A stretch of DNA of 64,000 nucleotides from Candidatus Eremiobacteraceae bacterium. Its GTDB lineage: Bacteria > Vulcanimicrobiota > Vulcanimicrobiia > Eremiobacterales > Eremiobacteraceae. Below the pieces are notes generated by a model. It worked only from the letters and a program-made list of their open reading frames with translations. It did not search any database and was not told the DNA's origin. Below, in pieces: positions 1 to 64,000 of this stretch (position 1 is the first letter of the stretch; each line of letters starts with the position of its first letter). A program made the position numbers and the translations under genes. The stretch covers positions 1 through 64,000 of the forward strand of contig DATCBN010000027.1 of assembly GCA_036511855.1 (NCBI GenBank). The letters run 5' to 3'.

Positions 1-606
1 ATCTTGGATGTCGTCGAAGCCTATGATCCAGCGACGGATACCTGGACCACCAAAGCGCCCTTGCCGACTGCGCGCGGAGGCGTTGCAATGGGAGCCATTC
101 ACGGCAAACTCTATGTGGTCGGTGGCTATGAGCTTCACGGCACCGTGAATACCGTTGATGCCTATGACCCTGTGACCGATACCTGGACCACCGAGGCACC
201 CATGCCGACGACGCGTGACGGCGTCGCCGTGGGCGTCATCAGCGGCAAACTCTATGCTGTCGGGGGCGCTACCGGAAAACACGGCAATCACAAGTCGAAT
301 ATAGTTGAAGCATACGATCCTGTGACAAATACCTGGATTACGGAGGCACCCATGTTGACGGCGCGATACGGCCTCGCTGCAGGCGATATCAACGGCAGGC
401 TCTTCGCCGTCGGAGGCAATAACGGCCACGGTTTTTTGAATATTGTCGAAGCCTACGATCCTGCGAAAAACTTATGGAAGAAAAAGACATCCATGAGGAC
501 TGCGCGCGGGTACTTAAGCGCGGGCGTCGCCAGGAACACGCTCTACGCCATCGGCGGCTATAAGAACTACGGCGTGCTCAATACGGTTGAGGCGTTCAGC
601 CTGTGA
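1..606 (+). CDS. Kelch-repeat protein, 5' end outside window
   Basis: The reading frame is open at the left edge, so only the C-terminal about 200 residues are seen. They hold four Kelch-type beta-propeller blades of 46-50 residues, each with the pattern VEAYDP-T-TW, then P-P-TAR and LYAVGG. Kelch blades form a propeller that usually binds protein or glycan. The two downstream homologues carry lipoprotein signals, so this one is probably also exported, but its N-terminus is missing. The first in-frame start-like codon is TTG at base 4, inside a blade, and is not a believable start. The substrate is unknown. Confidence 0.85.
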   Translation: MLDVVEAYDPATDTWTTKAPLPTARGGVAMGAIHGKLYVVGGYELHGTVNTVDAYDPVTDTWTTEAPMPTTRDGVAVGVISGKLYAVGGATGKHGNHKSNIVEAYDPVTNTWITEAPMLTARYGLAAGDINGRLFAVGGNNGHGFLNIVEAYDPAKNLWKKKTSMRTARGYLSAGVARNTLYAIGGYKNYGVLNTVEAFSL

Positions 607-638
607 TGCTGCGAAAATTCCCGATGGGGAGTGACACT

Positions 639-1652
639 ATGTATCGACAGATACCCATCGCGTGCACGGTGTTCGTTTTCGCGTTCGTCTTCGCTGCGTC
701 AGGATGCTCGAGTGCGAGCAATCCGATGGTGTCACCCCTTGCAAATGCGGTCGGATTTCGACACGCGCCGCAATCCGTCGGGAGCTGGTCTACCAAGGAA
801 TCGTTACCGACGGCACGCTCCTTTCTTGGAGCCGGTACCGTTAACGCCAAAGTCTACGCCATCGGAGGCTACGATGGCGCCACTGGCAATCTCAACATCA
901 CCGGGTTGCGTTCGGTTGAGGCGTATGATCCCAGGACGGATACGTGGACGTCCAAGGCACCCATGCCGACGGCGCGCTACGAATTCGCAGTTGGCGTGAT
1001 CAACGGTATTCTCTATGCTGTCGGCGGCGTCAGCAGCAGCAACAACATCCAATTGAATACGGTTGAGGCGTACGATCCTGCGACGGATACTTGGACTGCA
1101 AAGGCATCCATGCCGACAGCGCGCGCCGGCCTAGCTGTTGGCGTCATCGACGGCATTCTGTATGCTGTCGGCGGCGCCGGCGACGGTTTCTACTTGAGTA
1201 CGGTTGAGGCTTACAACCCTGCTACAAACACATGGACCGCCAAGGCATCTATGCCCACAGCGCGATGCTGCCTCGCCATTGGCGTCGTCAACGGCAGGCT
1301 CTACGCGGTCGGCGGCTATTACCCAAACCCATTGAGTATCGTTGAGGCTTACAATCCGGCCACAAATCGTTGGACTCCGAAGGCTTCGATGCCCACGGCG
1401 CGTTTCAACTTGGCTGCGAGCGTCCTCGGAGGCGAACTGTTTGCCGTTGGCGGCTATAACTACGACGATGGATTCTTGGATACAGTCGAGGCCTATGATA
1501 CCGCGACGGACAGTTGGCAGGCGAAGTCAACGATGCCGACGGCGCGGGCCGGACTAGTCACAGGTGTAGCGGGAAGCAAACTCTACGCGATCGGTGGCTA
1601 TGCATGTCTTGTGGGTTGCCCCCTAGGTAAAGTTGAGTCGTTCACCCCGTGA
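639..1652 (+). CDS. Kelch-repeat lipoprotein, six blades
   Basis: 337 residues. The ATG at 639 is preferred over the GTG at 603 because GGGGAG lies 7 bases upstream (626-631) and the protein then begins with a normal signal peptide ending in a lipobox, AASGC. Six Kelch blades follow, each with a TW-K-MPTAR core and an LYAVGG strand, enough for a closed six-bladed propeller. It is predicted to be a membrane-anchored surface or periplasmic binding protein. It starts 32 bases after the preceding Kelch gene and is probably co-transcribed with it. No catalytic residues were recognised. Blade DNA is highly repetitive, so copy number could vary between strains. Confidence 0.87.
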   Translation: MYRQIPIACTVFVFAFVFAASGCSSASNPMVSPLANAVGFRHAPQSVGSWSTKESLPTARSFLGAGTVNAKVYAIGGYDGATGNLNITGLRSVEAYDPRTDTWTSKAPMPTARYEFAVGVINGILYAVGGVSSSNNIQLNTVEAYDPATDTWTAKASMPTARAGLAVGVIDGILYAVGGAGDGFYLSTVEAYNPATNTWTAKASMPTARCCLAIGVVNGRLYAVGGYYPNPLSIVEAYNPATNRWTPKASMPTARFNLAASVLGGELFAVGGYNYDDGFLDTVEAYDTATDSWQAKSTMPTARAGLVTGVAGSKLYAIGGYACLVGCPLGKVESFTP

Positions 1653-1806
1653 TGGTCGCGAAATATCCGCGTTCGCGCGATGTCATAGAGCCGTCACATC
1701 GTTCGCACGCCGCGTTGAATAGTCTCAGCGGACAAGCGGCCAATATGATCGGACATAGCTGCTAGAATTGCAACCGTGACGCTCGATCGCGCTCTACCCT
1801 AATGAT

Positions 1807-2166
1807 ATGATTCCGAAGGACTTGATTCTCGAGACGACTCGCGTGCGTTTGACGCCGCTCTTAGCCGCCCACGCCGAAGACTTGCACTTGGCTGGAAACG
1901 ATCCTGAAATATTCCGCTACACGAGACTTGCTGAGGATTTGTCCAGCGTTGAGAGCACGCTTGTGCGTCGCGTGCAGATCGCAGCCGATTCCGAGAATGT
2001 GCGATCAGAAATGGCAATTCGACGAATCGGCGGTGTCTACAAAGGCGCCTTTCGGAACTTCGCGTTTAGGGAGCAAGATCAAACCAATAGAGACCACATG
2101 ATATTCAGCGTAATCGATTCCGAATGGGAAGAAGTCAAAGCGCGCCTAAAAGACTTGTTACGCTAG
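1807..2166 (+). pseudogene. GNAT acetyltransferase remnant with internal deletion
   Basis: 119 residues. The first 40 residues (LETTRVRLTPL, then HAEDL and DPEIFRYT) match the N-terminus of RimJ/RimL-type GNAT acetyltransferases. Residues from about 67 (MAIRRIGGVYKGAFRNF, then MIFSVIDSEWEEVKARL) match the C-terminus of the same family. Full-length members have roughly 190-200 residues. The missing middle contains the acetyl-CoA-binding motif A. The frame is preserved across the deletion, so a short protein could be made, but it should not acetylate. No strong ribosome-binding site is seen. It lies alone between the Kelch genes. Confidence 0.6.
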
Positions 2167-2543
2167 ACGGCAGACTTCAGGTCTGCGTGGTTGCGTGAGC
2201 ACGCTCGCAACATCAGATACGGTGTAAGGCCCACTGCGAGGCAACCGCATTCGAACGTGTACGGCGCAGCGTGGGAAAAAGCAGTTGGACTGCCCAAACC
2301 GGTCGTTATCTCTAGCCGGTCGCCGTGATCGATCGACGGGCCAAGCACGAGCTCTAGGTCTACTAATGTCCACGCGTGGGTTGATACTTGCAAATGAAGT
2401 CTCCAGTCATAGTTGTTATGACCCTCTTACCCCAAATGCAATAGAGGCACCCGGGACGACGCCGTCCCAGCGGAAGTGTGCGTCGGCCGCGACATCTCTC
2501 TGCATTGTTCTCCATCCGCGAACGATAACGAGGTGAGAAAGTT
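2167..2543. other. intergenic region without recognised gene
   Basis: About 377 bases separate the GNAT remnant from the next Kelch gene. Short open frames exist on both strands but show no family resemblance and no convincing ribosome-binding site. The only structure seen is a small hairpin at its left end, listed separately. The promoter of the Kelch gene at 2544 must lie here, but no clear -35/-10 pair could be picked. Confidence 0.5.
2170..2186 (+). terminator. short hairpin after GNAT remnant
   Basis: GCAGAC (2170-2175), a 5-base loop and GTCTGC (2181-2186) form a perfect 6-bp stem 4 bases after the stop codon. No T-run follows, so it is a weak terminator candidate or an mRNA-stabilising hairpin. 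Confidence 0.3.
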
Positions 2544-3113
2544 ATGCTTCAAAGATTGTCAATCGTTGGCGCACTATTGGCGTGCCCGTGCCTCTCTACC
2601 GTCTCCGGATGCTCGGGCGGCCCGCATTCCTCGCTATTGCTTCATTCCGGCTTGACGAATATCGTGGGCGTGCCGCAAGCAGCCGGGAGTTGGACGACCA
2701 AGGCACCGATGCTGACGGCGAGGGAAGGCCTAGCAGTTGGCGTCCTCAACGGAATACTCTACGCCGTCGGCGGCTTTAGCAGTGATGGCCCGTTGAATAC
2801 GGTTGAAGCCTACAATCCTGCGACCGATACGTGGACCACAAAGACACCTCTGCCGTCGACGCGCTGGCAACTGGCTGCAAGCGTCATCGGAGATCGACTC
2901 TACGTTGTCGGCGGCTGCTGCGACTACAACTTCAACGCCTTGAATACGGTTGATGCTTACAATCCTGTGACGGACAAGTGGACCCGCAAGGCATTCATGC
3001 CGACGGCTCGCCGTGTCCTGGCTGCGGGCACCCTCAGGGGCAGACTCTATGCGGTCGGCGGCTTCAGCGACGGCAATATCTTGGACGCTGCCGAGGCTTT
3101 CAATCCACAATAG
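2544..3113 (+). CDS. Kelch-repeat lipoprotein, three blades
   Basis: 189 residues. The start is well supported by GAGGTGAG at 2530-2537, 6 bases before the ATG. A hydrophobic signal peptide ends in a lipobox, TVSGC, so it is a predicted lipoprotein. Only three Kelch blades follow, ending cleanly in VEAFNPQ-like sequence. Blade wording matches the two Kelch proteins at the left edge, so all three are recent paralogues. Three blades cannot close a normal propeller alone, so it may dimerise or be a shortened copy of a six-bladed ancestor. Confidence 0.83.
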   Translation: MLQRLSIVGALLACPCLSTVSGCSGGPHSSLLLHSGLTNIVGVPQAAGSWTTKAPMLTAREGLAVGVLNGILYAVGGFSSDGPLNTVEAYNPATDTWTTKTPLPSTRWQLAASVIGDRLYVVGGCCDYNFNALNTVDAYNPVTDKWTRKAFMPTARRVLAAGTLRGRLYAVGGFSDGNILDAAEAFNPQ

Positions 3114-3225
3114 CCACCACTCTGAGCATGCATTTCGTTGAACCAAAAAAGACCCTAGGCCGCTACTCGACAAGAAGAACATCGGTCCGAGGAGAACTCA
3201 CATTCTCCCAGCGGACGGAGACCAC

Positions 3226-5826
3226 ATGAACAACTTCAACAAACTGACCGAGCGCGCCCAAGCCGCGGTCATGGGCGCGCAACACATCGCGCAGGATCGC
3301 AACGCCGCCGAGATCGACCCGCTGCACCTACTGGCAAGCTTGCTCGAAGATGCCGAAAGCGTGCCGGCCGTCGTCCTGCGGCAGATGGGCGTCGACACTG
3401 GGAGACTCATCGCGTCCGTCACCGCTGCGCTTGATGCGCGCGCGAAGGTATTCGGCGCCTCCGAACCCGGCGTCGGCCGGGATCTGCGCGACGTCCTGAG
3501 CCGGGCCGGCGAGGAGGCCCTCAACTTCAAAGACGAGTTCGTATCCACGGAGCACCTGCTGCTCGCGGTCGCGGATACGCCCGGCAGAAGTGAGGCGGCC
3601 GAATTGCTGAGAGCTGCCGGCGCGACGAAAGAGAAGATGCTTTCCGCCTTGGCCACCGTTCGCGGCAGCCAGCGCATCACAGATCAGAATCCGGAGGGCA
3701 AGTACCAGGCGCTCGAGCGCTACGGCCGCGATCTCACATCCCTTGCCCGCCAGAACAAGGTGGATCCGGTCATCGGGCGCGATGAGGAAATCCGCCGCGT
3801 CATACAAGTCCTATCCCGGCGCACGAAAAACAATCCTGTCTTGATCGGCGAGCCGGGCGTGGGCAAGACTGCGATCGTTGAAGGTCTCGCGCACCGCATC
3901 GTCCGAGGCGACGTGCCCGAGAGTCTGAAGAACCGCCGGATCGTCGCGCTCGATCTCGGTTCACTCATCGCGGGCGCCAAGTATCGCGGCGAATTCGAGG
4001 ACCGGCTCAAAGCAGTCCTCAAAGAGATCACGCAAAGTCAGGGCGACGTTATTTTATTCATCGATGAACTCCATACCGTCGTCGGCGCCGGCGCCGCCGA
4101 GGGCGCGATGGATGCCTCGAATATGCTCAAACCCATGCTGGCCCGCGGTGAGCTGCACACCATCGGCGCCACCACGATCGACGAATACCGCAAATACATC
4201 GAAAAAGACGCCGCGTTGGAGCGGCGCTTCCAACCCGTCATGGTGGGCGAACCGAGCGTAGAGGACACGATTTCAATTCTGCGCGGCTTGCGCGAACGGT
4301 ATGAAGTCCATCATCGCGTGAAGATCAAGGATTCCGCGCTCGTCGCGGCCGCCGTGCTTTCGCACCGTTACATCGCCGACCGGTTCTTGCCGGACAAAGC
4401 CATCGACTTGGTCGACGAAGCCGCGAGCAAGCTGCGCATGGAGATGGACTCGATGCCGGTCGAGCTCGACGAAGTGGAGCGCCGGTTGATGCAGCTCTCG
4501 ATCGAACGGGAAGCGCTCAAAAAGGAAGTCGATCCAGCCTCGCGCGCGCGCTTGAACCACCTCGAAGACGAGGTCAAGGGCTTGCAAGAAAAGCGTGACA
4601 GCCTACGTAGCCGGTGGGAATCTGAGAAGGATGCGATGGGTGAGGTGAGCCGGATTAAGCAGCGCATGGAGGCCGCGAAGCTCCAGCTGCAGCGCGCCAA
4701 AGACGCGGTGGACTACGGCAAAGCGTCGGAGATCGAGTACGGCACGCTGCCGGAGCTGCAAAAACAATTGGACGCGGCCAACACCACCTCGGTTCACGCC
4801 AACGGCAAGATGTTCAAAGAGGAAGTCGACGAGCACGATATCGCTGACGTGGTCGGCAAGTGGACCGGCATTCCGGTAAGCAAACTTCTCGAAGGCGAAG
4901 TGCAGAAGCTGCTCCACATGGAGGAGCGGCTGCACGAGCGCGTCATCGGCCAGGACGAAGCGGTGACGGCGGTCTCGACTGCGGTCCGTCGCGCGCGCGC
5001 GGGATTGCAGGACCCCGACCGGCCTTTGGGTTCGTTCATATTCCTCGGGCCCACGGGCGTTGGCAAGACGGAGCTCGCGCGAGCCCTGGCGGCATTCCTG
5101 TTCGACGACGAACACGCGATGATCCGCATCGACATGTCGGAATATATGGAAAAACATGCGGTCTCGCGTTTGATCGGCGCGCCGCCCGGTTATGTGGGCT
5201 ACGACGAAGGTGGACAATTGACCGAAGCGGTTCGGCGCCGCCCATACTGCGTGGTCTTGTTCGACGAGATCGAAAAGGCGCATCCGGACGTCTTCAACGT
5301 CATGCTGCAGATCCTCGACGACGGCCGCCTCACCGACGGTCAGGGCCGCACCGTGGATTTCAAGAACGCCGTCTTGATCATGACGAGCAATATCGGCTCA
5401 TCGGCCATCTCGGAGCTCGCGGGTGATGAAACGGCACTGCGCGCAAAGGTCATGGAAGCGATGCGGGAACATTTCCGGCCGGAGTTCCTGAACCGTCTCG
5501 ACGAGATCATCATCTTCAAGTCGTTGACGCTCGAGGACATCAAGCGCATCGTCGACATCCAGCTCGCGAGTCTCACAAAACGTCTCGCGACGCGCGGGAT
5601 CACCATGCACCTGTCCGACGGCGCCAAAGCTCTGCTCGCGCATCACGGCTACGATCCGGTCTACGGCGCTCGCCCGCTCAAACGCGCGCTGCAAAAGGAG
5701 ATCGTCGATCCGCTTGCACTGCGCGTGCTGAGCGGTGAATTCGTCGACGGCGACATCGTCGACGTCGAGCTCGATCAGGGCGAGATCGTTTTCCGTAAGG
5801 CCCAAAAAGCCAAGGCCTTGAATTGA
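3226..5826 (+). CDS. clpB: ATP-dependent disaggregase ClpB
   Basis: 866 residues, the normal length. Order: Clp N-domain repeats (about 1-145), first AAA+ module with Walker A GEPGVGKT (208-215) and Walker B FIDELHT, a long coiled-coil middle domain (about 400-525), second AAA+ module with Walker A GPTGVGKT and [10 protein letters not shown], and a C-terminal D2-small domain. The middle domain separates it from ClpA/ClpX and identifies ClpB, the cytosolic hexamer that works with DnaK to resolubilise heat-aggregated proteins. GGAG sits 6 bases before the ATG. No CIRCE element was found upstream. Its stop TGA overlaps the TTG start of the next gene. Confidence 0.97.
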
Positions 5827-6989
5827 CGCCGGCCGCGCGGATCCGCCCGCGACGCCCCGAACGCGCCCGTCATCCGTGGATCTTCGAAGGTGAAGTGGCC
5901 GAACTTCCCGCGGGAGTCGCGGACGGCGAGGTCGTCACGGTGCTCGATCACCGCGGTGCGTTTTTCGCGCGCGCCTACTGCAACCGGAAATCGAAGATCG
6001 TTCTCCGCGTGCTGACGTGGGTAGACGAACCGGTCGACGCCGCATGGTGGCGGCGGCGGATAAACGACGCCGTCGCGCGCCGCGGCATGCAGCCGGTCGA
6101 CGCCGGCGTGCGGTTGGTCAATGCTGAAGGCGACGGGCTTCCCGGCTTGGTCGTCGACAAGTACGGCGCGTGGCTTGCCGTGCAGATCTCCACCCTCGGG
6201 GTTGAGTCCGCGCGGGAGGCGGTCGTCGCCGCCTTACGTGCTTCGTGCTCTCCCGAAGGCATTTTCGAACGCAGCGATCTGCCGGAGCGAGAGCTCGAGG
6301 GGCTTGCCCGGCGCACCGGCGTGATGGCCGGCGCGCCGCCGCCGCCAGAACTTGAGATCGTCGAAGGGCGCGCACGCCTGAAAGTCGATATCGCCGGCGG
6401 GCAAAAGACGGGCCTGTTCCTTGATCAGCGGTTGAATCGTGCCGCCGCTGCCGCATATTCGGCAGGTCGTACGGTGCTCAATTGCTTCGCGTATTCGGGC
6501 GGCTTCAGCGTGCACGCAGCACTAGCCGGAGCCGCCGAAGTCACGAGCGTGGACATCTCCGCTGAGGCATGCCGTCTCGCGCGCGAGAACATGGCGCGCA
6601 ATGGGTTTGCCGAGGCGCCGGTCATCGAGGCGAACTGCTTCAACTATCTTCGCGATGCAAGTGACGCCGGGCGCACTTTCGGTCAGATCATCCTCGACCC
6701 GCCGGCGTTCGCGCGCGGCAAAAGCACGGCCGAGGCCGCCTCTCGCGGCTACAAAGAGATCAACCTTCGTGCGATCAAAATGCTCGAACCCGGCGGCGTC
6801 CTCGTGACGTGCTCGTGCTCGCGTCCGCTGACGCCGCGCGATTTCCTTGGGCTCGTCTGGAGCGCGGCACTGGACGCGGGCCGCGAGCTGCAGATCGTCG
6901 AGGAACGGGGGCAACCGACCGACCACCCTGCGCTCCTCAATGCACCGGAAACGTCATATCTCAAATGCATCATATTGAGGGCTATTTAG
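5823..6989 (+). CDS. class I SAM-dependent rRNA methyltransferase (RlmI-like)
   Basis: 388 residues. N-terminal PUA-like RNA-binding domain (residues 1-75), then the family motif [12 protein letters not shown], the SAM-binding loop [14 protein letters not shown], the motif [10 protein letters not shown] and a cysteine motif TCSCSRP near the end. This layout is that of RlmI/RlmK-type enzymes, which methylate C5 of cytosine in 23S rRNA; the exact target base cannot be told. It starts with TTG overlapping the clpB stop (TTGA), which implies translational coupling to the heat-shock gene. Confidence 0.88.
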
Positions 6990-7152
6990 CGCCTCACGTG
7001 TGACGGCGGTCATGCTACAAGTTGGCTCCAGCCGCTGTCCTAAACATATGTATATTGAAAAGTCGCAATGCCTTGCATTTAGAGGCGTTGAGCCGTCACA
7101 CTTCCCTCAAAACACGTGCGGAACGGCTCGTTCCGCTCCGACCACAAGAAGC

Positions 7153-7710
7153 ATGAAGAAGAGCTTGGGTTCAACACGCCATCGCAGCCGAGGTTCCATG
7201 TTGCTGGAGACGCTCGTCTCGGCCATGATACTGACGTTCGCCTCGATGGCATTTGGAAGCGGCATGATTGCGGCTACCAAAGGTCAAGATACGGCAGCGA
7301 CCCATGCCCGATCGACCGAGATCGCCAACTACCTACTCGAGTACGCGCGCCGCGATCCCAATTTCTGGAACGCAGGCGTCGAATACGTCGGCTCGAGCTG
7401 CACGATCAACTGTTGGAACATCACCGGCCCGCCCGATCCGAATACCGGAACGGCGCTGCCCGCCTATAACGACACGTACAGCATTTTACCGGCGAACGAA
7501 CATCCCGGATTCAATTCGCCAAATCTGCCCGCCGGCTTGAACTGGACGTACAGATATCAGTGGAAAGCCGACTATCTTCGCGACAGCGCCGGAAACATCG
7601 TCAGCCCTCTCGACGCGACGATCACCATCTGGGTCTTCACGCATGAAGTACTCAACGGCGCCGCCCAAAACAACGTCTATACCGTCACCGGCATGACCCG
7701 GAGCAATTGA
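7153..7710 (+). CDS. type IV prepilin-like protein (PilV-type minor pilin)
   Basis: 185 residues from ATG 7153; the longer frame from GTG 7000 adds a non-pilin N-terminus and is not favoured. A basic leader ends in glycine and is followed by SMLLETLVSAMIL: glycine at -1, glutamate at +5 and a hydrophobic helix, the class III signal cleaved by PilD. The C-terminal body has two close cysteines (SSCTINCW) and no known domain. It is the first of three overlapping or adjacent pilus-type genes and probably encodes a minor pilin of a type IV pilus or type II secretion pseudopilus. Confidence 0.75.
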   Translation: MKKSLGSTRHRSRGSMLLETLVSAMILTFASMAFGSGMIAATKGQDTAATHARSTEIANYLLEYARRDPNFWNAGVEYVGSSCTINCWNITGPPDPNTGTALPAYNDTYSILPANEHPGFNSPNLPAGLNWTYRYQWKADYLRDSAGNIVSPLDATITIWVFTHEVLNGAAQNNVYTVTGMTRSN

Positions 7711-7712
7711 AC

Positions 7713-8357
7713 ATGCGGACGATAGCTGGCCGGACTAAAGCGCGCGGCTTCACCCTGATCGAGCTGATGGTCGCGATGTCGATCCTCGGCTTAGTCATGA
7801 CTCTGGCAGTGGCAGAGTTCACGCAAGCGTGGAAGCACTATTCCAAGACCACCGTCGACATCACCGGCGAAACGCAGGCGCGAGCCGCGATGGCCTTGGT
7901 CACGCAGTCGCTGCGTCAAGCGGCGATGCCGGCAGGAACCGCGGCGATCTCGCCGGTGTCGTCACCAGACTGCATCGCCGCCGGCGGGTGCACGAACCCC
8001 TACCCAACCGCCGCGCCGACGACCGGATTACAGTTCGAGATGGTGGACGACCCCTCGATCACCAGCGCTGATCCGAACCAGTTGCACTACGGCAATGACG
8101 TGATTGGGCTGAATCCGGCGATACCGGGCGTGAACGGGTCCGACCTCATCGAGACCGTGACCGATGTCAGCACCGGAACTGTCAAAATCGTTCGAACGCT
8201 TGCAAAAAATGTCACGGTCTTCACCGTTGCCGCGACGTCGTCGGGAAGCTACAACGTGACGATTCAAGTGTCGCCCCCGCACCGCGCCGACCAGTTATCG
8301 GCGCCCTTTACCCTGTCGAGCGACGTTTTCATCAGCTACTTCAAGCCAAACAAGTAA
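7713..8357 (+). CDS. type IV prepilin-like protein (PilW-type minor pilin)
   Basis: 214 residues. The textbook prepilin motif ARGFTLIELMVAMSIL follows a 12-residue basic leader; cleavage is after the glycine, with glutamate at +5. CGGAG at 7699-7703 lies 9 bases before ATG 7713, so this start is preferred over TTG 7707, which overlaps the previous stop. The globular part carries one cysteine pair (DCIAAGGC) and is otherwise unrecognised. It is predicted to assemble with its neighbours in a minor-pilin tip complex. Confidence 0.8.
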   Translation: MRTIAGRTKARGFTLIELMVAMSILGLVMTLAVAEFTQAWKHYSKTTVDITGETQARAAMALVTQSLRQAAMPAGTAAISPVSSPDCIAAGGCTNPYPTAAPTTGLQFEMVDDPSITSADPNQLHYGNDVIGLNPAIPGVNGSDLIETVTDVSTGTVKIVRTLAKNVTVFTVAATSSGSYNVTIQVSPPHRADQLSAPFTLSSDVFISYFKPNK

Positions 8358-8370
8358 AGGTACGGACATC

Positions 8371-10017
8371 GTGAAAAAGTTAGCCGGAGTTCAACGACCG
8401 AAGCGCGGCATGGCGCTCATCTTGACGATGCTGATCGTGCTCGTTATGCTCGTGCTTGTGGGATCGATGCTTAGCATCATCACCGGCGAGCTCAGCAGCG
8501 TGAGCTTCGCCGGTTTCGACAACAGGGCGCTCTACTCGGCCGATGCCGGCGTTCAGTTCGCACAGCAGCAGATCGACAACTATGCCGCGAACAACGCCAC
8601 GCCGCCGCCAGGCTCGACGTGGACTCAGACTTTGCCGGCAGATCCGTCAGGCAAGACCGCGACGTTCACGGTTGTGATGGATCCGACCCCGTACTTGCGC
8701 AACGGCAACCTGTACTACCTGGTGCACTCAGAAGGCAAAGCGCCGGGCGGCGGCGACCGCAAGGTCGATGCCATCCTGGAAGTGCAGTCGTACACGCACT
8801 ATGCGTACTACACGTATCAGAACGCCAATGGGAACTACTTCGTCAGCGGCATCAACTCGTTCGACGGGCCCGTCTACCTGCAGGGCACGAACAATAAGCT
8901 GAACTTCCAGTGGTACAACATCAACAAGCCGATATTCTTGAGCACCGCGATCATCGCCGGGAACTACGGGTTCTCGCCGAGCGCACCGACCACAAATTCG
9001 CAGTGGACACAAGTCATCGCCGGTGGTTCAGCCAGCCTCACGCAGACGACCACGGCCGGCTACGTATCGTATCCGCCGATCGGCAGCACCTATATCGCCG
9101 CAAACCAGGCGTTCAACGGGACCTCCGGAGCTTCGTCGCTGCCGGCGCCCGCCACAAAAGACGTGTACATGAACGGCGGCCTCGCCAAGAGCGGCTCGGG
9201 CGCATTGACATCGGGCATATTCATCAACGGCAATGTGAACATCTCGATGGCTTCGACCACCGCCACAAACGAAATATTCACGTTCACCCCGGTGACGGCA
9301 GCCGAGCTGGTTCCGTATAACTCCTCTTACACGGGCGACAACACGAACACGATCCCCTACACAGTGACCATTACCGTCGACTACGGCGCTAATACCACGA
9401 AAGTCTTGGAAAACGGCACGACTGTCACCTACACCGGCGTGCCGCAGAATCAACCCACCGGTAGCACGGCAACGCAAAATGGTTCGATCTTCGTCAACGG
9501 CAACGTCGATTCGATCTCGGGCGTCCTCAATGGACAGTACACGATAGCCGTCCCTGACATCCAGACCTCCAGCACCACAAACGTCGATGACATCGTCGTT
9601 ACGAACAACATCACATACAAAGCCGATCCGACGCTGGGCGCAAGCGACGACGTCCTCGGCTTGATGTGCGACAACTTCAACCTCGGACCGGCGAGCATCA
9701 CGCCGAGCGTGCTCAAGATCCAGTCCGATATCATCGCGGGCAATCAGTACGAGGCCTTGCACAACCAGACGGATGGCGGATTCGGCACCGTTGACAGCGT
9801 CGGCTCCCTACCGCTCAAGACGTCAGTCAATATCTACGGCAGCCTCGTCCAGAACGAAGTGAAGCCGCTCGGCCAGTTCAGTTCTGGGTCCGGCCTTCTG
9901 ATCAAGGGTTGGAGCGACACGTACAACTACGACACGCGTCAAATGACGCCGCCCGACTGGCCGACGCTTGGCACCGGCCTCGTCGCGTGGAAAGACGCAG
10001 GCTCCCCGATCTACTAG
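8371..10017 (+). CDS. PilX-like pilus assembly protein
   Basis: 548 residues from GTG 8371. The N-terminus, KRGMALILTMLIVLVMLVLVG, is a single hydrophobic helix after basic residues, followed by ALYSADAGVQFAQQQI, typical of PilX-family minor pilins (which lack the +5 glutamate). The remaining about 480 residues are rich in Thr, Asn, Gly and Ser with repeated NGNV and INGN turns, suggesting an exposed beta-rich domain. It is much longer than a classical PilX (about 170-200). It closes the pilin operon and is followed directly by a palindromic terminator. Confidence 0.7.
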   Translation: MKKLAGVQRPKRGMALILTMLIVLVMLVLVGSMLSIITGELSSVSFAGFDNRALYSADAGVQFAQQQIDNYAANNATPPPGSTWTQTLPADPSGKTATFTVVMDPTPYLRNGNLYYLVHSEGKAPGGGDRKVDAILEVQSYTHYAYYTYQNANGNYFVSGINSFDGPVYLQGTNNKLNFQWYNINKPIFLSTAIIAGNYGFSPSAPTTNSQWTQVIAGGSASLTQTTTAGYVSYPPIGSTYIAANQAFNGTSGASSLPAPATKDVYMNGGLAKSGSGALTSGIFINGNVNISMASTTATNEIFTFTPVTAAELVPYNSSYTGDNTNTIPYTVTITVDYGANTTKVLENGTTVTYTGVPQNQPTGSTATQNGSIFVNGNVDSISGVLNGQYTIAVPDIQTSSTTNVDDIVVTNNITYKADPTLGASDDVLGLMCDNFNLGPASITPSVLKIQSDIIAGNQYEALHNQTDGGFGTVDSVGSLPLKTSVNIYGSLVQNEVKPLGQFSSGSGLLIKGWSDTYNYDTRQMTPPDWPTLGTGLVAWKDAGSPIY

Positions 10018-10043
10018 ATTCGCAATTGAACTAGAGAAACCGT

Positions 10044-10076
10044 ACTAGGACAAGCATCGCTTGCCCTAGTTTTTTT
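10044..10076 (+). terminator. Rho-independent terminator made from palindromic repeat unit
   Basis: CTAGG-CAAGC and GCTTG-CCTAG arms with an ATC loop and one mismatch form an 11-position stem, followed at once by seven T residues. It is the first of three related palindromes after the pilin operon and the only one with a good U-tract on the plus strand. Confidence 0.75.
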
Positions 10077-10080
10077 CCCG

Positions 10081-10133
10081 TATTAGGGTGAGCATCGCTC
10101 ACCCAATGGGCAAGCGATGCTTGCCCTAGTTTT
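10081..10133. repeat. compound palindromic repeat, copy 1
   Basis: TATTAGGG, then GTGAGCATCGCTCAC, a CCAATGGG link, CAAGCGATGCTTG and CCCTAG. Each half is a hairpin (GAGC-ATC-GCTC type), and the two halves are also complementary (GCATCGC with GCGATGC), so one long hairpin is possible as well. It lies between convergent genes. Confidence 0.85.
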
Positions 10134-10140
10134 CTTGTTC

Positions 10141-10206
10141 CCGTACTAGGGTGAGCATCGCTCACCCAATGGGCAAGCGATGCTTGCCCTAGTACAGTTG
10201 CCCTCC
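10141..10206. repeat. compound palindromic repeat, copy 2
   Basis: Near-identical to the preceding copy, with full ends: CCGTACTAGGG on the left and CCCTAGTACAGTTGCCC on the right. The right flank AGTACAGTTGCCC recurs in other copies, so the mobile or conserved unit extends beyond the palindrome. Confidence 0.85.
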
Positions 10207-10718
10207 TATGGACCGACCGTGGTTCGCTGTGAGATCGTGATGATCGGACTGCCATGGTTCGTATTGATGGTGACGACGCGATCCGCACGCCCGTCATCGC
10301 TCACCCATTCGTAGGAAACAGTGATCTCGCGGCCGACGCTCAGACGATTTGATTGTGCGCCGGCCGGCGCGTGCGCCTTGTACCACGCGTCGACTAGTGC
10401 GAACGCAGCGTTTGCGTCCAGCGTCGTGATCGCGGTCGAGCCGTGCGCATCTGAATCCGAAAAGCTGCCGATACCGGACGACTGCGTCGCGCCGGGATAG
10501 AGCGGCACGTGTAGAGTTTTCGGGTCAACAGCGCCGCGGCCGATGCTGACGATTCCGTGTCTGTCGGCGATTCGAATCGTGGGCATGGCCGGCGGGGACG
10601 TCGGCGCGGGACCCGTCACCATCGGCACGGAACCCGCCGCTGTCGCTGCCGGGGCCGTGGTGCTCGTAACTTGAACGGGCGCCCGCGCGCAAGCGTCTAG
10701 GATGAGGACGCCGAGCAC
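10206..10718 (-). CDS. putative lipoprotein, paralogue of upstream gene
   Basis: 170 residues from GTG 10718. A short hydrophobic stretch ends in LILDAC, a possible lipobox, but this start leaves a very short signal. The frame stays open upstream (ARIAAAAVLG precedes), so the true start may lie a few codons earlier, perhaps overlapping the end of the previous gene at a non-standard codon. A Pro/Thr/Ala linker precedes a domain shared with the next gene upstream: GAVDP-L-VPLYPGA and a later AFALVDAWYKAHAPAGA segment. Function is unknown. It is the last gene of the minus-strand run. Confidence 0.6.
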   Translation of the reverse strand: MLGVLILDACARAPVQVTSTTAPAATAAGSVPMVTGPAPTSPPAMPTIRIADRHGIVSIGRGAVDPKTLHVPLYPGATQSSGIGSFSDSDAHGSTAITTLDANAAFALVDAWYKAHAPAGAQSNRLSVGREITVSYEWVSDDGRADRVVTINTNHGSPIITISQRTTVGP

Positions 10719-10749
10719 GGCTGCGGCGGCAATCCTTGCTAGAGCGTTA

Positions 10750-11250
10750 TCACGAATCTTTTTTCACCCGGTGCGTGAGCGTGATGGTGGTCTTGTCTTT
10801 CTCGCCGTTGATCATGACGGTGCTCTGATCTTTGTCCGAGTCTTTGCCGACGGTGAATACCGCAGACGCCGTATCGCCGCTCTTCACGTTCATCGATTCG
10901 GCATTGGCAGGCATCTTGGACTTGTACCACGCCTCCACTTTGTCGTACGGATCGGAGGTCGTCAGCGTCACCATTTCTCCGCCGCCTTCTTTGGACTGCA
11001 TGGCCCATCCGCCGCCCTCTGCGGTCGATGCACCCGGATAGACCGGCAAGCCGAGTGACGCCGGATCGACGGCGTTCTGGCCCACTTTCATGCTGCCACC
11101 CTGCGTGGTGATGGTGGTCGTCTTATCCGCACCGGTATCGGTGGTCACGGTTTCGCCGCCACTCGTGACGACGGTCGTCTTGTGACCCGACGAACAACCG
11201 GCAAGCGTGACAACGGCAACGGCGATAGCCGCGAGTTTGTACGTCCGCAT
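10750..11250 (-). CDS. putative lipoprotein of unknown function
   Basis: 166 residues. The signal peptide ends in a classical lipobox, LAGCSSG, and GAGGAGAG lies a few bases before the ATG. A Thr-rich linker leads into the conserved segment NAVDPASLGLPVYPGAS, then a region with DKVEAWYKSKMPANAES. The same layout occurs in the gene just downstream, so the two are tandem duplicates. No enzyme motif was seen; the compact folded part after residue 55 looks like a small extracytoplasmic binding or inhibitor domain. Confidence 0.7.
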   Translation of the reverse strand: MRTYKLAAIAVAVVTLAGCSSGHKTTVVTSGGETVTTDTGADKTTTITTQGGSMKVGQNAVDPASLGLPVYPGASTAEGGGWAMQSKEGGGEMVTLTTSDPYDKVEAWYKSKMPANAESMNVKSGDTASAVFTVGKDSDKDQSTVMINGEKDKTTITLTHRVKKDS

Positions 11251-11337
11251 TCGATCTCTCCTCAGTGCCGGCGAAGCAAGAGCCGGAATTCACCCGCTCG
11301 TTCGCGTGCACGTCTGCGCCGGCCTTGCGGCCAAAGG

Positions 11338-12804
11338 TCACTCTCGCGCGGCGGCGCAGAATTCTTCGAAATGGGCCGCGTCCGGTGCGTTCGTGAAGAG
11401 GCTGACGACGGTCGCCACCAGTGCGTTGACGGCCATTCCCACGAGGCCGGGATTGAGGCCGTAAATCTTCATGCCGAAAGCGCCCGTCGCCACGAGCACC
11501 GCGAGACCTGCCACGATGCCGGCCCCGATGCCCCACGCGCTGGCCCTGCGCCACGAGAATCCCATCACGACGCCGGGTACGAATTGCGCGATGCCGTTGT
11601 AGGCGTAGAGAAGAAGATTTACGAGATACGTGTTGAGCACGAACCACAAGCCGAGTGCGAGCAGCGCGACGGCCATCACGAGCGCTCTTGTCAGCGCGGT
11701 GCGCGAGCGGTCGTCGGTGCACGCGCCGAAGATGTCGCTCACCACGTTTTTTGCGACAATGCTGGCGCCGGCAAGAAGCTGGGCCGTGACCGGCACGAGC
11801 GCCGCCAGTGCGCCGGCTGCGGCAACGACGCCAAGCAACCACGCCGGATACTGGTTCCGGACGACGAGCATGAAGGCTTGGTCGGCGGCAGCTCCTTTCA
11901 GGCCCGGCAGCGCGATGAGCGCCGCGAAGCCGGCGAAGAGCACGAACAGCACCATCAAGCTATACGCCGGCAAGAAGATCGCGTTGCGGCGCAGCGCATC
12001 ACCGTTCTTCGCGCTATAGGTGGCAGCCATGCCCTGAGGCCATAAGAAGAATCCAAGCGCCGAGACGACGACCGCACCGACGAACCATTCGACGCCGTGC
12101 GGCGCAGTACCGGGAGCGAGGGTAAGCCAGCCGGGATGCGCGGTCTCGACTGCGCGCAGCGTGCCCTCCCACCCGCCGGCAATGCGTTGCGGCAGCGCGA
12201 TGCCGGCGAAGACGACGACGACCACGACGAGCGCGTCCTTTAGAATGCTAGCCCACGCCGTGCCGCGTAAACCGGTGGCGAATACGAACGCGGCGATCAA
12301 AAGCAACGCGATGGCAACGGCGCCCTTGGGCTCGAACGCGCCGAACCCGGCGATAGTCAGAAGCACCTGCAGTCCGGTCAGCTGCAGAGTGACGTAAGGA
12401 ACGAGCGAGACAAAGCCGACAAGCGTCACGAGCCCCGCAAGCGCGACGCTGCGATAACGGACCCGGAAGAAATCGGGGCCCGTGAGCATTCCGTATCTTT
12501 CACCGACGGCTCTGATCTTCGGCGTCAGGAAGAAGCCGATCGCATATGCCACCGGGCCGTAGCACAAAATATAAAAGCAAGGCGCTCCCAGTCCGTACGC
12601 ATATCCGGCTGCGCCCAGAAACGTGAACGATGTGTAGATCTCGCCGGCCATCAGGAGCCAGAGCAGCAGCGACCCGAACGAACGGCCGCCGACCATGTAC
12701 TCGAGCGGTGATTTTAAACGGCCGCGCGCGCCGCAGATGCCGAGTACGGCGGCCGCGATCACCGCGATCGCCACGATGCCGAGCGCGACGGCTGCCGGCG
12801 TCAT
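11338..12804 (-). CDS. sodium:solute symporter (SSS family)
   Basis: 488 residues with about 13 predicted membrane helices. LEYMVGGRSFG near the start and the later GxxPQ-like region (FFLWPQGMAATYSAKN) are typical of the solute:sodium symporter family, which imports organic solutes with sodium. Its ATG overlaps the stop of the DUF3311 gene by 4 bases (ATGA). Paired DUF3311 subunits accompany SSS carriers for carboxylates such as pantothenate or monocarboxylates, so a carboxylate substrate is a fair guess. It lies downstream of the oxoglutarate dehydrogenase fusion gene. Confidence 0.85.
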   Translation of the reverse strand: MTPAAVALGIVAIAVIAAAVLGICGARGRLKSPLEYMVGGRSFGSLLLWLLMAGEIYTSFTFLGAAGYAYGLGAPCFYILCYGPVAYAIGFFLTPKIRAVGERYGMLTGPDFFRVRYRSVALAGLVTLVGFVSLVPYVTLQLTGLQVLLTIAGFGAFEPKGAVAIALLLIAAFVFATGLRGTAWASILKDALVVVVVVFAGIALPQRIAGGWEGTLRAVETAHPGWLTLAPGTAPHGVEWFVGAVVVSALGFFLWPQGMAATYSAKNGDALRRNAIFLPAYSLMVLFVLFAGFAALIALPGLKGAAADQAFMLVVRNQYPAWLLGVVAAAGALAALVPVTAQLLAGASIVAKNVVSDIFGACTDDRSRTALTRALVMAVALLALGLWFVLNTYLVNLLLYAYNGIAQFVPGVVMGFSWRRASAWGIGAGIVAGLAVLVATGAFGMKIYGLNPGLVGMAVNALVATVVSLFTNAPDAAHFEEFCAAARE

Positions 12805-12992
12805 ACGCGCTGTTGCAGCCGGAAGGCGGCGTAGAGCATGAACGGCGTGGCCAGAACCCAGGCCACGATCCAGACGAGCAGAAACGGCGCGCCGCCAAGA
12901 CTAGGTTCGAAACGGTTCACGAATGGAATCGCAAGCGAGAGCGCGAGCGTGGGAATCGCGGCAAGCACAAGTGGCGCTATTCGTCTGCCCAT
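12801..12992 (-). CDS. DUF3311 small membrane protein
   Basis: 63 residues from ATG 12992, in the longer frame that opens at 13163 but reads through the previous gene. Two hydrophobic helices flank the family motif IPFVN-FEPSLGGAPFLLVW. DUF3311/YhdT-type proteins are small partners of sodium:solute symporters, and here the stop overlaps the symporter start by 4 bases. The start is 11 bases after the stop of the 1426-residue fusion gene, so the three genes form one transcript. Confidence 0.75.
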   Translation of the reverse strand: MGRRIAPLVLAAIPTLALSLAIPFVNRFEPSLGGAPFLLVWIVAWVLATPFMLYAAFRLQQRV

Positions 12993-13002
12993 CTCGTGCC
13001 TG

Positions 13003-16000
13003 CTACGCGCGGTGCGGCGCGAGTGCCGCCGCGACGATGCGCTCCTGTTCCACCGCATGCGCGCCAGGGTATCCTTCGCTCGGACTCGCGCGGTCTGGCC
13101 GGCCCTCATAGTCGAATGCGATGTTGAGCGGCTGCAGTTTCTCGCGGATTCGCCGTGAGACAAACGCGCGCGCTCCCATGTTGCGCGGCTCCTCTTGCAC
13201 CCACGTGACTCGTTTGACGTCCGGATAGGATCGGACCAGCCCCATCACGGCTTCGAGCGGGAACGGCTCGAGCATCTCGACGCGCACGATGCTCAGGTCC
13301 TTCGCCTCCGCGCGTTTTGCGTTTGCGATCAGGTCGTAGTAGATCTTTCCGCTGCACAAGATGAGACGCCGGATGCCTTTGCGGACCTTCACGGTCGGGT
13401 CGTCGAGAATCGGCGCCAACGCGCCGTCGGCGAGGTCTTCGAGCCGAGACGTCGCCACCTTCAGCCGCAAAAGGCTTTTCGGCGTCATGATGACGAGCGG
13501 GCGCGCCTTGGTGCCGAGCGCCTGATCCCGCAGCAGATGGAAGTACTGCGCCGGTGTCGTGCAATTGGCGATGCGGATGTTGCCGTCGCTCGCGAGCTGC
13601 AGAAAGCGCTCGAGCCGCGCACTGGAATGTTCGGGTCCGGCGCCCTCGTAGGCGTGCGGCAGCAACAGCGTGAGGCGCGAGGTCTGCCCCCACTTCGCCA
13701 TGCCTGCCGAGATGAATTGGTCGATGACGATCTGTGCGCCGTTCGCAAAGTCGCCGAATTGCGCTTCCCAGACCACAAGGGCGTTCGGAGCTGCAGTGCT
13801 GTAGCCGTATTCGAATGCTAGACAGGCGTACTCCGAGAGCGGGCTGTTGTACACTTCGAACGATGCGCGAGCGCCGCGAAGGTGCTGCATCGGAACGTAG
13901 GCCGCGCCTGTTTTCTCGTCGTGCAAGACAGAATGGCGGTGGCTGAACGTTCCGCGCTCGGTGTCTTGGCCGGTGAGCCGCACGGGAACGCCTTGCATGA
14001 CGAGCGTAGCGAACGCAAGCGCCTCGCCCGTGGCCCAGTCGATCTCGCCGCCCGGATCGAGTGAGGTCCGGCGTCGATCCAACTGCTTCACCAATTTCGG
14101 ATGGACCGTGAAGCCTTCCGGCGCAGCGAGCAGCTGCAGATTGAGGCCTCGCAGCACGTCCGCCGCAACGCGGGTAGCAGGCGCACTGTGCGGCGCTCCG
14201 TTTTGCGGCCGCTTGCCTGGATCGAGCGAGCCGTGTTCCTTGATGCGTTCTTTGACGTTCGCATGTGCCTCGGCGACACGCTGGTAGGCCGTATCGTAGC
14301 GTTGCTGCGCATCGGCTTTTGTCGTGATGCCTTCCACGATCAGACGCTCGGCGAAAAGGTCGCGCACGGTTGGGTGGCCGGCGATCGTCGCGTACATGAG
14401 CGGCTGCGTGTACGCAGGCTCGTCGGCCTCATTGTGGCCGAAACGCCTGTATCCGATGAGGTCGATGAGCACGTCGCGTTTGAACTTGCGCCTGAAGTTG
14501 ACGGCGAGCGTCACCGCGCCGATGCACGCCTCGATATCGTCGGCATTGACGTGGATGACCGGAACGTCGGTGCCTTTGGCGAGGTCGCTCGCGTAGCGCG
14601 TGGAGCGGTCGTCGGATGGTTCGGTGGTGAAAGCGATCTGATTGTTCGCGATGAGGTGGACCGTGCCGCCGACGGTATATCCGCGCAGCGCCTGCATGTT
14701 GAGCACTTCTGCGACGACGCCTTGGCCTGTGAACGCCGCATCACCGTGCACGAGCAACGGCACGGCGCGCGAAGCGTCCGTGGTGGAGATATTCGACGTG
14801 CGGTCGGTCTGGTCGGCGCGAGTGCGGCCGATGACGACTCCGTCAACCGCCTCGAGGTGGCTGGGATTGTTGACGAGCACGACGTCGATGGATTTCCCGT
14901 CGCTCGTCGCGTACGTGCCCTGCGCCCCTTGATGATACTTGACGTCACCCGTCACATCGCCTTGGATGTCGCCGCCTCGCAGCTCTGCCTGTTCGAATTC
15001 CAACAGCACTTCTTCGTACGGCCGGTCGACCACGTGCGTGATGAGCGAAAGGCGGCCGCGGTGCGCCGTGCCGATCTCGATCTTGTGGACGCCGTCATCG
15101 GCCAACAGGTGCAGCAGCTCCTCGAGGATGGGCACCATCGCATCGAGGCCCTCGATCGAGAACGTCTTCTGGCCGAGGAACGCCTTGCGCAAGTAGCGTT
15201 CGAATGCTTCGACGCGCGTGAGGCGGTCGAGGAGTTCGAGTTTGCGCTCTCGAGGGAGCGTCCTTACGTGCGCCCCCGACTCGATCTCGCGCCGCAGCCA
15301 CGACCGTTGCTCGTGGCTCGTGATGTGCTCGACTTCGTACGCGATGGTCGAGCAATAGATCTTGCGCAGGTTCTCGAGCACGTCCACCAGATTGTCGCCT
15401 GGCGCATACGTCCGCACGGTCGCGGCCGGCACGAGACGCGCGGCGGCTTCATCGAGCGCCAACGATGTCGATTCCAGGACGGGATCGCCTTCCTGCGGGC
15501 CGCCGAGCGGGTCGAGCGTGGCGGCGGTGTGCCCGTGTGTGCGAATGCGGCTGATCATCGACATGCCTGCCGCCGCTGCCATCGCAAGCGACATCGCATC
15601 GGCGTCCAGGCCGGGTTTTCCATCGCTGGGCTTCGGACGGATTTGCCCGGACGCTTCGCCGGACGGCGCGGGAGTCGTAGCCGAGAGCGCAACGCCGAGG
15701 GAGGCTGCGATTTCGTCGTAAAATCCGTTCGCGCCGCCGAGCAGTTGATCGATGCGGCGTAGGAATTCGCCGGATTCGGCGCCTTGGATGATGCGATGAT
15801 CGTAGGTGCTCGTCAGCGTCATCACTTTCGTGATGCCAAGCTCGGTCAAGCGGTCGGCGGCGACGGTGGCAAACCCCGGCGGATAGCCGATGGCGCCGGA
15901 CGCGACGATGGTGCCCTGGCCGGTCATCAAGCGCGGCACCGACGCGACGGTGCCGATCCCACCCGGGTTTGTGAGCGTGATCGTGGCGCCGGAAAAATCG

Positions 16001-17283
16001 TCCGGCATGAGTTTGCCGTCGCGCGCTTTGGCGACCAGCGCCTCGTAGCCGGCGAAAAAAGATTTGAAGTCGAGCGACGCCGCGTCGCGGATCACCGGCA
16101 CCACCAAGAAACGGGAACCGTCTTTGCGCTGCGTATCGACCGCCAGGCCGAGGTGCACGCCGCGCGTGACGCGCTCGGGACCCTGCGGACCGCGGCGGAA
16201 CGAGGTGACCATTGCCGGCGTGGTCTTGGCGGCCCGCGCGAGCGCGAACGCGATGAGATGGGTGTACGAAAGCTTTTCTTTGCGGGCCGCCGATTTCAGC
16301 GCTGCGTTGAGCGCGAGTCGCCGTTCGTCCAAGACCCCGACGCCGACTGTCCGAAGACTCGTCGCGGTGGGGATCGCGAGGCTCTGCTCCATCGCTGCGG
16401 CGAGCGAAGCAGCTGGACCCTTTAGCTCGGTGACCGTCGCGCCAGGCTCCGGCGGTCGCGGACGAATTTGTTCCACCGGCGCAGGCGGCGCAGACGACTC
16501 GACGTCGCTGCGGCGGATGACGCCGGCCGGACCGCTCCCGCTGACTTTGGACAAGTCGACGCCATTCTCGCGCGCAAGGCGGCGCACGCCGGGCGGCGCG
16601 TGAATCGCCGGCGCTGGATGTTTCCCGTCCGGCGCGGAGATCGTTGCGGGCGGGCTTGCCTTGACGGCCGTGGCTGCGGCCGCCGGCGCAGCCGGCTGCG
16701 GCGCTGCAGAAGAGTCGGCGGGCGGCGGCGCTGCATGCGAAGTCGCCGCCACGGCAGATTCAGCGCCGATCTCGCACAACGGCGCGCCGATCGCGATCGT
16801 CTCGCCTACCTTTGCGAAGACGTGAAGCAAGTAGCCGCCGACGGGAGACGGGATCTCGACCTTCCCGTCACCGCTGACGATGTCGACGATGACATCGTCA
16901 CGTTCGATAAGGTCGCCTTCACGTTTATGCCACGACCCGACAGTGGCTTTGCTGATCGATTCGCCGACCGCGGGCATCTCCACGATCGTGGACGTGGCAT
17001 TGGCGGCAGCAGCGGGTTTTGAAGCCGGCGCAGCGCCGGCCGGCTCGATCTCCGCGAGCAGCGCGCCCACCGAGACCGTGTCGCCGTCTTTCACAAGGAA
17101 GCGTTTGATGCGGCCGGCAGCCGGCGCCGAGATCTCGACGTCGACTTTGTCCGTGGTGACGTCGATGACGGTCTCGCCGGCTTCGACCATATCGCCGGGT
17201 GACTTGCGAAGAGCGGTGATGGTGCCTTCGGTTACCGATTCACCCATCGAGGGAAGGACGACTGGCAGCAGGGCTTCGCGCAC
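13003..17283 (-). CDS. kgd: fused lipoyl-E2-E1 2-oxoglutarate dehydrogenase/decarboxylase
   Basis: 1426 residues; GTG start with AGGAG 6 bases upstream. Domains: lipoyl domain 1 (about 5-80, lipoyl lysine TTDK46), lipoyl domain 2 (about 98-172), subunit-binding domain (about 228-262, GVRRLARENGVDL), acyltransferase core (about 284-517, active-site histidine H496 in YDHRIIQG) and a thiamine-diphosphate E1 region (about 560-1426, with AHRGRLS, HGDAAFTGQG and NNQIAFT). The acyltransferase-E1 fusion matches actinobacterial Kgd/OdhA, which converts 2-oxoglutarate to succinyl-CoA in the TCA cycle. Those enzymes lack their own lipoyl domains; this one has two. In lipoyl domain 2 the canonical lysine position holds D139 and the lysine is two residues later. 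No E3 gene lies nearby. Confidence 0.93.
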   Translation of the reverse strand: MREALLPVVLPSMGESVTEGTITALRKSPGDMVEAGETVIDVTTDKVDVEISAPAAGRIKRFLVKDGDTVSVGALLAEIEPAGAAPASKPAAAANATSTIVEMPAVGESISKATVGSWHKREGDLIERDDVIVDIVSGDGKVEIPSPVGGYLLHVFAKVGETIAIGAPLCEIGAESAVAATSHAAPPPADSSAAPQPAAPAAAATAVKASPPATISAPDGKHPAPAIHAPPGVRRLARENGVDLSKVSGSGPAGVIRRSDVESSAPPAPVEQIRPRPPEPGATVTELKGPAASLAAAMEQSLAIPTATSLRTVGVGVLDERRLALNAALKSAARKEKLSYTHLIAFALARAAKTTPAMVTSFRRGPQGPERVTRGVHLGLAVDTQRKDGSRFLVVPVIRDAASLDFKSFFAGYEALVAKARDGKLMPDDFSGATITLTNPGGIGTVASVPRLMTGQGTIVASGAIGYPPGFATVAADRLTELGITKVMTLTSTYDHRIIQGAESGEFLRRIDQLLGGANGFYDEIAASLGVALSATTPAPSGEASGQIRPKPSDGKPGLDADAMSLAMAAAAGMSMISRIRTHGHTAATLDPLGGPQEGDPVLESTSLALDEAAARLVPAATVRTYAPGDNLVDVLENLRKIYCSTIAYEVEHITSHEQRSWLRREIESGAHVRTLPRERKLELLDRLTRVEAFERYLRKAFLGQKTFSIEGLDAMVPILEELLHLLADDGVHKIEIGTAHRGRLSLITHVVDRPYEEVLLEFEQAELRGGDIQGDVTGDVKYHQGAQGTYATSDGKSIDVVLVNNPSHLEAVDGVVIGRTRADQTDRTSNISTTDASRAVPLLVHGDAAFTGQGVVAEVLNMQALRGYTVGGTVHLIANNQIAFTTEPSDDRSTRYASDLAKGTDVPVIHVNADDIEACIGAVTLAVNFRRKFKRDVLIDLIGYRRFGHNEADEPAYTQPLMYATIAGHPTVRDLFAERLIVEGITTKADAQQRYDTAYQRVAEAHANVKERIKEHGSLDPGKRPQNGAPHSAPATRVAADVLRGLNLQLLAAPEGFTVHPKLVKQLDRRRTSLDPGGEIDWATGEALAFATLVMQGVPVRLTGQDTERGTFSHRHSVLHDEKTGAAYVPMQHLRGARASFEVYNSPLSEYACLAFEYGYSTAAPNALVVWEAQFGDFANGAQIVIDQFISAGMAKWGQTSRLTLLLPHAYEGAGPEHSSARLERFLQLASDGNIRIANCTTPAQYFHLLRDQALGTKARPLVIMTPKSLLRLKVATSRLEDLADGALAPILDDPTVKVRKGIRRLILCSGKIYYDLIANAKRAEAKDLSIVRVEMLEPFPLEAVMGLVRSYPDVKRVTWVQEEPRNMGARAFVSRRIREKLQPLNIAFDYEGRPDRASPSEGYPGAHAVEQERIVAAALAPHRA

Positions 17284-17368
17284 TCACTACTCCTGGTGTT
17301 TTCGCATGCTGCGCCCGGCTCGCCGCGAAAAAGGCTCGGCGTCCGCGCACACTTATGGTTTCAATTCC

Positions 17369-18127
17369 CTACCGCACATAAGAACCCCCGTTGACATCGA
17401 TGGTGGCACCGTTGAGGTAGTCGGCCATCGGCGATGCGAGAAAGGCGACAATACCTGCGACGTCATTCGGCTCTCCCACCCGACCGATCGGGATTTCGGC
17501 GACGATCTCGTCGCGCCGCGTGGCGAGATCGTGTGCGGCCATTTCGGTTTCGATAAAGCCCGGTGCGACCGCGAACGCCAGCACGCCGTCTTTCGAGCAC
17601 GACCGCGCGATCGACTTCGTGAGATTGACGAGAGCGGCTTTGCTGGCACCGTAATCGGCGTACTCCAGTTCGCCTCGATGAGCCGCGCGCGACGCGATGT
17701 TGATGATCTTGCCGCCGCCGTTTGCGCGCATGTGGCGCATCGCCGCCCACGAAAGATCGGCCGCGCCGAAAAGGTTGATGTCGAACGTCCGCCGCCATCC
17801 GGCGCGCCATGCCGCGAAGTCCTCGCCGTCGAACGGATTCGTGTCAAACGTGCCGGCATTGTTGATCAGAGTGTGCAAGCCGCCAAAGCGCAAGACGCAG
17901 GCGCCGACAAGATCGGGCAACGCAGCGCCGTCGGCGAGATCGCATTGCGCGCACGCGACGCGCTCGCCCAACTCATCCGCCAACGCATGCGCTTCATCGC
18001 GGCGGCTCGCGAAGGTGAAGAAGACCGACGCGCCCGCTACATTGAGCTTGCGCACGATCGAGGCGCCGATGCCTCGCGATCCGCCGGTGACCAAGACGAT
18101 GGAGCCGGTCAAATCGATAGTGAGCAT
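17369..18127 (-). CDS. short-chain dehydrogenase/reductase (FabG-like)
   Basis: 252 residues from ATG 18127, which shares its A with the TGA stop of the previous gene. Rossmann motif TGGSRGIG near residue 17, NNAG, catalytic serine in INIASRA, and YGASK with catalytic tyrosine and lysine; the C-terminus has PGFIETEM and the typical GGSYVR-like end. It is an NAD(P)H-dependent oxidoreductase resembling 3-oxoacyl-ACP reductase, but substrate cannot be told from sequence. No acyl carrier protein or ketosynthase gene is near, so a non-fatty-acid role is possible. Confidence 0.88.
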   Translation of the reverse strand: MLTIDLTGSIVLVTGGSRGIGASIVRKLNVAGASVFFTFASRRDEAHALADELGERVACAQCDLADGAALPDLVGACVLRFGGLHTLINNAGTFDTNPFDGEDFAAWRAGWRRTFDINLFGAADLSWAAMRHMRANGGGKIINIASRAAHRGELEYADYGASKAALVNLTKSIARSCSKDGVLAFAVAPGFIETEMAAHDLATRRDEIVAEIPIGRVGEPNDVAGIVAFLASPMADYLNGATIDVNGGSYVR

Positions 18128-18951
18128 CACAGCGATCCTCGCAGGTGGCGCATCCACGACGTCAACCTGGGATCGATGTACGACGCGTCGGAGCGGTCGG
18201 GTTGCGGCTCAGGCGTCGTGTAGAGCACGATCGCGTAGCGGCGTCCTTGTGAAGTCACGAGGATGCCGGCGTCGTGACTCTGTTCGTCCGTCTCGCCGGT
18301 CTTATGCATGAAGCGGTCGCCCGGCAAGAGGCCAAGCACAAGTTTATCGTTGTGGACGCAGCGCTCGAGGATCGCTCGCTGCTCCGCCGCTTCCGAGACC
18401 ATGTCGAGCGCGATGACTGCGAGCAGCCACGCGGTCTCTTCGGGTGGCAATCGGTTGCGGCCGACGGTCTCGGGATCGGCGATGAGCGGTTCGGAGCCCG
18501 ACAGCTTGCGGCCCATAAGAAACGTCGCAAGCCCGAGCTCGCGCATGTATGCGGTCACGTTCTCCCGTCGCAACACGTCCAACATCTGGTTCGTCGCGAT
18601 GTTGTCGGATCGTGTGATCATCAACTCGACCAACTCCTGCACCGTTGCTCGGTATCCGGGGACGAACGGCGTGGGCTCCGCCGTCGTCGTCAGATTCGCG
18701 CCGCTGATGGATACCGCTTGATCGCGCGTCAACGCGCCGGCAGCGTACTGATGAAACGCTTCGGCCATCACCGCGATTTTTATCACGCTGGCGGGGTAGA
18801 TATCGGCGGCGGCGCGATACGAGCCGCAGCACATCCGATCGAGATCGATGACGCACGCGTATCCGATAGCTTGAAGCGACGAGGCGGCCAGCGCGGCAGA
18901 GATGCGATCGTCGAGATCGTGGTCCGGCGACAAAACGAGGCGCGTGGTCAA
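18127..18951 (-). CDS. serine hydrolase of class A beta-lactamase fold
   Basis: 274 residues from TTG 18951, which overlaps the previous stop (TTGA); ATG 18975 is an alternative. The three penicillin-recognising motifs are in order: SVIK (SxxK nucleophile), SDN and KTG. In the omega-loop region the class A ExxLN motif is not intact: SEPLIAD suggests the glutamate is present but the asparagine is replaced. No signal peptide is obvious, unusual for a beta-lactamase. It may be a D,D-peptidase-like or other amide hydrolase. It is tightly coupled to the genes on both sides. Confidence 0.78.
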   Translation of the reverse strand: MTTRLVLSPDHDLDDRISAALAASSLQAIGYACVIDLDRMCCGSYRAAADIYPASVIKIAVMAEAFHQYAAGALTRDQAVSISGANLTTTAEPTPFVPGYRATVQELVELMITRSDNIATNQMLDVLRRENVTAYMRELGLATFLMGRKLSGSEPLIADPETVGRNRLPPEETAWLLAVIALDMVSEAAEQRAILERCVHNDKLVLGLLPGDRFMHKTGETDEQSHDAGILVTSQGRRYAIVLYTTPEPQPDRSDASYIDPRLTSWMRHLRGSL

Positions 18952-19775
18952 GGGTGACGTTCCGCGACGGTCCATCCGCCCGAATCGTACGTGTCGGCGA
19001 ACTTCAGACCGATCCGGGAGAATAGGACGTGCGCATCCCATTCGACGTTCGCTTCGTAGTGCTGCACGCCCGGCATCCCAGCCGTGACGTCGAATTCTGC
19101 GTTGCCGTGCAGCACGTACGATGCCGGGTGGAAGCCTTTCGCTTGCAGATCCGATGCAGGCTGTGCGACGCCGGCGCCGCTCACGTTGATCAGCGCGATC
19201 TGATGACCGTTGCGGTCCGCCAAACCCGTGAGCGTGTTCGTGAACGTCATCGTACCTTGGCCGAGCGACCGGTCCAGACTGACCGGCCGGCTGAAGGTCC
19301 AAGCTTGGCCGACGCGCAGCGGAGCGGCCGGCAGTTCGTCGAGCGCGCCGTCGCCCGCATCGGCTAAGCGTTCGACCGCGGGGGTGCGCACGCCGTTGCT
19401 TGCCAGGTCGCCCGCGTAGTGATCGTGGCGAGTCACGACCGATTTGTCCTTCGGGTTGGTTCCCCCATAACGGCGCAGACTCGTCATATCCTCCTCTATG
19501 TGCCCGCCTGCCGGCGAGATCTCGATCGATGCCGTGATCGTGTCGATCAGCGTCGTCGGTGCGACTCGGTCACCGAGCAGCGACATCAGAGCGTGATTCA
19601 TGTCGTACGTGATGATGTGGACGGCTGTGCGCGCGACCGTGACGTGGGCGTTTGGCGAAAGGTGCAATGCGAGCTGCACCGGTTCATCGGCCGGCGCCGC
19701 CATCGCCGTACTCGTGTAGGCTGCGACAATGCACGTGAGCACAAGCGCAGCGGACCGACGAATACGATGAGGCAT
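18948..19775 (-). CDS. secreted protein of unknown function (paralogue of 22022-22729)
   Basis: 275 residues from ATG 19775, chosen because it gives a clear Sec signal peptide (ALVLTCIVAAYTSTAMA, cut before APADE). The mature protein is predicted beta-rich, without cysteines. Its C-terminal half aligns with the protein at 22022-22729: RVGQAWTFSRPVSLDRSLGQ, a later GN(H/R) turn, and YVLHGNAEFDVTAG. It is divergent from the phosphodiester glycosidase gene, with about 28 bases between starts, and heads the hydrolase/SDR operon. Function unknown. Confidence 0.7.
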   Translation of the reverse strand: MPHRIRRSAALVLTCIVAAYTSTAMAAPADEPVQLALHLSPNAHVTVARTAVHIITYDMNHALMSLLGDRVAPTTLIDTITASIEISPAGGHIEEDMTSLRRYGGTNPKDKSVVTRHDHYAGDLASNGVRTPAVERLADAGDGALDELPAAPLRVGQAWTFSRPVSLDRSLGQGTMTFTNTLTGLADRNGHQIALINVSGAGVAQPASDLQAKGFHPASYVLHGNAEFDVTAGMPGVQHYEANVEWDAHVLFSRIGLKFADTYDSGGWTVAERHP

Positions 19776-19803
19776 CGGTGGCCAATTCGCAGAACTCGCC
19801 CGC

Positions 19804-22017
19804 ATGCCATGCAGGATGCGATCGCTGCTCGGCGCCGCCCTCGCGGCGATGCTCTCGGCGGGCGCCGCCGCGCCGGCGCGAGCGTTCGACACCTTTCCGT
19901 TGCCGCCCGGATGGCCCGCGTATTCGACGACGCGCACTGCGCAAGAACAGATCGGACCGGGCGTTTCGTACGAGCACTGGGCGTTAAGCGGCGCTCAAGC
20001 GCTCGCCGCCGCATCGGGCGGCAAAGCGGACGCACCGCTTTCGATCTCGATCATCACCGTCGATTTGACAAACCCATTCGTCGCGCTCAGCGCCGCTTCG
20101 CAAAGCGGTGTCGTGCAAGGTCCGGGCGCGCGTCTTTCCACGATCGCGGATTCGATTGCCGCACAAGCCGGGATCAACGGCGATTATTTCGACATCGGCG
20201 GCACCGGTGCGCCGCTCAACGCGCTGGTCGTCGGCGGTCGGCTCTTGCATCAACCAAGCAACGCGGCGGTATTCCTCGTCGACACCGATAAGCGGCCCCA
20301 TCTAGGGCCGTTGACGTGGCGTGCAACCGTCACGCCGGCCGATAATTCACCGCTGTCGATCTCAAGTCTGAACGATTGGACCGCGTCCACGCGACTCGCG
20401 ATGCTCACCGATCAACTCGGAAATGCCAACGCGTACGGCGCGACGGAAGCGGTGCTCAAGCCTGCCGGCAGCGCCGGTGCGTTCACCGTTGTGTCGGTCG
20501 CCGAAAATCTCGCGACGCTGGCCTCGCTAGCGCAGGGCGAGATCGGCATCGCGGGGCACGGCGACGCCGCAGCTTCGATCGCGGCTGCATTTTCGCCGGA
20601 CGACACCGTCGACGTTAGCTACGACGGCGATCCACCGCTCGCGTCTATCGCGTCGGCGGTTGGAGGCGGTCCACTGCTCGTACGCGGCGGCGCGGTCTAT
20701 GACGATCCGGCCGCGCCGGCACCTGAGGAATCGAACGTCCGCTATCCGTTGACCGGCGCCGGTCTCTCGGCGAACGGCGCCACGCTATGGCTCGTGGTGG
20801 TCGACGGCCGCCGGCCCGGCGTCTCCGTCGGCATCACGCGGCCGATGTTCGGCGCGCTCTTCATCGCGCTCGGCGCCGCCGACGCGATGGCGTTCGACAG
20901 CGGCGGTTCGAGCGAAATGGTCGTGCGTCATGCGGGTGATCCGGGGGTCAGCGTCGTGACGACTCCGTCAGACGGCCGCGAGCGGGCCATCGCGGATGGG
21001 CTCTTCGTCGTCAACACGGCGCAAGCGGGCCCGATCGCGCAACTCGTGCTGCGAGCTCCAGCACCGGTCGTGCTGCTCGGCAGCAGGTTCGCCGTGCGTG
21101 CAGAAGCCGTCGACGGAAACCTTCAGCCGGTCAGCGTCGCGCCCGCATCGCTGACGTGGCGAGCCGATCCCGCAGGCGCACTGACGCAAGACAATTCGGG
21201 CGGCTTTGTCGCGCGCGTTCCCGGCGATGCGACGATCACGGCGGCGAGCGGCACGATTTCGGCGACGTTGGCGGTGAACGTCGCCGCGTCGATCGCCGGT
21301 TTGACGATTTCCGGTTATGGAATCGAAGTTCCGACCGGAGCGAAGGTTCCGCTTATAGCCAATGCAACGGACGCTCAGGGAAGGCCGGTCGTGTTCGACG
21401 CCGATGCGCTCACGTGGTCGGCTAGCAGCGGCGCGTCGATCACGCCGTCGGGAGTCCTCGTCGCGGGCTCGGCTGCGGCTGCGGTCACGGTGCATGCACA
21501 GGCAGGCGGCGCTCGAGCCTCGGCGCTCGTCAACATCGGAGATCACGTCGCAGCGCTGCAGCGCATCTTGCCTGTCAGTCCGGCGGTTGGCGCATGGCGC
21601 TTTTCCCCGTCGTCAAGCGCAGTTGACGGCGCGCTGGACGAGCAGCCAGCGCCCGACGGCTCCCAGAGCACTCGATTGTCTTTCCGGTTCCCGGCTGCCG
21701 GCTCGACGCGCGCGGCGTACCTGGTGAACGACTTCGCAATTCCGGGCGTGCCGGTCGCGCTCGCGTGCGACGTCTACGGCGACGGCAACGGCGAATGGAT
21801 CCGCGCGTCATACCGCAACGCCGACGGCATCATCGACAGCGTGACGCTCGCGCGCCATGTCGATTGGACAGGATGGCGGACTGTGCGCGCAGACCTCCTG
21901 CCCCAAGTGAGGTTCCCGGTGGCCATCACGCGTCTCTACGTGGCGCAGGCGGACAAGCGCGCGGCAAGCGGCGAGCTATGGCTGCGCAATCTTGCGGCGG
22001 TCTATCCCGGTCCTTGA
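19804..22017 (+). CDS. phosphodiester glycosidase family protein with Ig-like domain
   Basis: 737 residues; ATG 19816 is an alternative start. A Sec signal peptide (ends APARA) precedes a NAGPA/phosphodiester-glycosidase-like domain, recognised by NGDYFDIGGTGAPLNALVV, VVDGRRPGVSVGIT and AMAFDSGGSSEMVV. Relatives remove N-acetylglucosamine from phosphodiesters or act on exopolysaccharide. A bacterial Ig-like (Big2) segment follows at about 475-580 (VPLIANATDAQGRPV, then TWSASSG), and then a beta-sandwich C-terminus that may bind carbohydrate. It is secreted or periplasmic. It ends 4 bases from the converging gene. Confidence 0.8.
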   Translation: MPCRMRSLLGAALAAMLSAGAAAPARAFDTFPLPPGWPAYSTTRTAQEQIGPGVSYEHWALSGAQALAAASGGKADAPLSISIITVDLTNPFVALSAASQSGVVQGPGARLSTIADSIAAQAGINGDYFDIGGTGAPLNALVVGGRLLHQPSNAAVFLVDTDKRPHLGPLTWRATVTPADNSPLSISSLNDWTASTRLAMLTDQLGNANAYGATEAVLKPAGSAGAFTVVSVAENLATLASLAQGEIGIAGHGDAAASIAAAFSPDDTVDVSYDGDPPLASIASAVGGGPLLVRGGAVYDDPAAPAPEESNVRYPLTGAGLSANGATLWLVVVDGRRPGVSVGITRPMFGALFIALGAADAMAFDSGGSSEMVVRHAGDPGVSVVTTPSDGRERAIADGLFVVNTAQAGPIAQLVLRAPAPVVLLGSRFAVRAEAVDGNLQPVSVAPASLTWRADPAGALTQDNSGGFVARVPGDATITAASGTISATLAVNVAASIAGLTISGYGIEVPTGAKVPLIANATDAQGRPVVFDADALTWSASSGASITPSGVLVAGSAAAAVTVHAQAGGARASALVNIGDHVAALQRILPVSPAVGAWRFSPSSSAVDGALDEQPAPDGSQSTRLSFRFPAAGSTRAAYLVNDFAIPGVPVALACDVYGDGNGEWIRASYRNADGIIDSVTLARHVDWTGWRTVRADLLPQVRFPVAITRLYVAQADKRAASGELWLRNLAAVYPGP

Positions 22018-22021
22018 AGAG

Positions 22022-22729
22022 CTAACGAGCGATGCTCGTCATGATCGACACGACTTCGTGTTCGTCAAAGCCGATGTGTTCGGTGCCGTCGGGCTTGAGG
22101 AGCGAATTGTGCACGATGTAATGTTCGCTGACGAACGCTCCAGCCGTGCGGTCGAATATCGCGGTGCCGTCGAGAATCATCGAGCCGGGCAAGAGGTGCG
22201 GCAGATCGTATTCGATGCCGACGATCTTGCCGGAACCATGGACGACGACGGTCACCCGGTTGCCGTCGCACGCAGTGACGGTGTGCCGCACCGCAAGCAC
22301 GCCGCTCCCAAGCCTGGTCAATACCGACTCATGGGTGGTCCACGACGATCCGACGGATACAGCCTCGACCGGCAAGTCGGCCGTGGCCGCGTCTTCAGGC
22401 GAAAGTCTGACCCGCTGCGGAGTGTTGCGCGCGTCAACCGTCACGGTTTCTGAAACTTTGCGCCTGCGCTTGTCACGGCGTGGCACATCGAGAGTGGTGA
22501 CGTCCGCGACGGAATCCAACGTGGCGACGCCGCTGTCGATGCTGGTGACGGTCGCGGTCATGTCGGCGACGGTGACCAGATCTTCATCGATGATGATTCC
22601 GGCGGCGCGTTGCTGATCGAGCTTGACCTTGGGTAAGACCCACGATAAGCGGTCGCTGGAGCTGATCAATTCGGTCATGCGCTCGCCACGCGTGAGCGCG
22701 AGGACCAAGACGACGGCGGCTGGATGCAT
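22022..22729 (-). CDS. secreted protein of unknown function, ECF operon member
   Basis: 235 residues from ATG 22729. The N-terminus (HPAAVVLVLALTRGE) is a weak signal-like stretch. The body resembles the protein at 18948-19775: LPVEAVSVGSSWTTHES, LGSGVLAVRHTVT, and GTAIFDRTAG followed by HY. It sits downstream of an ECF sigma factor and its anti-sigma factor on the same strand, so it may be a regulon member or a modulator of the response. A strong hairpin lies between it and the anti-sigma gene. No enzymatic motif was seen. Confidence 0.65.
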   Translation of the reverse strand: MHPAAVVLVLALTRGERMTELISSSDRLSWVLPKVKLDQQRAAGIIIDEDLVTVADMTATVTSIDSGVATLDSVADVTTLDVPRRDKRRRKVSETVTVDARNTPQRVRLSPEDAATADLPVEAVSVGSSWTTHESVLTRLGSGVLAVRHTVTACDGNRVTVVVHGSGKIVGIEYDLPHLLPGSMILDGTAIFDRTAGAFVSEHYIVHNSLLKPDGTEHIGFDEHEVVSIMTSIAR

Positions 22730-22762
22730 CCTTTGAGTTATCGGCCGATCGTGCGTGAAATG

Positions 22763-22794
22763 CGACGAGGGCGGCCTTGCGGCCACCCTCGTCG
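22763..22794 (-). promoter_or_regulatory. strong intercistronic hairpin
   Basis: A 14-position stem with one mismatch (CGACGAGGG-GGCC, TTGC loop, GGCC-CCCTCGTCG) lies between the anti-sigma gene and its downstream neighbour. No T-run follows on the minus strand, so partial termination or mRNA processing/stabilisation is likelier than full termination. Confidence 0.5.
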
Positions 22795-22813
22795 GTTGCG
22801 TATCCCGAATCTG

Positions 22814-23758
22814 TCAGTTCGTCGGAGATTGGAGCGGTTTCGGCGCCGCGAGCTTGCTGACGGGTTTCTGCTTGGCTTTCGTGATGACTTCGTGCAGAAC
22901 GCCGTCTTGCGAGATCTGGACGACTTGGCCGGCCAGTACGTTGAACGTGCGGCCCGGCATGTAGACGGCGACGCTGCCTTTCGCCACCGCGAGGTGGGTC
23001 AGGTTCTTGGATTCCGTCACCGTGAAGTTCGTGCCGGTGGGCTCCATCGTGGCTTGATTCGTCGCGACGCTGATCGGAGAATCGCCGTGATGGAGGTCTT
23101 CGTGCACGCCCAGGCTTCCGCGATCCACATGGACGTCGACCGTGTCGAGCGAGCCGTCGCCGCCGATCTTGACTTTGTTGAAGTGAACTTGCGTGAGGCT
23201 GCCTATGGTCACAGCCAAGTTCGGCGAGAAGGCCACCACCGCCGGCTTGGTTCCCGGATTGGTGAGCGTTTCGCCGGTGCTTAACGGCATCTGCGAGCCG
23301 TTGACCTCAGACTGTTTATTGTTCGGTCCCACGTCCTGAAGCGTGCCCTGCACCATTGCAGTGACCGTTTCGTCCTTGGGACGGTGCGTGATCATCGCGC
23401 TGATCGCATCGCGAGCCACGTACGTCATGGCGAATGCCGCGGCGAGCACGCCGCCTGTGGCGACCGCGCCTTTCCAGTAGCGGCTTGCGGCGGACGCGAT
23501 TGACCGCACCTTGTTGCCCGATGACGACGAGGCGCCGGTTTTTTGCGTGACCCGGTTGATGATGCGCTGCTCGAGTCCGCGCGGCACGGAGAGCTGCGGC
23601 ACGTGCCGGATGAGCTCTTGGAACCGCTCGGCTTTGACAAGACTTGTCGCACAGGCGAAGCACACGCGGCGGTGTCCGTCGAGCAACGATTGTTGGGTTG
23701 GTGTGATCTGCCCGTCGAATGCCGAGTAGAGCAGGTCGAGCGCTTCAGAACATTCCAT
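22814..23758 (-). CDS. anti-sigma factor with zinc-finger and FecR-type domains
   Basis: 314 residues. The N-terminal ZAS domain has the anti-sigma zinc motif H-x3-C-x2-C (GHRRVCFAC, about residues 29-36) and binds the ECF sigma factor in the cytoplasm. One membrane helix (VATGGVLAAAFAMTYVA, about 98-114) leads to a periplasmic FecR-like region (about 150-290: PGTKPAVVAF, VDRGSLGVHED, GSVAVYMPGRTFNVLAGQ) that would sense or be modified by an envelope signal. It starts 18 bases after the sigma gene stops, so the two are co-expressed. Confidence 0.83.
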   Translation of the reverse strand: MECSEALDLLYSAFDGQITPTQQSLLDGHRRVCFACATSLVKAERFQELIRHVPQLSVPRGLEQRIINRVTQKTGASSSSGNKVRSIASAASRYWKGAVATGGVLAAAFAMTYVARDAISAMITHRPKDETVTAMVQGTLQDVGPNNKQSEVNGSQMPLSTGETLTNPGTKPAVVAFSPNLAVTIGSLTQVHFNKVKIGGDGSLDTVDVHVDRGSLGVHEDLHHGDSPISVATNQATMEPTGTNFTVTESKNLTHLAVAKGSVAVYMPGRTFNVLAGQVVQISQDGVLHEVITKAKQKPVSKLAAPKPLQSPTN

Positions 23759-23776
23759 CTGCGTTCTCCTTCCTGC

Positions 23777-24388
23777 TCAGCTTATCAGCGGGTCGAGCCA
23801 CACTTGCAACCGTCGCTTGGCGCGACAGAGGTTCGTGCGGGCGGCCTGTTCGTTTATGCCTAAGATGTCCGCGATCTCGCCGTATGAGAGTCCCTGCAAT
23901 TCGCGCAGGATGAAGACCATGCGCTGCTGGCTGGGCAGGGCACGCAGACCGTCTTCGAGTGCTCGGAAAGTTTCGCCGCGCTCTGCCGTGGCCTCCGGGC
24001 GTTCATCGTGACGTCCTTGCAACTCGGCTTCGTTGACGTCGTCGATGTCGGTCATCGGCAGGCCGGCCTTGCCCTGGTGGGTCAGGCAGACGTTGACGCA
24101 GATCCGGTAGAGCCACGACGATACTTTGCTGCGGCCGGAGAAAGTGTTGGCGTGCTGGTAGGCGCGCAAAAACGACTCCTGCACGAGGTCCTCGGCAGAA
24201 GACGCGTTGTAGCGGTAGGCTACGTTGTAGAGCATTCGGGTGTATCGCCTCACCAGCTCAGCGAAGGCCTCGCCGTCACCGCCGGCGATCTTCTGCATGA
24301 GGGCCACATCTCGACCAGTGGAGACGGGCTCTAGGTGATACGACCGCACTGCCCCCGGTATCGTTACACCGAAAAAGATTGGCAGCAT
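23777..24388 (-). CDS. ECF RNA polymerase sigma factor
   Basis: 203 residues. Region 2 (AFAELVRRYTRMLYNVAYRY, then SSAEDLVQESFLRAY) and region 4 (LPSQQRMVFILRELQGLSYGEIADILGI, with the helix-turn-helix EQAARTNLCRAKRRL) identify a group 4 extracytoplasmic-function sigma factor. The first about 30 residues are not conserved, and ATG at about 24298 (MQKIAGGDGEAFAEL) or the GTG just before it may be the real start. It forms an operon with its membrane anti-sigma factor, so it probably responds to an envelope signal. Confidence 0.9.
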   Translation of the reverse strand: MLPIFFGVTIPGAVRSYHLEPVSTGRDVALMQKIAGGDGEAFAELVRRYTRMLYNVAYRYNASSAEDLVQESFLRAYQHANTFSGRSKVSSWLYRICVNVCLTHQGKAGLPMTDIDDVNEAELQGRHDERPEATAERGETFRALEDGLRALPSQQRMVFILRELQGLSYGEIADILGINEQAARTNLCRAKRRLQVWLDPLIS

Positions 24389-24734
24389 TCAAATTTACCG
24401 TAGTCCCAGGTGTTTTGGAGGCCGTTTCGGGACAGGTCCCCATGTGTAGAATATCGGGCTAGAAAGCCGCTAACATTACCTAGTGCGTAAGACTTTGAGC
24501 GGCGACACAACGGGCGCGTGACCTGCGCCAGGCGCTGCGGGACGGACGCTCGAAATCCGCTGACCCTCGCCCCGGGCGGCGACGGCATCTTCATTATATA
24601 CGTAATTTTTGGGGCTACGTGCGCATTTCTGACCTCTGTACGGCGACCGGGGGACAAGACCCTTATGCCGCGGGAAAACCGTTCACCACCATGACGGGAG
24701 TATTCGGCTTGGTCCTTGACGTCGATGAGTTTGA
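24389..24734. other. divergent intergenic region
   Basis: About 346 bases between the ECF sigma gene and the nuclease gene. It contains an AT-rich patch (24591-24610) unlike its surroundings. On the minus strand TATAAT reads at 24598-24593, a possible -10 for the sigma operon with a leader of about 200 bases, but no matching -35 is seen. A 51-codon open frame on the plus strand lies at its right end (see next entry). Confidence 0.4.
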
Positions 24735-24774
24735 ATGGTCTCGCCGCTCCCCGACCGGGCGTGGTCGCTCGTGA
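24619..24774 (+). CDS. possible small ORF ahead of nuclease gene
   Basis: A 51-codon frame begins GTG at 24619 with GGGG 5 bases before it and directly follows an AT-rich patch. It reads VRISDLCTATGGQDPYAAGK at its start. Its TGA at 24772 overlaps the in-frame GTG at 24771 of the nuclease gene (GTGA), the arrangement used by many coupled genes in this window. No family is recognised. It may be a small coupled gene, or chance. Confidence 0.25.
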   Translation: MRISDLCTATGGQDPYAAGKPFTTMTGVFGLVLDVDEFEWSRRSPTGRGRS

Positions 24775-26555
24775 GCGCTCCGGCGGGGCGTAGAACGGCG
24801 GTTGCAGCTGCGCTCGCCGAACTTGCGCACGGCGATAGCCGGGCGTTCGCGCGGGATGCGGCGTTCATCGACGGGTTCTTCGCGTTGTCCATCGCTGCAG
24901 AGCAGCAGAAGGTCGACGATTCGGCGCTGGCTGTGGCGGCGGCCGAAGGCGATCCTGCATCGGCAATGCTCGCACAGGTGCTGCTGGCCGCGCGGCGCTA
25001 CGCTGCTCGAAGTACGGCGAACGAGAACGAGAAGGCGGTTGAAAGCGGCGGCATGCCGCGGAACAAGGCGAAGGCACGGATATGCGGTCTGCTCCAAGCC
25101 GCTGTAGCGGATGATGACGAGAGCGTGATTCGTTGGCTCGCGTCACCCGAGGTCGGCCTCGATATCGCGCAAATCCGCGCGGCGCAGATCGCATGCCAAG
25201 GATCGTCGCTGCTTTCGACGCTGGCGCAGACGCTCAACTGCTTTCGCGGCCGCGACGTCCGCGATCGCGCCATGCGCGCAGCGCGCGGTTTGCGCGCGGT
25301 CTCCACCGTGCTCGATGCTCACGGCGCGACCGTCGCGGCGGTCGCGCGCGTTGCGGTCACCGCGATGGATTCGATCGACGGCAATTCCGGTACCGTTGAA
25401 TCCGGCGCAGCCGATGAGATCGGCTTCGCGGCGGAAGATTCGGATCGCGTGTGGGAAGTTCACCCGCGTCCGCCGCCTGCGCGCGAGCGCGTCCGCCTCC
25501 TGCTCGACGCGCTCGTCCGCGCGGATGCGGCGACCGCAGCGTGGCCAATCGCTCGTCCTTCGTTCATGCACGGAAGTGGTGGTCGAGGAGCCGCCATGCA
25601 TCAGCTATCCGTCGCGCCTTCCGATGATGATCCAATACCATGGGAGTGGCCGGCCGCGGAGGTCGCTCGAGCCGTCATCGCTCCGCCGATGACGTTTTCC
25701 GCTTCGCGCCTCAACGCGTTCGTGAAGTGCGGGAGGCAGTGGTTCTTCGAGTATCTGTGCGACGCGGTCGAGGATCGCGGCTCGATCCATGCCACATACG
25801 GCAAAGCCGTCCATCAGGCGCTCGAAGCGTTGCATCGCGATATCCGCGAGCCGGCAGCCGTCGACCAACGCGTGTTAGAGGACCGGTTCCTGCGCGAGAT
25901 CGATGCCGCGTTCGGCTCGATGCGGCCGGATTTCGCATCGCAATTCGAATACGAGGTCTCGCGCCTCCAGGCACGCCGCGCCGCGCCGAAATATGTCGAC
26001 TGGCTCGTCAAGCAGGCTGCCGCGGCGCCGATGGAAATCGTCGAGGTCGAGTCGATCAATCGTCTGCACGCCGGCGGGCACGATTTCATCGGGTATATCG
26101 ATCGCATCGACCGGCCGGCCGGCGGCGGCGCGGTGACGATCTTCGACTACAAGACAGGACGCGTGCCCGATGACCTGCGCGCATATCTCGAAGCGGTGCG
26201 AACGGGCGAAGAAGCGCAGCTCGCTCTGTATTACTTCATGCGCCGGGCGCGCGGCGACCAAGTGGCGAGGGTCGCGCTCGTCTCCATTCGCGACATCCAC
26301 GACGACGTGCGCGTCATCGCACTCGACATCGTCGAGGACGGCGCGAACCCGCCGCCGCTTCGCGCTGGGACGGCAGCATGTTCGCGCGCGACGCTCGATG
26401 CGTCGCTGGCCGCGCTCATCCGGCGCTGCGATCTGCTGACGCGCGACGGCTTGGCGCATTTCGGGGTGGGTTCGGACCCGCCGTGCCGCTTCTGCGCCTA
26501 TCTGCCTGCCTGCCGCGAACGTCCACCGGATCGGGAATCGATTTTTGTCCGCTGA
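24735..26555 (+). CDS. PD-(D/E)XK nuclease, AddB/AdnA-like recombination subunit
   Basis: 606 residues from ATG 24735; GTG 24771 is an alternative. The C-terminal third is a RecB-type PD-(D/E)XK nuclease: FSASRLNAFVKCGRQWFFEY, HDFIGYIDRID and FDYKTG carry the metal-binding aspartate and catalytic Asp/Lys. C in KCGRQW together with CRFCAYLPAC matches the four-cysteine iron-sulfur staple of AddB-type nucleases. Near the N-terminus SAPAGRRTAVAAAL looks like a decayed Walker A loop, as in AddB, where the helicase part is inactive. It overlaps the helicase gene and probably forms an end-resection complex with it. It is much shorter than AddB (about 1150). Confidence 0.75.
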   Translation: MVSPLPDRAWSLVSAPAGRRTAVAAALAELAHGDSRAFARDAAFIDGFFALSIAAEQQKVDDSALAVAAAEGDPASAMLAQVLLAARRYAARSTANENEKAVESGGMPRNKAKARICGLLQAAVADDDESVIRWLASPEVGLDIAQIRAAQIACQGSSLLSTLAQTLNCFRGRDVRDRAMRAARGLRAVSTVLDAHGATVAAVARVAVTAMDSIDGNSGTVESGAADEIGFAAEDSDRVWEVHPRPPPARERVRLLLDALVRADAATAAWPIARPSFMHGSGGRGAAMHQLSVAPSDDDPIPWEWPAAEVARAVIAPPMTFSASRLNAFVKCGRQWFFEYLCDAVEDRGSIHATYGKAVHQALEALHRDIREPAAVDQRVLEDRFLREIDAAFGSMRPDFASQFEYEVSRLQARRAAPKYVDWLVKQAAAAPMEIVEVESINRLHAGGHDFIGYIDRIDRPAGGGAVTIFDYKTGRVPDDLRAYLEAVRTGEEAQLALYYFMRRARGDQVARVALVSIRDIHDDVRVIALDIVEDGANPPPLRAGTAACSRATLDASLAALIRRCDLLTRDGLAHFGVGSDPPCRFCAYLPACRERPPDRESIFVR

Positions 26556-28629
26556 AGTGCGTTCGGTGAGCGGCGCCGGCAAGACGACCGCCTTGGCGTT
26601 GATCGCCGCGGAGCGCGCGGCGCTAGGCCGCGTATTGGTCATTTGTTCGCACGACGCGGCGTGCCGGGCTTTCGATCGCGCGCTCGCCGCCTCCGGAGGA
26701 GCGTCCGAGTCGATCGTCGTCGACACGCTCGTTGGGCACCTCGCGCGCATGCTGCGCGATGGTTACGCCTCCGCGGCGATCACGCCGAGATTCTTGATCG
26801 GCGGCCCGGCGGCCAGCTACGCCGCTGTGGAGCGCGCGGCACGCGGTCTGCTCGACCTCTCGTGGCCGGAACTTTGCGACGGCTCGATCGATCTCGATTT
26901 GCCGTTCGCGCGACGGCCCGGTGCGCTGCTTGAGTCGGCAGACGCGTTGTTCCAACTGCTTCGCCGTTCGAGAGTCTCAGCGGCCGAATTTGAGACGTGC
27001 TGCATTGCGGGCGTATCGGCGTTCTACGGCGATGATGTCGAGCAAGCCCGCGATCTTCTCGTCCAGGTTCAGCGGACGGGGCGTGGCAGCAAACGCGCAC
27101 GTGAAGCCATGCTGGCGAGTGAAGCCGGATTGCGGACACAGCGGCGCGCCGAGCGCGACCTCGCGCGGGTCTTGGCACATCTATACCGCGAGTATCTCGG
27201 CGTCGCGCGCCAGGCGACGATGAAATCGGAGAGTGAAATCGTCGGTTTTGCAATGGATTGGCTTTCGTCCGATGCCTCCGTGGCAGCCGGCGCATTTTCG
27301 GGTTGCGCTGCGATCGCCGTCGACGATTCGGAGGACGCGGAGCCCGCACTCGGAGAGTTCTTGGCGATCGCGGCCGATGCCGGCGTCGCATTCATCGCAG
27401 TAGCCGGGCACGAAGCATCGGCCATCGACGAGCTCCATGGAAGGCGCGCACTTTCCGTGCCACCGGCGGCGCAGGTCGCGGTCGCAGGTCCACCGCTGCC
27501 GGGGCCGGCGGTGGATGCCCACCGCTTCGCCGACGAACTCGAAGAAACCGATTGGATCGCGGATCGCGTCGGCGGACTGCTCGGCGCCGGAATCCAGCCC
27601 GGCGAAATCGCAATCCTTGCGCGCGACGCGGATGCCGCGTCCGTGTACGCCGGGCTGCTGGCGGCTCGCGGATTGCCGGCGCTCCCGCCGCCCCACGCGT
27701 ATGCCGCACCGGATGATATCGCGGATCTGTTCGCGTTGGCGCATGTCGTGGACGACCCGTACGACCAGGCGCGCGTGTTGCGCGTGTTGGCGTCGCCGCT
27801 CGTCGGATTCTCGGATGCGACGTTGTGGGCTCTTTGCGGCGATGCATCCGGCGCCGCGCAACTCGAATTGGACGTCGGCGGTGGCGAACAAAAGCGCGGA
27901 CGTGACCGGGGAGCGGTGCGAACGTTATTGACCGACAACGTGCTGTACGGGGGCGCCGATAAAGCGCTGCCTGAAACGACGCGTGAGGTTCTGCGCCGGT
28001 TTCGCGATCGGCTGACGACGTGGCGGGCTGCATGCGCCGCGCTCGCACCGTCCGAAGCTTTCGCGCTGCTCGCGCGCGATTCGGGATTCATGCTTCGATG
28101 GCGCCGACAACCGGCGTTTGCGATGAGCCGGTTGATTGGCGACGCTACACGCATCGAGGAAGCCATCGCCTCGGCGGTGAGTGCCGGCGTTGCGGGAAGC
28201 CTGCGCTCCGCGATCGGGGCGTTGGAGGAAGGGATCATCGAGCCGCGAGCGGCCGCGCGAACCGCCGGCGCGCTGGTCTGCGATGGGATTGTCGGTGTGA
28301 AAGGCGAACGCTTCGCGCACGTGGTGGTCGCGGGAGTTGCGCACGAAAGGTTCCCACGCATCTACGTGGCAAGGGCAATGGCGTTTTCGCGCAAGTACGG
28401 GCTCATCGTGCGCGACAACGTGGCGGACGGCGCGGCGCAGACCGCGAAATTCGCGTGGTACTACGCAAAGTTCGAAGCCAAACGCCGCTATCTGGACGGC
28501 GAGCGCCGAGTGCTTCGCTACGGACTATCTCGCGGAGTCGGTTCTGCTGCCGCAACGGGTTACGGAACGCCTCCCCATTGGGCCAAGGATGAAGACCTGC
28601 TTGCGGAATTTCTTCCGGCGCGCCGGTGA
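26545..28629 (+). CDS. UvrD/RecB-superfamily helicase-like protein with divergent motifs
   Basis: 694 residues from TTG 26545; GTG 26557 is an alternative. Walker A SVSGAGKTTAL occurs only about 10 residues from the start, so no Q motif fits before it. Motif II is AIAVDDSEDAEP where active UvrD enzymes have VDEFQD-like sequence, with the catalytic glutamate replaced by Asp. Motif V-like VKGERFAHVVVAG and motif VI-like ERRVLRYGLSRG are recognisable. This is a superfamily 1A helicase fold with weakened ATPase motifs. It overlaps the nuclease gene by 11 bases and likely partners it in an AddAB/AdnAB-like complex for double-strand break repair. Confidence 0.7.
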   Translation: MSAEVRSVSGAGKTTALALIAAERAALGRVLVICSHDAACRAFDRALAASGGASESIVVDTLVGHLARMLRDGYASAAITPRFLIGGPAASYAAVERAARGLLDLSWPELCDGSIDLDLPFARRPGALLESADALFQLLRRSRVSAAEFETCCIAGVSAFYGDDVEQARDLLVQVQRTGRGSKRAREAMLASEAGLRTQRRAERDLARVLAHLYREYLGVARQATMKSESEIVGFAMDWLSSDASVAAGAFSGCAAIAVDDSEDAEPALGEFLAIAADAGVAFIAVAGHEASAIDELHGRRALSVPPAAQVAVAGPPLPGPAVDAHRFADELEETDWIADRVGGLLGAGIQPGEIAILARDADAASVYAGLLAARGLPALPPPHAYAAPDDIADLFALAHVVDDPYDQARVLRVLASPLVGFSDATLWALCGDASGAAQLELDVGGGEQKRGRDRGAVRTLLTDNVLYGGADKALPETTREVLRRFRDRLTTWRAACAALAPSEAFALLARDSGFMLRWRRQPAFAMSRLIGDATRIEEAIASAVSAGVAGSLRSAIGALEEGIIEPRAAARTAGALVCDGIVGVKGERFAHVVVAGVAHERFPRIYVARAMAFSRKYGLIVRDNVADGAAQTAKFAWYYAKFEAKRRYLDGERRVLRYGLSRGVGSAAATGYGTPPHWAKDEDLLAEFLPARR

Positions 28630-29458
28630 GCTCGTCGCGTGTGCGCTTTATGTGGTATCTCTCGGCGGCGCCTCGCCCGTCGCTACGCCATCACCCGCCG
28701 TCAACGCGCAGCCTCCGCCGCGACTGGCACTCGGCAGCGTGGCTATCGGCGCGAGCGTACTCGATGCGGTAAAGATCTTCGGCGCACCCGACGTCATCCG
28801 AAACATCGATCTCGGTCACGAATGGCAGTGGGTCGAGGCTGGCGGCCTCGACCGCGAAGTGCTCACCGACGACGACATGACCGTTCGCCAAGTCTTGGTC
28901 GCGGTTCCGGCGTCGATCGAAGGCGAATCGCCGCCGCCGGTCGTTCAGCCGCCGGAGTTTCGCGCGCTCGCCGTTCCGGTGGACGACGCTGCGGGCGCGG
29001 TCGCGGCAGCGGGCGGCACGTCGATCGTTGAACCCGACCCCACCATTCGCGCGTGGTCGTTTCCGGGCGGCGTGCTGGTCGCAGAGTTGGAAAGCGGCGC
29101 CGTCGGGCGCTTGCTGGCACTGGACGATTTCATGGCGCGGGTACTTGGATACCTCGAACCGCCGCCCGATATGAAGTCATCGGTCTACCGCGCCCCGCTC
29201 TTGACGCGAGACTACTACACGTCGTATCCGATGGCCGCGCTTCGCGCCGGCATTGAAGGCAGGGCCGTCGTGCGCGTCTTGATCGATCCGACCGGCACGC
29301 CAGCGAACGTGCGCATCGTCGTCAGCTCCGGCAACGCCGACATCGATGCGGCCGCTCTGGAAAGCGCGCGGAAATCCGCGTTTCGTCCGGCGCACTGCGA
29401 CGACACGCCGTGCCAAGCAGTCTACTTCGACTTGCAAGACTACTCGATCGTAAGGTAG
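28589..29458 (+). CDS. TonB C-terminal domain protein
   Basis: 289 residues from ATG 28589, overlapping the helicase gene by 41 bases. The N-terminus (LVACALYVVSLGGASP) is an export signal or anchor. Residues about 45-110 contain a G-S-LDAVKIFGAPD pattern often seen in envelope lipoproteins that recognise a repeat motif. The last about 90 residues form a TonB-type C-terminal domain: YPMAALRAGIEGRAVVRVLI, DPTGTPANVRIVVSSG and AALESARKSAFRPA. ExbB/ExbD genes are not adjacent, so whether it energises receptors such as the BtuB homologue at 35-37 kb is open. Confidence 0.75.
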   Translation: MKTCLRNFFRRAGELVACALYVVSLGGASPVATPSPAVNAQPPPRLALGSVAIGASVLDAVKIFGAPDVIRNIDLGHEWQWVEAGGLDREVLTDDDMTVRQVLVAVPASIEGESPPPVVQPPEFRALAVPVDDAAGAVAAAGGTSIVEPDPTIRAWSFPGGVLVAELESGAVGRLLALDDFMARVLGYLEPPPDMKSSVYRAPLLTRDYYTSYPMAALRAGIEGRAVVRVLIDPTGTPANVRIVVSSGNADIDAAALESARKSAFRPAHCDDTPCQAVYFDLQDYSIVR

Positions 29459-29471
29459 CTTAGTTAAATCC

Positions 29472-29535
29472 GTAGTAGGGTGAGCAACGCTCACCCATTT
29501 TTGGGCAAGCGATGCTTGCCCTAGTACGGTTGCCC
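29472..29535. repeat. compound palindromic repeat, copy 3
   Basis: CGTAGTAGGG, GTGAGCAACGCTCAC, CCATTTTTGGG, CAAGCGATGCTTG, CCCTAGTACGGTTGCCCC. The same unit as at 10.1 kb, with one change in the left hairpin loop (ATC to AAC) that breaks its complementarity to the right half, and a TTTTT link. It lies between the convergent TonB-domain and molybdenum hydroxylase genes and probably serves both as terminator. Confidence 0.82.
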
Positions 29536-29552
29536 CGGTACGGATTGCTCTA

Positions 29553-31814
29553 CTATTTTTGCAGCGCGCGCCAAACCCGTTCGGGCGTCATCGGCGTGTC
29601 GTGCGGCACGGCGCCGCACGCGTCGCGGATCGCATTGCCGATGGCAGCGGCGGGCGTGGTGACCGGCGGCTCGCCGACGCCTTTCATCCCCCGAGGTCCT
29701 TCGACAGACGGGCACTCGACGATCATCGCGGTGATTCGGGGCGCGTCCACGGCCGTCGGCAACAGATAGTGTTTGAAGTCGGGATCGCGTAGCACGGCGC
29801 CATCGTAGACTAATCCCTCGGTGAGCGCCCAGCCGAGGCCTTGCACCGCACCGCCTTCGATCTGTCCGGTGACGCCCGCCGGATTGAACGCAAAGCCCAC
29901 GTCCTGTGCTGTCGCGATATGCAGCACGTCCACGCGGCCAGTCTCCTTATCGACCGTGACTTCGGCAGCCGTGGCTGTGAATGACGCCGCGGGCCACGCG
30001 GCAAAACCGTGCGCTTGCACGAGATCGTTGTCGATCTCGGGGTCGCCCATTTCCGGCGCGGTGCCGCGGCCGATGACCGGCTCGTCGCCGTGCGCGGCGA
30101 GCTGCGCGAATGTCGCTTTGCTGTCCGGTGCGCCGACGACGTACACGCAGCCGTCGCGGACATCGAGATCATCGTGGCGCGCTTCGAGAAGCGATTCCGC
30201 GCGATCCAGCAACCGCGCACGCGCTTCAGCCGCAGCGGCGCCGGCGGCCTGCCCCGCGGAAAACGTGGACGTGCTGCCGTGAACGCCGCCGTCCTCGGCG
30301 CTATCGCCTGTGTCGGCGAGCACGACCTCGACGCCGAGCGGATCGATTCCGAGCGCATCGGCGACGATGATCGGTAGCGCTTGAGCGGCCGACCCGGTGC
30401 CGATCTCCGGATTTCCGGAGATCACGCGAACGCGCCCGTCGGTGAGCACCTCGACGCGGGCTTCGGAGAGCCCACACGAGGAGAACCACCACGTCGCGCC
30501 GATGCCGCGACCGCTTCCGCTCGCGCGCGGCTTGTCCCAACCGATCGCGTCTGCTGCTTTTTGCAGCACGTCCACGACGCTGACAGACGTGAGGCGCTGC
30601 CCAGACGGGCTCTCGTCGCCCTCCCGCCACGCGTTCTTGAGCCGAAACTCGAGCGGATCGATTCCAAGTTTGCGCGCGATCTCGTCGAGATGCAGCTCCT
30701 TCGCGAAGTTCGCCTGCGGACCGCCCGGGGCGCGAACGGGCCCTGCGACCTGCTTGTTGGTGTAGACGAGCGTGGCTTCAAGATCCAAGTTGGGGATGCG
30801 ATACGGTGCGGAGGCGAGCATGGTCGCGATGAGCGCCGATCCGCCGCCGTACCCGATATACGCGCCGGTGTCGAATGCGAACGACGCACGCATCGCGCGC
30901 AGCGTGCCGTCGGCGTCCGCGCATGAAGTGAACGTGGCCGTGCCCCCATGGCGCGGCGCCGCGTTCAGATTATCTTCGTGGCGCGACCACGCCATCCGCA
31001 CCGGACGGTCGCAACGAAGCGCGAGCGCGGCCGCGAACCACTCCGGAGCCATCAGGATCTTTCCGCCGAAAGCGCCGCCGACGAATTGGTTGATGAAGCG
31101 GACCTTCGCCGGCGCGAGCTCGAAAAATTCAGCCATTTCGGTGCGGTTGGAATACGGCGCCTGCGATCCGCACCATACCGTGAGCGTGCCGTCCGGGCCG
31201 GCTTGCGCGACGGCAGCCCGTGGCTCGAGATATCCCGGGAGGCCGCCTGAAAAAGTGAAGCGCGATGTCACGACGACCGCGGCATTCGCGAGCGCCGCGT
31301 CGACATCGCCGCGCCGGATGCGATTGACTGCGCAGACATTCTCGCGCAGAATCCGCTCGCCGCTGTGCTCGTACGATTTCCATGCCGGGTGGACGAGTTG
31401 CGCGCCGGGTGCAAGCGCTTGCTCGATGTTCGTCACCGGATCCATCACTTCGTACACGATATCTATTGCCTTGGCCGCGGCGCGCGCTTGCGTCTCGGTG
31501 TCGGCGGCCACCGCCGCGACCGGCTCGCCGCGGTAACGCGCGAAGTCGATCGGAAATAGGTGTTGATCTTTGATGCCGAAATCCAGTGGTTTGGCCGGCA
31601 CGTTGCCGGAATAGACGACGGCGCGAACGCCCGGCATCGCGGCGGCGCGCGCGGTGTCCACGCTGAGTATGCGCGCGAATGCGTGCGGAGACCGAAGCAC
31701 GACTCCGGCGAGCGGATCATCCGGAATGACATCGGCCGTGTACACAGCGGTACCGGTGACCTTTGCCCTTGCGTCGCTGCGAGGGCGCACCGTGCCGATG
31801 CTGCCTGCGCTCAC
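29553..31814 (-). CDS. molybdenum hydroxylase large subunit (xanthine dehydrogenase family)
   Basis: 753 residues. The N-terminal a/b hammerhead domain (KVTGTAVYTADV, about 18-115) is followed by the molybdopterin-binding region, with GGAFGGK, PVRAPGGPQANFA, and a C-terminal GQIEGGAVQGLGWALTEG motif. This subunit binds Mo-molybdopterin cytosine dinucleotide and oxidises a heterocycle, aldehyde or similar substrate. The CO-dehydrogenase active-site loop AYxCSFR is absent, so it is not form I CODH. It starts with GTG overlapping the small-subunit stop (GTGA). The substrate is unknown. Confidence 0.9.
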   Translation of the reverse strand: MSAGSIGTVRPRSDARAKVTGTAVYTADVIPDDPLAGVVLRSPHAFARILSVDTARAAAMPGVRAVVYSGNVPAKPLDFGIKDQHLFPIDFARYRGEPVAAVAADTETQARAAAKAIDIVYEVMDPVTNIEQALAPGAQLVHPAWKSYEHSGERILRENVCAVNRIRRGDVDAALANAAVVVTSRFTFSGGLPGYLEPRAAVAQAGPDGTLTVWCGSQAPYSNRTEMAEFFELAPAKVRFINQFVGGAFGGKILMAPEWFAAALALRCDRPVRMAWSRHEDNLNAAPRHGGTATFTSCADADGTLRAMRASFAFDTGAYIGYGGGSALIATMLASAPYRIPNLDLEATLVYTNKQVAGPVRAPGGPQANFAKELHLDEIARKLGIDPLEFRLKNAWREGDESPSGQRLTSVSVVDVLQKAADAIGWDKPRASGSGRGIGATWWFSSCGLSEARVEVLTDGRVRVISGNPEIGTGSAAQALPIIVADALGIDPLGVEVVLADTGDSAEDGGVHGSTSTFSAGQAAGAAAAEARARLLDRAESLLEARHDDLDVRDGCVYVVGAPDSKATFAQLAAHGDEPVIGRGTAPEMGDPEIDNDLVQAHGFAAWPAASFTATAAEVTVDKETGRVDVLHIATAQDVGFAFNPAGVTGQIEGGAVQGLGWALTEGLVYDGAVLRDPDFKHYLLPTAVDAPRITAMIVECPSVEGPRGMKGVGEPPVTTPAAAIGNAIRDACGAVPHDTPMTPERVWRALQK

Positions 31815-32338
31815 GCTCGCGACCGGATGTGGGCGCGCGGACCGGGCCGTTCGCCCGATCTTCCGCTCTCGCGCAGCCGCCGCGCCGCATCGTGCACCGA
31901 CGCGACGATCGATTGATAGCCCGTGCAGCGGCAGAGATTGCCGGAGATCCCTGCGCGGATCTCGTCATCCGAGGGATCGGGAGTCGCGGCCAGGAGCGAA
32001 GCTGCGCTTAAGATCATGCCCGGCGTGCAAAAGCCGCACTGAAGGCCGCCGTTTTCAACAAATGCGGCCTGCACCGGATGCAACGCGCCGGCATCGCCGG
32101 CCAAACCCTCGATCGTGACTACCTCCTTGCGGTCGGCGTCGACGGCGAGCAAGAGACACGCATTGACCGCGTCGCCGTCGACGAGCACCGTGCACGCGCC
32201 ACAATAACCGGTGCCGCAACCTTCCTTCGTGCCGTTCAATCCGATCCGATCTCGCAAGGTGTGAAGCAGCGTCTCCAGAGGATGGACTTCGACGTCCGTC
32301 TCAAGTCCGTTGACGCACAAATGAACCGGTTGCATCAA
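31811..32338 (-). CDS. molybdenum hydroxylase 2Fe-2S subunit
   Basis: 175 residues. Plant-type 2Fe-2S cluster ligands are present in [15 protein letters not shown] and a following NAC (residues about 42-63); the second, helical 2Fe-2S domain has CGFCTPGM and CRCTGYQ (about 100-140). It passes electrons from the molybdenum centre to FAD in the partner subunit. A basic Pro/Arg-rich tail of about 20 residues follows the usual end of the family. It overlaps its neighbours by 4 bases on both sides, giving the order FAD, 2Fe-2S, Mo subunit. Confidence 0.94.
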
Positions 32339-33207
32339 GCCCGCCTGCCCAGAGCCGTGCGGAGCGCGCGCGCCGTCAGCACCGCGACGAGATGCCGGCG
32401 ATAGTCCGCGCCGGCTCGTTCATCGCTATCCGGCGCGGCGTCGCGTTCCGCCGCAACAGCACCGACCCGCTCGCCCCATTCGCGACCGTAGCCGTCCGGC
32501 GACTCCGCGGTCGCGAACCGTTCAGCATTGGTCGCTCGCTGGCACGTGGGTCCCGCCCCCGCAAGCGCGATCCGCACTGAAACGGCGCGTGCGCCTTCCA
32601 TGGTGATCGTGACGGCGACAGCGACGAGCGCCATCTCGAATCCACGCCTGGTCGTCATCTTTTCGAATGCGGTGAGACCGTCGCAGCGCGGCACTTCGAC
32701 CGCCACCAACAACTCACCGGGCGCGCAGATGGTGCCGCCCGGCACGAGGACGTCGCTCAGCGCCAGACGCCGCTCGCCGTGATTGAGCGCCGCGAACACG
32801 CACGCCGCGTCGCACGCGAGGAGGGCCGTGGTGAGATCGGACGCGGCGTCGCCGGAACAGATGTTGCCGCCGATCGAGGCAAGCGCGCGCAGTTGTCTCG
32901 AGCCCATGCTTGCCGCTGCGAGAGAGAGCAGCGGCGCGGCCGCGACTATCGACGGCGAATGCGCAAGCTCGGCTGCCGTGACGAGAGCGCCGATCCGCAT
33001 GCGTCCGTGTTCACTGGTGATGGCGGCGAGCGAGGCGATGCGCTTGAGATTGACAAGCGCGACCACATCGCCGCAATCGCCGCGCAGGGAAGGCCCAAGC
33101 CGCGTGCCGCCCGCCAACGCTTTCGCGCGAGGGCCGAAACGCTCCAGCACGACCAACGCTTCGTTCACGAAGTTCGGTTCGAAGTATTGCATCGATGCAG
33201 CGGGCAT
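32335..33207 (-). CDS. molybdenum hydroxylase FAD-binding subunit
   Basis: 290 residues; start ATG 33207 (MPAASMQYF), with ATG 33192 (MQYFEPN) possible. The FAD-binding PCMH-type motifs AGGTRLGPSLRGD (about residues 36-48) and ASIGGNICSGDAASDL (about 110-125) are intact, and the C-terminal CO-dehydrogenase-flavoprotein domain follows. It carries electrons from the 2Fe-2S subunit to an acceptor. First gene of the three-gene hydroxylase operon and divergent from the cobalamin riboswitch, so promoters for both lie in the about 50 bases to its right. Confidence 0.9.
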   Translation of the reverse strand: MPAASMQYFEPNFVNEALVVLERFGPRAKALAGGTRLGPSLRGDCGDVVALVNLKRIASLAAITSEHGRMRIGALVTAAELAHSPSIVAAAPLLSLAAASMGSRQLRALASIGGNICSGDAASDLTTALLACDAACVFAALNHGERRLALSDVLVPGGTICAPGELLVAVEVPRCDGLTAFEKMTTRRGFEMALVAVAVTITMEGARAVSVRIALAGAGPTCQRATNAERFATAESPDGYGREWGERVGAVAAERDAAPDSDERAGADYRRHLVAVLTARALRTALGRRA

Positions 33208-33254
33208 GGTCGGTGATTATCGTACAGCGGGAAATGTCCTATTGTGCAAGAATA

Positions 33255-33410
33255 GGCGGCCATCACGGTCCGAGGCGTCAGGGAAGCCGGTGTGAATCCG
33301 GCGCGGACGCGCCACTGTAACCGGGGAGCCGCCGACAGCGCCACTGTCCTTGCGATGGGAAGGCGCCGGCACCAGGCAACGATCCGGGAGTCAGGAGACC
33401 TGCCTCGACC
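33255..33410 (+). promoter_or_regulatory. cobalamin (adenosylcobalamin-type) riboswitch
   Basis: The conserved core is complete: GGGAAGCCGGTGTGAATCCGG, GCGGACGCGCCACTGT, GCCACTG, GGGAAGGCG, and the B12 box AGTCAGGAGACCTGCC at 33389-33404. It sits directly before a B12-uptake operon, the usual target. Cobalamin binding is expected to turn the downstream genes off. Confidence 0.95.
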
Positions 33411-33429
33411 GCGCTCTGCAAACACACGG

Positions 33430-33446
33430 CCTCTTCGCGAGAGAGG
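33430..33446 (+). promoter_or_regulatory. hairpin overlapping btuC ribosome-binding site
   Basis: CCTCT (33430-33434) can pair with AGAGG (33442-33446), burying part of the purine-rich GAGAGGGG stretch that precedes ATG 33459. No T-run typical of a terminator follows, so the riboswitch probably controls translation rather than transcription. This is inference. Confidence 0.45.
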
Positions 33447-33458
33447 GGCGGGTTTTCA

Positions 33459-34451
33459 ATGGCGTCTTCCCGCGCGGTCGCGGTGAAACTCTTCGCGCTG
33501 TGCGCGGTAGTGATCGCGTGCGCCGTTGCCGGCCTTGCGATTGGCGCAGTGGCGTTTTCTCCCGCCGCGATCTTCGCTGCGCTCGTCCATCCGTCGCCTT
33601 CGGATCTCGCGACGATCATCGTGTGGGATATCCGTTTGCCGCGCGTGCTTATCGGTGCGTGCGTCGGCGCCGGTCTCGGCGTGGCGGGCGCGATGCTGCA
33701 GATGCTCTTTCGCAATCCGCTCGTGGATCCGTACATCAGCGGCGTTTCCGCCGGTGCTGCGCTGGCGGCCGCCATCGGATTCACGATCGGCGTTTCGTTC
33801 GCCGCGATTCCCGCGCTTGCGTTCGGAGGCGGGCTCGCGTGCGCGTTCATCGTCGCGATGGTCGGCGCGCGCGACGGCACGGCGGGCAATCTTCGTCTCG
33901 TGCTGGCCGGCGTCGCGATTTCCGCGTTATGCGCGGCCGCGGTGACCTTGATCCTCTTGCGCGCCGGCGAAACCGGCGGTCTTTCGGTGCTGGGTTGGCT
34001 CGCCGGAGGGATAGGCGGACGCGGCTGGACAGAACTCTTGTGGGTTGCCGGCTACCTCGCCGTCGGTTTTGCCGGCGCGGCTCTTGTGGTGAACGAACTC
34101 AACGCGCTTCGGCTCGGCGCCGCGGCCGCGGGCGGACTCGGGCTCAACGTCGACGGCGCGCGCTGGCGCGTCTTGTCGATCGCATCGCTGATCACCGCCG
34201 CGTGCGTGGCGGTGAGCGGTGTGGTCGGATTCGTCGGACTCATGGTGCCGCACGCGATGCGGCGAGTGGTCGGCGGCGATGCGCGCCGCCTGCTTCCGGC
34301 CTGTGCAGTGGCCGGCGCGGGTGCAGTGATGTTCGCCGACACGCTTGCCCGGACGATCGCGCCGCCCAGCGAGATCCCGCTCGGCGTGCTGCTGGCCTTC
34401 GCTGGCGTGCCGTTTTTTCTCGCGGTCGCGCGCCGGCCGGTGGACGTATGA
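33459..34451 (+). CDS. btuC: vitamin B12 ABC transporter permease BtuC
   Basis: 330 residues with about ten membrane helices of the FecCD/BtuC family. Family motifs include LPRVLIGACVGAGLGVAGAM, with the RLPR segment, followed by FRNPLVDPYISGVSAGAA, and VGFVGLMVPHAMRR in the coupling region that touches the ATPase. It forms the inner-membrane channel for cobalamin. It directly follows the cobalamin riboswitch, which is why B12 rather than iron-siderophore is preferred. It ends in a 4-base ATGA overlap with the ATPase gene. Confidence 0.9.
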   Translation: MASSRAVAVKLFALCAVVIACAVAGLAIGAVAFSPAAIFAALVHPSPSDLATIIVWDIRLPRVLIGACVGAGLGVAGAMLQMLFRNPLVDPYISGVSAGAALAAAIGFTIGVSFAAIPALAFGGGLACAFIVAMVGARDGTAGNLRLVLAGVAISALCAAAVTLILLRAGETGGLSVLGWLAGGIGGRGWTELLWVAGYLAVGFAGAALVVNELNALRLGAAAAGGLGLNVDGARWRVLSIASLITAACVAVSGVVGFVGLMVPHAMRRVVGGDARRLLPACAVAGAGAVMFADTLARTIAPPSEIPLGVLLAFAGVPFFLAVARRPVDV

Positions 34452-35206
34452 CGGCCGCGGTGCGCGCGCAGGGTTTGCGGCTCGACTACGGGCCGCGCGG
34501 CGTGTTCGATCGCGTCGACATCGCGCTCTACCCCGGGATGCTCACCGCGGTCGTCGGGCCCAACGGCGCGGGGAAATCCTCGCTCTTGCGGCTGCTGGCC
34601 GGCGTGCAGCCTCCCACCGCCGGCACGATCGAACGGACCGCGCGGGTCATGCTGATCGCGTCGGATTCGGCGCCGCCGCCGGACGTGACGCCGCGCGATC
34701 TCGCAGGATATGGCCTTGCCCTGCGGCGCCCATGGTATCGTTTCGCGCCCGGTCCGGAAGATGAGTCGGCGATAAATTCGGGCCTCGACCGCGCCGGTCT
34801 CGCCGACCGAGCCGACGACCCGATCGGCAGCCTTAGCGCGGGCGAAGTGCAGCGCGCATGGATCGCCGCTGCGCTTGCGACGACGCCCGCCGCGCTGCTC
34901 GTTGACGAACCGACGTCGCATCTCGACCTTCGATATCAGATCGAAGTGCTGCGGACGCTGCGCGATCTCGCCGACAGCGGCGTCGCGGTCGCGGTCGCGG
35001 TGCACGATCTCACACTCGCCGCTCGATTCGCGGACCGCGCCGCCCTATTCACGGACGGCACGCTGATCGAGGGGCCCCCCGAACAAATATTCCTTCCCGA
35101 CGCGCTCGAGCGCGCATATGGAATCGCAGTCACCACCCACCGTCATCCCGTCGACGGGTACCTCGTGTGCTTGCCGTCGGACAACTATCGGAGTATTTCA
35201 AAATGA
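34448..35206 (+). CDS. btuD: vitamin B12 ABC transporter ATPase BtuD
   Basis: 252 residues from ATG 34448. The frame also reads open through the upstream permease region back to 33350, but that longer version is only a shadow. Walker A GPNGAGKSS (about residues 36-44), signature SLSAGEVQR (a variant of LSGGQ), Walker B ALLVDEPTSHLD and the H-loop VAVHDLTLA are present. It powers cobalamin import through BtuC. Both ends are coupled to neighbours by ATGA overlaps. Confidence 0.9.
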   Translation: MTAAVRAQGLRLDYGPRGVFDRVDIALYPGMLTAVVGPNGAGKSSLLRLLAGVQPPTAGTIERTARVMLIASDSAPPPDVTPRDLAGYGLALRRPWYRFAPGPEDESAINSGLDRAGLADRADDPIGSLSAGEVQRAWIAAALATTPAALLVDEPTSHLDLRYQIEVLRTLRDLADSGVAVAVAVHDLTLAARFADRAALFTDGTLIEGPPEQIFLPDALERAYGIAVTTHRHPVDGYLVCLPSDNYRSISK

Positions 35207-37131
35207 AGAGAACGATCGTGGCCGGCGCGCTGCTCTGCGCTGCGTTGCTTATCGCGTCCAAGCAATCCGGCGCAGCCGATGCAGCGCCGGCGCCCGCGGC
35301 GTCGGCAGCATCGCCGTCGCCGACTGCGACGCCCGTCATCAAGCGGCTCGACACCGAGATCGTCACCGCGCAGCGCCATCCCGGCACGATCGGATCGACT
35401 TCGCGCGAAACCTGGGTGCTGACCGCAGCGGATATTGAGCGTTTGGGCGCCGCATCGGTCGCCGATGCGCTTCGCTTCGTGCCCGGCGTCACCGTCAAAG
35501 ATACAGGGTTGACCGGGTCGCTGCAAACCGTCGCGTTGCGCGGAGCGAAATCAGAGCAGACCCTTGTCCTGATCGACGGTCGTCCCATCAACGATCCGGA
35601 CACGGGGGCGGTCGATTTCTCGTCGCTGCCCGTGAACGGCATCAGCCGCATCGAAGTGGTTTCCGGTGGCGCATCGACGCTTTACGGTTCGAGCGCGATC
35701 GGCGGCGTCATCAACATCATCACCGCCCGCCCGGCCGCGAATTCGTCGAGCGCATTCATCCAACTCGGCTATGCGGGCGCCGTGGACGAAGGCGTGACGG
35801 CGTCGTTCAACGATGCATCGTCACTCGGCATACGGGTAGACGCGCGCACGACGCACGCCCGCGATCAATTCGACTATCCAGCCTTCGATGCGCTTTCGCC
35901 GGGGACGCGGACGGACACTGACGCCAAGATCGGCGACGTTGCCGTCGCTGTCTCGCGCGATTTCGGCACGGCGCACGCTCGAGTCCGTCTCAGCGACGAT
36001 ACGCAAGACACCGGGATCCCTGGCGACGCCTCCTTCGAGTTGACTCCGCTCGGCAGACAGCAGCGCATCTTTGATCGCAGCGACTTCACGTTAGATGTGC
36101 CGGCGGGCGGCAACGCGTGGACGCTGCAGCTGTTCGCCGACGGCCGGCGGCTGCACGTCGGCGTTCCCGTGCCGTCGAATCCTGCGTTCGGCTTCGACGC
36201 GCTCGACAACTCGACGTCGCGTGGATTCTCGGTTCGCGATTCGATCAGCGCGGGCTCCGCACAGCTCGTGACCGTCGGCTATGATTCGCGCGGCGATACG
36301 TCGCTGTTCTCCGGACTGACGACCAAACCACCGACGGTCGCCGCGGACGCCACGACCGCGTGGTATGTCGCCGACGATCTGCATGCGCCGGACGCGCGCT
36401 TCAGCAGTTCGATCGGTTTGCGCAGCGAGCGGCCGCAGGGAACGGCGTCGACGAGCGTACCGTCGCTAGGGATGAGCGAACGGCTCGGCGGCGTGACGCT
36501 GCGCGCGAACTACGCGCGCGCCTTTCGCACGCCCGATCTCGACGACCGCTACTTTCCGTTCGCCGGCAATACCGCATTGCGGCCGGAGTATGCAGCCACG
36601 TTCGACACCGGCGCGACCGCGGATTTCGGAGCGGGCAACGCGACGCTGACGTGGTTCGGCGTCGATACGAACAATCTCATCGTATTCAATCCGACGACGT
36701 TTCTGCCGGTCAACATCGCGAAGGCGAGCGTGCGCGGCATGGAAGCACAGACCGAACTCAAGCTTTCGGCGGGCGCGCACATCCGCTTCGGGTATACCGA
36801 CTATCCGCGCGCCGCCGATCTCAGCGCGCTGCCTGGGACGCGCCTTCTCTATCGTCCGACTGCCACCGGATCGACTGAATATTGGCGTACGCTCGGCCGC
36901 GGCAGCGCGGGATTGAGTCTCGCGTTCACCGGCAGACGCTACGCCGATGAGGCGAACACCACCGCCCTGCCCGCGTATGCGAATCTCAGCGCCTACGTCT
37001 CGCGGCCGCTCGGTCGAGGGTTCGGCCTCACCGTGCGTCTCGACAACATCACCGGCCAGCGGGTCGAAGATACTTTCGGCTACCCGGTGCTTGGCACGAC
37101 GTTAAGCGTCCGGCTGACGACGTCGCAGTGA
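35203..37131 (+). CDS. btuB: TonB-dependent outer-membrane receptor, BtuB-like
   Basis: 642 residues from ATG 35203 in an ATGA overlap with the ATPase gene. A signal peptide (AGALLCAALLIASKQSGA) precedes an Ala/Pro linker and a possible TonB box, TEIVTAQRH. The plug domain (about 50-165) has DALRFVPGVTVKDTG, VALRGAKSEQTLVLIDG and STLYGSSAIGGVINI. The remainder is a 22-strand-type beta barrel ending in a beta-signal strand without the usual terminal aromatic residue (LSVRLTTSQ). Short for the family, as BtuB is (about 600). Its presence argues for a diderm envelope. Confidence 0.88.
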   Translation: MKRTIVAGALLCAALLIASKQSGAADAAPAPAASAASPSPTATPVIKRLDTEIVTAQRHPGTIGSTSRETWVLTAADIERLGAASVADALRFVPGVTVKDTGLTGSLQTVALRGAKSEQTLVLIDGRPINDPDTGAVDFSSLPVNGISRIEVVSGGASTLYGSSAIGGVINIITARPAANSSSAFIQLGYAGAVDEGVTASFNDASSLGIRVDARTTHARDQFDYPAFDALSPGTRTDTDAKIGDVAVAVSRDFGTAHARVRLSDDTQDTGIPGDASFELTPLGRQQRIFDRSDFTLDVPAGGNAWTLQLFADGRRLHVGVPVPSNPAFGFDALDNSTSRGFSVRDSISAGSAQLVTVGYDSRGDTSLFSGLTTKPPTVAADATTAWYVADDLHAPDARFSSSIGLRSERPQGTASTSVPSLGMSERLGGVTLRANYARAFRTPDLDDRYFPFAGNTALRPEYAATFDTGATADFGAGNATLTWFGVDTNNLIVFNPTTFLPVNIAKASVRGMEAQTELKLSAGAHIRFGYTDYPRAADLSALPGTRLLYRPTATGSTEYWRTLGRGSAGLSLAFTGRRYADEANTTALPAYANLSAYVSRPLGRGFGLTVRLDNITGQRVEDTFGYPVLGTTLSVRLTTSQ

Positions 37132-37973
37132 GCGTCAAGCGCGCGGCCGTCGGCGCCGCATTGCTGCTCGCGACGACGTGTTCGTGCGCGCCGCATGCGC
37201 CGCCATCTTCCGGCGCTGCACGCGAGTCCCGGCTGATCTCGCTCGCGCCATCGCTCACCGAGATCGTCTATGCCGTGGGATGCGGCGCCTACCTCGTCGG
37301 CGACACGGCATACGACGACTACCCTGCAGCCGCCCGCGCTTTGCCTCACGTCGGCGACGTGCGCACCGCGGACCTGGAACGCGTCGCCCAGCTGCGTCCA
37401 ACCGCGGTCCTGGCATTGCACGACGAAGAGGCCGAAGCGTCGCCGATCGAGCACCGGCTCGGCGTGCCGGTCGAGTATATGCCCAATCGCGACTTGCGCG
37501 ATCTCGATGGCGACATCGTCGGTGTCGGCCATGCGTGCGGCCGTCAAGAGCAGGCGGCGACGCTGAAGGATCTCCTCGATCGCAGGATCGCCGCGATACG
37601 GGCGCGCGCGCTCAAATCGCCGCCGCACGTGCGCGTGCTTTATCTCCTGGGACTTCCCGGTTATGCCGCCGGTCCACATTCGTTCTTAAACGATATGATC
37701 GTGGCCGCCGGCGGGGTGAATGTCGCGGCCACCGCGGATGAGCCCTATCCCAATCTGAGCGCGGAGTCTGTCGTGAAGATGGACCCGGACGTGATCATTG
37801 TTGCCCGCGATACGCCATTCGGCGCAGACGCCCGATCGCGCGAGCCGTGGCGCAGTCTGCGAGCGGTGCGCACCGGCCGCGTGCTCCGCCCTCCGTCCGA
37901 CGACATCATGGAGCGCGACGGTCCGCGCATTGTGGATGGGCTCGACTGGCTGCAGCACGTGCTCGCTCGCTGA
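37128..37973 (+). CDS. btuF: cobalamin-binding lipoprotein BtuF
   Basis: 281 residues from GTG 37128, overlapping the receptor stop (GTGA). The signal peptide ends in a lipobox-like TTCSC, so it is probably lipid-anchored, unlike E. coli BtuF. The fold is that of class III periplasmic binding proteins: RLISLAPSLTEIVYAVGCG, VGDTAYDDYP, a long linking helix (about 140-165) and DPDVIIVARDTPFG. It hands cobalamin to BtuCD. Last gene of the riboswitch operon; it ends 4 bases from a converging gene. Confidence 0.87.
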   Translation: MSVKRAAVGAALLLATTCSCAPHAPPSSGAARESRLISLAPSLTEIVYAVGCGAYLVGDTAYDDYPAAARALPHVGDVRTADLERVAQLRPTAVLALHDEEAEASPIEHRLGVPVEYMPNRDLRDLDGDIVGVGHACGRQEQAATLKDLLDRRIAAIRARALKSPPHVRVLYLLGLPGYAAGPHSFLNDMIVAAGGVNVAATADEPYPNLSAESVVKMDPDVIIVARDTPFGADARSREPWRSLRAVRTGRVLRPPSDDIMERDGPRIVDGLDWLQHVLAR

Positions 37974-37977
37974 TCGA

Positions 37978-38409
37978 TCACTGCAGCCACCTGACGAGTT
38001 CGATGAAATCGGCCTGGAAATAATGGCGCTTGAGGAGCGCCTCGACGCGGTAACCCGCACGCGTCAATAATTCGGCTGTCGCCCCATCTTGTTTTACGAG
38101 TGCGCGCGCCTTGTGGCAGTTGTGATACGAAGCGGTCTCTTCGAACCGGCGGACCAGCATTGAGGCGGCTGCGGACCCGCTTGAGGGCGAGGCGACGATG
38201 AGCTCGTCGATGGTCGCCACTCCGCCGGCGATCGTCATGAGCATGACCGCAATCGGCGGTGTTTGCGAATCGCCGTGTACGGCGAATCCAAACGAGCGCG
38301 CCGACGGGTCGAATGGGGCGCCGTACTGCTCCCTCGCCGTCAGCGCCGCTCTGTCTGCGAGCAAGCTCTTGATGGAATCGACGCTACACGAAACGATGAC
38401 CGGATTCAC
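37978..38409 (-). CDS. GNAT-like acetyltransferase domain protein
   Basis: 143 residues from GTG 38409, overlapping the previous stop (GTGA). The arrangement is that of a small GNAT: a central beta strand IDELIVASPSSGSAAASMLVRRFEE in place of the usual V-x-RG-G-G acetyl-CoA loop, then a helix and a C-terminal GYRVEALLKRHYF strand typical of the end of the fold. The loop is SSGSAA rather than a canonical RxxGxG/A, so activity is uncertain. Substrate unknown; it is coupled to a small protein of unknown function. Confidence 0.55.
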   Translation of the reverse strand: MNPVIVSCSVDSIKSLLADRAALTAREQYGAPFDPSARSFGFAVHGDSQTPPIAVMLMTIAGGVATIDELIVASPSSGSAAASMLVRRFEETASYHNCHKARALVKQDGATAELLTRAGYRVEALLKRHYFQADFIELVRWLQ

Positions 38410-38696
38410 GGTGCGTCGGGCAGGTGGCTTCCGCGTTCGCCGTGTTTTTTGTGCGCGTCATGCGGCTCGTCTTGATCGACGTCGAGGTCGGCGAGGCGAT
38501 AGAATACGATCTGCGAGCCGTCCTCGAATCCGACCTTGACGAGCGGGTTCTCGCGCGGCTGACCGGGAACCACCGCATGGACGCGGCCCGTACTTCCGAT
38601 CCAGCGGCGATGCACGTCGGTGAAATACGCGGGTTCCGGCTGCGTCTTGCGCACGGCGACGGAGCGGCCAACGATCACCTTCGGACGTACGTCCAC
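38406..38696 (-). CDS. small protein of unknown function
   Basis: 96 residues from GTG 38696, chosen because GGGAG lies 8 bases upstream; ATG 38741 is the longer choice. The middle (PKVIVGRSVAVRK, then HRRWIGSTGRVHAVV and PLVKVGFEDGSQIVFYRLADL) looks like a small SH3-like beta barrel that recognises RNA or protein, but no family was identified. The C-terminus is charged and His/Asp-rich. It is coupled to the GNAT-like gene, so the two may act together. Confidence 0.55.
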   Translation of the reverse strand: MDVRPKVIVGRSVAVRKTQPEPAYFTDVHRRWIGSTGRVHAVVPGQPRENPLVKVGFEDGSQIVFYRLADLDVDQDEPHDAHKKHGERGSHLPDAP

Positions 38697-38791
38697 GCTC
38701 TTTTCTCCCGACAGCCGATGGCGGCGGCTTGCGCTCGACATGCGAGCACGGCGCCGCAGACATCCACATCAAGATTAAGGTGCGTGAATGT

Positions 38792-39364
38792 ATGGACCTG
38801 CCCGCAGACGAGGCGGTCGTCGCAGGCCTCGCGGCGGACGAAATTGCGGCCGGCAATCTCATCGCCGCGTTCGGAGCGGCGGGCATCGGCCTTGCGTCGA
38901 TTCGGATCGGCGCGCACGATAGCACGCGGGCGCTCGCGATCGGGGCGGCACACGGCGTACATGGCGACTTAAGCCCGGAAGATCCACTGGCCGGCGCGCC
39001 CGGCCTCGGCACTGAGGCCGAACATCGCCGGCGCGTCGATCGAGGCGGCATGATCGGCGCGCTCGCCGGTGCACTGATCGGCGCGGCGTTTGGCATGTTG
39101 CCTCCAGGGCGCTTCGTCTCACCGATCCCAGATCAAGCACCGCTTGTCGACGCGTTGCTGTTCTTCGCCGCAGGCGGCATCTCGGGTGTCGTCCTGGGCG
39201 GTTCGTTTGGCGAGCAACTCTCAACCCATGCCGGATTCCGGCTGATCGACGGCATGGCCGAGGGACGCATCGCCGTTTCGGTATCGTGCGCGAATGCGCA
39301 AACGGCCGCGGTCCGGGCGATCTACGACGAACAACGTGCGTCAGACGTCGTCGTCATCGGCTGA
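38792..39364 (+). CDS. membrane protein of unknown function
   Basis: 190 residues from ATG 38792. Residues about 8-55 form an alpha/beta stretch (VVAGLAADEIAAGNLIAAFG). Two hydrophobic segments follow: GMIGALAGALIGAAFGMLPPG and LLFFAAGGISGVVLGGSFGE, both glycine-rich, separated by a short loop. The C-terminus returns to a soluble alpha/beta part (IAVSVSCANAQTAAVRAIYD, VVVIG), so the protein resembles stress-induced membrane proteins with an ACT-like or ferredoxin-like domain wrapped around a glycine zipper. No firm family. It stops 9 bases before the ABC-F gene. Confidence 0.6.
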   Translation: MDLPADEAVVAGLAADEIAAGNLIAAFGAAGIGLASIRIGAHDSTRALAIGAAHGVHGDLSPEDPLAGAPGLGTEAEHRRRVDRGGMIGALAGALIGAAFGMLPPGRFVSPIPDQAPLVDALLFFAAGGISGVVLGGSFGEQLSTHAGFRLIDGMAEGRIAVSVSCANAQTAAVRAIYDEQRASDVVVIG

Positions 39365-39372
39365 CGGCAACG

Positions 39373-41331
39373 ATGGAATGGATCCGGTTCGGCGGCATCG
39401 AGCGCTACTACGGCGCACAGCGCGTTCTTGGCGGAGCGACGGGCGTTCTTCGCGACGCCGAAAAGATCGGCTTGGTAGGCCCGAACGGCGCCGGCAAGTC
39501 GACGCTGCTGCGCATTCTCGCGGGTCTCGATGCGCCGGACGGCGGCGCAGTCGTGCGCGCGCGCGGCACCCGGATCGGATACGTAGGCCAAGAAGCGTCG
39601 CAGCACTCGCACGGCTCGCTTCGCGAAGCGCTCGAGATCGCCGTCGCCGCCGTGCGCGCACACGAACGAGAGCTTCGCGCCCTCGAGCAAGCGATGTCGG
39701 GGGAGAACGGCGACGTCGCGCTCGCGCATCTGTTAGAGAAATACGCCCGCGCACGAGACGAATTCGAACGGCACGGCGGCGAAGGTTTCGAACGCCGCAT
39801 GCGCTCGATGATCGCAGCGTTCGGCTTTGCGACCGAAGACCTCGACCGCTCCACCGAAGAGTTCTCGGGTGGCCAGCGCACGCGTGCGGCGCTGGCACGC
39901 GTCTTGCTCGAAGACCCGGACGTGCTGCTGCTCGACGAACCCACAAACCATCTCGATATCGAGGCGACCCGCTGGTTGGAACAACTGATCGCGCGCGACC
40001 GCCGCGCGTTTGTCATCATCTCGCACGATCGCTACGTGCTCGATCACGTCGCCACAGGCATCTGGGATCTGGAGCGCGGCGAGATCACGGCGTACACGCG
40101 AGGCCGCGACGAGGGCGCGTATAGCGCCTTTGTCGCAGAGCGCCTCCGCAAAGACGAACTCGCTCAAGCCGAATACGAGCGGTATGCGGCGGAGCGCGTA
40201 CGCCGGCAGGCGGTCATCGCAGAGTTGCGCACGCACGGGTCGCATAACTACGCGCAAGTGCGAAGCCGCGAAAAGCAGTTGGCGAAGTTCGATGCGCCGG
40301 ATGCGCCGCGGCGGCGGGCGAAAAAAATCGCCGTCAAGCTCGCGTCGTCAAGCGCGCGGCGCGATGGCATCGACCTCGCGGTCGACGGCCTTTCAAAAGC
40401 GTACGGTGCGCCGCTGTTCGCCGGACTCGAGTTCGACCTCGCACACGGCGAGCGGCTTGCCGTCGTCGGGCCGAACGGATCGGGAAAGTCGACGCTCTTG
40501 AAGATCCTCGCGGGCCTCGCGCCGGCAGATTCGGGCGACGTTAATTTTCGCTCGGGCGTGAAGCCGTCGTACTTTTCGCAAGATTCGGCCGCGGCGTTGG
40601 ACATCGGGATGCGCGCGGTGGACGCAGTCGGCGAAGAAGCGGGCGTGCTGCCGCAACGGGCGCGAGCGCTTCTCGGCGCGATGGGTCTAGGCGGCGACGC
40701 GGCCGACAAAAAGGTCGAGTCGTTCTCGGGCGGCGAGCGGCGGCGCATCATGCTCGCCCGTCTGATGGCGCGCGATGCGGATTGCCTGTTGCTCGATGAG
40801 CCTACGAACGATCTCGATATCGCGAGCCGCGAGGCGCTCGAGCATGCGCTCGACGGATACGGTGGATCGATCGTCGTGGTCTCGCACGACCGGTACTTGT
40901 TGGCGCGCATCGCCGACCGGGTGCTCAGCCTTCGCGACGGCGAGTGGACGCTGGGCGACGGAGGCTACGAAGCCTATGAATCGCGGCGCGCCGCCGAAGC
41001 GCAGGCTTCGCTTGCCACGCCTGCGGCCGAGATCGTCCGAGACGAGCCGGCTCCGCCGGTCAGCCAAGCTCGGCTGTCCAAGAACCGGCGCGTCTCGCTC
41101 GAGCAAGAAAGCGCGCGGCTGGAAGCGGAGATCGTGCGTCTCGACGCTCGCCGCGCGGACATCGAAGAACGATTCGCCTCGCCCGAGATCAGCCGTGACG
41201 GCAAGCGAGTGCGGTCGTTGCGGTCCGAACTCGACGAGATCGATCGCGCGGCGACCGCGGCCCTCGCCGCGTGGGAACTGGCCGTGGAAGCGCTCGATGC
41301 GGACGACGCGGCTGCGCGCGCATCGCAATGA
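39373..41331 (+). CDS. ABC-F family ATPase (Uup/EttA type)
   Basis: 652 residues from ATG 39373. Two ABC domains in one chain and no membrane helices: Walker A GLVGPNGAGKST (about 34-45) and VVGPNGSGKST (about 365-375), signatures FSGGQRTRAAL and FSGGERRRIML, Walker B LLLDEPTNHLDI and LLLDEPTNDLDI, with the linker between them rich in Arg/Glu (the P-site tRNA-interaction motif). A C-terminal coiled coil follows (about 575-650). ABC-F proteins bind the ribosomal E site to relieve stalling or confer antibiotic protection. Which role applies here cannot be told. Confidence 0.9.
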   Translation: MEWIRFGGIERYYGAQRVLGGATGVLRDAEKIGLVGPNGAGKSTLLRILAGLDAPDGGAVVRARGTRIGYVGQEASQHSHGSLREALEIAVAAVRAHERELRALEQAMSGENGDVALAHLLEKYARARDEFERHGGEGFERRMRSMIAAFGFATEDLDRSTEEFSGGQRTRAALARVLLEDPDVLLLDEPTNHLDIEATRWLEQLIARDRRAFVIISHDRYVLDHVATGIWDLERGEITAYTRGRDEGAYSAFVAERLRKDELAQAEYERYAAERVRRQAVIAELRTHGSHNYAQVRSREKQLAKFDAPDAPRRRAKKIAVKLASSSARRDGIDLAVDGLSKAYGAPLFAGLEFDLAHGERLAVVGPNGSGKSTLLKILAGLAPADSGDVNFRSGVKPSYFSQDSAAALDIGMRAVDAVGEEAGVLPQRARALLGAMGLGGDAADKKVESFSGGERRRIMLARLMARDADCLLLDEPTNDLDIASREALEHALDGYGGSIVVVSHDRYLLARIADRVLSLRDGEWTLGDGGYEAYESRRAAEAQASLATPAAEIVRDEPAPPVSQARLSKNRRVSLEQESARLEAEIVRLDARRADIEERFASPEISRDGKRVRSLRSELDEIDRAATAALAAWELAVEALDADDAAARASQ

Positions 41332-41341
41332 ACCGCTTGCG

Positions 41342-42553
41342 ATGACGCCGCAGAGCCCGTATGCCGGTCTTTCGAGCGACGACGGCCGGGCATTGCTGGC
41401 CGGATTGAGCGCGTTTTCGGAGGAGCGCGCCACCGATGCCGCGGCCTACGCGCGCGCGCGTGCGATACCCGAGGTGGCAGCCGCCGCGCTTGCCACGGCG
41501 TTTGCGCGCCGCAGAGCGATCGCCGCGGGCAAGTTCTCGCGCGCGGACGTCATGCTCTTCACGCGAGCCGGCTACGAACAGGCGACGTCGGAAGCGGTCG
41601 CTCGTCACCGCGCGACGCGCTTTGCCGCCTACCGGACCGTGGCCGATCTCTGCTGCGGAATCGGAAGCGACGCGGTCGCACTTGCGGCCGTCACGAAATG
41701 CGTCGCCGCGGTCGATTTCGATCCGGATGCGCTCGCCTGCGCGCGCGCCAACGCGGACGCGTTGGGTGTCGGATCTCGCGTCCGGATCGCGGCGAGCGAC
41801 GCCCTGACGTTTGATCTGCGCGGGCAAGAAGCCGCATTTGCCGACCCATCGCGGCGCCGAGAAGGCGTTCGCGTGCGCGGCGGGCACCGGTACTCACCGG
41901 CCCTTGAGTCGCTGCTGGCGCGCGCGGCCGAACTGCCCGGCTGCCGGCTCGCGGTGAAAGTCGCGCCCGGCCTGACCTTCGAGGATCCACAGCTGCGTTT
42001 ATCGCTCGCGCGCGCGCCGCTTGAGATCGAACTCGTGTCCGAACGCGGCACGTGCAAGGAAGCGGTGTTGTGGTGCGGCGATCTCGCCCGGGCCGACGGC
42101 GCGCGGCGAGCGACGGTGATCGATGCCTCGGGCATACACATTCTCGACGGCGACCCTACCGAAAAAGCGGCTTTGCGGGGTTTCGGCACATACGTGGGCG
42201 AGCCGGACCCAGCCGTCATCCGCGCCGGATTGCTAGCCGCCGTGTGCGACGCGTCCGACGCCGGCCCGATGGATTCACGGGTCGCATATCTCGCCGCGGA
42301 CCGGCCGGCGCCGTCGCCGTTCGTGCGCTGGTATCCGGTGATCGAAGCGATCCCGTTCAACGTCAAGCGCGTCCGCGCGCGGCTTCGCGCTCGCAACATC
42401 GGTCATCTCGTTGTGAAGACGCGGGCATTTCCGCTTACGCCCGATGACGTCACCGCATTGCTGAAGCCCGAAGGATCGGAACATGCGACCCTGGTCTGCA
42501 CGACCGTGCGCGAGAAGAAGTGGGCGGTGCTGTGCGGAACCGTCGGCGCGTGA
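41342..42553 (+). CDS. class I SAM methyltransferase with THUMP-like C-terminus
   Basis: 403 residues from ATG 41342, 10 bases after the ABC-F gene. SAM-binding loop VADLCCGIGSDAVALA (about 100-115), acidic loop VAAVDFDPDALACARANADA, and motif IV-like AFADPSRR in place of DPPR. The C-terminal about 150 residues (PFVRWYPVIEAIPFNVKRVRARLR, then GHLVVKTRAFPL) match the THUMP-like domain found in this family. Members probably methylate RNA, but the substrate is not established. GTGA overlap with the next gene. Confidence 0.8.
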   Translation: MTPQSPYAGLSSDDGRALLAGLSAFSEERATDAAAYARARAIPEVAAAALATAFARRRAIAAGKFSRADVMLFTRAGYEQATSEAVARHRATRFAAYRTVADLCCGIGSDAVALAAVTKCVAAVDFDPDALACARANADALGVGSRVRIAASDALTFDLRGQEAAFADPSRRREGVRVRGGHRYSPALESLLARAAELPGCRLAVKVAPGLTFEDPQLRLSLARAPLEIELVSERGTCKEAVLWCGDLARADGARRATVIDASGIHILDGDPTEKAALRGFGTYVGEPDPAVIRAGLLAAVCDASDAGPMDSRVAYLAADRPAPSPFVRWYPVIEAIPFNVKRVRARLRARNIGHLVVKTRAFPLTPDDVTALLKPEGSEHATLVCTTVREKKWAVLCGTVGA

Positions 42554-43296
42554 TCGATGCGGTAATCACGGCCGGCGGGCGTCTGCCGCCCGATCTTGCA
42601 GGACGGTTCGGCACCGACGTCAAGGCTTGTGTGAGCATCGGCGGCAGCACCATGCTCGCGCGCACCATCGAAGCATTGCGTGGAGTTCACGAAGTGGCGC
42701 GGATCGTCGTCGTGGGACCCGAGGCCGCCCGCGGCATGGCCGACGCGGATGAGTTCATACTCGAACGCGCTACCGGTGAGGAGAATCTGTTGGCCGCCCT
42801 GCGCGCCGCGAGCGGTGATCGGACTGTGTTCTGCGCGTCGGACATGCCGTTCGTCTCCACGCGCGCCCTGGCGGATCTGCTCGAGCGGGCGCCCGCGGAC
42901 GCGTGCGCGGTCTATCCCATTTTCACGCGCGACGAATTCGAGCGCGAATATCCGAAGGGCAGGTCGAGCTTTGCGACGCTCGCCGATGGAGCCTGGACCG
43001 GCGCGAGCGCGTTCGTGGTGCGTGCGGCGGCTCTCTTGCACAGCGAGCGCATCGTGACGCGCGCGTTCGGTGCACGAAAAAACCTATCGGCGCTCGCCGC
43101 CCTTTTCGGTCCGATGCTGACGATTGCGTACTTGCGCGGCGCGCTTCGCGTCGCCGACATCGAGGCGCGCGCGAGCGCGCTGTTCGGGGCGCCGGTCGTC
43201 GCATTGCGCGGCGCCGACCCTGCCCTCGCGCTCGATTGCGACGATGCCGCGGATTTCGACTATGCCGAAGCGCTGCTCGCCCGGACGCCACCATGA
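42550..43296 (+). CDS. MobA-like nucleotidyltransferase family protein
   Basis: 248 residues from GTG 42550, overlapping the methyltransferase stop (GTGA). The N-terminus VIDAVITAGGRLPPDL with FGTDVKACVSIGGSTML resembles the nucleotide-binding signature of MobA/IspD-like transferases, though the usual GGxSxRMG-K loop is altered. FCASDMPFVS contains the metal-binding aspartate. It may transfer CMP or GMP in cofactor or cell-envelope synthesis. A molybdenum hydroxylase is encoded 10 kb away, but no direct link is shown. It overlaps the MFS gene by ATGA. Confidence 0.68.
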   Translation: MIDAVITAGGRLPPDLAGRFGTDVKACVSIGGSTMLARTIEALRGVHEVARIVVVGPEAARGMADADEFILERATGEENLLAALRAASGDRTVFCASDMPFVSTRALADLLERAPADACAVYPIFTRDEFEREYPKGRSSFATLADGAWTGASAFVVRAAALLHSERIVTRAFGARKNLSALAALFGPMLTIAYLRGALRVADIEARASALFGAPVVALRGADPALALDCDDAADFDYAEALLARTPP

Positions 43297-44585
43297 CCGC
43301 CGATACCAAAGCGAATCCGCGAAACCCCAATCCGGCCGCGCTTTCGTTTTACTGGTTCGCTTTGGAGGCCCACTGGGCGGCTTTGCTCGGCGCCGCGCTT
43401 CAGGGTCAGATCGCCCGGTTTGCCGATCCGTCGTTCGTCGGGCGGGCGTCCGCGATTCTACTCGGTTTGGGGGCGCTGTTCGCGATCGCTTCGCAGTATG
43501 TGGCAGGGCGCGCGTCCGACCGCGCACGGCGCCGTTTGCCGTTCGTGGTGGCAGGAACGCTGTGCGACATCGCGGCGTTGTTCGCATTCGCGCTCGCGCC
43601 GTCGTTCATCGCCGTCATTGCCGCGTTCGCGGCCGTTCAGATCTCGCTCAATACCGCCAACGGTCCATATCAAGCGCTCATTCCTGACCGGGTCGACCCA
43701 AGCCGTCATGGCCGGGCGTCCGCGGTGATGGGTCTTTTCCGGCTCGGCGGCAACGCCGCGGGATTCGTTCTCGCGCGCATCTTCGTGCACCAACCCGGAC
43801 CGGGTCTGAGCATCGCGGATTTCCAACACGGGCTCGTACTGCTCGCCGTCGCGATTTCCGTGCTGCTGCTCGCCGGCATGCTGACCACCGTTTTTTCCAT
43901 CGCAGAGCAGCCGCTCTCCGCAGAAGCGCCGACGGGCACAGCGGCGGTTCCGCCGGAGTTCTGGACGCACAAGAAGTCGTTCGTCGCGCTGCTTGTTTCG
44001 CGCTCGCTCGTCAGCCTCGGATTGTATTCGATCGTTCCGTTCTTCGCGTTCTTCTTGAAGAACGCGCTGCATGTCGCCGCCTATATTCCGACGAGCGTCG
44101 ACCTGCTCCTGACGATGACGCTCTGCTCGCTCGTGGGCACGTTGCCGGCGGGCATCGCAAGCGACCGTTTCTCGAAGAAGGGCCTCATGTTCGGCGCGAT
44201 CGCAGGCCTCGGCGTGGGCGCGGTGGGACTGGCTCTCGCCCCCGGTCTGCAAGTCGCCGTCGCCGTTGCGATTCCTATCGGCATAGGGTGGGGCGCCTAT
44301 TACTCCGTCGACTGGGCGCTCGCATGCAACTTGCTGCCCGCCGATCGCGCCGGGGCGCTGATGGCGATTTGGAATATCGGCGCTGCCGGGCCCCAAGTGC
44401 TCGCGCCGCTCATCGGGGGCGTCTTCGTCGATCTCATGGGTGCGAGCAGCGGCGATCTCGGCTTGGCTTATCGCTGGCTGTTCGCCCTCGTGGCTGTGTA
44501 CCTTGCGCTCGGCGCCGTGGCGCTGGCATTCGTGCGCGAACCGGTTCGCACGCCGCCGGAAGGAATGGCCGTCAAGCCCCGATAA
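43293..44585 (+). CDS. MFS transporter
   Basis: 430 residues with about 12 predicted membrane helices. Motif A in the first cytoplasmic loop reads GRASDRARRRLPFVVAG, and the C-half repeat has GIASDRFSKKGLM. The pattern WALACNLLPADRAGALMAIWNIGA is typical of the SLC45/sucrose-type MFS branch, so a sugar or a related solute is possible. ATG 43293 overlaps the preceding gene by 4 bases. The coupling to ABC-F, methyltransferase and nucleotidyltransferase genes looks like one transcript, but the roles have no obvious common theme. Confidence 0.78.
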   Translation: MTADTKANPRNPNPAALSFYWFALEAHWAALLGAALQGQIARFADPSFVGRASAILLGLGALFAIASQYVAGRASDRARRRLPFVVAGTLCDIAALFAFALAPSFIAVIAAFAAVQISLNTANGPYQALIPDRVDPSRHGRASAVMGLFRLGGNAAGFVLARIFVHQPGPGLSIADFQHGLVLLAVAISVLLLAGMLTTVFSIAEQPLSAEAPTGTAAVPPEFWTHKKSFVALLVSRSLVSLGLYSIVPFFAFFLKNALHVAAYIPTSVDLLLTMTLCSLVGTLPAGIASDRFSKKGLMFGAIAGLGVGAVGLALAPGLQVAVAVAIPIGIGWGAYYSVDWALACNLLPADRAGALMAIWNIGAAGPQVLAPLIGGVFVDLMGASSGDLGLAYRWLFALVAVYLALGAVALAFVREPVRTPPEGMAVKPR

Positions 44586-44629
44586 GGCTCAAGCAGATTT
44601 TCACCGCTTCGGAAAAGGAGACCGTCGAA

Positions 44630-45091
44630 GTGAAGAAGATTGCGGCATTGTTCGCCATCATACTCGCCACGGGTATCACGGTTGCTGCGTGCAGCAGCAA
44701 ATCAGATTCAGGCTCGAGCACAACCGCCACCGCCACCGATGCCGCAATGCCGGCCGCGACAACGCATATGGCGGTCGACACCGGGCCGCCGGTACCTCCA
44801 AAGGGCTCGCTTCCGATTCCGCTCGCCAAGCTGCCGTCGGCGAAAGTGGCCGCCGGCAACGTCGCGAACGGCGCAAAACTCTTCGCCGCTAATTGCGAAA
44901 GCTGTCACGGCGCGGGCGGCAAGAACGGGCAGGTAGGGCCGACGCTCGCAGGTGAGGGCTTCAAGGCGGGTCAGGTCGCATACATGGTGCGAAATCCGGC
45001 AGGCGTCGATAAGGATTCGTCCATGCCGAAGCTCACGATCACCGACAAAGAACTAGCGGACATCTCCGCCTACGTCGCTTCCTTGAAATAA
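44630..45091 (+). CDS. class I c-type cytochrome lipoprotein
   Basis: 153 residues from GTG 44630, with GGAG 9 bases upstream. The signal peptide ends in a lipobox, TVAACS, so the mature protein is lipid-anchored. A Ser/Thr/Ala linker leads to one cytochrome c domain (about 75-153): haem site NCESCHGAGG and sixth ligand methionine in SSMPKL. It shuttles electrons on the periplasmic face. The 44-base gap after the MFS gene may hold its promoter. A terminator-like hairpin follows. Confidence 0.9.
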   Translation: MKKIAALFAIILATGITVAACSSKSDSGSSTTATATDAAMPAATTHMAVDTGPPVPPKGSLPIPLAKLPSAKVAAGNVANGAKLFAANCESCHGAGGKNGQVGPTLAGEGFKAGQVAYMVRNPAGVDKDSSMPKLTITDKELADISAYVASLK

Positions 45092-45115
45092 CGTCAACTC
45101 GGATAGCGAGTCACG

Positions 45116-45141
45116 GCCGGCCCTGAAAAGGCCGGCTGTTT
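45116..45141 (+). terminator. terminator hairpin after cytochrome gene
   Basis: GCCGGCC (45116-45122), CTGAAAA loop, GGCCGGC (45130-45136), then TGTTT. A 7-bp G+C stem with a short T-run 25 bases after the cytochrome stop. Confidence 0.6.
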
Positions 45142-45199
45142 CGCATTGTGCGCCGTCCGTGCAGGCGGATAGTCGCCGGCACGTCAAACCCGCAATGAG

Positions 45200-46606
45200 A
45201 TGGCCGTCAATCTCTATTGGTTTCGCCGCGATCTGCGCATAAGCGACAATCCGGCGCTCGCGGCAGCGCGTGCCGCCGCGCCTGCGACGTACGCGACCTA
45301 CGCGCTCGCCGACCTCGATGCGCTTAACGAGCGTCAGCGCGCCTATGTATCCTCGTGCTTGAAGCAGATGCGCGCGGGACTTGCCAAGCGCGATGCGACG
45401 CTCACGCTCGTCGGCGGCGACGCGGCCGCCGGCTTGGTTTCGCTTGCGCGCCGGGTTGGTGCGACGGCGGTGTACTGCGCGCGCGGCTATGCGCGCGAGG
45501 AACGCGCGCAGGAGACGGCCGTCGCCGCCGCGCTTGCGAACGCCGGCATCGAACTGCACATCGGACGCGCGGATTGCGTGCACGAGCCGGAGATTGTGGC
45601 GGAGCGCAAACAGGCGCCGGGCGACGGTTATCGCGTTTTCCCGGCGTACTACGAGACTTGGAAGTCGCTGACCGTCTCGCAGCCCGCCCAGGAGTCCGCA
45701 CCGACCGGCCGTGATCCCGAGCCGGGAGCGCTGCCGGAATTCGTTGCGTCCTTCGGGTCCGCCGGTCCGGGCGAAGAGTGGGCGCTCGATCGCTTGAAGC
45801 ATTTCGTCACGGCGTCGGCCGGCGACTATCGCACGAACGCGGAGTTCCCGGGCCGCGGCGGTACGTCGCGGATGGCTGCATCGTTGCGGTTCGGGTGCAT
45901 CGGTCCCCGCCAGATCTTTCACGCGGTCGCCGAACGCATGGCGCGCTCGTGGACGTTGGCAGAAGAGCGGATGTCGATGGAAGCGTTCCTGCGACGTCTG
46001 GCGCTGCGCGATTTCTACATCCAACTTTCTTACTTCGAGCCGTCGCTCCATGAACTCGAGCTGCAGGAGAAGATGCGCGGTTTTTCGGCCGAGTCCGACG
46101 CCGGGATGGTGGCGCGATGGGTGGCCGGCAAAACCGGCTACCCCTTGGTCGACGCAGCACTCCGCCAACTTCATGCCGAAGGACACGTGCACGAGCGTGC
46201 GGCGATCTGCGCAGCGTCGTTCTTGTGCTTCGATCTCGGCGCGGACTGGCGCATCGGCCGCGATCTTTGGATGAAGGAGATTCTCGAGGCGGACGAAGCG
46301 TTATGCAACGGCAACTGGCAACGCATCGCCGGTGCGGGCACCGATCAGGCGTCATATCCGCGTATCTACAATCCGGAGAAACAGGCGCGCTATTTCGACG
46401 CGCAGGCGGTGTATATCCGGCGCTATGTGCCCGAGCTGGCGAAATTGCCGACGTCGGCGGCGCTGGCGCCTTGGACTATCGATAGGGAGCGGCAGGTCGA
46501 GCTCGGCTTTTTCACCGGCGAAAAGTACACCCAGCCGATCGTCGAGCACGACGCCACGGCGCGCGCGTTTCTCACGCGATATCAGGTCTACCGCTCGCGC
46601 CCTTGA
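45200..46606 (+). CDS. phrB: deoxyribodipyrimidine photolyase
   Basis: 468 residues. N-terminal alpha/beta antenna domain (WFRRDLRISDNPAL, about 6-19) and a C-terminal FAD domain with KTGYPLVDAALRQLHAEG, HERAAICAASFL, DWRIGRDLWM and NGNWQRIAGAGTDQA, followed by RIYNPEKQARYFD. The order and spacing match class I CPD photolyases of E. coli type. It repairs cyclobutane pyrimidine dimers using blue light. The antenna cofactor cannot be assigned. It converges with the YCII gene across a palindromic repeat. Confidence 0.93.
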   Translation: MAVNLYWFRRDLRISDNPALAAARAAAPATYATYALADLDALNERQRAYVSSCLKQMRAGLAKRDATLTLVGGDAAAGLVSLARRVGATAVYCARGYAREERAQETAVAAALANAGIELHIGRADCVHEPEIVAERKQAPGDGYRVFPAYYETWKSLTVSQPAQESAPTGRDPEPGALPEFVASFGSAGPGEEWALDRLKHFVTASAGDYRTNAEFPGRGGTSRMAASLRFGCIGPRQIFHAVAERMARSWTLAEERMSMEAFLRRLALRDFYIQLSYFEPSLHELELQEKMRGFSAESDAGMVARWVAGKTGYPLVDAALRQLHAEGHVHERAAICAASFLCFDLGADWRIGRDLWMKEILEADEALCNGNWQRIAGAGTDQASYPRIYNPEKQARYFDAQAVYIRRYVPELAKLPTSAALAPWTIDRERQVELGFFTGEKYTQPIVEHDATARAFLTRYQVYRSRP

Positions 46607-46610
46607 CTCG

Positions 46611-46672
46611 GACCTGTATTAGGGCGAGCATCGCTCGCCCATCGTAGGAGGGCAAGCGTCGCTCACTCCCGC
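46611..46672. repeat. compound palindromic repeat, copy 4 (diverged)
   Basis: CTGTATTAGGG, CGAGCATCGCTCG, CCCATCGTAGGAGGG, then CAAGCGTCGCTCACTCCC. The left hairpin is intact; the right half is altered and its arm now contains the TGA stop codon of the converging YCII gene. It lies between the photolyase gene (+) and the YCII gene (-). Confidence 0.75.
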
Positions 46673-46965
46673 GAGACTACCGTCAGCATCGGAAAGAATT
46701 CGTACCGAAAGCCCCGATTCGCCAAGATCACGGGATCGGTAGCGGTGAGCGCGCGCGCTTCTTTTTCGTTCTCGACCTTGACGATGCCAAGACCCCACGA
46801 GCCGCTCGGATCGATCACGGGACCAAATGCGATCGCGACGCCCCGGTCCAACATCGCCTTCCAGTATGTGCCGTGGACGCCCATGAGTTGCGCCTCGTCG
46901 GCGGTCATGTCTCCCGGGCCGAACGTGGGCCGCGGTCCGATAAGTTTCAAAAGGTAGAATGCCAT
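46663..46965 (-). CDS. YCII-domain protein
   Basis: 100 residues from ATG 46965 (MAFYLLKLIGPRP); the longer frame from 47022 adds a non-conserved leader. The family pattern is clear: H in VHGTYWKAML, GVAIAFGPVID, GIVKVENEKEARALTATDPV and a C-terminal FRYEFFPM strand. YCII proteins adopt a dimeric ferredoxin-like fold with a putative His-Asp active site, but their reactions are mostly unknown. The stop codon lies inside a palindromic repeat shared with the convergent photolyase gene. Confidence 0.82.
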   Translation of the reverse strand: MAFYLLKLIGPRPTFGPGDMTADEAQLMGVHGTYWKAMLDRGVAIAFGPVIDPSGSWGLGIVKVENEKEARALTATDPVILANRGFRYEFFPMLTVVSRE

Positions 46966-47094
46966 GGCAACGGGGTTGATTGTCGCAAAACGCGACTCCT
47001 CGAAGACCGAGGGGCGATTCAAGCAGGCTAAGAATCAGGGGGACGATGACTACTAGGCCGCCGACGTGCACGTGCTGACGAAGTGAACGCCGTC

Positions 47095-47784
47095 ATGATC
47101 AAAGCGATATGCCTGAGCGCGCTGTTCTTTTTGACCGCGATGACGCTCGCCATCGATGCGTCTGCAGATGCAGGAGCGGTCAAAGCCCAACAGGTCAAGT
47201 TCGTGAAAGACTACCTTTCAGCCATGCAGACGAAGAACCGCGCGGCTGCGATGAAACTCCTCCACCCGACGCTGCGTGCATGCGTGACGAGCCGGACTCG
47301 TCCATTCTTCGATTACCTCGTCACGCAACAGATGGACGGGTTTCCAAGCGGCTCGTATTCGAATCTCGACATCGGTCCCGTTAAACCGAAGAGTGAGCCA
47401 TCGCTGTGGAACTACGTGCCCGCGAAAAGTTTTCCATATCCGGTGATGCCGACGTACGACATCGAAATAGGATTCGGCAACGATACGGCCACCCTCTTCA
47501 GCGACCTTCTCGAGGTCGCGCCCAGCGGCGCTTCTTGGTATTGGGTGACAGCGTGTCCAAATACAGCCGGGATGCAATTCATGCGAGCGATGCAAGCCCA
47601 GGCTGCCGCCCAGAAAGCAAACGCCAGGAAACTCGCGGCGCTCGTGCATGAACCACTGCTGTCACAAATCAAAAAATTGATCGCAGCGCATGATAAATTT
47701 GGTGCGGCGCAGGCCTATCAGAAAGCAAAAGGGGGCGATCTCGCCACTGCGGCGGCGGTCGTCGACGCGATCGAGAGCCCATAA
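47095..47784 (+). CDS. secreted protein of unknown function
   Basis: 229 residues from ATG 47095; GTG 47083 adds four residues. A signal peptide (KAICLSALFFLTAMTLAIDASA) is followed by an alpha/beta stretch (KFVKDYLSAMQTKNRAAAMKLLHPT), resembling the N-terminus of nuclear-transport-factor-2-like domains, with two cysteines (RACVTS and TACPNT). The last 60 residues are alanine-rich helices (AMQAQAAAQKANARKLAAL). No known enzyme motif. It may be a periplasmic helper protein. Confidence 0.65.
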   Translation: MIKAICLSALFFLTAMTLAIDASADAGAVKAQQVKFVKDYLSAMQTKNRAAAMKLLHPTLRACVTSRTRPFFDYLVTQQMDGFPSGSYSNLDIGPVKPKSEPSLWNYVPAKSFPYPVMPTYDIEIGFGNDTATLFSDLLEVAPSGASWYWVTACPNTAGMQFMRAMQAQAAAQKANARKLAALVHEPLLSQIKKLIAAHDKFGAAQAYQKAKGGDLATAAAVVDAIESP

Positions 47785-47793
47785 CGGAAATGT

Positions 47794-47873
47794 AGGGGCC
47801 GACTTTTATGGTCGGCCCCGCTTGCCCCAGTTGCAGCGGAGAAAAATAGGGCAAGCGATGCTTGCCCGAGTAC
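47794..47873. repeat. two palindromic repeat types between convergent genes
   Basis: First, GGGGCCGAC (47795-47803), a 7-base loop and GTCGGCCCC (47811-47819): a 9-bp stem of the GGCCGAC family also seen after rpoC. Second, TAGGGCAAGC, GAT, GCTTGCCC and AGTAC (47847-47872), a half-unit of the compound palindrome family with the same right flank AGTACAGTTAGCCC. They separate converging genes at 47784 and 47902. Confidence 0.8.
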
Positions 47874-47901
47874 AGTTAGCCCCTCCTACAACGCGGTGCC
47901 G

Positions 47902-48507
47902 TTACGCCGCGTACTTCTCCGCGTAGTCCGCTGCGATCGGCACGCGCGGCGAGTGTCCGCCGTAGGTCCGCACCGCAAGGTACAAGTCGAGGAAGAACCA
48001 AGCGGGCATCATGAACGGCAGCAACATCGCGCTCTGCCACCCGACGACGGGCAGACCGGCTGCGAAGTTATACGCGAAGTAAACGAGCACGCCGAGCGCG
48101 TTCACACCCAAGGCTTGGACCACATGGAAGCGCACGAATTGCGTGCGGTGCGAACGAAGGAAGACCATCAGCAGTGCGAGCGGCCACAACGGGTAGCAAA
48201 CCGCAGCGAGCAGACGCTCTTCAGGTGTCGGCGGCGTCTCGATCGACGTGACCGTGGCCTTTGGCCGTTCTGGTCCGGGCGGCGGCGGCGGCGGAGCCGT
48301 CGCCTGGGAAGTCGCGCCGGCGTTCGATGAGCTGGCGCCTTCAGGCGCAGCGTTCAGCGAGCGCGGACCTGGCGCGTTCGCGCCGATCGCGCGTCCGAGC
48401 CGGCAGCCCGGACAAATCGCGTCGACAGCACAAGTGGAACAAATCTCGTGATTGCATTCGCGGCACAAGACCGCGGTCGGAACCGCAGGGTGATAGTAGC
48501 AACTCAT
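47902..48507 (-). CDS. zinc-ribbon membrane protein with Tic20/DUF4870-like domain
   Basis: 201 residues from ATG 48507, chosen because GGAGGG lies 7 bases upstream; ATG 48522 is part of that site. Residues 1-40 form a cysteine-rich zinc-binding region (CYYHP, CRECNHEICSTC, CPGC, similar to a B-box). A Pro/Ala/Ser linker leads to a membrane domain with about four helices (LLAAVCYPLWPLALLMVFL, then FVRFHVVQALGVNALGVLVYF), typical of DUF4870/Tic20-like proteins. The role is unknown. It converges with the secreted protein across palindromic repeats. Confidence 0.75.
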   Translation of the reverse strand: MSCYYHPAVPTAVLCRECNHEICSTCAVDAICPGCRLGRAIGANAPGPRSLNAAPEGASSSNAGATSQATAPPPPPPGPERPKATVTSIETPPTPEERLLAAVCYPLWPLALLMVFLRSHRTQFVRFHVVQALGVNALGVLVYFAYNFAAGLPVVGWQSAMLLPFMMPAWFFLDLYLAVRTYGGHSPRVPIAADYAEKYAA

Positions 48508-48662
48508 TTCGGTGCCCTCCATAACAGCCGGACCGGCTTTTTCCCGTGCGTGCGGGTCCGTTCATAGAGGCGTACTACATGCCGCTCGGATTTGTTTCAA
48601 CCGCTCCGGCGCCGTGAAAGCGGGGGATTTCAGCGAGTTTTAGGACAAAGAGGCCGCAATCG

Positions 48663-50387
48663 ATGGTCTACAAACGACTGCTCGCCTACGCGCGTCCGCA
48701 CCTCTGGCAAATGCTCCTCGGCCTGCTGTGCACGGCGCTCGGGTCGGCCGCTACCATCGCCTACTTCAAAGTCGCCGAGTACCTCGTCTCGTCCGTGCAG
48801 GGAAAGAGCGTTCATCTGCTCTTCGAGACCCTTGCCGGCTTCGCGTTGCTCAATGTGTTGAAGAATGCGGCGACCTACGCCGGGTCGTACACGATCGCGG
48901 CGGTCGGCCAGCAGATCGTCGCGCGCGTTCGCGCCGAACTCTTCCGGCGCATCGAAAGTCTGCCGCTGCAGATATTCGATCGCTGGCGCGGCGGCGAGCT
49001 GATGTCGCGCTTCTCAAACGACGTCAATCTCATGGTCCAAGGCGTCAATTCGTCGCCGCAGTTCGTCGGCGCGTTGCTCACGCTCGTCGGCTCTCTCATC
49101 GCGATGATCGTCGTGAACTGGCGCTTGATGCTTGTGCTCCTCGCGGTCGCGCCGTTCGTGTCGTATGCGGTCTCTCGTTTTTCTGGCGTCTTGCGCGGCG
49201 TGACCGGCACCTCGCTCGCGCGCGTGGCCGACGTCAACTCCGTGCTGCAAGAATCCATCGACTCGATGCGCGTGATCAAGGCGTTCGGCCGCGAGCGCTA
49301 CGAGCTCGCGAGGTTCACGAACAGCAACGACGCGTATCTCGGCGCGTCGCTGAAGATGTCGCAGATCGCGCTGACCCAGACGCCGGTCGTGGATGTGATC
49401 GTCAGTCTCGGACTTGCGATCCTCGCCGGCTACTCCTTTTACGAAGTCGTGGTCGGCAGACTGACGATGGAGCAGTGGGCCGCATTTTTCACGCTCGCCA
49501 TGGTCTCCGGCAATCCTGTAAATCAGATCTCCAACTACGTCAGCGATCTGAACAAGGCGATCATCGGCGCTCGACGCGCGTTCGAGATACTGGACCTGCC
49601 TGTGGAGGCGAGCGACGCTCCCGGCGCAGTGCCGCTTGTGAACGTGCAGGGCGCGGTCGAGTTCTCCGATGTGAGATTCTCATACGATGGCAAGACCGAC
49701 GTGCTCAAGGGCATCAGCACGAGCGTCGCGCCGGGCAGCGTGGTGGCGCTCGTCGGGCCGTCCGGCGCCGGCAAGACGACCATCGTCAATCTGATACCGC
49801 GCTTCTACGCGCCCTCGGGCGGATCGATCTCCGTCGATGGCAAGAATATCGAAAGCGTGACGCTCGCGAGCTTGCGCGACGCGATCGCGATCGTGCCGCA
49901 GGACCCGCAACTGTTCTCCGGCACGATCGAACAGAACATCCGGTACGGGCGCCTCGAGGCGACGCCCGCCGAGGTGCAAGAAGCCGCGCTTCAAGCCAAC
50001 GCCCACGATTTCATCTGCCGTTTTCCCGATGGCTACTCGACGCGCGTCGGTTCGCGCGGGATGCGGCTCTCCGGCGGCGAGCGCCAGCGCATAGCAATCG
50101 CGCGGGCGATCCTGCGCGCCCCACGCGTTCTCATCCTCGACGAGGCGACGTCTTCGCTCGATGTCGAATCCGAAACGCTGATCAACGAGGCGCTCGAGCG
50201 GCTGCTCGTCGGCCGCACGACCTTCATCATCGCGCACCGGCTGTCGACCATCCGCCGCGCGACCACGATTCTCGTCATCGTCGACGGGCGCGTGGTCGAA
50301 CAAGGGACCCACGCCGGGCTGCTCGCGCAAAGCGGCGTGTATGCGCGTCTCCACGCCGCCTCGGCCATCGGCGCCGGCCAGGCGTGA
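48663..50387 (+). CDS. ABC exporter, MsbA-like
   Basis: 574 residues: a six-helix ABC transmembrane domain (about 1-310) fused to one ABC ATPase domain. Walker A GPSGAGKTT (about 366-374), signature LSGGERQR (about 470), Walker B VLILDEATSSLD and the H-loop IAHRLST are intact; an SVQGKSV segment and the coupling loop SLPLQIFDRWRGGE fit MsbA/lipid A or polysaccharide exporters. Half-transporters act as homodimers in the inner membrane. It stands at the head of the glycosyltransferase/sulfotransferase cluster and may flip its product or a lipid-linked intermediate. Confidence 0.86.
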   Translation: MVYKRLLAYARPHLWQMLLGLLCTALGSAATIAYFKVAEYLVSSVQGKSVHLLFETLAGFALLNVLKNAATYAGSYTIAAVGQQIVARVRAELFRRIESLPLQIFDRWRGGELMSRFSNDVNLMVQGVNSSPQFVGALLTLVGSLIAMIVVNWRLMLVLLAVAPFVSYAVSRFSGVLRGVTGTSLARVADVNSVLQESIDSMRVIKAFGRERYELARFTNSNDAYLGASLKMSQIALTQTPVVDVIVSLGLAILAGYSFYEVVVGRLTMEQWAAFFTLAMVSGNPVNQISNYVSDLNKAIIGARRAFEILDLPVEASDAPGAVPLVNVQGAVEFSDVRFSYDGKTDVLKGISTSVAPGSVVALVGPSGAGKTTIVNLIPRFYAPSGGSISVDGKNIESVTLASLRDAIAIVPQDPQLFSGTIEQNIRYGRLEATPAEVQEAALQANAHDFICRFPDGYSTRVGSRGMRLSGGERQRIAIARAILRAPRVLILDEATSSLDVESETLINEALERLLVGRTTFIIAHRLSTIRRATTILVIVDGRVVEQGTHAGLLAQSGVYARLHAASAIGAGQA

Positions 50388-50409
50388 ACGCTCGTCCAAC
50401 GCGCTCGCC

Positions 50410-51498
50410 GTGAATCAGCTCCGGATTCTGTTCGTCCTGCGGCCCGACGCGAGCGCGCGTCACGGCGGCGATGTGCTCCAGGCGGCGAACACGGCGGCCG
50501 GATTGCGCCAGCTCGGCGTCGATGTCGGCGTCGTGGAGTCGAAGACGCCCGATGCGCGCGGCTACGATATGGTCCACATTTTCGGCATGTTCGAGCCCGA
50601 GATCTGCGCCGCCCAATTCGACGCGTGCCGGCGCGCGGATGTGCCGATCGGCTTGTCGCCGATCTGGATCAGCAGGCGCGAATTCTTCTATCGCGCTCCG
50701 GCCTGCGAACGGGTCATTCAAAAGGCGCGTCGGGCGATTGACGCAGAGCGGCGCTTGAAAGAATTCGCGGCGCTCGATGCCGCGCGCTTTGCAGACCGGC
50801 GAACGCGCATCCGCCAGGATCGAGCCGAGACTCTGCAAGCCGGCTTGTTGCGCGCCGCGAGCATGCTGTTCCCGATGAGCGCGTTTGAAGCGCAAGAATA
50901 TTCGGTGCGCCTGCACGTCAGGAACGTGCCGTTCGCGGTCGTGCCGAACGCCGTCGATCACGCGCTCGCGCAGCCTTGGGCGCAAAGCCGCAAGGGATTG
51001 CTTTGCGCCGCACGGATCGAATCCATGAAGAACCAAGCGATCACAGCGTTGGCGCTGCGCGATATGCCCGAGCAGCTGACCTTCGTCGGCGAAGCGTACG
51101 ACCCGGGCTATCTTTCCGCCGTCCGGCGTTTTTCGGGATCTGCGACCACGATTCTCGACAAAGTCTCACCGTCGGAAGTCTATGCGATGTTCGCAAAGGC
51201 GAAGGTCCACGTCATGCCTTCGTGGGGTGAAGTCGCCTCGATCGTGAACCTCGAAGCCGCAGCGTGCGGAATGCAGATCGTTGCCGGCGACCGCGGCAGC
51301 GAGATGGAGTACCTCGGCGATGCCGCCGAATATGCGGACCCTGCCGATCCCGACTCCATCGCAAAGGCGGTGAATGCTGCGCTCAAGCGAGCGCCCCGCG
51401 AACAAGGTGACGCGCTCGACAAACGCGTTCGCCGTCTGACGTGGAGCCGCACCGCCGCGCTCACGCTGCAGGGATATCAGCGCGCGCTGCAACGCTGA
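50410..51498 (+). CDS. glycosyltransferase (GT-B fold)
   Basis: 362 residues from GTG 50410, which follows the ABC exporter with 22 bases between; the longer frame from 50341 reads inside that gene. N-terminal Rossmann half begins LRILFVLRPDASARHGGDVL. The C-half has the glycosyltransferase-1-like acceptor region: PNAVDHALAQPW, VHVMPSWGEVASIVNLEAAACGMQIVAGDRG. The GEVASIVNLEA segment fits the E-x7-E motif seen in GT4 enzymes. It transfers a sugar from a nucleotide-sugar donor, probably on a surface glycan; substrate is not inferable. Confidence 0.82.
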   Translation: MNQLRILFVLRPDASARHGGDVLQAANTAAGLRQLGVDVGVVESKTPDARGYDMVHIFGMFEPEICAAQFDACRRADVPIGLSPIWISRREFFYRAPACERVIQKARRAIDAERRLKEFAALDAARFADRRTRIRQDRAETLQAGLLRAASMLFPMSAFEAQEYSVRLHVRNVPFAVVPNAVDHALAQPWAQSRKGLLCAARIESMKNQAITALALRDMPEQLTFVGEAYDPGYLSAVRRFSGSATTILDKVSPSEVYAMFAKAKVHVMPSWGEVASIVNLEAAACGMQIVAGDRGSEMEYLGDAAEYADPADPDSIAKAVNAALKRAPREQGDALDKRVRRLTWSRTAALTLQGYQRALQR

Positions 51499-51536
51499 CG
51501 GCGGATTCCCGTCAGCCTGGACAGAATGAGCGGCGC

Positions 51537-52532
51537 ATGAACCCCGTCGTCCGAAATATCCTCACCAAGCACTTCATCGATAGCAACGGCGATCCGAATG
51601 CCGCCGTGCTGCTTGCGTGCAGCGGACGCTCGGGCTCGACATGGGTCTCGCGCGTCATCAACTATCGCAACGATTTTCGGATGATGTTCGAACCGTTCCG
51701 CGAAGATCTCATCCCTGAGTGCATCGCATTCAGATTGAACCAATACATCCGGCCCAACGACCGGTCGCCGGAGTTCTTGCAGCCGGCGAAAGTCGTGTTG
51801 GCGGGCCGCGTCCGCCACGATTGGATCGACAGGTATAACCGGCGTTTCTTCTGTCAGCGCCGGCTCGTCAAAGATATCCGCGTCAATCTGTTCCTCAAAT
51901 GGCTGTGCGTCAATTTTCCGCACATTCCGGTCGTGATGCTGATGCGGCACCCATGTGCGGTGGCGCTTTCACGCATGGCACTATCGTGGGACATGGATTT
52001 GCAGGCGCGATTCTTGTCGCAGCCCGCGCTCGTCGAAGACTACCTCGCGCCCTTCGCGGGCGAAATGGCCCGGGCGGGCACGGAGTGGGAGCGCCAGATC
52101 TTCGCGTGGTGCGTGGAGAACTACGTTCCTCTGGCGCAATGCGTTCCAAACGATGTCCACTTGACGTTCTATGAAGACTTTTGCCGGGCGCCGGAGGCAG
52201 AACTGGGCAAGTTCGCCGGATTTTTGCGCGTGCGTTTCGATGACCACGTGCGCAAAGAGATCGCGACCCCTTCGCAGACGGTGCGCACAAATCTGGACGG
52301 ACAAGGCTACAGTTCGATCGTGAGCGGCGATGACGTCGTCGGCGGATGGCGGCGGGAGGTCAGCCCGCAGCAGATCAAACGAGCGGTCGAGATCGTCCGG
52401 ATGTTCGGCCTCGACAGGATTTACGGCGAAGAGCCGATGCCTCTGCCCGATGCGAAAGAACGTGCCTTTATTCCGGCCGATCAGCACTCAAGCATGAACG
52501 CCGGGCTAAGGTCGAGTGCGACCGGGGAGTAG
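51537..52532 (+). CDS. sulfotransferase domain protein
   Basis: 331 residues from ATG 51537; the longer frame from 51441 is within the previous gene. The PAPS phosphate-binding loop SGRSGSTW (about residues 30-37) and the 3'-phosphate site VVMLMRHPCAVALSRM (about 130-145) are both recognisable, as in bacterial carbohydrate sulfotransferases. It would sulfate a hydroxyl group of the glycan made by neighbouring glycosyltransferases. The gene is in the same direction as the first two genes of the cluster and converges with the GT2 gene. Confidence 0.82.
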   Translation: MNPVVRNILTKHFIDSNGDPNAAVLLACSGRSGSTWVSRVINYRNDFRMMFEPFREDLIPECIAFRLNQYIRPNDRSPEFLQPAKVVLAGRVRHDWIDRYNRRFFCQRRLVKDIRVNLFLKWLCVNFPHIPVVMLMRHPCAVALSRMALSWDMDLQARFLSQPALVEDYLAPFAGEMARAGTEWERQIFAWCVENYVPLAQCVPNDVHLTFYEDFCRAPEAELGKFAGFLRVRFDDHVRKEIATPSQTVRTNLDGQGYSSIVSGDDVVGGWRREVSPQQIKRAVEIVRMFGLDRIYGEEPMPLPDAKERAFIPADQHSSMNAGLRSSATGE

Positions 52533-52537
52533 CGGGC

Positions 52538-53419
52538 TCACCGCCGGCGCAGATGCGATTCGAGGCGGCGCATAGCCAAAAGCCGGCCGTAGTTCATCTG
52601 GCGCAGCCACGGGCGGATGCGCCAGCCGCGTGCGGCCTTAGAGAAAAGCGCGTCGACTTCGGCAAACGTGCCGGCCCACAGCGAAGAAAGTCGCTCGATG
52701 GTAGGCAGCGCGCTTTCGGGATACGAGCCGGCGAACGGCAGCACGTCGGCGGCGATATGTCCCCACACGCCCGCAGGCGACGCGGCGCGCAATTGATCGT
52801 CGGTCGCCACAAAGCCCGATTGCCCGAGCGAATGATACAATCGACCTTTTTCCCATTCACGCCTGGGCGGGGTCACGTGGCCGTAGTGGTGCCACACGTC
52901 AGCGACGACAATGCTCTTGCAGGGTGGTACGAGCCGCTCGTGGACGGCCCCGCTCCAGCGACGGCTGGGCGATAGGCGAAAGAAGCAGAGGCGGCGCGCG
53001 ATGTCGCGCCACCAGCCGAACGAGCCGACGAAGTGCCGGCTGTAGCCTTCGACCGCTTCCACGTCCGCGGGTAGCTTCGCCAACAGCGCAGCGATCGCGG
53101 TCAGTTCGTCGCCGTGGACTTCGTCGGCGTCGAAGAACAAGGCCCAGCCTTGCCTTATATCCGGTGGGGTGGCTTCGATGCAGACGTTTCGCGCCGCGGC
53201 GAAATCGCTGAACGTCGTGCGGACGACCGTCATCTTTCCTCGGGCCGCCAATGCGCAGTTCGCGAGCGTGGACGCATGCGGCCCCGGACTTTCGCCCGAG
53301 TTGTCGTTGACGACGAGATGATCGGAAACAGATTCGATGGATGAGAGCGCGGCTTCGAGATAGGGCTCGGGCTTGCTGCCGATGATGAGGTGAGCGACGA
53401 TGCCGGGAAATGACGGCAT
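52538..53419 (-). CDS. family 2 glycosyltransferase
   Basis: 293 residues. GT-A fold start IVAHLIIGSKPEPYLEAAL; the substrate- and metal-binding region FFDADEVHGDELTA carries the DxD-like motif (about 100-105) and GYSRHFVGSFGWWRD follows. The C-terminal part (about 215-293) is helical and unassigned. Relatives add sugars to polysaccharide or lipid-linked oligosaccharide. It is divergent from the next glycosyltransferase with about 20 bases between starts and converges with the sulfotransferase gene at 5 bases. Confidence 0.85.
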   Translation of the reverse strand: MPSFPGIVAHLIIGSKPEPYLEAALSSIESVSDHLVVNDNSGESPGPHASTLANCALAARGKMTVVRTTFSDFAAARNVCIEATPPDIRQGWALFFDADEVHGDELTAIAALLAKLPADVEAVEGYSRHFVGSFGWWRDIARRLCFFRLSPSRRWSGAVHERLVPPCKSIVVADVWHHYGHVTPPRREWEKGRLYHSLGQSGFVATDDQLRAASPAGVWGHIAADVLPFAGSYPESALPTIERLSSLWAGTFAEVDALFSKAARGWRIRPWLRQMNYGRLLAMRRLESHLRRR

Positions 53420-53440
53420 AGCGCCTGAACTTGCGTGCCG

Positions 53441-54646
53441 ATGAGAATAGTCCTGGTCGCGGATCAGTTCTCACGCGAAGGCGGCGCTGAGGCATTTGTC
53501 AACGGCTACGCCGTCGGACTACACGATCGCGGACATCACGTCGGTCTTTGTGTCTCTCACGTCGCCGCCGATGCCCCGGTTCTTCCGCCGGGAATCGGGC
53601 TGGCCGTCGTGCCGTTCGCCCGCGAGGGAGAAGCCGGCGATCCGGTTGCCGCACGAGACGTCGTCGATGCGATAAGCGAATTCTCTCCCGACGTCGTGCA
53701 CGTGCACAACGCGTTCGACTGGGAAGTCTTCGATGCGCTGCGCGCGCGCTGGCCGCTCGTCTGGCATTGTCACGACTATCGGACGAATTGTCCGAACGGC
53801 GACCGGCGTCTCCCGCATTGGGGGCTGCCGTGCCGGCGCCCGATGGGCTCAGCGTGCCTCGTTCATAGCGTCGTCAGCGGCTGCGTGGCGGGGCCCCGCC
53901 CCCAAACCTGGCGCAAGCTCCGCATGCGTCAGCGACTGTTCGAGTCGGTGAAGCGCTCCGATATGATCGCAGCGCCGAGCGTGTGCGTTGCGACGATCCT
54001 CGAATCAAACGGCGTCGACCGCGAACGGATAGCCGTCGTTCCGTCGTTCACGCCATTCGCCGATCTTCCGCTCGCGCCGTCATATCCAAGCGCGCCCGCG
54101 CTGATGTTCGCGGCACGCCTTGTCGAACAAAAAGGCATCGACGACGTGCTGTGGCTCGTTCGGGACCTGCAGCAGAGCGGCGTGACGGCGCGAGTCATCA
54201 TCGCCGGAGGCGGGCCGGGCTTGCCGCGCTTTCAAACGGCCGCAAAAAGCTTTCCGGCTTTGGACGTTCGGGGGATGCTGCACGCTCGCGCGCTCTCATC
54301 CGCGTACGCCGAATGTTCCGCCGTGCTGATCACGCCGAATTGGCTGGACCCGTTTCCGCTCACGGGCCTGGACGCGATGGCGCACGCCCGGCCCGTCATA
54401 GCCTACGACATCGGCGGCATCGGCGAGCTCGTGCAAAGCGGGCTCGACGGCATCATGGTCCGGTCGGGAGATCGCCGCGGCCTCGCGTCGGCGGCGAAGC
54501 TCATCCTGGCCGATCCGGCCCACGCTGCGGAGATGGGCCGCGCCGGCCGGGAGAAAGTCCGTGCGAAATATCGTCTCGGGCACAGCCTCGACGCGGCGAT
54601 GCGCGTCTACGGCGAAGCGGTCAAGCTCCGAGCGGCATCTGCTTAG
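53441..54646 (+). CDS. family 4 glycosyltransferase
   Basis: 401 residues from ATG 53441; GTG 53435 gives two more residues. GT-B fold. The N-half has MRIVLVADQFSREGGAEAFV and VVHVHNAFDWEVF; the C-half has FAARLVEQKGIDDVLWLV, the catalytic-region DPFPLTGLDAMAHARPVIAYDIGGIGELV and the E-x7-E-like TGLDAMA segment. Four cysteines cluster in WHCHDYRTNCPNG and PCRRPMGSACLVH, which may bind metal or form disulfides and occur in a subgroup of GT4 enzymes. It is the last gene of the glycan cluster before rpoB. Confidence 0.87.
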   Translation: MRIVLVADQFSREGGAEAFVNGYAVGLHDRGHHVGLCVSHVAADAPVLPPGIGLAVVPFAREGEAGDPVAARDVVDAISEFSPDVVHVHNAFDWEVFDALRARWPLVWHCHDYRTNCPNGDRRLPHWGLPCRRPMGSACLVHSVVSGCVAGPRPQTWRKLRMRQRLFESVKRSDMIAAPSVCVATILESNGVDRERIAVVPSFTPFADLPLAPSYPSAPALMFAARLVEQKGIDDVLWLVRDLQQSGVTARVIIAGGGPGLPRFQTAAKSFPALDVRGMLHARALSSAYAECSAVLITPNWLDPFPLTGLDAMAHARPVIAYDIGGIGELVQSGLDGIMVRSGDRRGLASAAKLILADPAHAAEMGRAGREKVRAKYRLGHSLDAAMRVYGEAVKLRAASA

Positions 54647-54759
54647 AGCTAGCTGCCAGGAATCGTCCGCCGGCCGAAGAAAAGGCTGAGTATCAGCGAA
54701 ACGACGACTTGTCGGAATTGAACATCGACGCCGCTCTTTCAAGGTGCCATCCCGGCAAC

Positions 54760-54787
54760 TTGACTGTATCGGGTTTTGTGTTATAAT
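54760..54787 (+). promoter_or_regulatory. sigma-70-type promoter with extended -10 for rpoBC
   Basis: TTGACT (54760-54765), a 16-bp spacer, and a consensus TATAAT (54782-54787) preceded by TGT, the extended -10 signature. Transcription should begin near 54793-54796. Confidence 0.8.
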
Positions 54788-54795
54788 TGGAATCT

Positions 54796-54858
54796 ATGCC
54801 AAAGTGGGACGATTGCGCCGGGCGGCGGGGTCGGCTTGAGCCACACGGCTCGCCGTAA
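54796..54858 (+). CDS. 20-codon leader ORF, possibly leaderless
   Basis: MPKWDDCAGRRGRLEPHGSP, 20 residues. The ATG begins 9 bases after the -10 hexamer, at or within three bases of the predicted transcription start, so it could be translated without a Shine-Dalgarno sequence. It could regulate rpoB expression by attenuation or be chance. No homologue is recognised. Confidence 0.3.
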   Translation: MPKWDDCAGRRGRLEPHGSP

Positions 54859-55063
54859 ATCCGTCGCTTAATTAAGTAGCGCGTCGTCCGCTTCGCTTTC
54901 GCGGTCCCCATACCGCAGCTGGACCCACGCGTGTCCTATGTGAGTCAACAGATCAACGAAGCGACCGGCCTTCCTTAGAGCAGGCGCTTGGCGCACGATG
55001 ACTTGATGCCAACTCCCGCCCCGCGGCATGGGCGGAACCAAAAGTAAGGTGAAACCGGGAACG

Positions 55064-58909
<3,846 letters not shown>

Positions 58910-58918
58910 GCGTAATTC

Positions 58919-61900
58919 ATGGCAACGATGTTAGACGTCAACAATTTCGACGCGATGCGCATCGGGCTGGCAAGCCCGGAGCAGATCCGTGCGTGGTCTT
59001 TCGGCGAAGTGAAAAAGCCGGAGACCATCAACTACCGCACGCTCAAACCCGAGCGCGACGGACTTTTCTGCGAGAAGATCTTCGGTCCGACTAAGGACTG
59101 GGAATGCCATTGCGGCAAGTACAAGCGGATCCGCTTCAAAGGCATGATCTGCGACCGCTGCGGCGTTGAGATCACGCGCGCGAAAGTGCGCCGCGAACGC
59201 ATGGGGCATATCGAGCTCGCCACGCCGGTCTCGCACATCTGGTATTTCAAAGGCGTGCCGTCGCGCATCGGCATTCTACTCGACATGTCGCCGCGCCAGC
59301 TCGAGAAGGTCATCTACTTCGCGGCGTACATCGTCATCGATCCGGGGGGCACGCCGCTCGAGCCGCGCGAGATCCTCACCGAGCAGAAATACCGCGAATA
59401 CCGCGACAAGTACGGCAGCGCGTTCAAAGCCGGCATGGGGGCCGAATCCGTGCGCGAGCTGCTGCGCGAACTGAACCTGCGCAAGCTGCAGGCGGAGATG
59501 CGCGGCGAGTTCGAGGGCACAAGCGGTCAGAAGCGCATCAAGGCCGTGAAACGCCTTGAGGTAGTAGAAGCATTCCTCAATTCCGGCAACAAGCCGGACT
59601 GGATGATCATGTCGTGCGTGCCGGTCATACCGCCGGAATTGCGTCCGATGGTGCAGTTGGACGGCGGCCGGTTCGCCACGTCCGACTTGAACGATCTCTA
59701 CCGGCGCGTCATCAACCGCAACAACCGGTTGAAGCGGCTGCTCGAATTGTCTGCGCCCGAGATCATCATCAAGAACGAAAAGCGCATGCTGCAAGAAGCG
59801 GTCGACGCGCTGATCGACAACGGACGCCGTGGCCGCCCGGTCACCGGGCCCAACAACCGTCCGCTAAAATCGCTTTCCGATATCCTCAAGGGTAAGCAGG
59901 GCCGCTTCCGGCAGAACCTGCTCGGCAAACGCGTGGATTATTCCGGGCGCTCGGTCATCGTGGTCGGCCCCAATCTTCGCCTGCATCAATGCGGCCTGCC
60001 GAAAGAGATGGCGCTCGAGCTCTTCAAGCCGTTCGTGATGAAGAAGCTCGTCGACCGCGGTCAGGCGCACAACATCAAGAGCGCGAAGCGCATGGTGGAA
60101 CGCGTCCGGCCGGAAGTCTGGGACGTGCTCGATGAAGTCATCAAAGACCATCCGGTCTTACTGAACCGCGCCCCAACGCTGCACAGGCTCGGCATCCAAG
60201 CATTCGAGCCCGTGTTGGTCGAAGGCAAGGCGATTCAGATCCATCCGTTGGTCTGCACGCCTTACAACGCCGATTTCGACGGCGATCAAATGGCCGTACA
60301 CTTGCCGCTTTCCGCAGGCGCGCAAGCGGAGGCGCGCATCCTCATGCTCTCCGCCAACAACATCCTGCAGCCGTCATTCGGCAACCCGGTGTCCATACCG
60401 TCGCAAGACATGGTGCTCGGACTGTACTACCTGACCATCGATCACACGATGGCGGGCACCGAGCCCAGCCGGTTGGACGAGGCGGGCAATCCCGTGCCGC
60501 GCTCGTTCTTCTCTGAAAAAGAAGCCGAGATCGCGTACGACTGCAAGGCCATCAACTTGCACGAGCCGATCCGCGTCCGGCGTCAAGGCGACAGCATCGA
60601 GACCACGATGGGCCGGCTCATCTTCAACATGGCGCTGCCGGAGCACTGGCACCATCCGTACGTCAACTACACCATCGACAAGAAGGGCTTGACGAAGTTC
60701 ATCGCAGCTTGCTACCGCAAGTACGGCAACGCGGAGACGGCGGGCTTCCTCGATTCGATTAAGACGTTGGGCTTCCGGTTCGCGACGATCTCGGGCACCA
60801 CGGTCTCTATCGCCGACATCGTGATTCCGGCGAAGAAATACGAGCTCATCGCAAAGGCCGACAAAGCCGTGGACCAAGTCAACGAGCTCTACCGGACGGG
60901 ACTTTTTTCGGACGACGAGCAGTACACGAAGACCATCGACATCTGGACGAAGACCGGCGAAGAGGTCACGCAAGCGCTGCTGGCCGGACAGAACCGGCTC
61001 AATCCCATCTTGATGATGGCGACGTCGGGCGCGCGTGGTTCCATCGCGCAGGTGAAGCAGATCGCCGGTATGCGCGGCCTCATGGCCGACCCGTCTGGCC
61101 GTATCTTGAGCATTCCCATCAAGGCCAACCTCAAAGAAGGCTTGACGGTGCTCGAATACTTCATCTCCACGCACGGCGCGCGCAAAGGTCTCGCCGACAC
61201 CGCGCTGCGGACGGCGGACTCGGGCTATCTCACGCGCCGTCTGGTCGACGTCGCGCAAGATGTCATCGTGCGCGAAGAGGATTGCAAGTCGGTGCGCGGC
61301 ATCACCGTACGCGATATCGCATCCGGCAAAGAGATCATCGAAGGGCTGTTCAACCGCATCAACGGACGTTTCGCGATCGACGACATTCCGGATCCGGCGC
61401 ACCCGGGCAAGTTCCTCGTGCGTTCCGGAGTTGAGATCGACGACGACACCGCGCAAGCGATCGTCGATGCCGGCGTAAAGGATGTCAAGATCCGATCGGT
61501 GCTCACGTGCGATGCCATCGTCGGCGTGTGTGCTGTCTGCTACGGTCGCAACCTCGCCACCGGCGGCAAGGTGGACATCGGTGAAGCGGTCGGCATCATC
61601 GCGGCTCAATCCATCGGCGAACCGGGCACGCAGCTCACGCTGCGCACGTTCCACACCGGCGGCGTCGCGTCCGAGGACATCATCACGGGTCTGCCGCGCG
61701 TCGAGGAACTCTTCGAAGCGCGCAAGCCGAAGGGCCAGGCCATCATCACCGAAGAGACCGGCTCCATCCACATCCAAGAAGAAAAGGGCATGAAGGAAGT
61801 GGTGGTCACCGACGATCAGGGTGAAGAGCACATCTACGAGATTCCGTTCAACGTGCATCTCATGGTCCACGACGGCGACAAAGTCGTGGCCGGCGATTCG

Positions 61901-62551
61901 CTCATCGACGGCTCGGTGAGTCCGCACGACATCTTGCGCCTCAAGGGCGAGACCGCGCTGCAGAATTACCTCGTGCAAGAAGTGCAGAAGGTCTACAAGA
62001 GCCAGGGCGTCGACATCAACGACAAGCACATCGAAGTCATCGTGCGCAGCATGCTGCGCAAGAAGAAGGTCACCGAAAGCGGCGGCACGCGTCTGCTTCC
62101 GGGTCAGATGCTCGATGCCGACAAGTTCCACCACATAAACGAACAACATGTCGCCGAAGGCAAGGCGCCGGCCAAGGCCGACACCGTGTTGCTCGGCGTG
62201 ACCAAAGCGTCGCTCGCCACCGAGTCGTTCTTGTCGGCAGCTTCGTTCCAAGAGACCACGCGCGTGCTGACGCAAGCCGCCATCGAAGGCAAGTACGATC
62301 CGTTGCTGGGCCTGAAGGAAAACGTGATCATCGGCAAGCTGATCCCGGCGGGAACCGGCATGCCGATCTATCGTGGGGTCGACGTCTGGGGCAAAGGCGT
62401 GCCGCGCCATCGCGAAGTCGACATCTTCGCGGAGCTCGACGCCGAGTTCGGCGGCGGTGCGACCGACGGCGATTTGGCCGGCGTCGGAGCGATGCCGGGC
62501 AGTGACGCCGGTCCGGCCGTGCCGGATCCGCTCAGCGAGATGGACTCGTAA
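58919..62551 (+). CDS. rpoC: RNA polymerase beta' subunit RpoC
   Basis: 1210 residues. N-terminal zinc site ([20 protein letters not shown], about residues 62-81), the catalytic magnesium loop [12 protein letters not shown] (about 450-461), the bridge helix/trigger loop region ([15 protein letters not shown], then [11 protein letters not shown]), and the second zinc site [13 protein letters not shown]. Length fits the compact form without the large E. coli-type insertion. It follows rpoB and ends at a palindromic terminator. Confidence 0.98.
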
Positions 62552-62583
62552 GGGCGACTCCGTGGGGCCAACTCTCTCTGTGG

Positions 62584-62613
62584 GGCCGACCTTTATGGTC
62601 GGCCTCATTTTTT
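62584..62613 (+). terminator. Rho-independent terminator of rpoBC
   Basis: GGCCGACC (62584-62591), TTTAT loop, GGTCGGCC (62597-62604), then TCATTTTTT. A perfect 8-bp stem with a six-T run 33 bases after the rpoC stop. Confidence 0.85.
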
Positions 62614-62673
62614 GGTCCATCTTATTGCTGTAGGGCCAACCTTCTCTGTGGGGCCGACCTTCATGATCGGCCT

Positions 62674-62694
62674 GACCGATGATAAACATCGGTC
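62674..62694 (+). repeat. perfect hairpin in post-rpoC repeat block
   Basis: GACCGATG, ATAAA loop, CATCGGTC. No T-run follows, so it is a repeat element rather than a second terminator. Confidence 0.6.
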
Positions 62695-62781
62695 CCACAT
62701 TACGCGCGACAGGACGAAAACACCAGCGTTGTCAAAATCGTCCGGCAGTCCGTTGCAACTCTCGCCTGCGAGGTGCATATC

Positions 62782-64000
62782 GTGAACTGGATTCGAGCAA
62801 CAACCGCCATCACCACAATCGTATCCGGAATCATCGCAGGCGTCGCGCCGACCCAGCCGGCGCTGGCCGATTGGCCCGTGTTCGATCGCGACCCGGCCCG
62901 AAGCGGATTTGCCGCAGGCGACACTGCGATCTCTCTTGCAAATGTCCGGCACTTGCACCGTCGATGGGTCGCAACGTACGACGCCACGGCGGATGGAGCA
63001 CCGATTCTCATCGCAAACGTGCCGCTTTCGGCGAACAGCACGTCGCCCGTGTTATACCAAGAGACTCGCCTGGGAACGACATATGCTGTGAACGCCTACA
63101 GCGGCGAGATCGTTTGGAAGCGCACGACACAGGGAGTGAACATCACCTCATCGATGCCCGCTGCGGACCCATCGGGGCAGTGGATCTACGCACCGGGTGT
63201 CGATGCCCACGTGCGTAAGTACGCTGCGGCAACCGGCAAGGAATTTCGCGGCAACGGATTTCCTTTGCGCATCACGTGGTCTCCGGAGATTGAAAAAGAC
63301 GCGTCCGCGTTGAACGTGGCCAACGGCTACTTGTATGCCGAGACATCGGGCTACTTTGGAGACGCCGGGCAGTACGACGGTCACGTCGTCACCCTGGGCT
63401 TGCAGAGCGGACATGTGCACGTGGTCAACGCGCTATGCAACGACATCCATCATCTGATCCGGACTCCCGGCGAATGTGCTCAGACAAAAGCCGGCATCTG
63501 GGCGCGCGGAGGCGCGGTCGTCGATCCCGATCCGTCGATGGCCGGCCGCATATACGTCTCCACCGGCAATGGCGACTTCAACGCAAATCAGGGTGGACAT
63601 GATTATGGCGATTCGGTGCTCGCGATCAGTGCGAACGGATCGACCCTCGTGGACACGTTTACGCCGACCAATTACCAGCAACTGGAGAACGGCGACGTCG
63701 ATCTCAGCAGCTCGGCGCCGGTGATGCTTCCGAAGCAGCCGGCGAGCAACACGCCGCTCATGGCCGTTCAGGGCGGAAAAGACGGCCTGCTCAAACTTCT
63801 CAATCGCAAGCATTTGGGCGGCGTGGGCGGCGAACTTCAGGATTACAACTTGAACGAGGGCATATTCACGGCCCCGGCCGTTTGGACCGACCGAGACGGA
63901 ACGACGTGGCTATTTGTCGGAAGCGCTTCCGCGGTCACGGCATTGCAGCTGGTCACCGTCAACGGCAGAAGCACGCTGCAACACGTGTGGACTGCGCAGG
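62782..64000 (+). CDS. secreted PQQ-type beta-propeller protein, 3' end outside window
   Basis: At least 406 residues from GTG 62782, preceded 6 bases by GAGGTG; the frame runs off the right edge. A signal peptide (RATTAITTIVSGIIAGVAPT, cut near ALA-DW) precedes propeller-like repeats with AVNAYSGEIVWKRTT and TYVYTG-type strands (AYVSTGNGDFNANQGGHDYG has the glycine-rich turn seen in PQQ-dependent dehydrogenase-like proteins). The fold resembles PQQ/WD40-like pyrroloquinoline-quinone beta-propellers, but no quinone-binding disulfide or catalytic Asp can be confirmed in this part. It may be a periplasmic enzyme or a surface adhesin. Confidence 0.78.
   Translation, partial: MNWIRATTAITTIVSGIIAGVAPTQPALADWPVFDRDPARSGFAAGDTAISLANVRHLHRRWVATYDATADGAPILIANVPLSANSTSPVLYQETRLGTTYAVNAYSGEIVWKRTTQGVNITSSMPAADPSGQWIYAPGVDAHVRKYAAATGKEFRGNGFPLRITWSPEIEKDASALNVANGYLYAETSGYFGDAGQYDGHVVTLGLQSGHVHVVNALCNDIHHLIRTPGECAQTKAGIWARGGAVVDPDPSMAGRIYVSTGNGDFNANQGGHDYGDSVLAISANGSTLVDTFTPTNYQQLENGDVDLSSSAPVMLPKQPASNTPLMAVQGGKDGLLKLLNRKHLGGVGGELQDYNLNEGIFTAPAVWTDRDGTTWLFVGSASAVTALQLVTVNGRSTLQHVWTAQ

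Follow-up and report, generated by a model that had tools for sequence, protein, structure and literature searches.

The window, that is the whole 64,000-nucleotide stretch of DNA that was analyzed, carries on its minus strand an open reading frame at 13003..17283 that encodes a fused lipoyl-lipoyl-PSBD-E2-E1 2-oxoglutarate dehydrogenase, where PSBD stands for the peripheral subunit-binding or E3-binding domain. The earlier note had given no strand; all window coordinates below refer to this one. The frame comprises 1426 codons without internal stops or ambiguous bases, and it begins with a GTG codon that has a stop codon directly upstream. A likely ribosome-binding site, AGGAG (17290..17294), can be read directly 6 bases upstream of the GTG. 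Coding base composition is continuous across the E2-E1 junction, and the matches to the protein in both congeners are full-length and free of stops. Pfam domains were recovered in the order PF00364 (twice), PF02817, PF00198, PF00676, PF02779 and PF16870, while the same search gave no match to PF16078, the N-terminal segment of SucA. The best NCBIfam family for the protein is PRK12270 (Kgd), whose cut-off of 878 bits it clears with 1430. Hence, the product is an intact 1426-residue chain of two lipoyl domains, an E3-binding domain, an acyltransferase and a complete 2-oxoglutarate dehydrogenase E1, and the Pfam and NCBIfam results bear out the earlier note, which had read this very order from the sequence.

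The Catalytic Core Is of the Kgd Type

The E2 succinyltransferase catalytic domain (residues 283-515; 15739..16437) was delimited by PF00198, by alignment to 8p5t and by its motif positions. His496 and Gln500 align with the E2 dyad His316 and Gln320 of OdhA. Ser309 and Tyr494 align with OdhA Ser129 and Tyr314, the pair that holds the succinyl carboxylate (PMC10415282). Against the SucB family TIGR01347 the protein scored 202.9 bits, which is below the cut-off of 378.65. The E1o part, a thiamine-diphosphate decarboxylase, covers residues 575-1421 (13021..15561), as seen from TIGR00239 (575-1419), from PF00676 (738-1014), PF02779 (1080-1273) and PF16870 (1279-1421), and from Foldseek matches to SucA and KGD. 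The E1 histidines lie in intact motifs. A Foldseek search with a model of the E2-E1 core returned OdhA and KGD as top solved structures with 38-41% identity, and structure 8p5r aligns with residues 268-1420. In the monomer core model E1 and E2 are turned differently from OdhA, with an rmsd of about 26 A across both parts, and this difference in orientation is probably a limit of the modelling.

The Lipoyl Arm and the E3-Binding Domain

Lipoyl domain 1 (residues 8-79; 17047..17262) is the best PF00364 stretch and forms a barrel in the AlphaFold2 model. Its predicted lipoylation site is Lys46 (17146..17148), which lies in the motif TTDKVDVE at the tip of the hairpin turn. This motif and the glycines around it are invariant in all 36 aligned members of the class. 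Lipoyl domain 2 (residues ~101-174; 16762..16983) gave the second PF00364 stretch, and model and alignments agree that its fold is kept, but the canonical lysine is lost. Pairwise alignment of the two domains sets VSGDGKVEI of domain 2 against TTDKVDVEI of domain 1 and places Asp139 (16867..16869) where the lipoyl-lysine should be. The closest lysine, Lys141, is displaced by two positions and lies in the strand. According to a review of mutants in the B. stearothermophilus PDH lipoyl domain, a lysine shifted by a single position is not lipoylated (PMC6270654). In the two congeners the motif is DANGSLIEI or DADGSLIEI, without any lysine, while other relatives with two lipoyl domains have TDK in both. 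In the sample the loss is therefore confined to the genus of the window, whose second lipoyl domains also form a long branch in the lipoyl-domain tree. Since domain 2 lacks the lipoyl-lysine in the congeners as well, it is likely that only one arm per chain, that of lipoyl domain 1, works in this genus; domain 2 would serve as a spacer or persist as a relic. The reading with two working arms is rejected on the missing lysine.

The E3-binding domain (residues 227-262; 16498..16605) was detected with PF02817 at 5.6e-14 and corresponds to two helices of the model. At a threshold of 1e-3, 32 of the 36 aligned class members pass for PF02817 and four fall short, so that some of them may bind E3 only weakly or do without this binding. 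For the AlphaFold2 model of the arm, residues 3-303 and 18 relatives were used as input. It shows two barrel-sandwich domains with pLDDT above 90 and the two PSBD helices with pLDDT mostly in the 80s, and a Foldseek search with it placed the OGDH lipoyl domain 1ghj among the top small targets. The domain search (PF00364, PF02817) and structural model that the earlier note had proposed as a check have thus yielded two barrels and two PSBD helices. Its claim of two lipoyl domains holds for both folds, yet not for the lysine of the second, which is replaced by Asp139. In a tree of lipoyl domains, those of the fusions were split from those of PDH and SucB with a support of 97/92, based on only 76 columns.

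Genomic Context

The source genome is a 96%-complete draft assembly of 112 contigs. Within it no separate SucA or SucB gene was found, and the fusion is the sole E1o-type gene. The only two further E2 genes are located on contigs C91 and C22, each after E1-alpha and E1-beta genes and each below the SucB cut-offs. The operon on C91 has the order E1a-E1b-E2-Lpd-LipB-LipA, so that an E3 and the proteins for lipoyl assembly are available in this genome. The genome also codes for a ferredoxin-type 2-oxoacid oxidoreductase and, hence, the fusion enzyme need not be the sole oxidizer of 2-oxoglutarate.

Distribution of the Fusion and Its N-Terminal Modules

The fusion is almost universal among the sampled genomes of the window's class; one family in another class of the phylum is an exception and has a stand-alone SucA instead. 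To sample more widely, we scanned for the Kgd-type E2 motif with a DNA pattern, in which a nearby Ile (Met in actinomycetes) was meant to miss most actinomycete sequences. The pattern matched at least 118 stretches, a sample and not a census. Among the matches listed are Acidobacteriota, Gemmatimonadota, Planctomycetota, Ignavibacteriota, Chlorobiota, Rhodothermota, Balneolota, KSB1, Actinomycetota, Dormibacterota, Chloroflexi-labelled bins and Eremiobacterota, with bin names as deposited.

The N-termini were scored with purpose-built profiles in 136 non-redundant fusions from more than 10 phyla in which this part was readable. The SucA N-segment without a lipoyl domain was found in 85 of them and one or two lipoyl domains without the SucA segment in 49. 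None had both modules, and two had neither, one of which (L090) is apparently broken. Pfam agreed with the profiles on seven full proteins, and the actinobacterial control (L063) had the N-segment and neither lipoyl domains nor PSBD in Pfam. Lipoyl-bearing fusions occur in Eremiobacterota, a candidate phylum represented here by soil bacteria, in Dormibacterota, in two Chloroflexi-labelled bins and in one member of the Thermoleophilia, where the spread within Dormibacterota, Thermoleophilia and the Chloroflexi-labelled group is drawn from single records.

Phylogeny and History of the Arm

The E2 domains of all sampled fusions form one family that is remote from SucB and from PDH E2 (branch length 3.26). 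The Kgd-type E2 domain rules out that an ordinary SucB was fused to SucA independently. In the E1 and the E2+E1 trees all lipoyl-bearing forms fall inside one clade with a support of 100. The same clade also contains fusions with the N-segment and without lipoyl domains, from Gemmatimonadota (L137) and Thermoleophilia (L182), and in the E1 tree SucA of Bacillota is sister to the clade that holds the lipoyl-bearing fusions. A single origin of the arm, with all lipoyl forms in one clade, was not rejected by an AU test on E1 (p 0.062).

Two orders of events can account for the two kinds of N-terminus, and we consider it more likely that the arm replaced the SucA N-segment than that it was retained. 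The N-segment is also present in stand-alone SucA, and its replacement by the arm is therefore simpler than the reverse; the position of the lipoyl forms in a clade with N-segment fusions likewise argues for an arm acquired in place of the segment. The reverse history, in which the lipoyl-bearing fusion is ancestral and the actinobacterial-type Kgd lost its arms, would leave the enzyme itself the same but is unlikely. The AU test on the E2 domain does not reject a topology that groups every N-segment fusion on one side (p 0.65), and the very long outgroup branch to ordinary E2 speaks for this order as well. However, the N-segment is old, fusions that carry it sit within the same 100/100 clade, and, as no protein has both modules, an arm could only have been lost together with a regain of the segment. 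With the AU tests on the E2 domain, neither gain nor loss of the arm can be rejected, and the quick E2 tree was not optimal. The proposal of the earlier note that the protein is an intermediate or independent design does not agree with an E2 core inside a single Kgd-type family and with lipoyl forms that share a clade with N-segment fusions. Similarly, the lipoyl domains were described there as kept, while the trees favor their probable gain as a replacement for the SucA N-segment.

Proposed Function

The anatomy of the fusion, its conservation, the gene content of the genome and the phylogenetic placement are observed, and from them we infer substrate, catalysis, lipoylation, E3 binding and oligomeric state (a Kgd-like hexamer). 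It is likely that the Eremiobacterota protein is a one-chain E1o-E2o 2-oxoglutarate dehydrogenase with its own lipoyl arm, which needs only E3. The E1 part would decarboxylate 2-oxoglutarate on thiamine diphosphate, the succinyl group would be loaded onto lipoyl-Lys46 in domain 1 of the same homo-oligomer, and the E2 part would pass it on to CoA. The E3-binding domain would hold a dihydrolipoyl dehydrogenase, probably that of the PDH-type operon, where the arm is reoxidized, and LipB and LipA of this operon would make the lipoyl group. The arm module would stand in for the SucA N-segment, the proposed dock of actinobacterial Kgd/OdhA on its partner subunits. With an arm in place of this docking segment, the PDH complex should be unnecessary as lipoyl donor, and that segment and arm do not co-occur in the sample is consistent with an arm in cis that replaces docking in trans. 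That the enzyme has swinging arms of its own, as the earlier note supposed, is upheld by lipoyl domain 1, the E3-binding domain and the lack of separate SucA and SucB, but a second working arm is not.

Other readings of the fusion have to be weighed against this one. It could act like actinobacterial OdhA/KGD, with vestigial arms and with lipoyl groups provided in trans by a PDH-type E2. The core is of the Kgd type, lipoyl domain 2 has no lysine in the window's genus, 4 of 36 class members have a weak PSBD and the genome has PDH-type E2s with lipoyl domains, all of which would fit. Yet the invariance of TTDKVDVE and its glycines (36/36) is not relic-like and the proposed docking segment of OdhA is missing, so that we regard action in trans as improbable. 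Even less probable is another 2-oxoacid as substrate. DHTKD1 and similar E1o-like enzymes use 2-oxoadipate, a precedent that counts here, as sequence gives specificity without certainty; however, Kgd/SucA is the best family, the succinyl-binding Ser and Tyr of the OdhA E2 are conserved and the genome has no other E1o-type gene. A frameshift or an assembly chimera of sucB-like and sucA-like genes, named in the earlier note as what would overturn its reading, has a negligible chance. The genome is a draft, but no support for such a join was found: orthologues in the congeners are full-length and uninterrupted, the fusion recurs throughout the class in separate genomes, including one in a single contig (G014), and coding composition is unbroken. 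More broadly, it is likely, though with somewhat less confidence, that such proteins represent an undescribed class of 2-oxoglutarate dehydrogenase, a Kgd-type E2-E1 whose docking segment was swapped for a lipoyl/E3-binding arm and which is complete with E3 alone, free of a PDH/ODH supercomplex. Its range would comprise Eremiobacterota and Dormibacterota together with some Chloroflexota-labelled and some thermoleophilial bacteria.

Comparison With Known Enzymes

Structural work has treated the fused enzyme as a hallmark of Actinobacteria that relies on the PDH complex for lipoyl groups (PMC10415282, PMC10581250). Actinobacterial OdhA/KGD, the one fused form characterized to date, is without lipoyl domains and uses those of E2p, as the earlier note had stated; OdhA depends on AceF for lipoyl groups, and contacts with other components of the complex have been proposed for its N-terminal segment (PMC10415282, PMC10581250). 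The literature searched, which mostly did not extend to subscription journals, held no description of a lipoyl-bearing Kgd. The protein is real and conserved; it is an apparently undescribed variant among Kgd/OdhA enzymes rather than a new category. The fused E2-E1 core is far more widespread than Actinobacteria, and at its N-terminus it carries the SucA segment or the lipoyl/E3-binding arm, never both in the 136 sampled fusions. This leads to a testable prediction, namely that the segment ties OdhA to its lipoyl donor, while the arm-bearing form is active with E3 alone. The latter would also lend itself to structural work on arm movement, as a natural and compact E1-E2 chain.

The closest known enzymes are actinobacterial OdhA/KGD (PRK12270/NF008907; PDB 8p5r, 8p5t, 2xt6), which likewise have the E2o catalytic domain N-terminal to E1o, about 40% identity across 1120+ residues, the His/Gln E2 dyad and a conserved Phe after the E2 domain (here Phe521, which aligns near OdhA Phe340). 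Actinobacterial-type OdhA/KGD is in addition a homohexamer under the control of OdhI/GarA. Unlike these enzymes, that of the window is equipped with lipoyl domains, of which its relatives have one or two, and with an E3-binding domain, and the helical segment at the N-terminus of SucA (PF16078) is missing from it. With canonical OGDH, made of separate SucA and SucB, it shares all E1o and E2o catalytic domains and the E2 order lipoyl-PSBD-catalytic, but it is one polypeptide and has no SucA N-segment. Compared to SucB, its E2 is of the remote Kgd type (branch 3.26), with DHRxxQG instead of DHRxxDG. The Kgd-type fusions with an N-segment in Acidobacteriota, Gemmatimonadota, Planctomycetota, Ignavibacteriota, Rhodothermota and others have the E2-E1 core in common with it, whereas they possess a PF16078-like segment and no lipoyl domain.

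Results

The fusion proteins of the Eremiobacterota class begin with one or two lipoyl domains and, in most, an E3-binding domain (PSBD, PF02817). Pfam detected the E3-binding domain in 32 of 36 class members, and a custom-built profile for this domain missed only the protein of locus L014. By eye, the E3-binding domain looks degenerate in L007, L012, L013 and L014, which represent several genera of the family to which the window belongs. In a lipoyl-domain tree, the two lipoyl domains of some proteins, L018 and L033 among them, were each other's nearest relatives. Within the class, the second lipoyl domain therefore seems to have had more than one origin or to have undergone homogenisation repeatedly.

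In the E1 tree, E1 sequences from the lipoyl-bearing clade (L193-L199) grouped with stand-alone SucA of Bacillota (L067, L070; support 100/100) and not with actinobacterial Kgd E1. The E2 parts of the same clade, in contrast, are Kgd-type, and this combination hints at an E1 exchange or a later gene splitting in its history.

The window's genome (G000) also carries, on contig C91, an operon for E1-alpha, E1-beta, E2, dihydrolipoyl dehydrogenase, LipB and LipA (L207, 2548-9229). A 2-oxoacid:ferredoxin oxidoreductase alpha subunit (G000:C45:10447-12153) accompanies the dehydrogenase here and in the other arm-bearing genomes tested.

Discussion

Two fusion genes, L154 and L090, appear interrupted by a split frame or shortened ORF, reflecting either draft-assembly errors or pseudogenes. 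Although an odhA-like gene has been portrayed as a signature of Actinobacteria (PMC10415282, PMC10581250), Kgd/OdhA-type E2-E1 fusions occurred in at least 10 phyla among the matches listed for a DNA pattern of the E2 motif (L071-L188).
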